In this document: positions 1-57,741 of the stretch, piece after piece
Numbering within the stretch: position 1 is the first letter of the stretch
How the letters are laid out: each line of letters starts with the position of its first letter
DNA from: Planctomycetota bacterium
Lineage (GTDB): Bacteria > Planctomycetota > Planctomycetia > Pirellulales > UBA1268
DNA: 57,741 nt
Assembly: GCA_018970605.1 (NCBI GenBank)
Contig: JAGWWA010000001.1
Span: 1 to 57,741 of the forward strand
Reading direction: 5' to 3'
The notes under the pieces: model-generated
Database searches by the model: none
What the model saw: only the letters and a program-made list of their open reading frames with translations
Told to the model about the DNA's origin: nothing
Made by a program: the position numbers and the translations under genes

Positions 1-60
1 AGTGCTGGTAGGATCATCCTGTTGTGGGGTGGCGGTGCTGTTGCCAGTCCACGACTCGGT

Positions 61-150
61 CCGGAACCACCCGATGCAAAGGACTCGCGGGCATCGTCGT
101 GCGTGGTGGCGAGCCCGTTGGTCGCGAGCCTTTGATCAGGGGCGTTCCGC
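61..150 (+). other. attC: integron attC recombination site 1
   Basis: R'' CCGGAAC (61-67), R' GTTCCGC (144-150); L'' GAT-g-CAAAGG-a-CTCGCG pairs with L' CGCGAGCCTTTGATC, leaving two unpaired bases in L''. Confidence 0.88.
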
Positions 151-563
151 CCCATCTCTGTCGCTTGCAAGAGCGAAGCAGACTCAGAGAGAGCCGCAGG
201 CGGGCCATCTCTTCTCCGATCTCTGGATAGGCAGAGGTCGTGGAGGTGTGGGCCACTGCGGCATGGGCTCATCGAGGCGAGGCCAAGCGGTAAGGGCTCG
301 ATGCAGAGCCAAGCCGCCTGTAGCGGAGCGGCGCTGGCCTTCGTCCCAATTTGATTCATCGCCAGGGAGTCGTTCGGTGTCTGCGGCCCGTTGCGGCGGG
401 CAGTCTCTCTTGGCGGGTATCCCCCGAGTGCTGGTAGGATCAGTGCGTCGCGGGGTAGAAGGCCAACTCCACGCTACGGTTGTGCCGGAACCACGCGATG
501 CAATGGACTCGATATCGTCCTGCGGTGTAGCGGGGCCAGTGGTCGAGCCATTGATCGCGGCCG
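145..563 (+). other. gene cassette without a convincing ORF
   Basis: Bounded by attC1 and attC2; no plausible + strand ORF lies inside, and the ORFs listed run across attC sites. Confidence 0.6.
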
Positions 564-569
564 TTCGGG
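485..569 (+). other. attC: integron attC recombination site 2
   Basis: R'' CCGGAAC (485-491), R' GTTCGGG (563-569); L'' GAT-g-CAATGG-a-CTCGA pairs with L' TCGAGCCATTGATC. Confidence 0.88.
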
Positions 570-584
570 GCATCGAGTCTCCCC

Positions 585-896
585 ATGACCGACAAGATCA
601 AGACTTCATTGCTAGGCCGCGAAACACTCGTCCTTGAGTGCAACGGCCAGCAGTTTGATCGGATCGTTCAGATGCTGGAGGCCGAGATAGAGCGACCCAT
701 CGGCGTTGTCGATGGCCACAAACTCCACGGCCTGATCATCAGCAATACAGATGCGCCAAAGCCGGGTGTATCGAAACGGCGTTTTAAGGATCGCGTTGCA
801 CTGCTCGGCTGCAGCCTAGTGGGCTTTGTCTTGCTGTTTGTGGTCGTCGTCGGAATACTGGCTATTACTGGGGTCACAGCGGGCTGGTGGCGGTAG
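585..896 (+). CDS. cassette-encoded hypothetical protein with a C-terminal transmembrane helix
   Basis: 103 aa; starts 16 nt after the attC2 R' core and stops 3 nt before attC3; C-terminus VALLGCSLVGFVLLFVVVVGILAITGV. Confidence 0.8.
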   Translation: MTDKIKTSLLGRETLVLECNGQQFDRIVQMLEAEIERPIGVVDGHKLHGLIISNTDAPKPGVSKRRFKDRVALLGCSLVGFVLLFVVVVGILAITGVTAGWWR

Positions 897-899
897 AGC

Positions 900-989
900 C
901 CCGAACCACCCAATGCAAAGGACTCGCGGGCATCGTCGTGCGTGACGGCGAGCCCGTTGGTCGCGAGCCTTTGATCAGGGCCGTTATCT
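900..989 (+). other. attC: integron attC recombination site 3
   Basis: R'' CCCGAAC (900-906), R' GTTATCT (983-989); nearly identical to attC1 internally, with the same two extrahelical bases. Confidence 0.9.
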
Positions 990-1011
990 TTGATGTCGCA
1001 GGTGCCGCACG

Positions 1012-1347
1012 GTGGGCCGCCCTAAACTCCGGACCGTTGTTGCGTTTGCGCTTGTCGCAGTTCCCGTGTGCGCGGGACTATTGGTGCAGGAGCGGCTCCA
1101 CGCGGGTCGTGAAGCAGCGGCCGCTATCCGGACTGGAATGAACCGCCCCGAAGTCGTTGGCCTACTCGGGGCCTTATATGACGATTGCCGCCCCGGCCAA
1201 TACGCCGCCGTTGATGCCACGCTTTTACAGATGGAGAATCGAGAGGCGATCTCTCGCGTAGCGCATTGGCGACTTGCTTTTTCTCGTGATCAACTGTGGG
1301 TGGGGTTTGGCGATGACGGCAAAGTGGTGTCGCTTCTCATGGAGTAG
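1012..1347 (+). CDS. cassette-encoded hypothetical protein, N-terminal signal or anchor
   Basis: GTG start; 111 aa; fits between attC3 and attC4; hydrophobic N-terminus TVVAFALVAVPVCAGLLV. Confidence 0.7.
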   Translation: MGRPKLRTVVAFALVAVPVCAGLLVQERLHAGREAAAAIRTGMNRPEVVGLLGALYDDCRPGQYAAVDATLLQMENREAISRVAHWRLAFSRDQLWVGFGDDGKVVSLLME

Positions 1348-1353
1348 CCTGGC

Positions 1354-1442
1354 AGATAACCACACGCTGGATCAGACGGCGGATAGAATCCAGCGGTGAC
1401 GCCGAGCCTATGGTCCGCCGCTGATCAGCTTTGGCGTTAGCC
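1354..1442 (+). other. attC: integron attC recombination site 4
   Basis: R'' AGATAAC (1354-1360), R' GTTAGCC (1436-1442); L'' GCTG-g-ATCAG-a-CGGCGGA pairs with L' TCCGCCGCTGATCAGC. Confidence 0.9.
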
Positions 1443-1457
1443 TCCCCGAAACTCACC

Positions 1458-2051
1458 ATGCCGACGTGTCGCTGTCCACACTGTGGGTCTGTATTTGAAG
1501 CGTCGAGCTCAAGCTTTGCGAAAGACTTCGAGTGCCCAACGTGTGCGCGCTCCTTTGTTCTTGACATCGACCATATCGCTCGCTTTGAGTTTCCCGAGCT
1601 ATTGGCCATCCGAGTTGTTGAATCAGATGGACGCGACTGGCAGGGCCCTGCCTTGCCAGTCTTGGTTCGTCGTGGTTGTCGACTTCCTCCGCTTCGCACC
1701 GATGGGAACGGCTGCGTGAGCGTATCGCGGGAGATGTATGAGCGAGCCACGCAGGAGTGGGTGGCCACCGATCTGATGGGCGCCAAAGGTGATTACAGCT
1801 GTGAGCGCTTTATCGAGGTACAAGTTCCCACGATCAGCGAAGGAATCGCCATCGCATCACAACGTGGCAAAAGCGGCTGGCCGATATCGCCGTTGGAGCA
1901 ATCGCTCTACGGTGACCTTGAGTCGCTTCTGCAGGCTTACGCTTTGCCGCTGGAAGCGGATGTTGGTTCGGCACAAACGACCATCGATCTGGCAACGTCG
2001 GCCCCGACTTTCCACGTCACCATTTCGGTCAATCGCGCCAAGCAAGGCTAA
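1458..2051 (+). CDS. cassette-encoded zinc-ribbon hypothetical protein
   Basis: Two CxxC pairs (CPHCG, CPTC); the stop codon TAA is part of the attC5 R'' core; start placed downstream of the attC4 R' core. Confidence 0.75.
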   Translation: MPTCRCPHCGSVFEASSSSFAKDFECPTCARSFVLDIDHIARFEFPELLAIRVVESDGRDWQGPALPVLVRRGCRLPPLRTDGNGCVSVSREMYERATQEWVATDLMGAKGDYSCERFIEVQVPTISEGIAIASQRGKSGWPISPLEQSLYGDLESLLQAYALPLEADVGSAQTTIDLATSAPTFHVTISVNRAKQG

Positions 2052-2134
2052 CCAGGCGTTGGAGCAGACTCGCGATAGTGTCCTGCGGTATGGTGAGTCT
2101 ATTGGCTGCGAGCTGCTCAACTTTGTCGTTCGCC
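2046..2134 (+). other. attC: integron attC recombination site 5 (last one seen)
   Basis: R'' GGCTAAC (2046-2052), R' GTTCGCC (2128-2134); L'' GTTG-g-AGCAG-a-CTCGC pairs with L' GCGAGCTGCTCAAC. Confidence 0.88.
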
Positions 2135-2215
2135 GAACCAAACCGAGTCTGGATTTGGTTGGGATCAGTACCGTGGGCACCCACGCTGGGCTCTTGAACC
2201 AAGATCGGTAGGAAC

Positions 2216-2635
2216 CTACCGAGCGATGATTCGGGCAAAATCTCGCGGATCGTGAACGTCGACAGGAGAGCGTGCGAATCCGGGGCCATCGCGTGTGACG
2301 ATCACGTCGACGGCGTGAGCAACGGCGGCGGAAATCAGGATGTCGTCCTCAAAATCCGGGCCGCCCCGTTCGACAGCGTCGCGAAGGATGTCACCGGTCA
2401 CCGCCAATATCTCGAGCGCCTCGAGACAAACCCGAACAGCGTCACGCTCGGCAAGTGCGTCCTCGGCTCGGTTCCTTCTCACGAGGTAGGCGAGAGTGTC
2501 GATGTTGCTGGCAAGAGCGCAGCATTGGATCCGACCAGTGCGATTCGCTTCCCAGATCGCCACCGCGTCGGTAAGCCATTCCTCCCGTTTCAGGAAGAGA
2601 TCGGCAAGGACGTTGACGTCTAGAAGAACCTTCAC
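2216..2635 (-). CDS. PIN-domain toxin, VapC-like
   Basis: MKVLLDVNVLADLFLKR start and DFEDDILISAAVAHAVDVIVTRD acidic motifs typical of PIN domains. Confidence 0.85.
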   Translation of the reverse strand: MKVLLDVNVLADLFLKREEWLTDAVAIWEANRTGRIQCCALASNIDTLAYLVRRNRAEDALAERDAVRVCLEALEILAVTGDILRDAVERGGPDFEDDILISAAVAHAVDVIVTRDGPGFARSPVDVHDPRDFARIIAR

Positions 2636-2886
2636 TGGCCGCCTTGAGCTTCCTTATGCTCGCGGATCCAGAGCCTGACGGTTTCGTCCGAAGGCCCGGG
2701 CCCCTGGTGGCCGAATCGGGCTATCACCTCAGCAGCTGTCGGGCCACCAGCGACCTTGATCGCCCCGCTACTTCGCCCCGCGTCGGCGGCCTTCAACCGC
2801 TCAATGAGCCGAGCACGAGCATCCGCCGGCCATTCCCGCGTGGTATCCACGATCGCGTTGATGTCTTCCGCCGATGGCCGAATCAT
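2632..2886 (-). CDS. antitoxin of the PIN-domain TA pair
   Basis: 84 aa; overlaps the start of the PIN gene by 4 nt (ATGA). Confidence 0.7.
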   Translation of the reverse strand: MIRPSAEDINAIVDTTREWPADARARLIERLKAADAGRSSGAIKVAGGPTAAEVIARFGHQGPGPSDETVRLWIREHKEAQGGQ

Positions 2887-2995
2887 GGCTTGTCTCCCGC
2901 CCCAGATCATAAACCGGCACGCCGGCCAAGGGCAGCGGAATTGATCGCGGGCGGGCATAGCCGCCCCGGCTCATCCCGTGCCCCCGGCCGCGGTC

Positions 2996-5116
2996 CTACG
3001 CCACGTCCTCTCCGCGTCCGCGTCGGTTCCGAGCCGCTGCCCGGCGGTCGTATTCGAGCCGAACCGTGATTTTGGGCCACGCAGGAGTCGCCTCGCCCGG
3101 CAGCGCCGGGATAATCCAACGGTCGGCGTTCAGGAACTCCCAAATGCCGACGTTTGGATCATCGGCCCGAACGCCCTTGCCGCGATCAAGGGCGGCAAAA
3201 GCCCGAAGTCCGTCGATCGTGAAGGTGGCGACCATGTCTGGGCTCCGCCGCCCTTCGACCGGCCGGGCCTCGATGACGACGTCGCCCACGAGGGCCTTGA
3301 GCACCTGGGCCGCGACGCCGATGTTGCCTTCGAGAAGCTCCCGGAGGTTCCCCAGCGCCACAACCACGTCCTGCTCACGAACCCTCGTCACGCCGGGCCG
3401 GCGGCCCGCCCGCTGGAGCTCCTTGAGATGCTCCCGCTTCGCCGCCAACTGTCGGCCCATGTCCTCGGCCTTGGCGATCACCGCGTCGAGGTGCGAGCCG
3501 TCCGCCTTCTCGAGCCGTTCGGTCACCCGCTTGAGCTGCCGATCGAGGTTGGTGATCTCCTGCTCGAGCTTCGTCGTCGAGGGGAGCGGCCGGCGAGCGA
3601 TCTCGGCCAGTCGGGCGTTGACCTCAGCCGTCAGGTCGGTCACGAATCCCTCGGCGAAGATCGCCGCCTTCACCGCCCTGAGCACCGCCTCGTCGATGAT
3701 CCGCGCCGACTTGTAGCCCCGGTTGGTGCAGCCCTTGATGCCGCTGTTGGCATTGTGGCAGCAGAAGCTCTGGTACTTGCCGACCGATCGGCCGAGGATC
3801 ATGGGCGTACCGCAGCCGCCGCAGACAGGCCGGATCAGCACCCGCGGATAGAGGTCCGCGCGATAGGTCTTCATCTTCTTGTCCTTCGCCGTGCGGCCGA
3901 AGGACTGGGCGGCGAGGTTCAACTTCCCGCGCACCGCTCCGGCTAACTCATCCGAGAGGATCCGCAGGTGCGGCGACTCCCGAACAAGCCATTCCGACTG
4001 CGGCAGCTTGACGGTGCGGATCTTGCCCGTCTGACGGTTTTTCTCCTGTCTCGACGTCCGGAACACCTCGCGGCCAATCAGCCGCTCGCGGGCATAGAGC
4101 TTGCGGACGCTGTTGTCGGACCACGTCTGCCGGTCGCCGACCCTGTGCTCGTTGAACAGCCGGGCGACCTCGACTGGGCTCTTGCCCTCGTGCGCGATCG
4201 ACTCCGCGCCGCGTACGATCCACGCGGCCGCCTCGGGGTCCACCTCGGCGCGCTTCTCGACCGTGCCCTTGTGGGTGATCACCGGGCCGCCGTCCGCGTT
4301 CGTGACCGTGACCATCCGATACCCGACACCCGGCGGCTGGATGTTGTCGCCGCGACGGAAGGCGTCGTCCATGCCCCGCCGCACCTTCGCCTTGAGCTGG
4401 GTGACGAAGGCCTCGTTCATCGACCCGATCACCGGAAGCAGCAGGGCCGAGTGGGGATTGTCACTGTCGAAGCCGTCACTGGCCCCGATGACCCGCACGC
4501 CGGTCGCCTCGGCAAGTTCGCCGAGCAGTAGCGACTCGATCGTATTGCGGCTCATGCGGGAGAGTTCGTCGACCACGAACCACGTCACGCCGAAATCGTT
4601 GCGACGCTCGAGCATGGTCTTCACGATCGTGTAGCCCCTGCGGCAGGCCAGCGTGCCGCTGACAGCGGCGTCGGCGAGGACGTACTGCCACGGGATGAAC
4701 ACGCCGTCGCGGCGGGCACGATTCAGGACGTTCAGGAGCTGCTGGTCGAGTGACCGGGGGTTCGAGTTCTCGTCGCTGAATCGGAGATACGCGACCCCGA
4801 GCGCCTCCCACAGCCGCGGTGTTGCCCCGGGGGCGAAGACCTCGGCTGCCTGGTCGCGGAACCGCCGCTCGAAGTCGTCGGCCATCGCCGCCATGACTGG
4901 CTCGGTGGCGGCGGGCACCGCCGGTGTGCCGGCGAGGTCCGGCCAGAGGCGGGCCTGCGTGTCGAGATAGGTGCGTGCCAGATCAACGAGCCCGGGCCGC
5001 TCCGGCATGCCGAAGTCAACGCTGCGAACCCGGCCACGGCCGGTCGCGGGGACGGAAGAGGAGGAATGGTCAAACGAAAATGAGCCGGCTCCGCCGGCGT
5101 TGGAAATGATGTCCAT
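2996..5116 (-). CDS. large serine recombinase / resolvase family
   Basis: N-terminal resolvase-like domain (YLRFSDEN...DELSRMSRN), recombinase domain, zinc ribbon (CGGCGTPMI...CCHN...CTN) and coiled coil. The ORF extends to 5194; likely start MDIISN. Confidence 0.9.
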   Translation of the reverse strand: MDIISNAGGAGSFSFDHSSSSVPATGRGRVRSVDFGMPERPGLVDLARTYLDTQARLWPDLAGTPAVPAATEPVMAAMADDFERRFRDQAAEVFAPGATPRLWEALGVAYLRFSDENSNPRSLDQQLLNVLNRARRDGVFIPWQYVLADAAVSGTLACRRGYTIVKTMLERRNDFGVTWFVVDELSRMSRNTIESLLLGELAEATGVRVIGASDGFDSDNPHSALLLPVIGSMNEAFVTQLKAKVRRGMDDAFRRGDNIQPPGVGYRMVTVTNADGGPVITHKGTVEKRAEVDPEAAAWIVRGAESIAHEGKSPVEVARLFNEHRVGDRQTWSDNSVRKLYARERLIGREVFRTSRQEKNRQTGKIRTVKLPQSEWLVRESPHLRILSDELAGAVRGKLNLAAQSFGRTAKDKKMKTYRADLYPRVLIRPVCGGCGTPMILGRSVGKYQSFCCHNANSGIKGCTNRGYKSARIIDEAVLRAVKAAIFAEGFVTDLTAEVNARLAEIARRPLPSTTKLEQEITNLDRQLKRVTERLEKADGSHLDAVIAKAEDMGRQLAAKREHLKELQRAGRRPGVTRVREQDVVVALGNLRELLEGNIGVAAQVLKALVGDVVIEARPVEGRRSPDMVATFTIDGLRAFAALDRGKGVRADDPNVGIWEFLNADRWIIPALPGEATPAWPKITVRLEYDRRAAARNRRGRGEDVA

Positions 5117-5200
5117 GAGAGTGACTTTCACGGGGCGAACGCTTGGTTCGCCTCCCGCGAAGGCACAACGGACTGACACCGGGTGCGGGCCCATGGCCCG

Positions 5201-5390
5201 TCACTTGATCGTCTTTCCGGCCTCCCCCAGCACCACCAGCTTCAGCACCTCTTCCCCGTCGAATTCGACGTATTCCGGGAAGATGGCCAGCGTGGCGATG
5301 TCGAGGGAGAACCGGTTATCCTTTGGACAGGGGCAGTCGCCCCGACTTTTCTGCGGCAGCCGGCCTTTTTGCCCAAAGCCCGTTTGGGCC
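5201..5390 (-). pseudogene. possible 3' gene remnant
   Basis: Minus-strand frame reads DNRFSLDIATLAIFPEYVEFDGEEVLKLVVLGEAGKTIK-stop; no upstream ATG/GTG/TTG seen in frame. Confidence 0.35.
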
Positions 5391-5399
5391 GAACTGGCA

Positions 5400-7442
5400 C
5401 TAGGCTTTTCGCTTGCGTCGCAGCGACCCGAGGCCGACGATGCCGATCGCCAGGCCGATCAGCCTGAGGGCGACAGGCTCGGGAACCGCAATGGGTGCCG
5501 GTTCGCCGATCTGGAAACCAGCATCAAACGTGGCGGCGCTCGCTGCCGTGCTGAACATGCCGGGCGAGAGTGTCGATCCGCGGCCGAAGGTCACCGAACC
5601 CAACACCGTCCCGGAGCCGCCGAGCGTCTGGCCCGAACTCACCGTGTAGCCACCAGTTGCCTGCGTGACGTCGAGCGTCGCGCCGGCATCGATCCTGACG
5701 ACGGCCGACGAAAGAATCGATCCGTTCGGGCCAAGCGCGAGCGTGCCCCCTTGGACGATCGTGGGCCCCGTGTAGGTGCTGGCCGCGGTCAGCTGCATGG
5801 TCCCCTGGCCGGCCTTGGTCAGCCCGCCATTGAGGATCGGGACGGCGACCTGCAGGTCCACCGCCGCGAGGCCGTTGGCCACGGTGATCGTGCGATTGCC
5901 GCCGGCGAGATCGATGCGACCGCTCGTGGCCGTGCCGGAACTCGTGCCGATCTTCGCCATGCTGCCGGAGGTGCCGGCAATCGCCAGGTCGCCGCTCAGC
6001 GCGAGCGTCGCGGGGGTGGTGCCGCGGCTGAGCGTCAGCGTGTCGAATGCGAGATTCGCATTCCCGGCGGTGAGCGTCCGCGTGGCATCAACGAGCATCG
6101 TATGGGCGGAGAGGCTCGCTCCGCCCGAAATCGAGGCCGTCGATGAGATCTGCATCGACATCGGCGTCGACTCCGCCACCGGAACGTAGTTCACGGTCAG
6201 GGAACCGCCGTTCATGACGAACGCCTCACGGACGTAGAACTTGCGGATGGTGTGCGTGCCGCTGCTCAGGGTGACGGTGATGTCGGCGGTCGGGCGGTCG
6301 AGGATCACGGTGTCGTACTGCCCGGACGTCGGACCGGTGCCGGCGGCGCCCGGGAGTCGCGGGGTGGGCAGGGTCTGCGTGCCGATCGGGGTGAGCTGGC
6401 CGGTCGCACTGACCGGTGCGGTGGCGCTCTGCCCGCTGTTCCAGTTGGCAAGCGTGCTCCAGTTACCGCTGGTGTCGTTCCACCAGACGGCCGGAATGAG
6501 TTGATCCTCCAGATATTCCGTCCCGCCGTTGAGCACGTTGAAATCAAGATTGCTGTTGCCGCTGTTGAAGCTGGCGAGCCGGCCGGTGCTGGCGTACTGC
6601 CAGAAGACCCACGGCTGCGAGTTGCCGTAATCGTCCCACGGGCCGTACAGCGTGGAGAGCGAGTCGTTGGGATTGCCGGTCTGCACGTTGATGGAGTTCG
6701 GATCCGTCTGGTTCGGGTAACGGGCGATCCAGAGCTGCGGATAGGCCGGAGCGGTGAGGCTCGGCGGGGCAGCCGCGGGCTGGGCGAGCTGGTTGCGGAG
6801 GGTGGCCGACGCGCCCCCCAGCACGTACTGCGCGTAGTTGCCGTTGATGTACATGATCGGGCGAATCCGCATCACGTCGTAGACGCGGTTCGAAAAGTCG
6901 AGGGAGTATTGGGCGAGTTCGTTGTCCGTGCGAATGCCGTCGCCCGCCTCCAGGTCGAAGGTCGGGGGCAGGTAGCCCGGCCGCATGAATGCCCCGGCCA
7001 TCTGGATGAAATGATTGGCTTCATCGACGGCGGTGTTGGCGATGCCGCCGGAGTTGGACGTGGAGGTGATGATGTCCGGCCGGGCAAAGTGATACGAGCC
7101 GGCGAACATGCCTGCCGCCGTCGCCCGGTTCATGTTCTGCACGAAGTATGGGTCGTCGTACCGCTGCGACAAGGTGAAGGTCGTATCGTCGTTCGACGGG
7201 TAGCCGCCGGCCCGCTTGTCGACGCCCGTCGTCCCGCCGCGGGAGGCCCGCACGAAGACGAACTGCCTGTTTTCAACCGTGCGGATGTTGTTCCACGTCG
7301 CCTGGGAGATGCTCCCCTGCCAGGCGGAGACGTCGATCCCCAAGGCCCGATTGCCGGAACTCTGCGCCCGCGCACCGGCCGTGAACACGACGAGCACGAG
7401 CGGAACGGCAAGCCATCGGTGCCAGCGGGTCGGCCTCATCAC
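5400..7442 (-). CDS. GH25 muramidase with autotransporter-type beta-helix repeats and PEP-CTERM signal
   Basis: ALGIDVSAWQG...YHFARP...TFDLEAGDG typical of GH25; GGLTKAGQGTMQLTAASTYTGPTIVQGGTL repeat; C-terminus VPEP..GLGSLRRKRKA. Confidence 0.85.
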   Translation of the reverse strand: MMRPTRWHRWLAVPLVLVVFTAGARAQSSGNRALGIDVSAWQGSISQATWNNIRTVENRQFVFVRASRGGTTGVDKRAGGYPSNDDTTFTLSQRYDDPYFVQNMNRATAAGMFAGSYHFARPDIITSTSNSGGIANTAVDEANHFIQMAGAFMRPGYLPPTFDLEAGDGIRTDNELAQYSLDFSNRVYDVMRIRPIMYINGNYAQYVLGGASATLRNQLAQPAAAPPSLTAPAYPQLWIARYPNQTDPNSINVQTGNPNDSLSTLYGPWDDYGNSQPWVFWQYASTGRLASFNSGNSNLDFNVLNGGTEYLEDQLIPAVWWNDTSGNWSTLANWNSGQSATAPVSATGQLTPIGTQTLPTPRLPGAAGTGPTSGQYDTVILDRPTADITVTLSSGTHTIRKFYVREAFVMNGGSLTVNYVPVAESTPMSMQISSTASISGGASLSAHTMLVDATRTLTAGNANLAFDTLTLSRGTTPATLALSGDLAIAGTSGSMAKIGTSSGTATSGRIDLAGGNRTITVANGLAAVDLQVAVPILNGGLTKAGQGTMQLTAASTYTGPTIVQGGTLALGPNGSILSSAVVRIDAGATLDVTQATGGYTVSSGQTLGGSGTVLGSVTFGRGSTLSPGMFSTAASAATFDAGFQIGEPAPIAVPEPVALRLIGLAIGIVGLGSLRRKRKA

Positions 7443-7501
7443 CGGATGATACCGCGGTGCGTGCGACGCTCAAAGGAAATGGCACGCAACCGCGGGGCCT
7501 T

Positions 7502-8458
7502 CTACGGGCCGTTATGGCGCACGGTGGCCCTCCGGCGTCTCCACAGGCCGGCCGCGGCGAGTCCCGCAACCGCCAGCAGACACGTGCTCGGCTCCGGCAC
7601 CGCCGCGATGCCGCCAAGATCCCGCATGCCGGGCGAGGTGACGAATCCCACGATCGCCGAATAGATGCCCGACGTGGTGTCGACGGTGTACCACTCGCCC
7701 GACGTCAGCGCCGGGTTGTCGGGATCCGCCGGGCTGAAGGTGTAATGCTGCCCATAGAGCACCGTGTAGTCCTCGCTGAACGCCAGCTGAAGCCCGACCG
7801 GATTCGCGAACGACCGCACGGTCACCGGATTGCTCGAGCCACTCACGAGGCCGGCCATGTCGAGCGTGAAAAACAATCCTCCGGAACTCGGGGTGGTCGA
7901 TCCGTACAGCTGCCCCGTGCTGCCATTCACCACGATGTCACCGAACATCATCCCCGTCGTGCTGCCATTCACCGTGAGCTGGTATTCGACCGGCGTGCCG
8001 CTGAACGACGGCGTGCTTCCCGTGTACGTCAGTGTCGCCTGGTAGAGCACGTTGTTGGCGGTGTTGCCTTTGGCGATGTACCAATAGGAACCGTTGTAGT
8101 AGGTGGCATTCTCGGGAGGGAAATCAGGCGTGATCCCGAAGGTCGATCCCGAGGCCACGGTCCCGTTCGTGTTCAAGGCGATGTCGTAGTAGTAGAGATC
8201 GCCGTTCGAGCCGAAATAAAACACCTGGTTGCGATCACGGTCGGTGGCGAAGCCGTTTGCCTTCACGCCGTCGGAGAGCGAACTCCCCGTCAACGTGATC
8301 GACTCGAGCATCGTGTCGACGAAGTAGATGTTGTTGTCGACGCCGACGCCGAAAATCCGCCCTGGCGGAAAACCGTTGGCCCGTGCCTCGGACGGCCCCA
8401 GCCACACCGCAGCCGCCCACACGAGCAGCCACATACCGCACTCACGAATCCGGAACAT
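7502..8458 (-). CDS. PEP-CTERM sorting domain protein
   Basis: Signal peptide MWLLVWAAAVWLGPSEARA; C-terminus VPEPSTCLLAVAGLAAAGLWRRRRA. Confidence 0.8.
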   Translation of the reverse strand: MFRIRECGMWLLVWAAAVWLGPSEARANGFPPGRIFGVGVDNNIYFVDTMLESITLTGSSLSDGVKANGFATDRDRNQVFYFGSNGDLYYYDIALNTNGTVASGSTFGITPDFPPENATYYNGSYWYIAKGNTANNVLYQATLTYTGSTPSFSGTPVEYQLTVNGSTTGMMFGDIVVNGSTGQLYGSTTPSSGGLFFTLDMAGLVSGSSNPVTVRSFANPVGLQLAFSEDYTVLYGQHYTFSPADPDNPALTSGEWYTVDTTSGIYSAIVGFVTSPGMRDLGGIAAVPEPSTCLLAVAGLAAAGLWRRRRATVRHNGP

Positions 8459-8691
8459 GTCGCACCTCCCGAGTTGATCGAAAACGCATCGCAACGCTGT
8501 CAGTCGCAGGGCCCGATGCGTCCGTTCCGGGGGCTCGCGCTGCACTGTCGGCGGCACGGAAATCAAAGGCAACCGGCGGCGGCCACGGGTTGTGTTTTTC
8601 CGCAGGCTGGCTGCTCGGCGCGGTGCAGACACCTGGCCGGGAATGCGACGCGAACGATCCCGCCGCCGCACCACGGCGAACCGCGTGCGGG

Positions 8692-9828
8692 TCAGCCGGA
8701 CGCACGAGCGGCAACGGCCGCCACGATCGCTTCTGGAATCCCGGCAAGCGGCACGATCCGATCGACCACCCCGAGGGCCACGGCCGCCCGCGGCATCCCG
8801 TAGACCACGCACGTGGCCTCATCCTGGACGATGGTCGTGCCGCCGGCCTGGCGAATCGCCTGCAGGCCGATCGCGCCGTCGCTGCCCATGCCGGTCATGA
8901 GCGTCGCCACGACACCCGCCCCCGCGGCCTCGGCCGCCGAGCGAAAGAGCACGTCCACCGCCGGGCGGCAGTGGTGGATCGGCGGCGTCTGGAGGAGACG
9001 GGTGCGAAAGCCCGTTCCATGCCGCACCACCGCCAGATGGTGATCGCCGGGTGCGATCACACAGGTGCCCGGCTCGAGCGGCTCGCCATCGCCCGCCTCA
9101 CGGACGCGAACGCCGCAAATCGCGTTGAGCCGCTCCGCCACGATCCGCGAGAAGTGTGCCGAGATGTGCTGCACGACCAGGATCGGCGGCAGGCCGGTGG
9201 GCAACCGCGGCAGGACCGTCCGTAGCGCCTCGACACCACCGGTCGATGCACCGATCACGATCAGGCCTCGCGATCCGAGCCCCGACGCCATCCGCACCGC
9301 TCCCCCGCCAGGCCTGGCACTCGTATCAGCCCTGGACGTCCCGTCGGCCCTGTCGGGCGCATCGCCCTGACCCGTCATCTCGACGGCTCGCGGCGGCGAG
9401 CGACGCAGCCGCCCACCGGCAGCTGCGGCGGCCTTCACGTGATACGCCAACCGGTCGGCCAGCGCGCCGATCGACATCGTGCCGTCGGGCTTGGCGAGCA
9501 CGTCGACAGCCCCGGCCTCGACCGCGTCCATCGCGGCCTGCGAGCCCTGCTGGGTGAGCGAACTGACCACGACCACCGGGAGCGGATGGTGCTCCATCAG
9601 GATCCGCAGGAAGGTCAGCCCGTCCATCCGTGGCATCTCGAGGTCGAGCGTCACCACGTCGGGATCGAGCCGCTCGATCTTCTCGCGGGCCACGTAGGCG
9701 TCGCAGGCAGAGCCCACCACCTCGATCTCGGGATCGTCGGCGAGCGCATCGGTGATCGCCTTGCGTACCAGGGCCGAGTCGTCGACGACGAGCACCCGGA
9801 TGCGGCGTTCGGGAGCGGCAGCCATCAT
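8692..9828 (-). CDS. cheB: chemotaxis methylesterase CheB
   Basis: Receiver domain (VVDDSALVRK, TLDLEMPRMDGLTFL) plus CheB catalytic motifs (GASTGGVEAL, QHIS, MTGMGSDGA). Confidence 0.95.
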   Translation of the reverse strand: MMAAAPERRIRVLVVDDSALVRKAITDALADDPEIEVVGSACDAYVAREKIERLDPDVVTLDLEMPRMDGLTFLRILMEHHPLPVVVVSSLTQQGSQAAMDAVEAGAVDVLAKPDGTMSIGALADRLAYHVKAAAAAGGRLRRSPPRAVEMTGQGDAPDRADGTSRADTSARPGGGAVRMASGLGSRGLIVIGASTGGVEALRTVLPRLPTGLPPILVVQHISAHFSRIVAERLNAICGVRVREAGDGEPLEPGTCVIAPGDHHLAVVRHGTGFRTRLLQTPPIHHCRPAVDVLFRSAAEAAGAGVVATLMTGMGSDGAIGLQAIRQAGGTTIVQDEATCVVYGMPRAAVALGVVDRIVPLAGIPEAIVAAVAARASG

Positions 9829-10673
9829 GCCCGCGCCTCCCGTGGCCGCTGGTAGACACCCGGCGCCACCGACCGAAACCGGTGCCGCAGGCCGAGCAGC
9901 CCCTCGGCATGGCCGACGAACAGGTGCCCACCCGGCGCCAGTTGCTCGAAGAGCCGTTCCACGAGGGCCTGCCGCGACTCGACGTCGAAATAGATCATCA
10001 CGTTGCGGCAGAAGATCACGTCGAATCCCGCAGGCCATGGATAGGCTGCCTGAAACAGGTTGACGTGCTCGACCTTCACCCGTCGCCGCAGCGCCGGCTT
10101 CACGCGGTAGAAGCCGTCCCACTCGCCAAAGCCGCGACGGAAGTATCGCGGCAGCAGGGCCGGATCCGGGATCTTTACGGCAGACGACTCGTAAATCGCC
10201 CGTCGGCAGCGGTCGAGCATCCGCCGCGAGATGTCGGAGGCGGTGAGCGTCCACGCCTCCGCGCCCGCATCGCCGAAGTGCTCAGCCAGCACGATCGCCA
10301 GCGAGTAGGCCTCCTCCCCCGACGCAGCCGCCGCGCACCACACCCGCACCGGACGACCGGTCGCGCGGGGCAGCACCTGAAGGGCCAGGTGCTCGAAGTG
10401 CTCAGACTCGCGAAAGAACTGCGTGTGGTTGGTCGAGATCAGGTCGATCACCGCCCCGACCTCATCCTCGCCCGCAGGCGAGCCGAGCAACTGGCAGTAG
10501 GCGTCGAAGCTGTCGCAGCCGATGGCCCGCAGCTGCCCGCCGAGCCGTCCGGACACGAAGGCCTGCTTGTCGGGCCCAAGCCGGATGCGGCTGCGGCGAT
10601 AGACGAGGTCCGCGAGAAAGGCATACGCCGCCGCCGACAGCTGGGGTTCAGAGAGGGTCATGATCGACAGCAC
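9825..10673 (-). CDS. cheR: chemotaxis methyltransferase CheR
   Basis: CAAAASGEEAYSLA SAM motif; FDVIFCRNVMIYFD; overlaps cheB by 4 nt. Confidence 0.95.
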   Translation of the reverse strand: MLSIMTLSEPQLSAAAYAFLADLVYRRSRIRLGPDKQAFVSGRLGGQLRAIGCDSFDAYCQLLGSPAGEDEVGAVIDLISTNHTQFFRESEHFEHLALQVLPRATGRPVRVWCAAAASGEEAYSLAIVLAEHFGDAGAEAWTLTASDISRRMLDRCRRAIYESSAVKIPDPALLPRYFRRGFGEWDGFYRVKPALRRRVKVEHVNLFQAAYPWPAGFDVIFCRNVMIYFDVESRQALVERLFEQLAPGGHLFVGHAEGLLGLRHRFRSVAPGVYQRPREARA

Positions 10674-10696
10674 GGCGAGGCGGGAAGTGGACTGGT

Positions 10697-12367
10697 TCAG
10701 AAGTCGCGGAAGTGACGGTCATCGGCGTCTTCGCCCCGCACATCGTCGCCGGGCATCGGGATGCGCGGGGCTGCGGGCCGGGGTCCAGCAGCCGGCCGCG
10801 TCGCCGGAGCGAGGACTGCCGCCGGAGCCCGAGCTGGAACCCGGGCTGGAACCCGAGCTGGAACGTGGGACAACCGCGCCGGGCGGGCCGCCCTCGCCTC
10901 CAGGACCGGGCGGGCGGGCGGGCGGGCCATCCCGCGGCGGCCGGTCACCAGCGATCGCAGCCGGGCCACGCTCTCCTGCATCACCCCCGCCTGGCTGCTC
11001 AGCTGCGTGGCGGCGCTGGCCCCATGACCCGCCCGCGAGGCGTTTTCCTGCGTGACCCGGTCGAGCTGCGTCATCGCGGCGCCGATCTGCTTGATGCCCT
11101 GAGACTGTTCGCGGGCGGCGGTGGCGATCTCCGCCACGAGTCGGTCGGCGGCCGTCACCTTGCCGGCGATCTCGCCGAGCGACACTCCCACGCGGTCGCA
11201 GCTGTCGGCGCCGTGCCGGCTCGACGCGATCGCCGCCTCGATCTTCTCGGCCGTCTCGCGGGCCGCGGCGGCGCTCCGCTGGGCCAGCGACCGCACCTCG
11301 TCGGCCACGACCGCAAAGCCGGCCCCCGCCTCGCCGGCCCGGGCGGCCTCGACGGCGGCATTGAGCGCCAGGATGTTGGTCTGGAAGGCGATCTCGTCGA
11401 TGTCCTTGACGATCTTCGCCACCTCGGCGCTCGAGGCCTCGATGGCGGTCATCGCCGCGTTCATGTCGGTCATCGTGCGTGCGCCCGCCTCGGCGGCGTC
11501 GCGGGCCTCCGCCGCCAGATCCTTGGCCTGGGCCGCGTTGTCGGCGGTGCTGCGGATCATCGCCGACATCTCTTCGAGCGACGCGCTCGTCTCGGCCACC
11601 GCCGCGCCCTGCTCGCTGCTGCCGGTGGCAAGGTCGCCGCTCACCGTCGCCAGCGCGGCGGCGGCGGTCGCCGTCTGGGTGGCGCTGTTGTCGAGCGAAT
11701 CTGAGATCGCTCGCAGCGAGCGGATCGTGGATCGCACGATGCCGGTGGCCAGCAGGCCGGCGATGATCAGCGCCAGCGCCGCCGCCGAGGAGATCGCGAA
11801 AAAACTCATCCGCACCTTGGCCCTGGCCGACTCGGCCTGCTCCGCGGCCACGTCCACGTTGTATTCGATGGTCTTGTTGAATCGCTCCGTGCAATCCCGA
11901 TCGACCACGTCCATCCGGTCGCGGAGGAGGCCGGTCGCCTCGGTGAACTTTCCCGCGCCGATCAGGGCCAAGACCTCGTCGGCCGCCGCGAACAGTTCGC
12001 CGCGTGAGGAAACCGCCGCCTCGAACAGCGACCGTTCCCGCGCATCGACAACGAGCGCCGGATACCGGCCACAGAGGCTGTCTCCGTCCCGTTTGATCGA
12101 CGCATAGGCCGCCGCCGCGGCCGCCATGGCCTTCGGATCGCTGGCGGCGTCGATGACCAGCTGGCGGATGGTGCGGCGGGCCGCGACGTTGCTTTGAACG
12201 ATCCGGTTGAGCGCGACGATCGACGGGACCGTGTTGGTCGCCATCACCCGCACGCTCGCGTTCATCCCCACCAGCTCCCGCAGGCTCAGCCCGGCCACGA
12301 GCAGCGTGATCAGCAACAGGGCGATGAATCCGCCGATGATGCGGCCGGGAATGGTCCAGGTGTTCAT
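10697..12367 (-). CDS. methyl-accepting chemotaxis protein
   Basis: Signalling tip [44 protein letters not shown]-terminal TM and periplasmic region. Confidence 0.95.
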
Positions 12368-12422
12368 GGGATTGGGCTGGCCGGGGAGAGGGGTGGATCG
12401 CAGGACTGGAACGCAGGCGTGA

Positions 12423-12950
12423 TTACGAAACGGTGGGCGGCTTGTCGGCCGACGGCATCTCGAGCGCCGCAGTTTCCGCGGCGGAGATCAGGTCGAGGTC
12501 CACGAGCACCTTCACCCCGGACGCCGCCTTCGCCATGCCGGTGATGAACCGGGCGTCGACCGCGCCGCCGAAGTCGGGGGGCGGCTCGATGTCGGCGGCG
12601 GTGAAGTGGGCCACCTCCTCCACGCCATCGACGATCACCCCGTAGGGCCTCGTGCCCCCGGCCGCCGAAGCGACCTGCGTGACCACGATGCAGGTGCGGT
12701 CGTGCTCCTCGGCCGCCGGCAGCCCGAATCGCAGCCGCAGGTCGATCAGGGGGATCACCTTGCCCCGCAGATTGATCACGCCGCGGACGTGCGGAGGCAT
12801 CGTGGCCACGGGGGTGATCGGGCACAGCCGGATGATCTCGCGGACCGCCATCACGGGCACGCCGTACGACTCCTGGCCGAGCGTGAAGGTGAGGTACTTC
12901 CCGGGGGCGGCGATCGCCGGGCCGGTGGAGGTCGTGGGGAGGGTGGTCAT
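12423..12950 (-). CDS. cheW: chemotaxis coupling protein CheW
   Basis: [43 protein letters not shown]. Confidence 0.95.
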
Positions 12951-12966
12951 ATCGGTGGTCGGCGGT

Positions 12967-15159
12967 TCAGGCTGCCGTCTCCGCGGTGTGGTTCCGAATG
13001 CGAACGAGGGCGGTGGTGTCGAGAATCAGCCCCACCCGGCCGTCGGCGAGAATGGCAGCGCCGGCAAAGCCGCGGCCCGGCGGAAACGTCTCGCCGAGGC
13101 TCTTGATCACCACCTCCTGCTTGCCGATCAGTGAATCAACGAGCAGGCAGCGGGTTTCCTGGCCGGCCTCGGCAACGATGACGATGCCCTCGCTGGGATC
13201 GGTGAACGCCGACTGGATCCCGAAGTGGCGATCGAGGCGCAGCAGCGGGACGAGGCGGCCGCGGACGGTGACGAGTTCGCCCCGACCCTGCACGGTGCTG
13301 ACGGCTCCCGGCTGCGGCCGAAACGACTCGCGAACCGACAGCGTAGGGATCACGAACCGCTGGTCACCCACCGCCACGAGCAGCCCCTCGATGATCGCGA
13401 GCGTGAGCGGCATGAACACGGTGAACGTGGTGCCGCGGCCGGGCGTCGAGGAGATCTCGACCTTGCCGCGGATCCGCTCGATGTTGCGGCGGACCACGTC
13501 CATGCCCACCCCGCGGCCCGACACGTCGCTGATCCGCTCGGCGGTCGAGAAGCCCGGGGCGAAGATCAGATCGAGCACTTCGCGGTCGCTGAGATGCTCG
13601 TCGGCACGGATCAGTCCGCGTTCCACCCCCTTGCGCCGGATCCGGGCCGGGTCGAGGCCGCGGCCGTCGTCCGTGACTTCGACCACCACGAAGCCTCCCT
13701 GGTGATAGGCCCGCAGCGTGATGGTGCCGCCCGCCGGCTTGCCGGCGGCGAGCCGCTCGGCGGGAGACTCGATCCCGTGGTCGGCCGAGTTGCGGATCAT
13801 GTGGACCAGCGGATCGCCGATCTCCTCGATCACCGAGCGGTCGAGTTCCGTCTCCTCGCCGTCGAGGACGAGCCTGATCTCCTTGCCGAGTTGGACGGCG
13901 ATGTCGCGAACCAGCCGGCCCATCTTCTGGAAGGTGCCGCGAATCGGCACCATCCGCAGCGCCGTCGCCGTCCTCTGGAGCTCCGAGCAGATGCTCCGCA
14001 GCTGGGCCAGCGAACGGGCGAGCTGCTCGTCGGCGGCGCCGGACACCGCCGGATTCTGGGTGACCATCGACTGGGCGATGACCAGTTCGCCGACCAGGTC
14101 GATGAGCCCGTCGAGTTTGCCGGTATCGACTCGCACGGAGCCGCTCGCGACGGCTTGCCGCACTGCGGTCGCAGGTCCTGCAGACGGTGGCGTCGGAGCG
14201 ACGGCGACCGCAGCGTCTGGGATCGGTTCTGTCGCCGACACGATCGACGAAAGTTCCACCGGCATCGGTTCGGCCGGCGTCATCGGTTCGGCTGGCGGCA
14301 TCGGCTTGGCCGCACCGCGGGAGGCGGCGGGCGGCGGAGCGACGTCGCGGCGCGCCAGCACCGCCTGCACCGCGTCGATCACCGCAGGCACGGGCAGCGC
14401 CACGCTGTCGGCGGTCTGCCGGCCCCCGAGCCGATCGGAGACGGCGGCGACGTAGCGGCTGAACAGGTCGGCACCGGCGAGGACGACGTCGATCTCGGGC
14501 CGGCCGATCCGCAGCTGGCCACGACGGGCCGAGTCGAGGAGGGATTCCAGCTCGTGGGCCACCCGCTGGAGCACCACCAGCTTCAGCATGCCCGCGTTGC
14601 CCTTGAACGTGTGAAAGGCGCGGAAGACGGTGTTGAGTGTTTCGGGATCGTCGGGCCGCTCTTCCAGCACGAGCACGCCCTGCTCGATGTCGCGAAGAAA
14701 GTCTTCGCAGTCGGTGCAGAACAGCTGCATCATGTCGGCATCGATGCCGCCCGGCAGCAGCGGCACCGCCTGCTCCTCACCCGCTCCGCGAGGCGGCGCC
14801 GGCCGTGGCGAAGGCTCGGTCCGCGGCAGATCCGCCGGCCAGACCGGCAGCGGCCGCCCGCGTTCCCAGGCCGTGACCGCCTGCTCCATCCAGCCATGCC
14901 AGATGGCAAACCGCCCGCGGGCCTCCGCCGACAGCGGCCCCTGGCCGCCACTCGTCCACTCACGGGCGAGGCTGAGCGCTGCGGCAAGCCCGGCCGGGCA
15001 GCCCGCGGAAGCCGTCGCGGCCGCCGCAACGAGGTCTGACAATGGCGCCGCCGGACGATCGGGCATCATCTCGACCGTCGCGAGTTCGAGCCCGATCTGC
15101 TGGAGCTGCTGACGGAGTGCGTCGGGAGAGGCTGCCACGGACGTATCCTGATCCTGCAT
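12967..15159 (-). CDS. cheA: chemotaxis histidine kinase CheA
   Basis: HPt HTFKGNAGML; kinase boxes HMIRNSADHGIE, DDGRGLD, GRGVGMDVV; CheW-like C-terminus. Confidence 0.95.
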   Translation of the reverse strand: MQDQDTSVAASPDALRQQLQQIGLELATVEMMPDRPAAPLSDLVAAAATASAGCPAGLAAALSLAREWTSGGQGPLSAEARGRFAIWHGWMEQAVTAWERGRPLPVWPADLPRTEPSPRPAPPRGAGEEQAVPLLPGGIDADMMQLFCTDCEDFLRDIEQGVLVLEERPDDPETLNTVFRAFHTFKGNAGMLKLVVLQRVAHELESLLDSARRGQLRIGRPEIDVVLAGADLFSRYVAAVSDRLGGRQTADSVALPVPAVIDAVQAVLARRDVAPPPAASRGAAKPMPPAEPMTPAEPMPVELSSIVSATEPIPDAAVAVAPTPPSAGPATAVRQAVASGSVRVDTGKLDGLIDLVGELVIAQSMVTQNPAVSGAADEQLARSLAQLRSICSELQRTATALRMVPIRGTFQKMGRLVRDIAVQLGKEIRLVLDGEETELDRSVIEEIGDPLVHMIRNSADHGIESPAERLAAGKPAGGTITLRAYHQGGFVVVEVTDDGRGLDPARIRRKGVERGLIRADEHLSDREVLDLIFAPGFSTAERISDVSGRGVGMDVVRRNIERIRGKVEISSTPGRGTTFTVFMPLTLAIIEGLLVAVGDQRFVIPTLSVRESFRPQPGAVSTVQGRGELVTVRGRLVPLLRLDRHFGIQSAFTDPSEGIVIVAEAGQETRCLLVDSLIGKQEVVIKSLGETFPPGRGFAGAAILADGRVGLILDTTALVRIRNHTAETAA

Positions 15160-15335
15160 CGCGGGGGAACGGCTCCCGCAACCGCCAATCCTAGCTTCGC
15201 CACCGCGGCCCGTGCCGGGGATGGATTTCGTGGCCTCACGACCGTCATCATCGGCATGACCGGGGGGAGGATATCGCGAACTACACTCGCAGAGGCTTCG
15301 ATCCCACATCCCGCCGGCGTGCCGGCGGCACTGCC

Positions 15336-16805
15336 ATGAACGCAATGCAACGACTGCGGCTCACCCTGCTCGGCCCCCTGGTCATCCTCGCGGTCCTGGC
15401 TGCGCTGGCCTACGTCAATCAGGCGGCGCTCAACACCGCGCAGAACAACCGGTTCCATTCGCTCCGGCTGGCGCACGACCTTCGGCAGAGTTCCGACGAA
15501 CTCACGCGCCTGGCCCGCACGTACTGCGTCACGGGCAATCCCGACTTCGAACAGCAGTATTGGCACGTTCTCGACGTCCGCAACGGCGTCGCAGCCCGGC
15601 ACGACGGCCGCACGGTCGCGCTCCGAACGCTGATGGAACGGCAGGGCTTCACCACCGCCGAACTCGGCAAGCTCACCGAGGCCGAAGACAACTCCAACGC
15701 GCTGGTGACCACCGAGACGATCGCGATGAACGCGATGAAGGGCCGTTTCGCCGACGGCCGCGGTGGCTACACCAAGGAAGGCCAGCCCGATCCCGACATG
15801 GCCCGCCGGATCATGCACGACGAGCAATACCACCGCGACAAGGATCTGATCATGCGGCCGATCGACGAGTTCGAGGAGATGCTCGACGACCGCACCGAGT
15901 CCGCCGCCGCTGCCGCCGGCCGTCGCAGCAACCTGCTCGCCCTGCTCGTGACCTCGGTGGCCGGCCTCGCGGCGGTGATCGGCTGGCTGAGCATCGCACA
16001 TCACACGCGCACGCTGCAGACGGCCGTGAGCCATCTCACGGCGACGGCCGAGGGAGTGGACATCGGCTCGGCCCAGGTGGCGGCGACGAGTCGGACGCTC
16101 GCGCAGGGCGCCTCCGAGCAGGTCGCCGCCGTCGGCGAGATCGCCTCGGCCACCCGCGAGGCCGGCGCCCTGGCCACCGACAACGTCCGTCGCACGGGGG
16201 CGGCGGGCGATCTGGTGAGCCGCGAGCGGCAGGAGTTTGCGGGCTCCACCGCCCTGCTCGACGAGATGGTGGCGGCGATGGCGGCCATCGACGACGCGGG
16301 AGGGCGGATCTCGAAGATCAACAAGACGATCGACGAGATCGCGTTTCAGACCAACATCCTCGCGCTCAACGCCGCCGTGGAGGCAGCGCGGGCCGGCGAG
16401 GCGGGCCAGGGCTTCGCGGTGGTCGCCGACGAGGTCCGCAGCCTCGCCCAGCGGAGCGCCGTGGCGGCCCGCGAGACGGCGACGCTGATCCAGACCTCCA
16501 TCGCCCGGTCGCAGGCCGGCCGCGAGAAGGTGGCCGCGGTGGCGAAGGCGATCGGGAGCCTCGCGGAGCGGTCGGCCGACATGGGCACTCTGGTGGACGA
16601 GGTTCGGGCGGGCAGCGACGACCAACACCGGGCGCTCGACCGCATCGGCGCGTCGCTCGGCCAGATCGAAAACACCTCCCAGCAGGCGGCCGCGGCGGCC
16701 GAGGAAGGCTCGGCGGCCGCGGAGGAACTCTCGGCGCAGGCCCGCGGCCTCGTGGACGTCGTGGCGACGCTCGGGCGGATGGTGGGCAGCCGCACGAACG
16801 TGTGA
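15336..16805 (+). CDS. methyl-accepting chemotaxis protein, divergent from cheA
   Basis: MCP signalling tip [44 protein letters not shown]-terminal TM and extended sensor region. Confidence 0.95.
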
Positions 16806-16808
16806 GGG

Positions 16809-17840
16809 CTACCGCCGCGACCGGCCCCTGGCGAGGATCAACGCGGCCATGCCGAGGCCGCTGATCACCGCGATCGACGCGGGTTCCGGCACGATGGTGA
16901 GCGTGACGGAAGTCACGTCCATCGTGGGGTTGAGCGACGAAGGACTTGCGCTCGCCGTACGGTACCCAAAGGCAAACGCGTTGTAGGTCGTCGTCAGCGG
17001 TGTCGCAGCGGTGCCCGACTGTGTCCACAGGGGCGAGCCCACGGCCGAACTCCCGGAGTAAAGACTCGAAGCAAACGTCTGACTGCCGCCGGCGTTCAGT
17101 GTCACCAGCATCTGGTAGGTATACGTGTTGCCATTCGTGAGCGGCGAAAGCGTCGAAGCCGTTGAGGCCAAGTTCGAGCCTGTCGGATTGTTGAAGGTTC
17201 CGCCGCTGGCGCCGTTGGCCAACACCTCCTGATTGGCGGACGTTGTGCCGGCCCCTGATTGAAGCGGCCGGGTGTACATCTGGCTGTTCGACGTACCTGT
17301 GCCGGCGATCGCGGAGCCGATCCTGCTGACGTATCCCTTCCAGTTGGCCGCGTTGCCCGTGGCATATGGAGAACTGGCGGTCGTGTTGAGGCCGCTATTA
17401 TTGAGCGTGATGGGCGTTGAACCGCCCTTGTTATAGAGCCCGAAGAAGAGATACGAGCCCACGCTGGGCGTGGCTGTTCCGGTCGAGTACGCCAGCAGAT
17501 CATTCGTATTGACGAAGGTCACCGTGTAGCCGAGCACGTCGCCCGGATTGGTCAGCGTGGCGTCGGGGGTGGTGGCCTCGGTCTCGAGGACGCCTGAGTT
17601 GGTGGCGGCGTTGAGCCGAAGCCGCAGGGTCCCAGAGCTGAGGGTGGGACCGGTGGTCGCGGCCTTGGTACTGAGGATCGTGTAGCCGGTCGATGCTGAG
17701 GTAGGCGTCGGGTACGAACCCGGATTCAGTGTGCTGCCGTTGGTGAACGTGTCGGTGAAGATGGTGGCGGCGGATGCCGCGGTGGAAACCACCATCACCA
17801 GTGCTGTCGCCAGCGACCCTCGCGTCAGTGTTTGGATCAT
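16809..17840 (-). CDS. PEP-CTERM sorting domain protein
   Basis: Signal peptide; C-terminus VPEPASIAVISGLGMAALILARGRSRR. Confidence 0.8.
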   Translation of the reverse strand: MIQTLTRGSLATALVMVVSTAASAATIFTDTFTNGSTLNPGSYPTPTSASTGYTILSTKAATTGPTLSSGTLRLRLNAATNSGVLETEATTPDATLTNPGDVLGYTVTFVNTNDLLAYSTGTATPSVGSYLFFGLYNKGGSTPITLNNSGLNTTASSPYATGNAANWKGYVSRIGSAIAGTGTSNSQMYTRPLQSGAGTTSANQEVLANGASGGTFNNPTGSNLASTASTLSPLTNGNTYTYQMLVTLNAGGSQTFASSLYSGSSAVGSPLWTQSGTAATPLTTTYNAFAFGYRTASASPSSLNPTMDVTSVTLTIVPEPASIAVISGLGMAALILARGRSRR

Positions 17841-18013
17841 GAGTCTCCCTGCCTTTCTGCAACGACGATTTCGGTCACCGACAAGCGGCCGAAAAGACTT
17901 CCGCCCAATCCCCTGCACTCATTTCGAAGTTTACACCCGCACTCGCCACGACCAATGCATGGTTGTGCAGGAACAGTTCAATAACCTGCATCGTCGATGA
18001 CGGACGCCACCGC

Positions 18014-19342
18014 TCACTTCGCCTTGTACTCGCCGCTCAACGCCGGCGCATCCAGGCCGGTCACCGTGGCGTGGAACGACTGGAGCGGCAGGCCGGCCTG
18101 CGGCCGAATCTCGCAGCCGTCGAGGGCGGCGGTGGCATAAAACACGACGCCTCCCTGGAGCACCGTGGCCTTCAGGCCCCGGATCGTGAGCCGCTCGATC
18201 GGATGATTCGGCATGCCGTAGATCAGCGGACCGTTCCTGCAATCGATCAGCGTGACGTTCTCGATCAGGATGTCGGAATACCGCGGGACGTTTGCGCCCG
18301 TCCCCGGCTGGGCGTCGGCGGGGTTTTTCGGCCACTTCGGATAGTAGCTCGTGATCACGATGGGATACCGCACCCCCGTCATCGTGAGATTGCGGTAGGT
18401 CACGTTCTTCACCTCGCCGCCCCGACTCTCCTCCGACTTGATCCGGATGCCGTTGACGGTCTTGTCGAAGGTGATGTTCTCGACGGTGATGCCTCGGAGG
18501 CCGGCGGACGTGTAGCTGCCGATGGAGACACCGTGGCCGAACCCAAACGTGCAGTCGCGGACGACGACGTTCTCCGTCACGTTCTCCTCCACGGGATCGC
18601 CGCTCGACACCAGGGCCACGTTGTCGTCACCGGTGCTGATCGTGCAGCTCGTGATCAGCACGTTCTTGGTCCGCCCGAGGTTGATGGCGTCGGTGTTCGG
18701 TGACTCGTCGGGTGCCGTCATCGTCAGCCCGCGGAAGGTGAGATCGCGGCAGTCGCGAAAGCTGCAGTGCGAGTTGGGCGGATTCACGCTCGTGAAGCCC
18801 TCGAGCGCCACCCGTCGGCATTTCGAAACGTAGATCGCCTGCGGCCGGGCAAACTCCTTCTCCCGTTTCTCGGCCTTGAGCCTCAGAAACTCGTCCCACC
18901 AGGGCTGCCCCTGGCCGTCGATCGTGCCCGGGCCGCTGACCCGCACGTCCTCGATGCCCTCGGCGGCGAGGAACTTGAGAAACACGTTCGAGCCCTTCGG
19001 GTAGTCTTCGAACCGCTGGCTCATGAGGAGCACGGCGTCCTTCTCGAGATGCAGGTCGATCCGGCTGCGGAGGGCGATCGGCCCGCTCAGGAACCGCCCG
19101 GCCGGAACGACCACGCGGCCCCCACCCGCGGCGGCCGCGGCGTCGATCGCCTTCTGGATGGCGGCGGTGCAGTCGGCGGCGCCGTCGGCCTGTGCGCCAT
19201 GATCGAGGATCGACACGACACGATCCGGGATCGATGGCACGGCGACCGGTCCCGGGTCGCCACGGCCGGTTCGCGCCGACACCAGGCCGGCGGCGAGGAG
19301 CACGGCAGCACCGAACCACGCTCTCGATCGTCGGCCCGCCAT
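18014..19342 (-). CDS. GH28 polygalacturonase-like protein
   Basis: SPNTDAINLG, STGDDNVAL, GHGVSIGS and GIRIKS motifs of GH28. Confidence 0.9.
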   Translation of the reverse strand: MAGRRSRAWFGAAVLLAAGLVSARTGRGDPGPVAVPSIPDRVVSILDHGAQADGAADCTAAIQKAIDAAAAAGGGRVVVPAGRFLSGPIALRSRIDLHLEKDAVLLMSQRFEDYPKGSNVFLKFLAAEGIEDVRVSGPGTIDGQGQPWWDEFLRLKAEKREKEFARPQAIYVSKCRRVALEGFTSVNPPNSHCSFRDCRDLTFRGLTMTAPDESPNTDAINLGRTKNVLITSCTISTGDDNVALVSSGDPVEENVTENVVVRDCTFGFGHGVSIGSYTSAGLRGITVENITFDKTVNGIRIKSEESRGGEVKNVTYRNLTMTGVRYPIVITSYYPKWPKNPADAQPGTGANVPRYSDILIENVTLIDCRNGPLIYGMPNHPIERLTIRGLKATVLQGGVVFYATAALDGCEIRPQAGLPLQSFHATVTGLDAPALSGEYKAK

Positions 19343-19359
19343 GCGACCCTCCCCGTTTC

Positions 19360-20718
19360 CTACTTGGCCCGCTCGATGGTCACGCCGATCAGCCGCACGT
19401 CGCCGCCACGGAGATCCGGGGCGGCCGTCGCGCCGCGGAACGTGCAGTCGCGGATCACGATGTCGTCGACCGTGGAATTCGGAATCGGCCGGATCGCGAT
19501 CACCTGGCCGCTCTGCTCGGCGGTGACCCGCTCGATGGTGACGCCACGAAGCACCGGATGATGCTCGCCCTTCGCCCCCTCCTCGTAGTCGAACTCCACG
19601 CACAGCACCTCCTTGCCCACCTGACCGATCTGCACGTCACGGATGCGGACGTTTTCGAGCAGACCGCCGCGAACGGCGTTCGACTTGAAGCGGAAGGCGC
19701 GATCGAGATCGGGGCTGTCCATCCGGCAGTCGGAGACGAAGACGTTGCGGACTCCCCCCGAAATCTCGCTGCCGAGCGTCACGCCGCCGTGTCCGTCCTT
19801 GAAGCTGCAGCGGCGGATCACGATATTTTCCGAGGGCACGCCGATTCGCCGGCCGTCGTCGTTACGGCCGCTCTTGATGGCGATGCAGTCGTCGCCGGTC
19901 TCGAAGAGACAGTCCTCGATGAGCACGTCGCGGCAGCTCTCGGGATTGCAGCCGTCGTTGTTGGGCCCGAGCGTCTTCGCCGTCACCGCCCGCACGGTGA
20001 CGTTGGTGCACAGCACCGGATGCACCTCCCACATCGGCGAGTTGACGAGGGTGACGCCCTCGATGAGGACGTTGGCACAGCGGTAGGGCTGGATGAAGTT
20101 CGGCCGCAGGAAATGGCCGTCGCCGAACACCCGCTGTTCCGGGGGCGTGCCGGCCGCGACCATTTCCACGAGCGCGTCGCGATCGGCCTTCTGCTGAACA
20201 ACGCCCTTTCGGGCCTTGTCGGCCTTGTTGCACCACGCCCACCAGGTATCCCAGGTGGCGGAACCGTCGAGGATGCCGCCGCCGGTGACGGCGACGTTCG
20301 TTTCGCCGGCGGCATAGATGAGCGCGGAATAGTTGCGGCACTCCATGCCTTCCCAGTGCGTGGTCACCACGGGCAGATACCGTTTCGGGTCGGGGTCGAA
20401 GACGAGCGTGGCCCCGTCGGCCACGTGAAGATTGACATTGCTCGCCAGCCGGACGCCGCCGGTCCGCCAGCGTCCGGCCGGCACGACGACGCGGCCGCCA
20501 CCGGCCTCCGTGCAGGCGGCGATGGCCTTCGCGATCGCCGTCGAGGCATCGCCATCAGCCACGGCTCCGAAGTCGGTGATCGGAAAGTCCCGGTCGGGAA
20601 ACCGTGGCGCCGCGATCCTCGCGAGGATCGCGACCTCCTCGGCCGATGGCTCAACCTCGCCAGCCATGACGGCCAGACCGCCGGCGAGCATCGCTGCCAG
20701 AAACGCACATGAAATCAT
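19360..20718 (-). CDS. GH28 polygalacturonase-like protein
   Basis: NNDGCNPESC, ETGDDCIAIKSGR, GHGGVTLGSE and FRFKS motifs. Confidence 0.9.
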   Translation of the reverse strand: MISCAFLAAMLAGGLAVMAGEVEPSAEEVAILARIAAPRFPDRDFPITDFGAVADGDASTAIAKAIAACTEAGGGRVVVPAGRWRTGGVRLASNVNLHVADGATLVFDPDPKRYLPVVTTHWEGMECRNYSALIYAAGETNVAVTGGGILDGSATWDTWWAWCNKADKARKGVVQQKADRDALVEMVAAGTPPEQRVFGDGHFLRPNFIQPYRCANVLIEGVTLVNSPMWEVHPVLCTNVTVRAVTAKTLGPNNDGCNPESCRDVLIEDCLFETGDDCIAIKSGRNDDGRRIGVPSENIVIRRCSFKDGHGGVTLGSEISGGVRNVFVSDCRMDSPDLDRAFRFKSNAVRGGLLENVRIRDVQIGQVGKEVLCVEFDYEEGAKGEHHPVLRGVTIERVTAEQSGQVIAIRPIPNSTVDDIVIRDCTFRGATAAPDLRGGDVRLIGVTIERAK

Positions 20719-20901
20719 CAAACCCCCCAGACGAAAAACGCGGCGACGAACCGCCCTCACCGGAGACCGATACCGATTGCACGGGATCCCGATGAATCTA
20801 CATCGTGGCGGGTTCGCGACCGGCGAAGAACCCCGGGTTTTCAAAGCGATTTGCAGAAAAGTGAAGTTCGGCAACCGTTCTCGGCACGGTATCCTGCAAG
20901 C

Positions 20902-22161
20902 GTGGTGGCTTGCTCCTGCCGGGGGATTCCTGTCGTGTGCCGGTTTGCGCCGCTCGTGTTGCTGCTCCTGGTCGGCCGCGTCGCCGCCGCCGAGGTCGAT
21001 GCTGCGCGGATTGCCGGCCTGGAGGCGGAAGCCGCGAAGCCCTGGCGGGACTACCTCCAAAGGTCTGAACGGCTGGCGGCGAAGGACGCGGACACCTTGC
21101 GGGCCGAACTGATCGCGGCGGGCCTGGCGACATCCACGAAGGCCCCCGGTGGCGGTGATTTCCGCCTGCCCGACGAGGATGACCGCGCCTGGTATGCGGG
21201 AGACGAGGCCGCCCGGCTCGCCGATGCGATCATCACCTTCCAGACACCCTCCGGCGGCTGGTCGAAGCACATCGGCTACAGCAAGGGGCCGCGGCGGCCC
21301 GGCATGCAGTGGACCTCGCAGAGCGACCCCGGAAAATCGCCTCACTATCAGGCGACGTTCGACAACGCTGCGACCATCCGCGAGATCCAGTTCCTGGCAG
21401 CCGTTTGGGAGGCCACGCGGCGAGACGACTGCCGCAGCGCCGCCCTCCGCGGACTCGACTTCATCCTCGACGCCCAGTTTCCCAACGGGGGCTGGCCTCA
21501 GGTCTTTCCGCTCGAGGGTGGCTATCACGACAACATCACGTTCAATGACAACGCGATGACGAACGTCCTCTCCGTCGTTCAGGCGGCGGCGGGCGAAACA
21601 CCGCGGTATGCCTTTGTGGACGACGAGCGGAAGCGGCGGTTGGCCGGCGCGTTCGATCGCGGCGTGGCGTGCGTGATGGCGGCGCAGATCACGCTCGACG
21701 GCCGCAAGACCGTCTGGTGCGGCCAGCACGACCCCCTCACGCTGGAACCGGCGCAGGCCCGCGCCTACGAACCGGCGTCGCTCAGCGGCGTGGAGAGCGC
21801 CCACCTCGTCAAGTTCCTGATGGGCATCCCGCACCCGTCGCCCGATGTGATCGCGAGCATCGAGGCGGCGCTTGCCTGGCTCGAGGCGGCGCAGGTGAAG
21901 GGGCTCGCCAGGGTGAAGCGGGACGGCCGCACCATCTACGTCGCCGATGCCTCGTCGAGCGACATCTACTGGGCGCGGTTCTACGACCTCGACACCGGCA
22001 AGCCGATGTTTCCCGGCAAAGACGGGATCGTGTACGGGTCGTTCGAAGAGATGGCCGCCGCCAACGACAAGCTGGGCTACGACTACTACTCGACCCAACC
22101 CGGCAGCATCGTCCGCACCAGCCAGAAGAAATGGCGGAAGCGGCTCGAGGAATCACGCTAG
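20902..22161 (+). CDS. pelA: pectate lyase, PL10 family
   Basis: QTPSGGWSKH, TFDNAATIREI, FPNGGWPQVFPLEGGYHDNITFNDNAM typical of PL10; start uncertain (GTG 20902 or GTG 20935). Confidence 0.85.
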   Translation: MVACSCRGIPVVCRFAPLVLLLLVGRVAAAEVDAARIAGLEAEAAKPWRDYLQRSERLAAKDADTLRAELIAAGLATSTKAPGGGDFRLPDEDDRAWYAGDEAARLADAIITFQTPSGGWSKHIGYSKGPRRPGMQWTSQSDPGKSPHYQATFDNAATIREIQFLAAVWEATRRDDCRSAALRGLDFILDAQFPNGGWPQVFPLEGGYHDNITFNDNAMTNVLSVVQAAAGETPRYAFVDDERKRRLAGAFDRGVACVMAAQITLDGRKTVWCGQHDPLTLEPAQARAYEPASLSGVESAHLVKFLMGIPHPSPDVIASIEAALAWLEAAQVKGLARVKRDGRTIYVADASSSDIYWARFYDLDTGKPMFPGKDGIVYGSFEEMAAANDKLGYDYYSTQPGSIVRTSQKKWRKRLEESR

Positions 22162-22187
22162 CCACACGCCCCTCGGGAAAACTCGTC

Positions 22188-23222
22188 ATGAACGCTTCGC
22201 CGGCCCCGCGTCTCCGTGGCTTCACCCTCGTGGAGCTGCTGGTGGTCATCGCGATCATCGCCACGCTGATCGGCCTGTTGCTCCCGGCGGTGCAGACGGC
22301 CCGCGAGGCGGCTCGGCGGATGCAGTGCGCGAACAACCTCAAGCAGCTCGGCCTCGGCGTTGCCAACTACGCGTCTGCAAAAAAACGATTCCCACCCGGC
22401 ACCGGTTACGAGGCCGGTGTCACGCCGCAGGGAAGCGGTTGGGGTGCCGCGACGTTCGGCTGGGGCACGATGATCCTGCCATTCGCCGAATCGAACGACG
22501 TCTACTCACAGTTCAACTCCATCGCGAGCGGCACCGTCAAGTTTCCTCACTATGACTGGGAGAAGACCGCCGCCGCCGCGGCTGTCGCCAAGAACGCGAT
22601 CTCCGCCTTCATGTGCCCTTCGGACGTCATGGGGCCGCTCAACGTGACCTCCAATCGCGCCACCGGCACCGACCCGCAGAGCGGCAAGGATCCATATGGC
22701 AAGTCGAACTACGTCGGGGTCGCCGGCTACAGCGGTGCCGAAGACGCCTTGGCCGCCCAAAACGGCACGCTCGCCTTCCGGCCCGTTCCCCCGAGCGATC
22801 CCGACGCGGAGATCGCGCGACGCCGCGGCGTCTTCGGCGGCGGCTCCAAGACGAAGATCTCCGATGTCGTCGACGGCACCTCGAAAACGCTCATGCTGGT
22901 CGAGCGCGACGGCAGCAACGTGCAGCGGGAGAACTACCTGGATGGCCTCGGCAAGGATGGCTCCTGGTGGGCCGGGTCGATCCGTCTCGGCTGGCCGAAG
23001 ACCCACCTCACCAACGTGAACGCCAACGCCACCTGGCTGATCAACGGCACCTACCGTTACGGCACCGGCAGCCTGCACACGGGCGACGGCACCAACGCCG
23101 TGTTCGCCGACGGCCACGTGCAGTGGATCAGCGACAACATCGACGGGGCCACCTGGGAAACGCTCGGCGGCATCGCCGACGGCGGCGTCGATCGCAACGG
23201 CAACCAGGCGGGGACCTACTGA
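22188..23222 (+). CDS. DUF1559 pseudopilin-like protein
   Basis: GFTLVELLVVIAIIATLIGLLLPAVQTAREAARRMQCANNLKQLGL; C-terminal VFADGHVQWI. Confidence 0.92.
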   Translation: MNASPAPRLRGFTLVELLVVIAIIATLIGLLLPAVQTAREAARRMQCANNLKQLGLGVANYASAKKRFPPGTGYEAGVTPQGSGWGAATFGWGTMILPFAESNDVYSQFNSIASGTVKFPHYDWEKTAAAAAVAKNAISAFMCPSDVMGPLNVTSNRATGTDPQSGKDPYGKSNYVGVAGYSGAEDALAAQNGTLAFRPVPPSDPDAEIARRRGVFGGGSKTKISDVVDGTSKTLMLVERDGSNVQRENYLDGLGKDGSWWAGSIRLGWPKTHLTNVNANATWLINGTYRYGTGSLHTGDGTNAVFADGHVQWISDNIDGATWETLGGIADGGVDRNGNQAGTY

Positions 23223-23608
23223 TGTCCGCATGGCGATCCCCCAGCCACCGATTCGCGGTGGCGATGCTTCTCGCGGCCGTCGCCACCGGATGCTCCTCGA
23301 AGATCCGGCTTGCCGAAGTCGGCGGCACCGTCACCAAGGCGGGCAAGCCGCAGAAGAACGTCTGGGTGCAGTTCGCACCGGCGAAGGGGGGCAGGCCCGC
23401 CGAAGGCCGCACCAACGGCGAGGGCCGCTACAAACTCGACTACGCCCGCGGCCGGCAGGGCGCCCCACTCGGCACGCACCGGGTGACCGTGATGACCGGC
23501 GGCGACGTCGACAGCGAGGGAAACGAGGTCACGCCGCGAAAGGTGGCCTTCAAGGGTGAGTTCGAGGTGAAGGGGGGCGAGAACTCGATCGCCATCGAGA
23601 TTCCGTAG
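23222..23608 (+). CDS. small lipoprotein, carboxypeptidase-regulatory-like
   Basis: Lipobox AAVATGCSS; GTVTKAGKPQKNVWVQF and GRYKLDY. Confidence 0.7.
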   Translation: MSAWRSPSHRFAVAMLLAAVATGCSSKIRLAEVGGTVTKAGKPQKNVWVQFAPAKGGRPAEGRTNGEGRYKLDYARGRQGAPLGTHRVTVMTGGDVDSEGNEVTPRKVAFKGEFEVKGGENSIAIEIP

Positions 23609-23631
23609 CCGTAGTTCGACGACGACTGCTG

Positions 23632-24798
23632 TCAGTCGTCGAGGGCCACCCACCGACCTCGCCGGGCTTCGCGTCGGTATTCGGCGGGTGTCTTGCCGCA
23701 GGCCTTCTTGAAGGCGACGAAGAACGTGTTGAGGCTCGGATAGCCGCTGCGCTTGGCGACCAGTTCGACCTTGAGATCGGTCTCGGCCAGAAACTTCCGC
23801 GCCATCTCGATCCGGGCGGCCCGGATGTGGCCGCCGGGAGTCCGGCCCATCTGATCGATGAACGCCTGATGGAGCCCACGGCGAGACATGCCGGCTGCCT
23901 CGGCCACGTCATCGACGCTGAACGACTGGGCGAGACGCTCGCCGATGAAGCGGAGCGCCCGCTGGATGCCGCCGTGCTGCACGGAGGTCACCTCGGTGCT
24001 GTGACGGGTGATGATCCGGGCGGAGTCGACGAGCAGCGGCTTGGCCGGCGGCCGCGCCCCCGACATCAGGCTGTCGAGCAGGGCGGCCCCCCGATAGCCG
24101 AGTTCCTCGTAGTTGGGGTCGATCGTGGTGATCGAGCGAAGGTTGGCCTGGCCGACGAGGAGGTCGTCCTCCCAGCCGATGATCGCCACGTCGTCCGGGA
24201 TGCGAAGACCGGCCGACTCGCAGGCCTCGAGGACCTCGAGCGCGTGCGCCCCGTTGGCGGTGAAGATGGCCACCGGCTTGGCCGACGCGAGGATCTCCCG
24301 CTCGAGCCACTTCTGCCGGGCCGACCAGACAGACCGGTCGCGGCGCGTGGCCTTCACCAGGTGCCCCTTCAGCCAGGTGCAGGCAAATCCCGCCTGCTCG
24401 AGTTCCGCGACGAACGACGCGCCGCGGGCCTCGTAGGTCCAGTTGTCGGAGAAACTGTAGTAAAGGAAGGTGCGGAAGCCGCGGTCGAGAAAGTGCTGCG
24501 CCGCCAGCCTGCCGGTCATGGCGTGGTCGAACACGACCCGCGGCCGGGGATGCTTCCGCCGCAGGCTGAAGTCCACCACCGGGATGCGGTGCGCGAGGAC
24601 GAAGGTCGCGAGTTCATCCTTGCCGGCGAGCCAGGCGAGGATGCCGTCGCCCTGCCAGTCATGGGGGATCACGAACTCCTGAGTGATGCTCGCCGACGAG
24701 AGGTGCCAGTGATGCTCGGCGGCATACGCGCCGATGCCCTGAATGAGCCGGTGGTCGCACCAGCCCAGCGCGAGGAGCACGTTCTTTCGCTTCTTCAC
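23632..24798 (-). CDS. XylR-type AraC-family regulator with LacI-like sensor domain
   Basis: Sensor DDVAIIGWEDDLLVGQ; C-terminal AraC helix-turn-helix (LKVELVAKRSGYPSLNTFFVAFKKACGKTPAEYRREARR); GTG start. Confidence 0.88.
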   Translation of the reverse strand: MKKRKNVLLALGWCDHRLIQGIGAYAAEHHWHLSSASITQEFVIPHDWQGDGILAWLAGKDELATFVLAHRIPVVDFSLRRKHPRPRVVFDHAMTGRLAAQHFLDRGFRTFLYYSFSDNWTYEARGASFVAELEQAGFACTWLKGHLVKATRRDRSVWSARQKWLEREILASAKPVAIFTANGAHALEVLEACESAGLRIPDDVAIIGWEDDLLVGQANLRSITTIDPNYEELGYRGAALLDSLMSGARPPAKPLLVDSARIITRHSTEVTSVQHGGIQRALRFIGERLAQSFSVDDVAEAAGMSRRGLHQAFIDQMGRTPGGHIRAARIEMARKFLAETDLKVELVAKRSGYPSLNTFFVAFKKACGKTPAEYRREARRGRWVALDD

Positions 24799-25004
24799 GG
24801 GATCGTCCCCGCGGGCGACCTGCCTGAGCCACCCGCCTGAATCGGTAGAATACACTCCGTTTTCTGCACTCACCGGCCTCTGCCGAAATCAGGAGTGAAC
24901 AGGCAGAAGAATGTAGTCGTGGTGACCGTCTCTCACCCGTAGTCTGAATGGACAGGGGCTGGTTTATTGGGCCGTTCCGGCCGATGCAGCCCTGAGGAGG
25001 GTTC

Positions 25005-27611
25005 ATGGGGCACGTCGGCCGAGCACTCGTGGCCGCCGCCATCGCGCTGGCGGCCGGGCCCGTCGCCGCCCAGTCGATCCCCGCCTTCCCCGGCGCCGAG
25101 GGAGCCGGCGCCGCCGCCGTCGGGGGCCGCGGGGGCGACGTCTACTTCGTGACCAGCCTCCTCGACACCAACACCGCGGGCACGCTCCGCTACGGCATCT
25201 CCACGGCGCCGTCCACCGGCCGCACGATCCTGTTTCGCACGGGCGGCACGATCTATCTCCAGAGCACGCTCGACATCAACAAGCCGAAGATCACCCTCGC
25301 CGGCCAGTCGGCCCCCGGCGGCGGCATCACTCTCGCCTACCGGCAGACCCAGGTCTCGGGCGTCAGCGACGTCGTGATCCGCAATCTCCGCTTCCGGCCG
25401 GGCAACTCCGTCACCCTCGCAATGGCCGGCTCGGCCTCCCCCTACGAGCCCGACGCCCTGCACGTCGAGGGCGTAAACCGCGTGATGGTCGATCACGTAA
25501 GCGCCAGCTGGAGCGTGGACGAGGTGCTGAGCGTCACCAACTCCACCAACACGACCGTGCAATGGTCGGCGGTCACCGAGGCCCTGCGGAACGCGGGGCA
25601 CTCGAAGGGCGCCCATGGCTACGGCGCCCTGATCAGCGGCGACGTCATCAGTTACCACCACAACTACTTCGCCCACAACGACAGCCGCAATCCGCGGCCG
25701 GGGCTCTCCGTGTCGGGCAACTACGTGACCGGCACCATCAACTTCGATTTCCGCAACAACGTCAACTACGACTGGGGAGGCGAGAACGGCTACAACGGCG
25801 ACGAAGCCGGCGTCATGAACATGAACTATGTCGGCAACTACTCCGTCGCCGGTCCGAGCACGTCGTCCTCGAAGACGGGCAGGGCCTTCCTCGTGGGCCT
25901 GACCGACACGCGACTCTTTCTCAGCGGCAACAAGATCGATTCCAACCGCGACCTGGTGCTCAACGGCACCGACACCGGCTGGTCGATGATCGCCACGAGC
26001 ACGGCGACGAACCCCTCGAAGCCGACCGCCGCCGTCGGCAACACGACCGCCGTGAGCACGCAGACGGCCGACGAGGCCTATAAATCGGTGCTCGCCCACG
26101 CCGGGGCGACCTTCTGGGCCCGCGACACCATCGACGCCCGGGTGTTCGCGGAACCCGCCACGCAGGGGGGCAGGATCATCGATTCCGGAACCCAAGTGGG
26201 CGGCTACCCGATGCTGGCCACGGGCACGGCCCCCACCGACACCGACGCGGACGGCATGCCCGACGCGTGGGAGGCGTCGCTCGGCCTCAATCCGCTCGTC
26301 AAGAACAACAACGCCGACTTCGACACCGACGGCTACACCGACTTGGAGGAGTATCTCAACGACCTCGCCGCCTGGCCGGCGCCCCTGCCGGCCGTGCTGG
26401 CCACCGGATCGTCGGCCCGCTACGCGGTCTGGTCGAACTGGAGCACGAAGTGGCAGCCGTCACGGCTCGATACCGCGCAGATCAACTCGGGAACCGCCGT
26501 CGTCGATGCAATCGGTCAGGACGCGGGCACGATTCAGGTCGGGGCGGCCGTCGTCGCTGGCCAGACGCCCACGCTCTCGCTGGCGTCGGGCGGACTCCGG
26601 GTGACGAGCGGCCTGGTCATCGGATCGTCCACCGGTTCATCGGCCCTCGTGCTGGTCAGCGGCGGAAAACTGACGGTCGGCGGCACGATTGCCACGGGAT
26701 CGGCGACGAGCGGCGTGTTCACCTTCACCGGCGGCACGGTGGCCGCGGCGGCGATCGACGCCACGAAAATCCGGGCGACGACGACCGGTTCGGCCGGCAC
26801 GTTCCGCGTGGCCGGCGGTAGCGCCACGCTCGCCCCCGGCGACATCGGCAAGGCTGGCCGGATGGTGATCACCGGCGGTCTGGCGTTCGATGCGGGATCG
26901 CTCCTGCTCGATCTCGGCGGCACGGCCGCGGCAGCGGCCTTCAGCCAGGCTTCTGCGGCCTACGACACCGTCGCGACGAGCGGCACGGCCACCCTCGGCG
27001 GAGCGATCTCGCTCGCGCTGACCGGCAGCTACGCGCCGGCCTGGCTGGTGCCGCACACCATCCTTACGGCCAAGACCGTCCAGGGCCGGTTCGCCACGGT
27101 CTCCGGACTCGAGGTCGGGGCCACGAAGCGGCTCGCCGTCACGTACACGGCGACCTCCACGATCGTCACAGCCGCGGCGCCTGGCGACACCAACGTGGAT
27201 GGCACGATCGACATCCTCGACGCGGCCGGTATCCTCGCCGGCGGCCAGTTCGATACGGGCGACTCGACCACCTGGGAGCAGGGCGACTTCAACGGCGATG
27301 GCGTTCTCGACGTCCTCGACGCGGCCGACTTCCAGATGCTCGGCCTGTTCGACGCCGGACCGTACACCGGGTCGGGTGTCGGCCGGATGGCGTCCTTCGG
27401 CGGCACCGACGCTGGAGCCGTGGCGGCCGTTCCCGAACCACGCCTCGGAATCGCCGCCGCGATTGCGGCGGCGGCGATCGTCGCGATTCAACCACGACGG
27501 CGATGGCGAAACCGGGCCACGAGCAGCGGCACCACGGCACAGACACCCGCCAGCATCCCGGCGGGTTCGGGAACCGCGGTCACGGCTGCCGACGATGCCT
27601 GCGGACCGTAG
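25005..27611 (+). CDS. PL1-like pectate lyase with dockerin-like and PEP-CTERM modules
   Basis: FPGAEGAGAAAVGGRGGDVYFVTSL; DHVSASWSVDE; GDTNVDGTIDILDAAG...GDFNGDGVLDVLDAAD; AAVPEPRLGIAAAIAAAAIVAIQPRRRWRN. Confidence 0.85.
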   Translation: MGHVGRALVAAAIALAAGPVAAQSIPAFPGAEGAGAAAVGGRGGDVYFVTSLLDTNTAGTLRYGISTAPSTGRTILFRTGGTIYLQSTLDINKPKITLAGQSAPGGGITLAYRQTQVSGVSDVVIRNLRFRPGNSVTLAMAGSASPYEPDALHVEGVNRVMVDHVSASWSVDEVLSVTNSTNTTVQWSAVTEALRNAGHSKGAHGYGALISGDVISYHHNYFAHNDSRNPRPGLSVSGNYVTGTINFDFRNNVNYDWGGENGYNGDEAGVMNMNYVGNYSVAGPSTSSSKTGRAFLVGLTDTRLFLSGNKIDSNRDLVLNGTDTGWSMIATSTATNPSKPTAAVGNTTAVSTQTADEAYKSVLAHAGATFWARDTIDARVFAEPATQGGRIIDSGTQVGGYPMLATGTAPTDTDADGMPDAWEASLGLNPLVKNNNADFDTDGYTDLEEYLNDLAAWPAPLPAVLATGSSARYAVWSNWSTKWQPSRLDTAQINSGTAVVDAIGQDAGTIQVGAAVVAGQTPTLSLASGGLRVTSGLVIGSSTGSSALVLVSGGKLTVGGTIATGSATSGVFTFTGGTVAAAAIDATKIRATTTGSAGTFRVAGGSATLAPGDIGKAGRMVITGGLAFDAGSLLLDLGGTAAAAAFSQASAAYDTVATSGTATLGGAISLALTGSYAPAWLVPHTILTAKTVQGRFATVSGLEVGATKRLAVTYTATSTIVTAAAPGDTNVDGTIDILDAAGILAGGQFDTGDSTTWEQGDFNGDGVLDVLDAADFQMLGLFDAGPYTGSGVGRMASFGGTDAGAVAAVPEPRLGIAAAIAAAAIVAIQPRRRWRNRATSSGTTAQTPASIPAGSGTAVTAADDACGP

Positions 27612-29956
27612 GGCCCCGCGTCGAACAGGCCGGTGCTCATAAAGTCGGCGGCGTCGAGGATGTCCACGACGCCGTCGTAGGTGAAGTCGCCCTGAATCCA
27701 GGTGGCAGCCGTGCCGGCGTCGAACTTTCCGCCCGCCACGAAGTTCGCGGCGTCGAGGATGTCGATCGTGCCATCCACGTTGGTGTCGCCAGGCGCCGCG
27801 TAGGCGGCCGTCAGCGAGCCGTCGCCGTTGGCCACCCAGCCGATGGCCCGCGGCAGGCCCGCCACCACCTCTGCGGCCACGACCGAGGAGCAGATGCCGG
27901 GACCATTCCACGAGCCTCCGTTGCGGCCCGCGACGAGATCGACGAGCAAGGCCGCAGTCGTCATGCCGCCGGCGGCGACCGTCACGCTGCCGCTTCCAAG
28001 GTCGAGGGCTGCCGTCGCTGCCTCATCAATGACGAGGCTCGCGAGGCTGCTCACCGTGGGCGAGGACGAGGCGACCTGGACGCTGCCCCCCGACACCGCG
28101 AGCCGGGCGTTCGCGAGGCCCGGCACGCTGACGCGGCCGGGCCCGGCCTTGGTGATCGTCCTGCCGCCCGCCGTGATGCCGCCCGCGAAGGAAATCGATG
28201 CCGACCCGCTCGACACGGTGAACGTCGCCGCGTCGGCGAGCACCACCGGCGCGTTGACCACATGGCTGCCACTCGCCACGGTGAGCGTGGCCGAGCCCGA
28301 CAGGGCGTCGAGCGTCAGTGACCGTGTTCCCGTGAGCACGTAGCCCCTGGAACTGTCGAAGGTGAGGTCCTGCACCGAGATCGCCACGTCGATCGTGACC
28401 GTTCGGCGGGCCGTGATCACGTCGCCGAACGTGGCGATCGACCACGCCGACGTCGGCCGCTCGCCCCGCCAGTTCATGAAGTTCGCTGCGCCGCCGTCGG
28501 CGTCGGGATACCAAACCGCCTGGGCCGAGAGGGAGTTGAGGTAGTTCTCGAGATTCGTGTAGCCGTTGCCGGCGACGGATCCATTGTTGTCGGCGACGTT
28601 CGGATTCGTGCCCCGCTTCGTCTCCCACGCATTCGGCATGCCGTCGGCATCGGTGTCCCAGCCGGCCGGCCGCGTGGTCGTGCCGCCGGCCGTCAGCGAG
28701 GCCCACTCGGCGGCGTTCGGCGCCGTGATCGGCGCCGTGCCGGTGAACGTGAGCACGCTGTCGATGATCCGCTTGTCGATGGGACTCCGGGCCCAGGGCA
28801 TCGCCCCGCTCGTGGCGATCGCCTTGGCATACGCGTCGTCGGCCGTGTCGGGGGCGGAGTCGGGATAGGCGAACCTCGTGGCCTGCCGGTCGGCGAGCGC
28901 CAGCGGTGCGTACGAGCCCGAGAGCGACTGCTGGAACATGCCCCAGCCGGTGTCGGTTCCGTCGCGGATGATCGTGTAGTTGGAATCGATCTTGTTGCCC
29001 GACTGGTAGATATGGACGTCGAGCGGACTGGAGTTCATCTCCTTGAGAAACGCGGTGTCGCGCCGGGCGGGATTCGAGGAGTTGTTGACGGGCACCGGTC
29101 CGGCGACAAGGTAGTTGCCGACGTAGTTCATGTTGAGGTGCTGGATATTGACGTCGGCCCCGGCGATGTAACCGGCTCGGTCGGCCCAGTTGTAGATCAC
29201 GTTGTTCTGGAACTCGAAGTCGAGCGTCATGCCGTTGTAGGTGCCCGGCCGCGGATTGCGGCTCTGCTGATCCGCGAAGAGGTTCTGGTCGTAGGAAATC
29301 TGGGAGTTGACGGTCGGCCGAATCAGCGCGCCGTAGGCGTGAGTCGCCGTGAGCGCCTCGGCCATGATCGAATCCTGCACGGTCACGTTCGTCGCCGTCT
29401 GCGTGGCGCTGATCACCTCGTCTTCGCTCCAGCAGCCCGACACGTTGCTGACGAAGATGTCGTGCGTGTTCCCAGTGCCCTGGATGCTCAGGCAGTCGGC
29501 GCCGGCGCCGGTGCCCTTTCGGATGGCGACGTGCTGGAAGATGATGTCGTGGGTGGGGGTGGCGACGGTGTTGCCCGTGATCTGCACCGTGTTGCCGATG
29601 AACGTGACCAGGCTCGGCGCGGTCTGGCCGGCGACCGTGACGTTGTGGATGTCCTTGAGGTCGAGCGTCGCACTGGTTCCCTGCGAGAGATCGATCGTGC
29701 CGCCCACGTCGAACACGATCGTGCGGCCGCCCGCCGGCACGTTCTTGGAGTACAGGCCGTAGAAGAGCGATCCGGGAATCGCGTGGGCCGGATCGTTGGC
29801 AAGCGTGGTGACGTGGTACACATCACCGCCGCGACCGCCGGTGGAGTTGGCCCCGAAGCCTGCCGCGCCGGGCACGGCGGGGACTGCGTGAGCCTGCATG
29901 GGGATCGCCACGAGGGCCGCGGCCAGGCAGAAGACGCGAAGGGAATGGTGGATCAT
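27488..29956 (-). CDS. PL1-like pectate lyase with dockerin-like and PEP-CTERM modules
   Basis: VPGAAGFGANSTGGRGGDVYHVTTL; GDTNVDGTIDILDAAN...GDFTYDGVVDILDAAD; VPEPAGMLAGVCAVVPLLVARFRHRRRG. Confidence 0.88.
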   Translation of the reverse strand: MIHHSLRVFCLAAALVAIPMQAHAVPAVPGAAGFGANSTGGRGGDVYHVTTLANDPAHAIPGSLFYGLYSKNVPAGGRTIVFDVGGTIDLSQGTSATLDLKDIHNVTVAGQTAPSLVTFIGNTVQITGNTVATPTHDIIFQHVAIRKGTGAGADCLSIQGTGNTHDIFVSNVSGCWSEDEVISATQTATNVTVQDSIMAEALTATHAYGALIRPTVNSQISYDQNLFADQQSRNPRPGTYNGMTLDFEFQNNVIYNWADRAGYIAGADVNIQHLNMNYVGNYLVAGPVPVNNSSNPARRDTAFLKEMNSSPLDVHIYQSGNKIDSNYTIIRDGTDTGWGMFQQSLSGSYAPLALADRQATRFAYPDSAPDTADDAYAKAIATSGAMPWARSPIDKRIIDSVLTFTGTAPITAPNAAEWASLTAGGTTTRPAGWDTDADGMPNAWETKRGTNPNVADNNGSVAGNGYTNLENYLNSLSAQAVWYPDADGGAANFMNWRGERPTSAWSIATFGDVITARRTVTIDVAISVQDLTFDSSRGYVLTGTRSLTLDALSGSATLTVASGSHVVNAPVVLADAATFTVSSGSASISFAGGITAGGRTITKAGPGRVSVPGLANARLAVSGGSVQVASSSPTVSSLASLVIDEAATAALDLGSGSVTVAAGGMTTAALLVDLVAGRNGGSWNGPGICSSVVAAEVVAGLPRAIGWVANGDGSLTAAYAAPGDTNVDGTIDILDAANFVAGGKFDAGTAATWIQGDFTYDGVVDILDAADFMSTGLFDAGPYGPQASSAAVTAVPEPAGMLAGVCAVVPLLVARFRHRRRG

Positions 29957-30003
29957 GGGCTGCTGCGCCGGGCGGAGAATGTCCCCTGACGCCGACGATA
30001 CCG

Positions 30004-33000
30004 TCACATGCCGGCTTCGCCACGTGCCGTTTTCTGCAGAACGCCTTCGCAATCGAGTTCGACCGCGCCGAGATCGGGGGCTGCGCCCGTGAAGGCCCCG
30101 CCGAGGTCGATTCCCTTGTCGACGACCGCACCGCCGCTCCGCGGACTCGCGAAGCCGTTCTCCGGCAGGCCGCCGTCCGCGACGCGAGTCGCGGACGCAA
30201 GCGCGGCGTCGAGTCCCGTGAACTCGTCGGCCGTCAACGTCGAGACATACTTCCCCTTCTTCTTCGGATTGGGGTCGGGCATCCAGGAGTTGTGCGGGCA
30301 GACGACGTCGGCGTCGAACTCCACGCCCGATTTCGATCGTGTTGGGGCGAATGAGACGCAGTTCACGAGCACATGCGCCGCCTTCTTGAACTGGAAGTTC
30401 GTCCTGTTGCCCCAGGCGGCGCAGTGCTGGAGCGTGATGGGCGCCGTGTTGTTGTTGTCCTCGAAGCCGTTGCCCGAGCCGAAAGGATGATCGAAGGCCA
30501 CGCATCGCCGCACGAGGTGGGAGGCCGGCTTGTCCTGGCCGCCGAGTTTGAAGCCATTGCCATCGCCGTTGTAGCTCCCCTGCACCCGCGGAAAGAGGTC
30601 CGGGTCGCCGTTGTGCCAGGCCCAGCAGCGATCGAGCGTCACCGGGAACGTGGTCATGAACAGGTCCCAGCCGTCGTCGGCATTCTCCCAGGCGCGGCAG
30701 CCGACGAACGAGTTGCCCTCCCCGGGAAAGAGCTTGCAGGCGAACCCGTCGGCGTTCTCCCCCTTGGTGCGAGCGTCGAAGTTGCGGTAGGAATCGCAGT
30801 TCACGATCGTGTTGTGGGCCGCAAGGTCGCCGTCGTTTCGTGACTTCTTGGCGAGACCGATCTGCAGGCCGCTGTCGCCATTGTGGTGGAACACGCACCG
30901 CTCGACACGATTGTGGCTGCCCTCGATCTTGAGTCCGTTGTCGGCCGCGTGGCAGATTTCGAGCCCCTCGAGAATCCAGTGGTCACCGGTGAGAAAGACG
31001 CCCCGCGACGCCGCCCGCTGCTTCTCGTCGGCCGCCGTGACGCCCGCGAACTCGAGCACGGGCTTGGCGCCGGGGGCCGCCTGAAGTCGCAGCGGCTGGT
31101 CGGCGGTGCCGCTGCCCGAGAGCAGGATCATCCGCCCACAGGCGAACACGCCGTCGTGCAGCAGGATCGTGTCGCCCGGCCGGGCCCGATCCACCGCCGC
31201 CGGCACGCTCGCCAGCGGCGCCTGCTCGCTACCCACCGCGGCGTCGTCGCCACGGGGCGCCACGTGAATCGTGGCGGCCGAGGCGATCGCCCCGATCACG
31301 CAAGCCGCACCGACTCCCACCACCCGTAAAAATCGCCGCCGCATCGTGAGCCCCACGACCGGCACCAGCGCGAGCCACGGCAGGCACGCCGGTTCGGGAA
31401 CCGCAGTGATGGCCCCGGGGTCGCTGGCGGCGAGTGCGGGGACGAACGGCCCCTGATCGAAGAGGCTCGTCCCGAGCAGATCGGCGGCATCGAGAATGTC
31501 CACCACGCCGTCATAGTTGAAGTCGCCCTGACTCCAGACGGCGGGCTGCCAGTTGTCGAAGAGTCCTCCCGAGATGAAGTTGGCGGCGTCGAGGATGTCG
31601 ATCTGGCCGTCCACGTTCGTGTCGCCCGGCGCCGTATAGGCGACCGAGCACGACGCATCGCCGTTCGCGATCCAGCCCACCGATCGCAGGATGCCGCCGG
31701 CCAGATCGGCCGCCGCGGCAGCCGACGTGATGCCCGTGGTCCCGGTCCAGGTGCCGTCGCCCCGGCCGGCGACGAGCGCCGCCACCAGCGAATCCTGGGC
31801 CATGCCCCCTGCCGCGATTTCGAGCCGGCCGACGCCAAGCTCCAGCCGACCATCGACGACGAGCCGCGACGTCGCGATCGTGCTGGCGGCTGACGACGAC
31901 AGCCTCGCGAGTCCGCCGGCGGCGATCGTGAGCGACGGCGTCTGCATCGACAGCCCCGCATCGACGGTGAGCGTGCCATTCGACAGCACGGCGGCAGGGC
32001 TCGCGGCCAGGGCTGCGGCATGACCGATCTGCAGCGTGCCCGCCGTGACCGACGACGTTCCCGAGAAGGAAGTGGCTCCAGTCAGCCGCAGATTTCCGCC
32101 GTTCACCGCGAGCGACACGCGGCGGGTCCCGCCACCGATCGCGTCGCGAATCGTGCCGGCGTACGTCGAGCTACCGGTCAGCGTGAGCCTGGCATCCTGC
32201 GCCGTCGAACTGTTGCCGATCACCGCGGCAGCCGCGCCCTGCGTGATGCCCCCGAGCGACTGGTCGTAGCCGGCAAGGTCGAGGGTCCCCGAACCGCTCG
32301 TCCCGATCGCCACCGCAGCCCCGGTTGCCAGGCCGTTGGTGCGGCCAAGCCGCGCGGTCCCCTGCATCACGTCAAAGCCCGCATACGCCCCGCCGCCGGC
32401 GAAGGTGACCGTGCCGGTGCGGACGCTCACCCGGGCCGTTCCCTGCACCACGACGGCCGCGTTCACTGCGAGTTCGCCGCCGCCCGAAGAGCCGAACAGG
32501 CCGCCGTTGGCCGGTGCTGAAAAAACGGTGATGGTGCTGCTGGCCAGGATGCCGCGGCCCGGCGCATCGTACTGGATCACGCCGCCGTCCGTCGCGCCGG
32601 TCGGCGCGTTGATGAGCATGGCGTTGGCGATCGTGGCGCTGCCGCTGAGCACGAGTCGCCGGGCCGACCCGGTGATGGTGACCAGTCCGCTGCCGAGGGC
32701 ATCGGTCGCGGCGGCCACAAGGGTGCCGCCGCGGAGCGAGGTGCCGCCCGCGTAGTTGCTGGCGCCCCCGAAACGCTGCGCGCCCGTCCCGGTCTTCGTG
32801 ATCGCGAGCGTCTGCGCGGTGCCCTGCGTGAGCAGGCCGGAAAAGTCGCCGCTGGCGTCGCCGTTTCCGACCGTGAGCGTTCGGGTGGTGTTGAGCGTGG
32901 TCGTCACGGTGCCGGCGCCATCGAGGCCGTTGATCGTGTGGCTGTTGCCGTAGAGGTCGAGCGTAGCCCCGGCGGCCACCGTCACGTCGCCCTTCCCGGC

Positions 33001-35934
33001 CCCGGTCGGCAGCACGCCGGCGGACACCAGGAACAGCGTGCCGCCATTGACGAGCGTGTCGCCCGAGTAGGTCTTGGCGCTCCCGAAGAGCCTCCAGGTG
33101 CCAGGCCCCGCCTTCACGAGCCTGGTCTGCCCGGACGCCGGATCGGGAATCCCGGCGGAGATGTTGTTGTACGACGTCGCCGTGCCCGAAAGCGTGAACG
33201 TGCGGCCGCCGGTTCCCGACATCACGATGTCGGCGGTGCCGCCGAGCACGAGATTGCCCGATCCGTTCCGCTCGATCGTCCCGCCGCCGGCAGTGACGGT
33301 GAAGCCGCGGTCGATCGTCACTGCTCCGCCGGTGTACTGGAGCGTGCCCCCGTCGAGCACAAGGTTCGCCGGGTCGGCCGTCGCCTGGCCGATGCCGCTC
33401 GCCGTGCCTCCGTTCGCGAGCGTGCCGACCGCGAGGACACCCCCGGAGATCCGCGTGACGCCGGTGTAGCTGCTGGCGGCGCCGCCGAGCGCGAGCGTGC
33501 CGGCGCCGACCTTCGTGATCCCGGTCGTGCCGGGCGCGCTGAACACGCCGTCGGTGATCGTGCCACTGAACGTGGTGCTCGCGGCGTTGCCGCCGATCAC
33601 GTACGTCACGAGCCCGGAGTCGTTGGTCGATCCCTGGAGCTTCGTCGCGGTGCCGCCGGCGAGCGAGCCGAGGGCCACCGTGGCGGCGTAGGCGGTGCGG
33701 AGCGTGGCCGTACTCGCCCCAAGGTCGAACTTCGCCGTGCCGCTGCCGAGAGCGGCAGTCGCGTTGAGCCGCACGTTGCCGGTCGTGGCATTGAAATCGA
33801 CGGTGCCCGTGAAGCCCGTGAAGCCGCCGGCGAGCGTGAGGTTGCTGCTGCCCCCCGCCGAGGTGGTGATGGCGAGCTTCACGCCGCTGCCGCCGCTGAT
33901 CGGTCCGTTGAGCGTGATGCCGCCCGCGGTGAGCGTGCCGCTCGACGCGAGCGCGATCGGCGTGGCGATGCCCGACACGGAGCCGAACGTGGCGTTGCCG
34001 CCGGCGAGGGTGATGCTGCCGCTACCGATGGCGGCGATGTGGTTCACTGCCAGCGTGCCCGCCATCACCTTCACGCCGCCGGCCATGGTGTTGGAGCCCG
34101 AGACCGCGAGCGTGCCGGCACCGTTCTTGGTGAGGCCGCCGCTGCCCGAGATCACGCCGCTCCAGGTGCCGCTGAAGCCGTTGGTGAGCAGCGTCCCGCC
34201 CCCCGCCGCGATGATCGTCGGCACCGAAATGTCGGGGGCGGCGGAGAACTGCACGGTGCCGCCGCTCCACTCGAACCGTCCGCCCGTGGAGCCGGCGCGG
34301 ATGAAGGCGGCCTGGAGCGTGCCGCCCGCCATGATCAGCGCCCCGCTCGCAGGCGTCGCCCCCGACGTTCCGCCCAGGACGATTTCGCCGGCGGCCACGC
34401 CCCCAGAGGTGAGTGCGAGCGTGGCGTCCGCGCCACTCCCCACATGCAGTCGCTCGAAAACATCGAGCGTTCCACCGCTGACGGTGACCGTCGACGCAGC
34501 GACGTCGCCGACGGTCAGCCGCCGCGCGAACGCTTCACCGGACGAAATCGTGGTCGTCCCGGTGACGGCCGCGGCGGTCGCGAACGTGGGCACCCCGACG
34601 GACCAGGTCGCTGCGGCGCTCCACGTGCCGCTCCCCGCCGCCCAGCGACTCGTCGTCTCGGCGGCCCCCAGTTCATTGAGATAGAGTTCCAGATTCGTAT
34701 ACCCTCCCGACAGCGTCTTCCAGTCGGTGGCGCTCGTGGGGTTCAGGCCTCGTGAGCGCTCCCAGCAGTCCGGCATGCCGTCGTTGTCGGTGTCGGCGAG
34801 CCTGCCGAAGGCGATCCGCGGGCTCGAGAAGGTCGGAAACAGGTCGGTGTCGTACTGGATCACGCCGCCGAGCGTGCCGTAACTGAGCACCTCCTGCATG
34901 ATGCGGGTATCGACCTCGTCACGGGTGATCGTGAGACCCGCGTTCCGAGTCACGTACCCCACCGCCTGCTGCGCCGTCATGGAGGCCGTCGTCGGAAAGG
35001 CGAATGGGACGGCGGCAACGGTCGCCCCCGGATAGGTGGTGATCGCGCTGCCGTCGAGCACCCCGTTGCGGTTGGCGTCGACCCAGTTGTCGCTGCCATA
35101 GATTTCGAACTGCGGGGTTCCCGATGCAAAGGGAGAGCTGCCATCGACCGGCCCCTCGATGAAGTAGTTGCCGATGGCGTTGGCGTGCGACGTCATGTTG
35201 ACGGTGTCGCCCATGATGTAGCCCGCGGTCTCATAGCCGTAGACGACGTTGTTGATGTATTCGTTCTCGCCACGAACTTTCGGATTCCGGGTGACGTTGT
35301 CGGCGAACAGGCTCTTGATCACGCTGAACCGGCTCCCCTCCCCCAGCGTCATGAGGCCACCGGCGCTGTGGCCGAGGCGGTCGAGCCCCTGGGCGATGAC
35401 CGTGTTCTGAATCGTGATGTTGTCGATTACATAGCCGCTGTCGGGGTTCATGGAGAACGTCTCATCGACTCCCCACGTCACCGACATGTGATCGAAGATC
35501 ATGTTGGTGCCGCGGGAGAGGCTGACGGAATCCTCCCGGGTGCCGGCCTCGCCCTTGCGGACGGCGATGTAGCGGCTGATGGTGTTGTTGGCGCTGGTGA
35601 AGGCGAGACGATCGCCATAGAACGCGATTCCACCGGGAGCCGTCTGCCCGGCAATCGTGACATTGCTGCTCACCACCGCCACGCTGCCAAGCGTCACCAC
35701 CCCTCCGACGTCGAACACCACGAAACGATTCGACTGGCTCACGGCGTCGCGAAACGAGCCCGCGCCCGAATCGTTGAGGTTCGTGACGTGATAGACCGAG
35801 GCGCTCGCAAGGTTCGTGCGGCCGCCGGTGGCGAAGCGGCCGAAGCCTTCGGCTTCGGGAAACGCGAGAACCTGTGCATGCGCGGCACCACCCCAGGCGG
35901 CCACGGCGGCCACGATGATTCCGAACACGCGCAT
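30004..35934 (-). CDS. PL1-like lyase, beta-helix repeats, dockerin-like module, internal PEP-CTERM and C-terminal PL9-like lyase in one ORF
   Basis: FPEAEGFGRFATGGR...VYHVTNL; many GGLTKNGAGTLAVSG-type repeats; GDTNVDGQIDILDAAN; VPEPACLPWLALVPVVGLTMRRRFL followed by a PL9-like IHVAPRGDDAAVGSEQAPLASVPAAVDRARPGDTILLHDG. Confidence 0.82.
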   Translation of the reverse strand: MRVFGIIVAAVAAWGGAAHAQVLAFPEAEGFGRFATGGRTNLASASVYHVTNLNDSGAGSFRDAVSQSNRFVVFDVGGVVTLGSVAVVSSNVTIAGQTAPGGIAFYGDRLAFTSANNTISRYIAVRKGEAGTREDSVSLSRGTNMIFDHMSVTWGVDETFSMNPDSGYVIDNITIQNTVIAQGLDRLGHSAGGLMTLGEGSRFSVIKSLFADNVTRNPKVRGENEYINNVVYGYETAGYIMGDTVNMTSHANAIGNYFIEGPVDGSSPFASGTPQFEIYGSDNWVDANRNGVLDGSAITTYPGATVAAVPFAFPTTASMTAQQAVGYVTRNAGLTITRDEVDTRIMQEVLSYGTLGGVIQYDTDLFPTFSSPRIAFGRLADTDNDGMPDCWERSRGLNPTSATDWKTLSGGYTNLELYLNELGAAETTSRWAAGSGTWSAAATWSVGVPTFATAAAVTGTTTISSGEAFARRLTVGDVAASTVTVSGGTLDVFERLHVGSGADATLALTSGGVAAGEIVLGGTSGATPASGALIMAGGTLQAAFIRAGSTGGRFEWSGGTVQFSAAPDISVPTIIAAGGGTLLTNGFSGTWSGVISGSGGLTKNGAGTLAVSGSNTMAGGVKVMAGTLAVNHIAAIGSGSITLAGGNATFGSVSGIATPIALASSGTLTAGGITLNGPISGGSGVKLAITTSAGGSSNLTLAGGFTGFTGTVDFNATTGNVRLNATAALGSGTAKFDLGASTATLRTAYAATVALGSLAGGTATKLQGSTNDSGLVTYVIGGNAASTTFSGTITDGVFSAPGTTGITKVGAGTLALGGAASSYTGVTRISGGVLAVGTLANGGTASGIGQATADPANLVLDGGTLQYTGGAVTIDRGFTVTAGGGTIERNGSGNLVLGGTADIVMSGTGGRTFTLSGTATSYNNISAGIPDPASGQTRLVKAGPGTWRLFGSAKTYSGDTLVNGGTLFLVSAGVLPTGAGKGDVTVAAGATLDLYGNSHTINGLDGAGTVTTTLNTTRTLTVGNGDASGDFSGLLTQGTAQTLAITKTGTGAQRFGGASNYAGGTSLRGGTLVAAATDALGSGLVTITGSARRLVLSGSATIANAMLINAPTGATDGGVIQYDAPGRGILASSTITVFSAPANGGLFGSSGGGELAVNAAVVVQGTARVSVRTGTVTFAGGGAYAGFDVMQGTARLGRTNGLATGAAVAIGTSGSGTLDLAGYDQSLGGITQGAAAAVIGNSSTAQDARLTLTGSSTYAGTIRDAIGGGTRRVSLAVNGGNLRLTGATSFSGTSSVTAGTLQIGHAAALAASPAAVLSNGTLTVDAGLSMQTPSLTIAAGGLARLSSSAASTIATSRLVVDGRLELGVGRLEIAAGGMAQDSLVAALVAGRGDGTWTGTTGITSAAAAADLAGGILRSVGWIANGDASCSVAYTAPGDTNVDGQIDILDAANFISGGLFDNWQPAVWSQGDFNYDGVVDILDAADLLGTSLFDQGPFVPALAASDPGAITAVPEPACLPWLALVPVVGLTMRRRFLRVVGVGAACVIGAIASAATIHVAPRGDDAAVGSEQAPLASVPAAVDRARPGDTILLHDGVFACGRMILLSGSGTADQPLRLQAAPGAKPVLEFAGVTAADEKQRAASRGVFLTGDHWILEGLEICHAADNGLKIEGSHNRVERCVFHHNGDSGLQIGLAKKSRNDGDLAAHNTIVNCDSYRNFDARTKGENADGFACKLFPGEGNSFVGCRAWENADDGWDLFMTTFPVTLDRCWAWHNGDPDLFPRVQGSYNGDGNGFKLGGQDKPASHLVRRCVAFDHPFGSGNGFEDNNNTAPITLQHCAAWGNRTNFQFKKAAHVLVNCVSFAPTRSKSGVEFDADVVCPHNSWMPDPNPKKKGKYVSTLTADEFTGLDAALASATRVADGGLPENGFASPRSGGAVVDKGIDLGGAFTGAAPDLGAVELDCEGVLQKTARGEAGM

Positions 35935-36134
35935 GCCTGGTCGCGTCACGTACCGATCCAGCGAGACTCAGCGGCGCGGGTGCAGACCATCTCCGGTCGG
36001 CCACCCGGCAGCCTTCACGCCCTTCCTACGTGCATCAAGGGTACGACGGTTCGACCGCCGTCCACAACGATACGGCGACCCCGCCGTGCAGCGTGCTGCG
36101 CAACAGTCGCGACCTGCGTTGCGCCCTTCCCGAA

Positions 36135-36884
36135 CTACTCGCCGCCGATGTCACGAACGACGATGTCCTTGAACTCCACCCACATCGGCTTCCCCTGATG
36201 GAGCTGCAGGGCGATGATCCCCTCGCGGAGCGCGAGGTCGGGGGCGTCGGTGAAGTCGAGGGTGAGGGTGCCGTTGAGGTAGTGGCGAAGCCGGTCGCCC
36301 TGGGCCACGATCCGCACTTCGTTCCAGTCGTCGAGCTTGAAGAGCTTCGCGAAATCGTCGGCGCTGATCAGTTCGCCCGTCACCTTCTTTTCGCCGTCCA
36401 CCATTTCGGCCTTCTCGCCCGCGAGGCAGATCCGGCGTCGGTTGCCCCCTTCGTCGTAGATGAAGCCCGACACGTCCGGCATCTGCGCTTCGTTGCGGAG
36501 CTCGTGCTGGTAGCCGCGGACGACCCAGGCATTCTTCGGCTCGCCCTCCGTGATGTGCCGGGAACGGTACTGAATGCCGGAGTTGTTCGCCGCGTTGCAG
36601 CGGTAGAGGAGCTTCAGCTCGAAATCCTTGAGAGCCGGGCCCTTGCAGATCAGGAAGGTGTTGCCCTCGGCCTTCACCTCCGGCGTGGTCTCGCCGTGGA
36701 TCACCCCGTCGCGAACACTCCACATCCGCGGATCGCCATCCCAGCCCGTCAGGTCGCGGCCGTTGAAGAGCGTCCGCCACGCGCCCGACGCAGCGGGCTG
36801 GGCGGTGGGGGCCACGGCCGGCGGAGCGGCACAGGCCAGCGACGGAATGGCCACGACAGCCACCGCGAACAACGAACGGATCAT
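36135..36884 (-). CDS. DUF1080 (3-keto-disaccharide hydrolase-like) protein
   Basis: WRTLFNGRDLTGWDGDPRMWSVRDGVIHGE; NSGIQYRSR; WNEVRIVAQGDRLRHYLNG. Confidence 0.9.
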   Translation of the reverse strand: MIRSLFAVAVVAIPSLACAAPPAVAPTAQPAASGAWRTLFNGRDLTGWDGDPRMWSVRDGVIHGETTPEVKAEGNTFLICKGPALKDFELKLLYRCNAANNSGIQYRSRHITEGEPKNAWVVRGYQHELRNEAQMPDVSGFIYDEGGNRRRICLAGEKAEMVDGEKKVTGELISADDFAKLFKLDDWNEVRIVAQGDRLRHYLNGTLTLDFTDAPDLALREGIIALQLHQGKPMWVEFKDIVVRDIGGE

Positions 36885-37053
36885 CGAGGCACTCCTGCGG
36901 AAAAAGACGGACACCCGTGCGGCAGTATCGCACCCGGAAGAGGGCTCGCTCAAGCGACCGGCGGCCCAAGGCCTGCGGCACGACCGCCGGGGTATTCCGG
37001 GTTGCCCACCGCCGTGCTTCCGCGTGAAGATATGCCGACTCCATCGCCACGCC

Positions 37054-38211
37054 ATGCCAGATCTCCCCCGCATCGTCATCGACCTCGAGAAGCTGCGGCA
37101 CATCAACTGCGGCCTGGGGAGGTTCTCCCTGCATCTGGCCCAGGAGATGCTCCGCCTGTCGCCCGGCCGCTTCGAGCCGGTGTTTCTCCTCGCCAAGGGA
37201 TCGGACCGGCATCTGCCGCCCCGGGGGTTTGATCGCATCGGCGTGAGGCCCTGGAAGAAGGAGGCCCTGATGCGGCGGCTCCGGCCGTTCATTCGCCCCT
37301 TCCTTCCCCGCCCGCAGATCGACCTCTGGCACGCCACCAACCAGATGTCGAAGTATCTGCCACTCGACGACCGCGTGCCCGTCGTGCTCACGATTCACGA
37401 CCTCACGTTCCTCCACGAGACGCCCAACGACGAGCACCCCCGCCGGATCGAGCGAAAGCTCGCCGACATCCAGGCGAAGGTCGATCGTGCGGCCGCCATC
37501 GTCACCGACTCGCAATACGTCGCCGATGACGTGAAGACCCATCTCACGCTCGGCGATCGCCCGGTGCACGTCGTCCGCCTCGGACTTCCCGCCCCGCCCG
37601 CCGCCGCCACCACGCGGCCGGCGTTTCTGCCGGACGGCCCCTTCGTGCTCACGGTGGGCAACTGCCTGCCGCACAAGAACTTCCACGTGCTGCTCGACCT
37701 CATCGACCGGCTCCCGAACCTGAGGCTTGTGATCGCCGGCAAGAAGATGACGCCGTACGGCGAGTTCCTCGGTCGTGAGATCGTCCGCCGCGGCCTCGAA
37801 GCTCGCGCGATCATGGCCGGCGAGGTCTGCGACGCCGACCGACAGTGGCTCTACGAGCACTGCGACGCATTCCTTTTTCCGTCGCTCACCGAGGGCTTCG
37901 GCTTTCCGGTGCTCGAAGCGATGCAGTGCGGGAAGCCCACCTTTCTTTCCCGGATGACGTGTCTTCCCGAGATTGCCGGGGCTCACGCTTTTTATTTCGA
38001 TGGCTTCGAGGCGGCGTCGATGGCCGCCACCTACGAGGCGGGCATGGCGGCGTTTCGCAACGACCCCGGCTTTTCCGACCGCGTCCGCTCCCATGCCGCA
38101 GGCTACAGCTGGGCCGAGACGGCCCGCGGCTACCTGCGGGTCTACGAGTCGATCCGGGGACCGTTTCCTGGCCTCGTGCTGAACGGCTCACGCGGCGGCC
38201 ACACGCCCTGA
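37054..38211 (+). CDS. glycosyltransferase family 4
   Basis: TIHDLTFL, VLTVGNCLPHKN, FLFPSLTEGFGFPVLEAMQCGKP. Confidence 0.9.
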   Translation: MPDLPRIVIDLEKLRHINCGLGRFSLHLAQEMLRLSPGRFEPVFLLAKGSDRHLPPRGFDRIGVRPWKKEALMRRLRPFIRPFLPRPQIDLWHATNQMSKYLPLDDRVPVVLTIHDLTFLHETPNDEHPRRIERKLADIQAKVDRAAAIVTDSQYVADDVKTHLTLGDRPVHVVRLGLPAPPAAATTRPAFLPDGPFVLTVGNCLPHKNFHVLLDLIDRLPNLRLVIAGKKMTPYGEFLGREIVRRGLEARAIMAGEVCDADRQWLYEHCDAFLFPSLTEGFGFPVLEAMQCGKPTFLSRMTCLPEIAGAHAFYFDGFEAASMAATYEAGMAAFRNDPGFSDRVRSHAAGYSWAETARGYLRVYESIRGPFPGLVLNGSRGGHTP

Positions 38212-38363
38212 ACTGGCATTCCGGCGCGGCCCGGAAGCGTGCTAGTTTCGCGGATCGGCGTGAGAGTCCGCAGGCCGCCCAATGTGTCGGGTGGCCCACC
38301 ACCCTCCCGCGACCCTGGCTCAGCATCGCTGTCCACGCCCGACCATCCCCGTCGAGGGACGCC

Positions 38364-39332
38364 ATGACGTTCGCCACCACGCGCCGCAGGGTCTCGCGCC
38401 GCGCCGTCAAACTGATGCCCTTCCTGCGCGGCCTGCTGCCCTCCCCGCCGATCCGAATCGCCGCCTTCCCGCGACGCCATCCCGAGTTCTTCGTGGCCGC
38501 CGGCCCGCGGCCGGAGGGGACGCAGCTCGTTTCCCAGCTCTGCCGCTTCGCGACGCTCGAATCGCCGGCGTTCCGTGGCTGGCTCGAGCGGCTCCACGAC
38601 GGCTGGCACATGCACCGCAAGAACTGGGAGCACGCCTACATCTGCCAGGCACTTCACGAACGCGGGATGCTGGGGCCGGGGCGACGCGGCCTCGGTTTTG
38701 CCGTGGGCACCGAGAAACTGCCGTCGTTCTTCGCAGCCCTCGGCTGCCGAATCACCGCCACCGACCTCGCCACCGACGACGAGCGAAACGTGGCCTGGGC
38801 GAAGACCGGCCAGTGGACGGGAAGCCGAGATGCGCTCAACGCGCACGGCCTCTGCCCGGCGGATGAGTTTCGCGAACGCGTGGAGTTTCGAGCCGTCGAC
38901 ATGAACCACGTGCCACACGACCTCGGCGGCTACGACTTCACCTGGTCAACGTGCTCGTTCGAGCACTGCGGCACCCTCGACCTGGGGCTCGAGTTCCTCG
39001 AGCGGCAGATGGACTGCCTGCGGCCGGGCGGCGTGGCCGTCCATACGACGGAGTTCAACCTCTCGAGCAACGACCAGACCATCGTCGCGGGCCCCGCTGT
39101 GATCTACCGCCTCCGCGACATCGAGGACGTGGTTCGTCGACTCACTTCCCGGGGCCACCACGTCGAACTTCTCGACGTCGATCCCGGCGACCGAGACATC
39201 GATCGCTTCGTCGATCCGCCCCCCTACAGCGGCTCGAGCGACGGGCCGCACGGCATGATCAAGCACCTGCGGCTCGATCTCGAGGGATACGCCTCCACGT
39301 CGATCGGCCTGATCATCCGCAAGGCCGCCTGA
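38364..39332 (+). CDS. class I SAM-dependent methyltransferase-like
   Basis: GLGFAVGTEKLPSFFAALGCRITATDLA; FTWSTCSFEHCG; LRPGGVAVHTTEF. Confidence 0.7.
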   Translation: MTFATTRRRVSRRAVKLMPFLRGLLPSPPIRIAAFPRRHPEFFVAAGPRPEGTQLVSQLCRFATLESPAFRGWLERLHDGWHMHRKNWEHAYICQALHERGMLGPGRRGLGFAVGTEKLPSFFAALGCRITATDLATDDERNVAWAKTGQWTGSRDALNAHGLCPADEFRERVEFRAVDMNHVPHDLGGYDFTWSTCSFEHCGTLDLGLEFLERQMDCLRPGGVAVHTTEFNLSSNDQTIVAGPAVIYRLRDIEDVVRRLTSRGHHVELLDVDPGDRDIDRFVDPPPYSGSSDGPHGMIKHLRLDLEGYASTSIGLIIRKAA

Positions 39333-39378
39333 CACGAGGCCCCCTGACAAAAGGCCCCCTGACACAAGACAGCATGAC

Positions 39379-39624
39379 ATGTCGCTGAAATCACTCGGGC
39401 ATGCGATCGAGAAGCAGTTTCTGCGGCCGCTCTTTCGGCGCGTCAGGAGGTGGACCCGCATCTCCGGCGCCCACGATCGGATTGCGGCGCTCGAAAGCCG
39501 CATCGAGAAGCTGGAGGATCTGTTCCGCGAACAGGCCGGCCTGCACTACCTGCGGCTCATGGACGACCAGCGGCACGCCGCCGACCCGGCCGGCCACGCC
39601 GCCCCGAGACGCGACTCCGCATGA
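39379..39624 (+). CDS. small coiled-coil protein
   Basis: 81 aa, DRIAALESRIEKLEDLFREQ; ATGA overlap with the next gene. Confidence 0.6.
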   Translation: MSLKSLGHAIEKQFLRPLFRRVRRWTRISGAHDRIAALESRIEKLEDLFREQAGLHYLRLMDDQRHAADPAGHAAPRRDSA

Positions 39625-41960
39625 CGCGCCCCGTGATGCACCGTGACGGCCTCACCTTCCTCGTCGATCTCCGCGTCGCCCAATACAACGGTGACCGGGG
39701 AATCCCCGCCTACTCGCAGAGCATCGTCCGGCAGATCTGCCTCGACTATCCCGGCAATCGCTACGTGTTTCTCTGGAACGACCGGCTGCCGAAGCCCTCG
39801 TTCGCCGCCGAGTTCGAGCGGTATGGAACCTGGGCCACCGAGTCGGCCCTGGCGCGGGGGCACCACGGCCGGATCGACGTGCTCTTCACCGCCTGCTTCT
39901 TCCTGCCGCTGGGCCGCGAGGGCGAGGACTATCTCTACCCGCAATGGCTCCGCGCCCACCAACCGCACCGGCTCGGCATCGTCTACGACCTGATCCCCTA
40001 CCTCTTTCCGGAACGGTATCTCACCCGGCCAGAAGGCCGGAGAAACTACCTGGCGGGCTTTCGGGTGATGCGGGAGTCGGACCGGCTGTTCGCGATCAGT
40101 CAGGCGACGCGACACGACACGATCCGCCTGGCGGGCTTTGACCCCGAGCGGATCCGCTGCGTCTATGGCGACATCGACCATCGCAAGCGGGCGTTGATGG
40201 AGGCGCCGACCGACACCGACCCTGCCGTCCTCGCCCGCTTCGGACTGCAACGGCCCTACGCGGTCTACATCGGCGGCGCCGACTGGCGAAAGAACATGGA
40301 CGGCATGGTCTATGCCTTCGCCCACTTCCACGCCCGGTATCCCGATCGCCAGCTGGCGGTGGTCTGCAAACTCTCGCGACAGCGGATCACCCACTACCAG
40401 CAGATGGCGGCATCGCTGGGCATCCGCCCGGGGGCCCTCGTGTTCACCGGCTACGTGCCCGACGAGGATCTCGTGGCGATCACGCGACAGGCCGAGCAGA
40501 TGGCCTATCCATCGCTCTACGAGGGGCTGGGGCTGCCGGTGCTCGAAGCCTACGGCTGCGGCGTTCCCGTGGTGGGATCCAACTCCTCCTCGATCCGGGA
40601 ACTCGTGATCCCCGAACTCACCTGCGACCCGCACGAGCCGCTGTCGATCGCCACGGCGATGGGACGACTGATCGAGGAGCCGGGCCTCCGCGAGTCATCG
40701 CTCACCCGCGGACGCGAGCTCCTCGCCACCCTCGGCTGGGAGCCGGCGGCGCGGACGGTGATGGAGGAGCTCGCCGTCCGACCGACGTTCCGCCCGGGCG
40801 GGGCGGTGGCCGTGGTCGGCGTGCTCCCACCCGCCCCCACCGCGATCGCCGCCTGCACGCTCGACCACCTGCAGTCGAGCGACTGGCGGACCGATTTCTT
40901 CGACGCCAACCCCGGGCCGACGCTCGCGGCCGGCCGGCGACTGCTCGGCGGCAACCGGATCCTGCCCGTCGAGGTGCTCCTGCCTGCGCTCGCCTCGGGC
41001 GACCACGGCACCGCGGTGTTCGTGCTCGGCAACTCGGAGCACCACGTGAAGGTGCTGCAGGCGGCCATGCGCACGCGGCTCGGCTGCCGCCAGCGGCGGC
41101 TGGCCTACCTGCACGAGGTCAACCTCATGATCCTGCTCCGCGCGCATCTCGGCGCCGATGCCGATGACCTGCCGGGTGGCGACGGACACTCGGAGGAGCC
41201 CTGGATCCGGAGGACACTTCAAAACGTTCCCGAGATCGGACAGAGCCTCCGCTTCCTCGTGGAGAACGCCCGCCTCGACGGGCTGATTGTCAACTCCGAT
41301 GCCTGCCGGCGGCTCGTGCTGGCGGCGCTCGGCGACGCCGCCCCGCCGATCGACGTGGCCTTCCTGCCGATCGTGGCGGAGCGTGCGGAGGTCGGTCCGC
41401 CGCCCGCGGCCGACGCACCGCTGCACGTGGGCACGTTCGGCACCGGCGGCGACACGAAGCAGTTCGACCTCGTGGCCCGCGCGGTGGGCCTGCTGGCCCG
41501 GCGCCGTCGCGTGCGGCTCACGATCGCCGGCTGGGCGACGGCCCGTCACAGCCGTCGCCATGGCGTCTCCTCGCTCTCGTTCGTCGAGGTCCACGACAGC
41601 CCCACCGACGAGCAGTTCGCCGCGCTGATGCGGGAGGTTGACGTGGCGGTGCAACTGCGGGTGCCAACCCACGGGGAATCATCGGCGGCCGTCACCCGTC
41701 TGATCGGCCTCGGCACACCGGTGGTGGTGACCGGGGAGGGAAGTTTCGCCGAACTCCCACCTGCGCTCGCCACCCCCATGCCTTCCGACTGCTCACCCGC
41801 CGATCTCGCAGCGGCGATCGAACGGGCGGCAGGCCTACGGCCTACCGCGGGCGAACTGGCCAAGGCCGTCGCCCCGTTCTCACCGGAGGCTCTCGCCGCC
41901 AGACTCGCGGCCGTGTTCCGCGGCCCCACGACCGGCCCGGCGCTCCGGATGCCCGCGTGA
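39621..41960 (+). CDS. tandem glycosyltransferase, GT4 domain plus second GT-like domain
   Basis: YIGGADWRKNMDGMVYAF, YPSLYEGLGLPVLEAYGCGVPVVGSNSSSIRE; C-terminal half with HVGTFGTGGDTKQFDLVARA and LIGLGTPVVVTGEGSFAELP. Confidence 0.85.
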   Translation: MTRPVMHRDGLTFLVDLRVAQYNGDRGIPAYSQSIVRQICLDYPGNRYVFLWNDRLPKPSFAAEFERYGTWATESALARGHHGRIDVLFTACFFLPLGREGEDYLYPQWLRAHQPHRLGIVYDLIPYLFPERYLTRPEGRRNYLAGFRVMRESDRLFAISQATRHDTIRLAGFDPERIRCVYGDIDHRKRALMEAPTDTDPAVLARFGLQRPYAVYIGGADWRKNMDGMVYAFAHFHARYPDRQLAVVCKLSRQRITHYQQMAASLGIRPGALVFTGYVPDEDLVAITRQAEQMAYPSLYEGLGLPVLEAYGCGVPVVGSNSSSIRELVIPELTCDPHEPLSIATAMGRLIEEPGLRESSLTRGRELLATLGWEPAARTVMEELAVRPTFRPGGAVAVVGVLPPAPTAIAACTLDHLQSSDWRTDFFDANPGPTLAAGRRLLGGNRILPVEVLLPALASGDHGTAVFVLGNSEHHVKVLQAAMRTRLGCRQRRLAYLHEVNLMILLRAHLGADADDLPGGDGHSEEPWIRRTLQNVPEIGQSLRFLVENARLDGLIVNSDACRRLVLAALGDAAPPIDVAFLPIVAERAEVGPPPAADAPLHVGTFGTGGDTKQFDLVARAVGLLARRRRVRLTIAGWATARHSRRHGVSSLSFVEVHDSPTDEQFAALMREVDVAVQLRVPTHGESSAAVTRLIGLGTPVVVTGEGSFAELPPALATPMPSDCSPADLAAAIERAAGLRPTAGELAKAVAPFSPEALAARLAAVFRGPTTGPALRMPA

Positions 41961-42052
41961 TCCTCGGCATCCGCGTCATCCTCGGCACCCGCGCGATGCC
42001 AACGGCGGCTAGGATGTCGGCCATATCCCGACCCAACCGAAAGGCGTTTGCC

Positions 42053-43339
42053 ATGCCTCGCCCTGCGTCCGCGACTCGAGGTTCCGCCATCGTCGTGAGA
42101 CTCATGCTCCTCCTGCCGGCAGCTGCCGCGCTGTCTGTCGCCAAGCCGCTCTGGGCAGCCACTGCGGCCGACGCCCCGTGGCACCAGTGGCGGGGCCCGA
42201 ACCGCGATGGCTTCGTCGCCGGCGCCGCCTGGCCCGACGGCCTCGACCAGTCGCGGCTCGAGCGGCTGTGGCGGGTCGACCTCGGCCCAAGCTACTCCGG
42301 GCCCGTGGTCGCGGGCGACCTCGTCATCGTGACCGAAACCCGCGACGCGAAGACCGAGCACGTGCGGGCCCTCGACCGTGCGACGGGGCAGGAGCGATGG
42401 CACGTCGAGTGGGAGGGGGCCATGAGCGTGCCCTTCTTCGCGGCCTCCAACGGCTCCTGGATCCGCTCCACACCCTGCGTCGATGGCGACCGCGTGTACG
42501 TCGCCGGCATGCGGGACATGCTCGTCTGCCTGGAGGCGGCCACCGGCAAGGAACTCTGGCGGGTGGACTTCATGAAGGCGCTCGAGAGCCCGCTGCCGGC
42601 GTTTGGTTTCGTGTCGAGCCCGCTGGTGATCGACGACCACGTCTATGTGCAGGCGGGTTCGGGCTTCGTGAAGCTCGAGAAGGCCACCGGCAACGTGGTC
42701 TGGCGGACGCTCGACGACGGCGGTGGCATGATGGGCAGCGCATTCTCGTCGCCGTATCCGGCCACGATCGGCGGCGTGTTCCAGATCCTCGTGCAGACGC
42801 GGGAGCAACTCGCGGGCATCGATCCCGAAAACGGCACCGTGCTCTGGAAGACGCCCGTGGAGGCATTTCGCGGCATGAACATCGTCACGCCCACCGTGCA
42901 TGACGGCCACGTGTTCACCACGAGCTATGGCGGCGGCTCGTTCCTGTTCGCCGTCGATGCGGCCAACACGCAGAAGCCCGTGGAGCAGGTCTGGCGGAAC
43001 AAGATCCAGGGCTACATGTCGACGCCGATCGTGATCGGCGGCCATGCCTACGTGCACCTCCGCAACCAGCGGTTCGCCTGCCTCGACCTCGCGACCGGCA
43101 AGGAGGCCTGGATCACGAAGCCCTTCGGCCGTTACTGGAGCATGGTCGCCCAGGGAGACCGAATCCTGGCGCTCGACGAGACGGGCGAGGTGCGGCTCAT
43201 CAGGGCCACACCCCAACAGTTCGAGCTCCTCGGTGAGGCGAAGGTGGCCGCCGAGGAGAGCTGGGCCCATCTCGCCATCGAGGGCCAGGAGCTCTACGTC
43301 CGCGATCTCGAAGGCCTCTCCGCCTACCGGTGGAAGTGA
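42053..43339 (+). CDS. PQQ-like beta-propeller repeat protein
   Basis: WHQWRGPNRDG; repeated ALDRATGQERWHVEW and LEAATGKELWRVDF motifs. Confidence 0.88.
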   Translation: MPRPASATRGSAIVVRLMLLLPAAAALSVAKPLWAATAADAPWHQWRGPNRDGFVAGAAWPDGLDQSRLERLWRVDLGPSYSGPVVAGDLVIVTETRDAKTEHVRALDRATGQERWHVEWEGAMSVPFFAASNGSWIRSTPCVDGDRVYVAGMRDMLVCLEAATGKELWRVDFMKALESPLPAFGFVSSPLVIDDHVYVQAGSGFVKLEKATGNVVWRTLDDGGGMMGSAFSSPYPATIGGVFQILVQTREQLAGIDPENGTVLWKTPVEAFRGMNIVTPTVHDGHVFTTSYGGGSFLFAVDAANTQKPVEQVWRNKIQGYMSTPIVIGGHAYVHLRNQRFACLDLATGKEAWITKPFGRYWSMVAQGDRILALDETGEVRLIRATPQQFELLGEAKVAAEESWAHLAIEGQELYVRDLEGLSAYRWK

Positions 43340-43387
43340 GCCGGCTCACGCCTGATGCTCACGCGTCGGGGCGAAAACGAGAAGACA

Positions 43388-43436
43388 CACAGGTGGAAAC
43401 CTGTGCTACGTGGAACACACAGGTGGAAACCCTGTG
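43388..43436. repeat. REP-like palindrome pair
   Basis: cacaggtggaaacctgtg (43388-43405) and cacaggtggaaaccctgtg (43418-43436), both followed by tg(c/t)(t/c)acg. Confidence 0.75.
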
Positions 43437-43453
43437 CCACGAGAGGCATGCGA

Positions 43454-43583
43454 GGGGCTGCCCATGCCCTTGAGCGAGCTATGGGAGCAAGCGCAGCCGG
43501 GATGGCGAAGCGCAGCGGACGTGCAGTGAGTCGAGGCCGGGAGGGCCGAGACGAACGTCCAGCGAGAGGGCGTGGGCAGCCCC
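43454..43583 (+). other. structured intergenic element
   Basis: 17-bp outer arms ggggctgcccatgccct / agggcgtgggcagcccc (one G-U in RNA) with nested smaller stems. Confidence 0.5.
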
Positions 43584-43656
43584 GAGCCCACTGCGAAACG
43601 GTTGTGCACAGGTTGACAACCGGTGCCACGTGGAACACACGTGCTACGAGAGGCGG

Positions 43657-44460
43657 TCACCACTTGCGGTGTTCGAGCCGATCCACGAGCGTGGGCTTGC
43701 GGAGCACGATCAGCGGGTCGGTCTCCTCGCGGGCCCAGGCGAAGCTCATCGGCTTGGCAAGGATCATCCCTGCCACGAAGCCGGCGATGTGCGCCGAGTA
43801 GGCCACGCCACCGCCCCCGCCCTGATCCACGAATCCGCTGACGAGCTGGAACAGGAACCAGATGCCGACGGCGACATAGCCCGGCACGTCCACCATCATC
43901 CGCATCAGGATCACGCTCACCCGGCGGTGTGGATGGAGCACGAGGTAGGCGCCAAGCACGCCGGAGATGGCTCCCGAGGCGCCGAGGCAGGGCGTGAGCG
44001 ACGCTTCGCCGGAGGCGTTGAGGGCCACGAATGCGAGCGAGGCGACGATGCCGGTGGCCAGATAGAAGAGCAGATACTTCAGGTGGCCCATGTCGTCTTC
44101 GATGTTGTCGCCGAAGATCCACAGAAACCACATGTTGCCGAGGAGGTGCATGATGCTGCCGTGCATGAAGATGGCGGTGAACAGCGTCATCCACGGCGGG
44201 ACCGGTGTCTCCATGAGCCCCGGGTCGGTGATCTGGAGGTCGCCCTGGGGGGTGTGGATCGTCTTGAGCGACGGCTCGGTGACGATGTCCTGACCGGTGA
44301 GGATCTCCTTCGGCACCTGCACGTAGGCCATCGTGAAGGCCTCGTTGGCCCCCATGCCCTGGAGGACGACGAACACGAACACGTTCACCGCAATCAGCGC
44401 GATCGTCACGAACGGAAATGTCCGACGGTCGGAGTTGTCGTCACCGACGGGAAAAACCAT
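43657..44460 (-). CDS. rhomboid family intramembrane serine protease
   Basis: HLLGNMWFLWIFG, LGASGAISGVLGAY, AHIAGFVAGM. Confidence 0.92.
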   Translation of the reverse strand: MVFPVGDDNSDRRTFPFVTIALIAVNVFVFVVLQGMGANEAFTMAYVQVPKEILTGQDIVTEPSLKTIHTPQGDLQITDPGLMETPVPPWMTLFTAIFMHGSIMHLLGNMWFLWIFGDNIEDDMGHLKYLLFYLATGIVASLAFVALNASGEASLTPCLGASGAISGVLGAYLVLHPHRRVSVILMRMMVDVPGYVAVGIWFLFQLVSGFVDQGGGGGVAYSAHIAGFVAGMILAKPMSFAWAREETDPLIVLRKPTLVDRLEHRKW

Positions 44461-44559
44461 GGCTGTCGCCGCCCGGAGGAGGAGGAGTCGATCACCTGTT
44501 GCCGATGGAAGGATAGCCATGGGCCGGGGTTCCCGCGAACCCACACCTTCCAGACTGCC

Positions 44560-46356
44560 ATGCCACACCGCGCATCCCGGGCCCAACGCCGCCGCACGCC
44601 CCCGCTGCGAACCGACTGCGAGCGGCTCGAACCGCGGAGGTGCCTGGCCGCCGCTGCCGGCGGCACTGGGCGGATCGCCTGGAACGGCGAGCACGTCAAC
44701 GCCCGCTGCGGAGCCTGGGTCGTGCGAACCGAGCGGCCCCTCGCGGCGGCCGACCTAGCCGGCGGCCTCGGCTGGCGGACGACGTCGCTCGGCGAGGGCT
44801 GCGCGTTGCTCGTCGCCCCCGGCGTCTCCGCCGACGTCATGGCTGCGTGGGCCGGCCGCACGCCGGCGGTCGTGTCGATCGAGCCCGACGTCGCCCTCGC
44901 ACCCCTGGCGATCCCCAACGACGCCTCGTTCGACACGCTCTGGGGCCTCACCACCTCCGGACCATCCCGGGTCGGCGACTCCGACATCAATGCCCCCGAG
45001 GCCTGGGACATCACCACGGGTTCCCGGAATGTCGTCGTGGCCGTGATCGACAGCGGCATCGACTACACGCATCCCGACCTCGCCGCCAACGTCTGGACGA
45101 ATCCCCGCGAGGTCGCCGGCGACGGAATCGACAACGACGCCAACGGGTTCATCGACGATGTCCGCGGCTGGGACTTCGCCAATGCCGACGCCGACCCGAT
45201 GGACGACGATGGCCACGGCACGCATGTGTCGGGCACGATCGGTGCGGTGGGCAACAATGCCATCGGCGTGACCGGCGTGAACTGGCAGATCTCGATCATG
45301 GGGCTCAAGTTTCTCGATGCCAAGGGCAACGGCTACACCAGCAACGCCGTCGCCGCCGTGACCTATGCCACGCGGATGCGCCGCGACTTCGGCGTGAACG
45401 TGGTGGCCATCAACGCCAGCTGGGGAAGCGAGAAGCGGTCGGTCGCGCTCCGTGACGCGATCGCCTCCGCCGGGCGGGCGGGCATCCTGTTCGTGACCGC
45501 CGCCGGCAACGAGTCATCCAACAACGACCGTGTGGCCTCCTATCCGGCCAACGACGCCAGCGACGCCGTGATCGCGGTGACGGCCACGAACCGCTCCAAC
45601 CGGCTCGCCGCCTTTTCCAACTACGGCTCCACCACCGTGGACCTCGCCGCCCCGGGCGTGGCGATCCTCTCGACGGTACCAGGCGGAGGCTATGCCGCCT
45701 CCAGCGGCACTTCGATGGCCACGCCGTATGTGACCGGCACGGTGGCTCTCATGGCGGCGGCCAATCCCCGGGCGACGGCGGCGGAGATTCGGGCGGCGAT
45801 CCTCTCCACGGCGAGGCCGGTCGCCGCCCTCGCCGGCAAGGTGGCCACGGGCGGACTGCTCGACGCCGCCGCTGCCGTGCGGGCGATCACGCAGCCGGCA
45901 CCAACGCCAACCACTGAGCGGGCCGTCACCACGCTCCGGCGAGACGCCGGTGACACGCTGCGCCGCGCCCAGCCGGTGACGGCGACGACGGGGAGCGTCA
46001 CGCTCGCGAGCAGGATCGGCGACGGCCCGCGCGGCCGCCGCGACGTCGATCTCTTTCGCGTGAACCTCGCCGCCGGGCAGCGACTCACGATCGACGTGGC
46101 CACGCAGAGCCTGGCCAGCACCTCGACGCTCGAGTGTTCCCTGCGGCTCTTCGACTCGAAGGGCGGCGACCTCACGGCCACCAACGACGCCTTCGGCGCA
46201 CCCGCCGGGATGCTCTCGTTCACGGCCCCGAAAGGCGGCGTCTACTACGTGGGCGTGTCGGGCTCCGGGAACACGGGCTACAAGCCTTCGCGGGCGGGTT
46301 CCGGCAGGAACGGCTCGACGGGCACGTACCAGATCGAGTTCACCTTCGACCCGTAG
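44560..46356 (+). CDS. S8 subtilisin-like protease, LEPR-type N-terminus
   Basis: VIDSGIDYTHPDL, DGHGTHVSGTIGA, SGTSMATPYVTG; N-terminal CERLEPRRCLAAA. Confidence 0.93.
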   Translation: MPHRASRAQRRRTPPLRTDCERLEPRRCLAAAAGGTGRIAWNGEHVNARCGAWVVRTERPLAAADLAGGLGWRTTSLGEGCALLVAPGVSADVMAAWAGRTPAVVSIEPDVALAPLAIPNDASFDTLWGLTTSGPSRVGDSDINAPEAWDITTGSRNVVVAVIDSGIDYTHPDLAANVWTNPREVAGDGIDNDANGFIDDVRGWDFANADADPMDDDGHGTHVSGTIGAVGNNAIGVTGVNWQISIMGLKFLDAKGNGYTSNAVAAVTYATRMRRDFGVNVVAINASWGSEKRSVALRDAIASAGRAGILFVTAAGNESSNNDRVASYPANDASDAVIAVTATNRSNRLAAFSNYGSTTVDLAAPGVAILSTVPGGGYAASSGTSMATPYVTGTVALMAAANPRATAAEIRAAILSTARPVAALAGKVATGGLLDAAAAVRAITQPAPTPTTERAVTTLRRDAGDTLRRAQPVTATTGSVTLASRIGDGPRGRRDVDLFRVNLAAGQRLTIDVATQSLASTSTLECSLRLFDSKGGDLTATNDAFGAPAGMLSFTAPKGGVYYVGVSGSGNTGYKPSRAGSGRNGSTGTYQIEFTFDP

Positions 46357-46395
46357 CGCAGGGTGGCAACCTGCGGTGCACATGCCGCGAGGTGA

Positions 46396-47595
46396 TCATC
46401 GCGTGAAGCGGTGCACCATCGTGTGCCGGTACGTCTGCCCGGGATCGAGCCGCGGGCTCGGCCAGTCCGCGTGATGGACGCTATCGGGATACTTCTGCGT
46501 CTCCAGGCAGAGGCCACCGTTGCGGGCATAGACAGCGCCGCCCTTACCCTTGAGCGTGCCGTCGAGGAAGCCGCCCATGTAGACCTGCACGCCGGGCTGA
46601 TCGGAGAGCACCTCGAGCGTCCGGCCGCTGGCGGGATCGCGAAACGTCGCCGCCGTGCGGAGCGTGCCGTCGGGCTGCCAGCCGCGGACGACGTAGCAGT
46701 GATCGACGCCCGTGGGCGTGTCGGGGCCGGCATCGGGCGGGATCGCCTTGATGGCGGGGCCGCAGCGGCCCCACGGCGCCCGTTCGGGCCGGAAATCAAA
46801 GGGCGTGCCCTCGACCGCCGCAAACTCGCCCGTCGGAATCGCCCCGGCATCGACCGGCAGGTAGCGGTCGGCGGCGACGGCCAGTTCGTGGCCGGCGATC
46901 GACCCAGACCCGTGTCCCGCAAGGTTCCAGTAGGAGTGGTTCACGAGGTTCACGACGGTGGGAGCGTCGGTGGTGGCCGTCATCTCGACGATCAGTTCCC
47001 CGGCGGGCGTGAGCGTGTAGACCGCCTTGGCGACGACCCGGCCCGGGTAGCCCTCGTCACCATCGGGTGAGACCAGTTCGAACTCGACTGCCGGGCCACG
47101 GTCGGTGACCTTCGGCGTGCCCTTCCAGAGTTGCTTGTCAAAACCCTTCACGCCGCCATGGAGGTGGTTATCGCCGTTGTTGGTGGCAAGCGTGTGCGAC
47201 GTGCCTTCGAGTTCGAAGCGGCCGGCGGCGATGCGGTTGGAATAGCGGCCACAGATCGCGCCGAAGTATGGGTGGCCGGCAAGGTAGCCCTCGAGCGAGT
47301 CGAAGCCGAGCACGACGTCAACGGGTTCGCCGGTGGTGCCGTCCTTCGGCGGCACGAGGAACGACGTCACGATCGCCCCGTAGTCGGTGATCGTCGCCTT
47401 CCAACCACCCGGCACCTCCACCGTGTAAAGGTGGGCAGCCCGACCATCGGGCAACGTCCCGAAGGCTTTCACGGCAGGCACGTGCATGGTCGTCGCTCCC
47501 GATGGTGTTTCGTGCTGCTCGGCGGCGTGGCAGAGGGCCATGCCGCATGCCACGGCCCAGGCCGTCGCCAACCGGATGATCGCCACGGTGGTCAT
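46396..47595 (-). CDS. galM: aldose 1-epimerase
   Basis: GRYSNRIAAGRFEL, NNGDNHLHGGVKGFDKQLW, NLVNHSYWNLAGH, PGVQVYMGGFLDG. Confidence 0.92.
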   Translation of the reverse strand: MTTVAIIRLATAWAVACGMALCHAAEQHETPSGATTMHVPAVKAFGTLPDGRAAHLYTVEVPGGWKATITDYGAIVTSFLVPPKDGTTGEPVDVVLGFDSLEGYLAGHPYFGAICGRYSNRIAAGRFELEGTSHTLATNNGDNHLHGGVKGFDKQLWKGTPKVTDRGPAVEFELVSPDGDEGYPGRVVAKAVYTLTPAGELIVEMTATTDAPTVVNLVNHSYWNLAGHGSGSIAGHELAVAADRYLPVDAGAIPTGEFAAVEGTPFDFRPERAPWGRCGPAIKAIPPDAGPDTPTGVDHCYVVRGWQPDGTLRTAATFRDPASGRTLEVLSDQPGVQVYMGGFLDGTLKGKGGAVYARNGGLCLETQKYPDSVHHADWPSPRLDPGQTYRHTMVHRFTR

Positions 47596-47607
47596 GGTCT
47601 CTCCCCA

Positions 47608-47655
47608 AGTCATGTCGCCAGTCATGTCGCGAGTGATGTCGCCAGTGATGCAGAC
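47608..47655. repeat. four tandem 12-bp repeats upstream of galM
   Basis: agtcatgtcgcc agtcatgtcgcg agtgatgtcgcc agtgatgcagac. Confidence 0.7.
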
Positions 47656-47711
47656 GAGTGCTACCGCCCCATGGCGGAGCCGCGATGGCGGCAGTCTACC
47701 GCGTTCCACCG

Positions 47712-48221
47712 CTACGTCTTGGCGACCGTCCGCTGCTTCGGCGTGCTCTCGGCCTCTTCCTGCTTCACCGCGATCCAGCCGTCCACGCTCCAGGGCCCGC
47801 CGCCATAGGCGGCCAGCGTGAGCAGGCCGCCGCCAATGGCGAGGTTCTTCATGAACTGGATCGTCTGCAGCTGCCGCTGGCCGGCATCCACGAACCTCCA
47901 GAAGTCGTGAAAATAAAACGTGGCGGCGGCGAGGAAGACGAGCAGGCAGAGAGACCCGATCCGCGTCCACGCCCCAAGCAGCAGCGAGAGGCAGCCCACG
48001 AGCAGGAGGCCGATGGCGCCGAAGAGGGCGAACTTCGGAACGGGAACCCCTTCCGACGCCATGTAGGCCGCCGTCGTGGAGAAGTGCAGCACCTTGTTGG
48101 CCACGGCGCTGGCAAACACGGCGGCGAGCATCAGCCGCGCGAGCAGCGTCACCGCCCCCTGCATCACGTCGGCCATCTGCTGCATCACACGACTCCACGC
48201 CCGGAGAAAAAGCCTCGCCAT
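47712..48221 (-). CDS. DoxX family membrane protein
   Basis: RLMLAAVFASAVANKVLHF; four hydrophobic segments; FMKNLAIGGGLLTLAAYG. Confidence 0.8.
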   Translation of the reverse strand: MARLFLRAWSRVMQQMADVMQGAVTLLARLMLAAVFASAVANKVLHFSTTAAYMASEGVPVPKFALFGAIGLLLVGCLSLLLGAWTRIGSLCLLVFLAAATFYFHDFWRFVDAGQRQLQTIQFMKNLAIGGGLLTLAAYGGGPWSVDGWIAVKQEEAESTPKQRTVAKT

Positions 48222-48267
48222 GGTCGCCCACGGACGGCGGCGGGGCAAGGCCGAAAACCCGCGGGAT

Positions 48268-49299
48268 TCAGGCGATCTGATCGCGGGTGACGCAGTGGAT
48301 GGCGCCGCGACCGCGGATCAGGGAGGTGCAGTCGAAAGGCTCGATCGTGCGGCCGGGAAAGCTCGCCTCGAGCGTCCGCAGGGCCGGCTCGTCGGTCGGC
48401 CCGCCGAACACCGGCACCGCCACGAAGCCATTGCCGACGAGGAAGTTGAGGTGACTTGCCGGGAGCTGTGTGCCCTCGAACGCAAACCGGGCGGGGATGT
48501 CGATCGGGATCACGTCGAGACGCCGGCCACGGGCATCGGACGCCGCACGGAGGATGGCAAGGTTGCGATCGAGCGACTCATGGTTGGGATCGAGCCGATC
48601 GGGCTGGCGGGCGGCGACCACGCGGCCCGGGGCCACGAACCTCGCAAGCTGGTCGATGTGGCCGTCGGTGTCGTCGCCGGCGAGATCGCCGCCGACCCAG
48701 ATCACGCGATCGATCGCAAGATGCCGTTTCAGGGTGTTCTCCATCGCGTCGCGGTCGAGGCTCGGATTCCGCTTCGGATCGACCACGCACCGCTCGTTGG
48801 CCATGAGCGTGCCGTCGCCGTCGGTTTCGATCGCGCCCCCTTCGAGCACGATGTGGGGCTCGATCGACGTGAGACTCTCGTGCTTCGCGATCGCCCGCGA
48901 CACGCCCGCATCGGCATCCCAGGGCGGATACTTGCCACCCCAGGCGTTCCATTCCCAGCAGACGGCGCGCGGCCGCTGGCCACTGGAGGCGTCGCGCGGC
49001 ACGAGAAACACCGGGCCGGTGTCGCGGATCCATGAGTCGCTCGTGGGGATCTCGACGAACGCCACATTCGCCGCGTCGGCGAGGAACGACCGCGGCGCCG
49101 CAAGCACGTCGCGCGAGCCGATGATCTGGACCGGCTCGTAGCGTGCGATCAGCCGTGCCAGCCGTTCATAGACCGGCGGGATCGCCTCGTAGGGCCCGAG
49201 GAACGTGGCCCGGCGGTGCGGCCACGCGATCCACGTGGCGGCGTGCGGCTCCCACTCGGCCGGCAGCCTGAAAATCGGGGACGGGAGCTGATTTCCCAT
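48268..49299 (-). CDS. aguA: agmatine deiminase
   Basis: EWEPHAATWIAWPH, DSWIRDTGPVFLV, LEGGAIETDGDGTLM, GDDTDGHIDQLARFV; alternative in-frame start at 49344. Confidence 0.9.
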   Translation of the reverse strand: MGNQLPSPIFRLPAEWEPHAATWIAWPHRRATFLGPYEAIPPVYERLARLIARYEPVQIIGSRDVLAAPRSFLADAANVAFVEIPTSDSWIRDTGPVFLVPRDASSGQRPRAVCWEWNAWGGKYPPWDADAGVSRAIAKHESLTSIEPHIVLEGGAIETDGDGTLMANERCVVDPKRNPSLDRDAMENTLKRHLAIDRVIWVGGDLAGDDTDGHIDQLARFVAPGRVVAARQPDRLDPNHESLDRNLAILRAASDARGRRLDVIPIDIPARFAFEGTQLPASHLNFLVGNGFVAVPVFGGPTDEPALRTLEASFPGRTIEPFDCTSLIRGRGAIHCVTRDQIA

Positions 49300-49328
49300 T
49301 AGGAAATCAGCTCCCGTCCCCGATTTTC
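49270..49328. repeat. 27-bp perfect inverted repeat with 5-nt loop
   Basis: gaaaatcggggacgggagctgatttcc-catta-ggaaatcagctcccgtccccgattttc. Confidence 0.95.
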
Positions 49329-49344
49329 CTTTCTGGGTTTTCAT

Positions 49345-50253
49345 CTACCCGCCCCACCGGCCGAGGAGCCCGCCGAAGGCGTCGATTCGCCGGTCGCGAA
49401 AGAAGGGCCATCGCGTCCGCGACCACTCGATGCGGGAGAGGTCACAGTCCACCACCGCCGTGAGCGGCTCGTCGTGCGAGGCCTTCATGAGGCAGTCGCC
49501 GTTGGGGGCGTAGACCACGCTCGCGCCCCAGAAGCGGAGCGGGCCTTCGCAGCCGGTACGGTTCACGGCCACCACGAACACGCCGTTGGCGATCGCATGG
49601 CTCCTGAGCATCGTGTCCCACGACTCATACTGTTCGCGGTGGAGCGGGTCCTCGCCGTCGAGCCAGCCGATCGCCGTGGGATAGAAGATCGCCTGGGCGC
49701 CGGCCATCGCAGTGAGCCGGGCGGCCTCGGGATACCACTGGTCCCAGCAGACCAGCGGCCCCACGGCAAGCCGGCTCGTGGCCACGCTCATGAAGCCGGT
49801 GTCGCCCGGCGCGAAGTAAAACTTCTCGTAGTAGTGCGGGTCGTCGGGGATGTGCATCTTGCGATACACGCCCGCCGTCGAACCGTCGGCATCGAAGATC
49901 ACGGCGGTGTTGTGGAACAGGCCGGCGGAGCGGCGCTCGAACACGCTGCCCACGAGCACCACGCCGTGCTCCTTCGCGGCGGCCGCGAGCCGTTCGGTGA
50001 GCGGCCCGGGCACCGTCTCGGCCTCGGCGAACTTCCCGTGGTCCTCCGCCTGACAGGGGTACTCGCCGGCGAACAGTTCCTGGAGACAGACGACGTGGGC
50101 CCCCTGCTTCGCCGCAGCGGCGATGCCGGTGATCGCCTGGGCGATGTTGGCCTCGCGGTCGGGTGTGCAGGCCGACTGCACGAGGCCGATGCGGACGGTG
50201 GTGGGTGGCTGGAGGCGATCGCCCCGCGGCATGATCTGCGATGACGTGTTCAT
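49345..50253 (-). CDS. aguB: carbon-nitrogen hydrolase, N-carbamoylputrescine amidase-like
   Basis: CLQELFAGEYPCQ, YRKMHIPDDPHYYEKFYFAPGD, VCWDQWYPEAARL. Confidence 0.92.
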   Translation of the reverse strand: MNTSSQIMPRGDRLQPPTTVRIGLVQSACTPDREANIAQAITGIAAAAKQGAHVVCLQELFAGEYPCQAEDHGKFAEAETVPGPLTERLAAAAKEHGVVLVGSVFERRSAGLFHNTAVIFDADGSTAGVYRKMHIPDDPHYYEKFYFAPGDTGFMSVATSRLAVGPLVCWDQWYPEAARLTAMAGAQAIFYPTAIGWLDGEDPLHREQYESWDTMLRSHAIANGVFVVAVNRTGCEGPLRFWGASVVYAPNGDCLMKASHDEPLTAVVDCDLSRIEWSRTRWPFFRDRRIDAFGGLLGRWGG

Positions 50254-50365
50254 GGGCCCCATCCTACTACAGCCCGTTTCAGGGCCTCGACTCGCCTGCG
50301 AGGTGGGCCTCAGGGCCGGGGCGGACGACGCGGGCCACCATCGCCCGACAACGGGGAGCCGATCG

Positions 50366-50824
50366 TCACGTGAGCAGGTCTTCGTAGCCGGCGTGCCTGC
50401 GGGCGACGCTCGACATGATGGCGAAAAGAATCGCCGTGTTGAGCCCGGCCACGAGGATGCCGTTGGTGGCCTCCATCGGTTCGAGCACGCAGTATGGCGC
50501 CACCAAAACGTGTTTGCCGGTTCCGAGGGTCGTGAACGTGGTTCCGGAAAAATACACGACATCTTGCATCCGTTCGAACTGGCCGAAATGCCAGAGCACG
50601 ACGGACCACAGCCCGATCTGCAGGAAGCAGGAGACCACCAACGGCACCGCTGCCAGGAGTATCGAGGGCATCACGAGCCCGACTCCGGTGGCCCGCGGAA
50701 ATCGTCTCCGCAGCGCCACCTGCGACTTGAGCACCATGAATATGAAGAACGAATGCAGCGCGAGGCACACGCTGATCGCAAGGATGCCCGCCGCGAATAC
50801 GTAGTGCATGTGGTAGTCGATCAC
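50366..50824 (-). CDS. ion-channel-like membrane protein
   Basis: Pore-loop-like VYFSGTTFTTLGTGKHVLVAP between hydrophobic segments; GTG start at 50824 or ATG at 50809. Confidence 0.65.
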   Translation of the reverse strand: MIDYHMHYVFAAGILAISVCLALHSFFIFMVLKSQVALRRRFPRATGVGLVMPSILLAAVPLVVSCFLQIGLWSVVLWHFGQFERMQDVVYFSGTTFTTLGTGKHVLVAPYCVLEPMEATNGILVAGLNTAILFAIMSSVARRHAGYEDLLT

Positions 50825-51152
50825 CGAACAGGCTCCTGACGGATTCGGGCATCTGCCTGCCCCATAGGATGCCGGCTGGCGACGGGGTAGGTCCAGCCAC
50901 TCGAGCCGACCGCCATAGTCCTGGCATTCACACTCGACACGAAGGCGGGTACAAGCCACACCACGGCACGGGTATGGATCTCCGCGCGAGACGGCTCACG
51001 TCTGATTCTTCCGCGTCGGTGCGAATCCGCAACCGGCCGGTGACATGCTCGGCGCCGACGGGGCGTGTGGGTTTGCCACCCACACACTTCGCAGTGACCG
51101 ATCGGCGGCAAGCGAAGTGATGGCCCGGGGGTCGTGCCCTGCACGACTCCCG

Positions 51153-52421
51153 TCACGCGACTGGACTTGCCGTCGCCGCCGGCACCGGGAACTGCTCGGC
51201 GAGTTCGGCCACCTCGCGGCGGGTCGTCTCCACCACGCCGGCGTCGTCGGTGTGCTTCAGCGCCCGCAGGATCCACTGGGCGATCCGTTTCATCTCGTCG
51301 GTGCCCATGCCGCGGGTCGTGAGCGCCGGCGTGCCGAGGCGGATGCCCGAGGGATCCATCGGCTTCCGCTCGTCGTACGGGATCATGTTCTTGTTGCAGG
51401 TGATCCCGCAGCGGTCGAGCGTCTGCTCGGCCAGTTTGCCGCCGATCCCCAACGGCGTGACGTCCACGAGCATCAGGTGGTTGTCGGTGCCCCCGCTGAC
51501 GAGCCGCACGCCGCCGGACGCGAGGGCCTCCGCGAGCACCTTCGCATTCGCCACCACCTGCTTGGCATACACCTTGAAGTCGGGCCGCAGCGCCTCGCCG
51601 AAGGCCACCGCCTTGCCAGCGATCACGTGCATCAAGGGGCCGCCCTGCTGGCCGGGGAACACCGATCGGTCGAGGTCCTTGGCATGGGCCTCGCGGCACA
51701 TGGCGATCCCACCACGGGGGCCGCGAAGCGTCTTGTGGGTGGTGCTCGTCACGAAGTCGGCCACGGGCACCGGGTTGTCGTGGATGCCGGCGGCGACGAG
51801 GCCGGCGTAGTGGGCCATGTCAACCAGCAGCTTCGCCCCCACCTCGCCGGCGATCTCGGCGAACCGCCCGTGGGGAATCTCGCGGGGATACGCGCTCGCC
51901 CCGGCCACGATCAGCTTCGGCTTGTGCTCGCGGGCAAGGCGGGCCACCTGGTCGAAGTCGAGGAGGCAGTCTTCGCGGCGGACACCGTAATGGACGAACT
52001 TGTAAAAGACGCCCGATGCATTGAGCTTCATGCCGTGGGTGAGATGGCCACCGTGGGCGAGGTCGAAGGCCAGCACGGTGTCGCCCGGCTGGATCGCGGC
52101 GAGGTAGACCGCCGCATTGGCCTGACTGCCGGAGTGCGGCTGCACGTTGACGTGCTCCGCCCCGAACAGGCTCTTGAGACGGTCGCGGGCGATGTCTTCG
52201 ACCTTGTCAACGAACTCGCAGCCACCGTAGTAGCGTTTGCCGGGATAGCCCTCGGCATACTTGTTCGTGAGCACGCTGCCCACCGCCTGCATCACCGCCG
52301 GACTCGTGAAGTTCTCACTCGCTATCATTTCGAGGCCCTCCTGCTGCCGCACCTGCTCGGCGGCGATGGCGGACCAGACCTCGGCGTCCTCGAGTTCCAC
52401 GAAGTTGGCGGGGGTGTGCAT
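51153..52421 (-). CDS. glyA: serine hydroxymethyltransferase
   Basis: [45 protein letters not shown]. Confidence 0.97.
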
Positions 52422-52479
52422 CGGGAATCCTCCTTGGGGCAGGCGGGCGGGCGGATCCATGATTGTGGAAGGGTCGCGA

Positions 52480-54360
52480 ATGACCGTCAACGAGCCTGCC
52501 TACCGCCGCCGCACGGTCGTAAAGGCACGGATGGCCGCGGTCTTTGGGATGGGCATGGTCCTCGCCAGCCAAGCACTCGCCCAGGTCTCGATCGTCGAGC
52601 GGCTCTCGCTCACGGGCACGGTCGAGGCGGTGGCCGGCCCGCGGCTCACGATTCGAGACGGCGGGGGCACGCGATGTGAGGTTCGCATCCACAAACCTGG
52701 CGAACCAGGCGTTCCCCTCGCAGACGGCCGCCTGCTCGCCTTCCCGGCGGACATCTCGATCACGGGGGTGGTCGATGCGGCGAAGCTGAAGCCAGGACAG
52801 GTCGTGCGATTTCGCACTCAGCTTTCCGGCAAGGGAGTCGCCGACGCGGAACTCTCCGCGTTCGCCGTGATCGACGCAGCCGACGCCACCATCGGCGTCG
52901 ACTGGCCCCACGGACCACCTGTGGCCAAGGAGACCGCCGACGGCGTGGTCACCGCCGCCGTGCTCCGCGCCAGCCGCACCCGCCTCGCGGTCGAACTGCC
53001 CGCCGGCCAGCCGTTCCCAAAGAGGACGGTGGTGGTCTGCCGCCTCACCGACGACGTTCGTGCGACGCTCGAGAGCCGCGACATCAAACGGCTCGAACCG
53101 GGGGCCTCGGTCTCCCGACTCGAGGCGGTGCGTCTCGATTCGGGCGACGTGGTCGCCAAGGCGCTCGTCGCCCAGAACCCCGTCGCGACGTCCGTGGCCA
53201 CCAAGGGAGACGAAGCCCTCGAAAACAAATACCGCTCGCTCTCGGACATGCCGCCCGCCGAACCGCGGCTCGTCCGCTCGCCGCACTTCGCCTTCCAGAC
53301 CGACGTCTCAGACCGCGAGTGGGCCGTGATCCGCGACAAGCTCGAACGCATGGTGACCGTGATGGAGCAGTTGTTCGGCCGCAAGGCGGGCGGGTTGGTC
53401 GAGGGCTTCATCGTCCGCGACCTCGCCGCCTGGCCGGCGGGCGCGCTCGAGCAGCCGATGGGCCTCGAGAAGATCCGCCGTCGTGAGGGAGTCTGCTTCA
53501 ACACCTCGGTCGGCGGCCTGCGGCGGGCCCAGCTCTATTCCTGTGACGATCATGGCGTCATCCAGCACGAGTGCGTGCATGGATTCTGCCACCTGACGTT
53601 CGGCTCGACCGGACCAACGTGGCTCTCCGAGGGCGTCGCCGAACTGGGCAATCACTGGCGCGACGGCGACATCTCCGTACGCCTCGATCCGCGGGTGATG
53701 GCCTACCTGCAGCATGCCGCTCCGAAGCGGACTCTCGCCGAGATCGCCGGGCCGGGCCGCGAACCCGCTGGCACGTGGCAGGACTACGCCTGGCGCTGGG
53801 CCCTCTGCTACCTGCTGGCCAACAATCCCAACTACGCCGACCGCTTTCGACCCCTCGCGGTGGCGCTGATGGAGGGAAGGCCGGGTGTGTCGTTCGAATC
53901 CGTCTACGGCCCCGTGGCCCGCGAGGTTTCGTTTGAATACGACCAGTTCCTCGCCGTGGTCGGCGATGGATACCGCGCCGATCTCGCCGCCTGGCCGTGG
54001 AAGTCGAAGGCCAGACCGCTCGCCGCGGGCGGCGAGTCGCGTGCAACGGTCAAGGCGGCTGCCGGCTGGCAGGCGGCAGGGGTGTCGGTCCAGGCCGGCA
54101 CACCATACGCGATCGATGCCGCCGGGACATGGCGAACGGCGGAGGCGGGTTCGCCCTGCGATGCCAACGGCGACGCGGGCCGCGGCCGGCTCGTGGCCGT
54201 GGTGTTCCGCGACTATGCGATCTCGCCGCCGATCCCGCTTGGCGTGGCGGCGGAGTTCACCGCACCGTGCGACGGCCAACTCTTTCTGCGATGCGACGAC
54301 GACTGGACGCAACTGGCCGACAACGACGGCCAGATCGAAGTGACGATCACCCGCCGGTAG
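52480..54360 (+). CDS. secreted metallopeptidase-like protein
   Basis: Signal peptide [22 protein letters not shown] (HExxH) with downstream [13 protein letters not shown]. Confidence 0.65.
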
Positions 54361-54426
54361 CCGAAGGTTTTCACCCTGCGTGAAAGACAACACAGGCTTG
54401 AAACCTGTGCGACTCGGCACCGCGCG

Positions 54427-55914
54427 TCAGCCCACCGACAGGAGCTTCATGTCGAAGACGAGCGTCGAGTTCGCCGGGATCCCGGGCCGCGCCGTCGAGC
54501 CATAGGCGAGGTCTGCCGGGATGATCGCCGTCAGCCGTTCACCCACCTTCATCTGGCCGACGATCTCGTCCCAGCCCTTGATCACCTCGCCCTTGCCGAG
54601 CGTGAACGAGAACGGGGTGTTCTTGTCGCGGGAACTGTCGAACTTCGTGCCGTCGAGCAGCCAGCCGGTGTAGTGGGTGGTCACCTTGTCTCCAACCTTC
54701 GGCGTGACGCCCGTGCCGGGCTTGATCACCCGATACCTGATGCCGGAGAGCGTCGTCTGGAAGTCGTTGTACGACGTCCGTGCCGCGGCGACCTGCATCG
54801 GGCCGCTCAGCTTGGAAAACAGCTTTTCGCGACTTCCCGACTGTCCGAGGAAGGCGAGCCCCCCCGCGCCGCCGCCGCCGGAGAGACCCTGCACTGCTGC
54901 GAAGCCGTCGATCCGTCCATCGCCATTGCGGTCTGCGGTGGCTGCAAACGCCGCCGCCTTCGGACGCGCGGAGCCGGTGAAGGCGGCAAAACTGGCGAGC
55001 CGGGCGTTCGCCGCCGGCGACACGCTCCCGTCGTAGATCTCCGTACCCGGGCCGCCGTTGCCGCTGGTCACGATCACGTCGTCGATCGAGTTGGCGTCGT
55101 AGCGACCCGCGGCCACAGCCACGCCGCTGCGCAGCGACGGTGTGAACGGCGTGAACCTGTCAACCCTGCGGGCCGTCGCCCCGGAGAGGTCGTAGACCTT
55201 GACCAGCGGCGCCATGCCCGTGCCGCTGGCGACCGCCAGTTCGGTCCGGCCATCGCTTCTTGTGCCGTCAACCAGCGAACCGCCCACGAACGTGCCGACG
55301 TCGGCGAACGCGATCGTCGCCCCGCCCAGGAAATCTCCGCCGAAAGGGACGAACGTGCGATACGGCGTCGGAGAGATGGGGCCGCCGAACGACGGCGAGA
55401 GAAACACGCTCACCTCCGAGCCTCGCGATTTCGCCACGGCGATGTCCTGCCAGCCATCGCCGTTGACCTCGCCCGCCGACACGGCCACGCCATTGACGTA
55501 GGAGTCGCCAAACGGCCGCAGCCGAAACTCCGGCAGTTCGCGGAGCGAGGTGCCCGTTCCCGTGACGATGCTCGTGAACACGCGAATCTCAGCGACCCGC
55601 CCCGGCCCAGACCCGACGATGATCTCGTTGCCCGGCAGGCCATTGACGTTGGCCATCGCCAGCCGCGTGCCCCCGCGAAACGCCTCCTCGAAGGCGAGCG
55701 TCTCGGCGACGACCGCGCCGGTCTCAGCCTCCACCAACTGGATCAGCGGCCGGCTTCCCGGGCCGATGTCGCTGCCGATCGCCACCATCGAGTGCGCGAA
55801 CACCTGCCGGGGCTCGAGGGCCTCGAGCCTCAGGCGGGCCGCTTCCGCAATGCGGCGGCGGGCAGACGACGAACGAGACGGACGACGGGCGGCCATGGAA
55901 ACCCCGGCAGTCAT
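54427..55914 (-). CDS. LEPR/FG-GAP-like protein with C-terminal FKBP-type peptidyl-prolyl isomerase
   Basis: LEALEPRQVFA; DVIVTSGNGGPGTEIYDG repeats; VTTHYTGWLLDGTKFDSS, IKGWDEIVGQMKVGER, IPANSTLVFDMKLLSVG. Confidence 0.88.
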   Translation of the reverse strand: MTAGVSMAARRPSRSSSARRRIAEAARLRLEALEPRQVFAHSMVAIGSDIGPGSRPLIQLVEAETGAVVAETLAFEEAFRGGTRLAMANVNGLPGNEIIVGSGPGRVAEIRVFTSIVTGTGTSLRELPEFRLRPFGDSYVNGVAVSAGEVNGDGWQDIAVAKSRGSEVSVFLSPSFGGPISPTPYRTFVPFGGDFLGGATIAFADVGTFVGGSLVDGTRSDGRTELAVASGTGMAPLVKVYDLSGATARRVDRFTPFTPSLRSGVAVAAGRYDANSIDDVIVTSGNGGPGTEIYDGSVSPAANARLASFAAFTGSARPKAAAFAATADRNGDGRIDGFAAVQGLSGGGGAGGLAFLGQSGSREKLFSKLSGPMQVAAARTSYNDFQTTLSGIRYRVIKPGTGVTPKVGDKVTTHYTGWLLDGTKFDSSRDKNTPFSFTLGKGEVIKGWDEIVGQMKVGERLTAIIPADLAYGSTARPGIPANSTLVFDMKLLSVG

Positions 55915-56029
55915 GAAGTCTTCAGAAGGGAGGCGTGCCGACGGATCGCCGGCCATGCCGACGACACCCGCCAGTACGCTCAGGAATAGCCTGCGGTTCG
56001 GCTCGGGGCAATTTCCGGGTCGATCCCGG

Positions 56030-56932
56030 TCATTCCAGCCGCATCGGCTCGGGCATGAACGTCAGCAGCGGGATCGCGAGCACCGCCAGGCCGAGGATCG
56101 TCCGTCGTGTCCCCAGGGGCCTGCCATCGTCGGCGATCGGCGGATGATCGACTCCCATGAGCGTCACCAGCACCAGCATCACAACCCAGTTGAACTGCCC
56201 CGTCACGATCACGGCCGCCATCGACGCCAGCAGCACGCCCCGGGCCACCCAGTTGCCGGCCCGGCCAAAGACAGCCCGGCAGATGTGACCGCCGTCGAGT
56301 TGGCTCATCGGCATCATGTTGAGTCCGGTCACGAGCAGCCCGACCCAACCGGCCATGAACAGGGCGTTGGGCGCGACGGCGGCATCGGCGGGCAGGTCGG
56401 GCCGCACGACTGACTGCACCCATCGGGCCAGCGGCGGCATGGCGAACGGGGTGTCCCCATCCGGACCGCCGCCGGTCAGGAGGCCAAACGCCAGGAGCGG
56501 CACCGCCACCACGAGCCCGGCGAGCGGGCCGGCCGCTGCGATATCGAAGAGCTGGCGACGATTGGCCCGTGCTCCCTCCATGCCGATCACGGCGCCGAGC
56601 GTGCCCGTGAGCAGCACCGGCACCGGGATGAAGAAGGGGAGCGTGGCGGGGATGCGGTGGATCCAGGCGGCGATGAAGTGGCCCGCCTCATGCGCCGTGA
56701 GCACCGCCATCACCGCGGCGGCATAGGCCAGACCGCGGGGCCAGTGCGATGCCAGGTCGGGCCCGATGTCGTCGAGCCCCAGCAGCAACGGCTGCCAGCC
56801 GGCCACGCCGGCCGCGAACGTGGTCATGCACGTCAGGAGATAGAGCAGCGCCTGCAGTCGGAGCCGCGGCGACGGCCGAGACCGCAGGAGTGTCTCGAGG
56901 TCGTGTGCGGGAGGCGAGTACGGTGGCTGCAT
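56030..56932 (-). CDS. M50 family site-2 metalloprotease
   Basis: TAHEAGHFIAAW; LNMMPMSQLDGGHICRAVFG; multiple TM segments. Confidence 0.88.
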   Translation of the reverse strand: MQPPYSPPAHDLETLLRSRPSPRLRLQALLYLLTCMTTFAAGVAGWQPLLLGLDDIGPDLASHWPRGLAYAAAVMAVLTAHEAGHFIAAWIHRIPATLPFFIPVPVLLTGTLGAVIGMEGARANRRQLFDIAAAGPLAGLVVAVPLLAFGLLTGGGPDGDTPFAMPPLARWVQSVVRPDLPADAAVAPNALFMAGWVGLLVTGLNMMPMSQLDGGHICRAVFGRAGNWVARGVLLASMAAVIVTGQFNWVVMLVLVTLMGVDHPPIADDGRPLGTRRTILGLAVLAIPLLTFMPEPMRLE

Positions 56933-57035
56933 CGTTGGTGATGATCCCAAGAATACAGGTTTTCGGAGCCTTCTGATAAACTGCCGGGCTCCTTTTTACG
57001 TCCGGTTTCATTCCCGGCACCGCCCGAGGTTTTTC

Positions 57036-57741
57036 ATGCCCCTCCGCCTGCCTTCGTCCCGTCGCCGCCATGCCGCACTCGCCGGCCTGCTCGCCCTCGC
57101 CTGCTCGGCCGCCGTCCGTGCCGCCGACACACCGGAGGTGATCGCCGTCGTCGCCATCGATCCGTATGCCGACCTTCGCAGTCAGCTGACGTGGGTTGGA
57201 GAACAGGTGGGCAATCCCACCCTCGCCGGCTTCGCGGAGTCGTTCATCCTGCTGGCCACGCAGGGCAAGGGCCTCGCCGGCCTCGACGTGAAGCGGCCGG
57301 TTGGGATCGTGATCACGACCGAGGGTGGCCCGCTGCCCACGGCCCACGCGTTCGTGCCGGTGAAGGACCTCGACAAACTGCTCGGCGCGATCCAGGGCAT
57401 GACCGGTCCCGTGGATGACGCGGACGGCAAGCGGCGGATCAGTCCGCCCGGCGCGCCGCCGCTCGAGATCGAAGAAAAGGACGGGTGGGCGATCCTCTCG
57501 CAGCCGGGCTCACCGGCCGATGTCGCCGACCCACTCACGCTCATTGGACCGCTCTCCAAGGACTATTCGATCGCCATCGAGCTCTTTCCGAGCCGGATGC
57601 CGGGCGACATGCGGGAGCGACTCAAGGAGCTGCTCGACGAGGCGGCCCGCAACGCGGCGGCCCAGGGGCAGGCGATGGACGACAGGCCCCTCCGCGCTGG
57701 CATCGAGAGGCTCGAGGACGTGGAGAAACTGCTCTTTGGCC
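57036..57741 (+). CDS. secreted hypothetical protein, truncated by the window end
   Basis: ATG at 57036; signal peptide ALAGLLALACSAAVRAA; frame open to the last base. Confidence 0.75.
   Translation, partial: MPLRLPSSRRRHAALAGLLALACSAAVRAADTPEVIAVVAIDPYADLRSQLTWVGEQVGNPTLAGFAESFILLATQGKGLAGLDVKRPVGIVITTEGGPLPTAHAFVPVKDLDKLLGAIQGMTGPVDDADGKRRISPPGAPPLEIEEKDGWAILSQPGSPADVADPLTLIGPLSKDYSIAIELFPSRMPGDMRERLKELLDEAARNAAAQGQAMDDRPLRAGIERLEDVEKLLFG

Follow-up and report, generated by a model that had tools for sequence, protein, structure and literature searches.

Gene cassettes with five attC sites at a contig edge of a freshwater planctomycete, and a reverse-type integron integrase in the same genome

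The first 2134 nucleotides of the DNA stretch analysed here (the window, 57,741 bp, which is the entire contig C31) are a real run of integron gene cassettes. The source genome, that of a freshwater Planctomycetota bacterium, comprises 2.86 Mb in 164 contigs and is 75.8% complete; the left edge of the window is an assembly break within the cassette array. We consider it highly probable that, in this genus of freshwater Planctomycetota, the run represents the distal portion of an array of integron cassettes on the chromosome, accompanied by a reverse-type IntI encoded on another contig of the same genome, C75. The structure of the attC sites, the IntI gene, the position of attI and sequence junctions lying exactly at the crossover point are demonstrated. 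The C75 IntI would act on the array of C31, as judged from the attC sites present in the same genome; the array may be joined to C75 now, may have been so formerly, or may have been seeded from it, and the way in which its cassettes are expressed is likewise something we infer.

attC sites and cassettes of the window

Both strands of the 57,741 bp were scanned for AAC...GTT ends combined with an L''/L' stem of 14 bp in which two bases bulge out, and exactly five sites, the five attC only, were recovered (Table 1). The first-pass annotation, made by eye, had placed five attC sites of ~85–90 bp in one orientation at these positions, and both the coordinates and the scan bear it out, all five lying on the plus strand. 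It had also read two unpaired bases, g and a, in L''. Indeed, 13–14 of the 14 stem positions are paired in the five sites and the unpaired bases of the top strand are a G and an A, six pairs apart; the same pattern recurs in 33 of the 36 scorable sites of the genus. The two unpaired bases that give an attC stem its strand polarity are thus present in every site of the window. As for the ends (RYYYAAC ... GTTRRRY), AAC and GTT were found in 5/5 sites, with GTTRRRY matched loosely, which holds for the remainder of the genus too: C follows GTT in four of the five cores. Sites attC1 and attC3 share 94% identity across 86 bp.

Table 1. Features located in the window (positions in the 57,741-bp stretch)
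Feature	Position	Strand	Description	Basis
attC1	61..150	+	R'' CCGGAAC, R' GTTCCGC; 97.3 bits with model R1	structure scan, fold
attC2	485..569	+	CCGGAAC ... GTTCGGG	structure scan, covariance model
attC3	900..989	+	CCCGAAC ... GTTATCT	structure scan, covariance model
attC4	1354..1442	+	AGATAAC ... GTTAGCC	structure scan, covariance model
attC5 (last site)	2046..2134	+	GGCTAAC ... GTTCGCC; crossover G at 2128	structure scan, covariance model, G012 junction 2127/2128
Cassette 2	144..484	+	about 340 bp; no convincing ORF	ORF list
Cassette ORF	585..896	+	103 aa, without a family match; a single C-terminal hydrophobic segment	
Cassette ORF	1012..1347	+	111 aa, without a family match; hydrophobic segment at the N terminus	
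Cassette ORF	1458..2051	+	197 aa; two N-terminal CxxC motifs (zinc-ribbon-like); no family match	
Distal flank	2128..5334		95% identical to G012:C37 from the last GTT onward	
PIN-domain gene	2216-2635	-	in distal flank	
Probable antitoxin	within 2632-2958	-	in distal flank	
Large serine recombinase	2996-5194	-	in distal flank	

In the alignment of the five sites 93% of the cells are paired and 12 of the 21 pairs are altered on both sides. None of 500 shuffles reached these values, and sliding the partner by 1–3 columns lowered the pairing to 26–39%. When 31 sites of related genomes were aligned, the same covariation was seen, though this alignment was fitted to the model. Since the single-site folding energy of attC5 is only modestly better than that of shuffled sequences, it is covariation and spacing, rather than energy, that carry the structural claim. 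The covariance model, a check proposed in the first-pass annotation, scored the five window sites at 84–97 bits, being built from those same sites; applied to the whole genome, it detected five more attC sites on contig C77 (L100:56-2253) and nothing notable elsewhere. A search of Rfam matched no family.

The logic of the cassettes is in agreement with these data. The core that starts a cassette is complementary to the R'' that closes it at 7/7 positions in three of the four complete cassettes of the window and at 6/7 in the remaining one, exactly as had been read by eye. When the C77 array was added, the match was full in 7/8 cassettes and covered 55/56 positions, compared to 39 expected by random pairing, and only 2 of 40,320 permutations were as good. 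A like mix of 7/7 and 6/7 core matches was described in a saliva study (PMC4909258).

Repeated hairpins do occur in the genus, including a 66-bp hairpin repeat near several arrays, and the sites might accordingly be read as unrelated REP-like elements or terminators rather than attC. We regard this as extremely improbable, given the conserved spacing of the bulges, the GTT/AAC ends, the single orientation, the core complementarity between both ends of each cassette, the junctions at GTT, and a genome that also encodes IntI and carries attI; the structure scan, covariation, cassette-core and junction results all contradict it.

As regards the cassettes themselves, cassette 1, which is closed by attC1, is truncated by the contig edge, and cassette 2 is probably devoid of an ORF. 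The sequence AGTGCTGGTAGGATCA, found at window positions 1-16 and 427-442, recurs toward the end of each, and the two look related. The three ORFs encoded by the other window cassettes matched no Pfam or NCBIfam family. Meanwhile one of the cassettes on C77 encodes a HicA-like toxin preceded by a small ORF at the position of HicB, a type of content that is ordinary for integrons, and another contains two genes, the first of which resembles the first cassette gene of the relative G012. With respect to a mobile (plasmid-borne) integron, positions 1-2134 gave 0 matches among 72,556 plasmid records, and a plasmid origin of the array was dropped.

Variation at the cassette boundary and the distal flank

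Comparison with other strains was the second check proposed in the first-pass annotation, and here too the outcome is favourable. The congener G012 carries window positions 2127-5334 (3.2 kb) at 95% identity on its contig C37, adjoining attC sites of its own, and the match starts at the G of GTT in attC5 (2128; junction 2127/2128), so that the variation begins exactly at the cassette boundary. Over the 150 bp to the right of this GTT the two sequences are 90% identical, whereas to the left identity falls to 59% (attC against attC) and, further left, to 48%, the cassettes being different. According to the proposed mechanism, each cassette ends in an attC that on its bottom strand forms a hairpin bulged at two bases. 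This folded bottom strand would be recognised by IntI, which would cut beside the G of GTT and insert the cassettes by recombination at attI or at another att site. The strain comparison supports recombination of the IntI type, and junctions at GTT count as indirect support for its taking place on the bottom strand.

Beyond 5334 the sequences of the window and G012 diverge again, and hence this flank, in which a PIN-domain toxin with its probable antitoxin and the serine recombinase follow immediately on the last attC, may be a mobile unit that has moved in its own right. A general link between the array and the serine recombinase was discarded, as the relatives of the latter in congeners lie on contigs with no listed attC site. 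At L170:6145-6211 (G018:C4) there is a 66-bp repeat containing a perfect hairpin (GGATTTGAG...CTCAAATCC), and copies 95–98% identical to it lie past the final attC in several of the arrays of the genus.

Integrase, attI and the two platforms of the genus

The first-pass annotation had stated that there is no integrase in the window. This holds for the 57.7 kb of C31, where no tyrosine recombinase was matched, but not for the genome, in which such matches were obtained on contigs C75, C45, C134 and C125, the one on C75 (381-1385, minus strand) being a full-length IntI with a TIGR02249 score of 430 bits against a curated cut-off of 265. Its best relative of solved structure is the Vibrio cholerae integrase VchIntIA (2A3V), to which it aligns across residues 23-327, with the catalytic Arg, Lys, HxxR, His and Tyr as well as the IntI-specific insert present.

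The classical layout implied in the first-pass annotation is not seen in the genome. Rather than diverging from the cassettes, the intI gene of C75 is directed toward them and toward the contig edge. About 256 bp past its stop codon lies attI (GAACCGCAGAATTATTG/GTTCACC), which is followed by an ORF in the same direction, and C75 ends ~124 bp beyond the attI crossover, within the first cassette. With intI on the cassette strand and attI after the stop codon, the layout is that of a reverse integron. In G012, the nearest relative (IntI 88% identical), the motif before the C75 attI core recurs at the same GTT with a different gene behind it. A motif like GNACCGNAGAATTACAA stands directly before GTT, after the intI stop codon, at the C75 locus and at about a dozen others of the IntI clade. 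The loci L021 and L023 share 95% identity over the 300 bp before the attI GTT, yet only 48% (unrelated sequence) beyond the 7-bp core, a drop that marks attI and shows that cassettes are exchanged there. In the related loci of the IntI clade attC sites are found downstream of intI on the same strand.

The intI gene is transcribed toward attI, with the first cassette following in the same direction. A sigma-70-like promoter was sought between intI and attI and, none being found, was rejected. The palindrome TGTAC-N4-GTACA (TGTACATCCGTACA) precedes intI on C75 (L001:1429-1442), where it has its single occurrence in the source genome, and is present in similar form before intI at six related loci. 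Its identification as a LexA box (SOS control) was rejected: it was not found before lexA, and it occurs 0–4 times per congener genome, mostly away from intI.

Integrons are common in the genus, attC sites being detected in 17 of 21 congeners and IntI above the TIGR02249 cut-off in 13. Three of them (G008, G011 and G017) harbour a second type of IntI, 46–47% identical to that of C75, and in G008 and G017 attC sites are arranged in the divergent, classical manner; an additional IntI encoded by G018, which is 50% identical to the C75 protein, was assigned to neither type. Trees were built from the congeners and the best 80 database relatives, and the orientation of related loci was read with a strict attC scan, giving 42 readable loci (20 reverse and 22 classical). 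A single change separates reverse from classical loci in a quick tree (88 rows) and two in a careful one (51 rows), in which the long branch of the second type (loci L164, L165 and L166 of G017, G008 and G011, respectively) shifts position; none of 500 shuffles gave a separation as low. Since the sample was chosen by similarity to the C75 IntI and the attC scan was strict, the trees do not establish one lineage for all reverse integrons. There is, in our opinion, an even chance that reverse integrons form one old lineage spanning Planctomycetota, Myxococcota, Acidobacteriota, Rokuibacteriota, Chloroflexota and other phyla, and that this genus combines the reverse platform with a separately acquired classical one (the 46–47% identical IntI), both sharing a pool of attC cassettes spread across several chromosomal arrays.

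Relation of the array to C75 and to known systems

While intI, attI and the start of the first cassette are situated on C75, the arrays lie on C31 and C77, both of which start at a contig edge, a pattern to be expected of an assembly interrupted at near-identical attC sites. To the right of the C31 array no intI occurs within 57.7 kb, and on the left the sequence stops at the contig edge. When the right flank of C77 was used to look for an empty site, G021 and G005 proved to have attC sites on the contigs concerned; on G014:C30 the genes are present and no site was detected. No contig of the genome joins IntI to the C31 array, and since no end overlap of C75 with C31 or C77 was found, joining them in this way was rejected. 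Because the two arrays compete for one attI, at least one of them is separate or derives from a missing second platform. With arrays outnumbering integrases in the genus, the window array may represent either a CALIN or the last stretch of the integron on C75.

The former possibility, whose likelihood we put slightly short of one half, assumes that the cassettes were inserted away from attI, at an attG-like site, or that intI was lost, the C75 integrase acting in trans. It is favoured by the two array ends facing one IntI in the genome and by congeners having more array places than integrases (eight clusters and two intI in G018). Moreover, the G018 array L170 replaces 164 bp of chromosome conserved in the relatives and retains a stretch similar to the 5' region next to intI of the second integron type, which suggests the decay of an integron platform; CALINs and off-target insertion have been described (PMC8618304, PMC12444791). 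The left end of the window array being missing, its insertion site is unreadable, and the link, or else a second intI, may lie in the 24% of the genome that is absent. Alternatively, the array would be the terminal section of the reverse integron on C75, split by assembly at the repeated attC sites. C75 stops inside the first cassette, C31 starts inside the array and the orientation fits; however, C77 fits equally well and no overlap of the ends was found, and we would stop just below an even chance for this reading too.

What was a by-eye reading is now a supported integron array in a genus where integrons are common. The array is new as an individual case, its kind (reverse integron, attC array) being already known. 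With reverse and classical platforms and the same attC type within one genus, these bacteria offer a natural test bed for the relation of integrase direction to cassette capture and expression, and also for the scattering of arrays over a chromosome.

In classical sedentary chromosomal integrons, such as those of Vibrio and Xanthomonas, intI and the cassettes diverge, with attI located upstream of intI. The system described here has in common with them the IntI family, the attI/attC logic, the cassette arrays and the CALINs elsewhere in the genome, but differs in that the C75 intI shares the strand of the cassettes and is followed, beyond its stop codon, by attI. Like a CALIN, defined as an attC array with no nearby integrase (Cury et al., as cited in PMC8618304), the C31 array has no integrase nearby, although here an assembly break may account for this, and an intI is present in the genome. 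The window belongs to the same phylum as the planctomycete attC group of Ghaly et al. 2021, for which a phylum-level attC model proved workable (PMC8352920). Reverse, or unusual, chromosomal integrons have been reported in Treponema denticola, Blastopirellula marina and Chlorobium phaeobacteroides (PMC3607928, PMC6557892). As in the Treponema type, intI is chromosomal and transcribed toward attI, in the direction of the cassettes, which are mostly of unknown function, some of them ORF-less or encoding toxin-antitoxin genes. The likeness is one of layout: the system reported here comes from another host group, its attC sites are 85–90 bp long with a bulged G and A on the top strand, and several arrays are present per genome.
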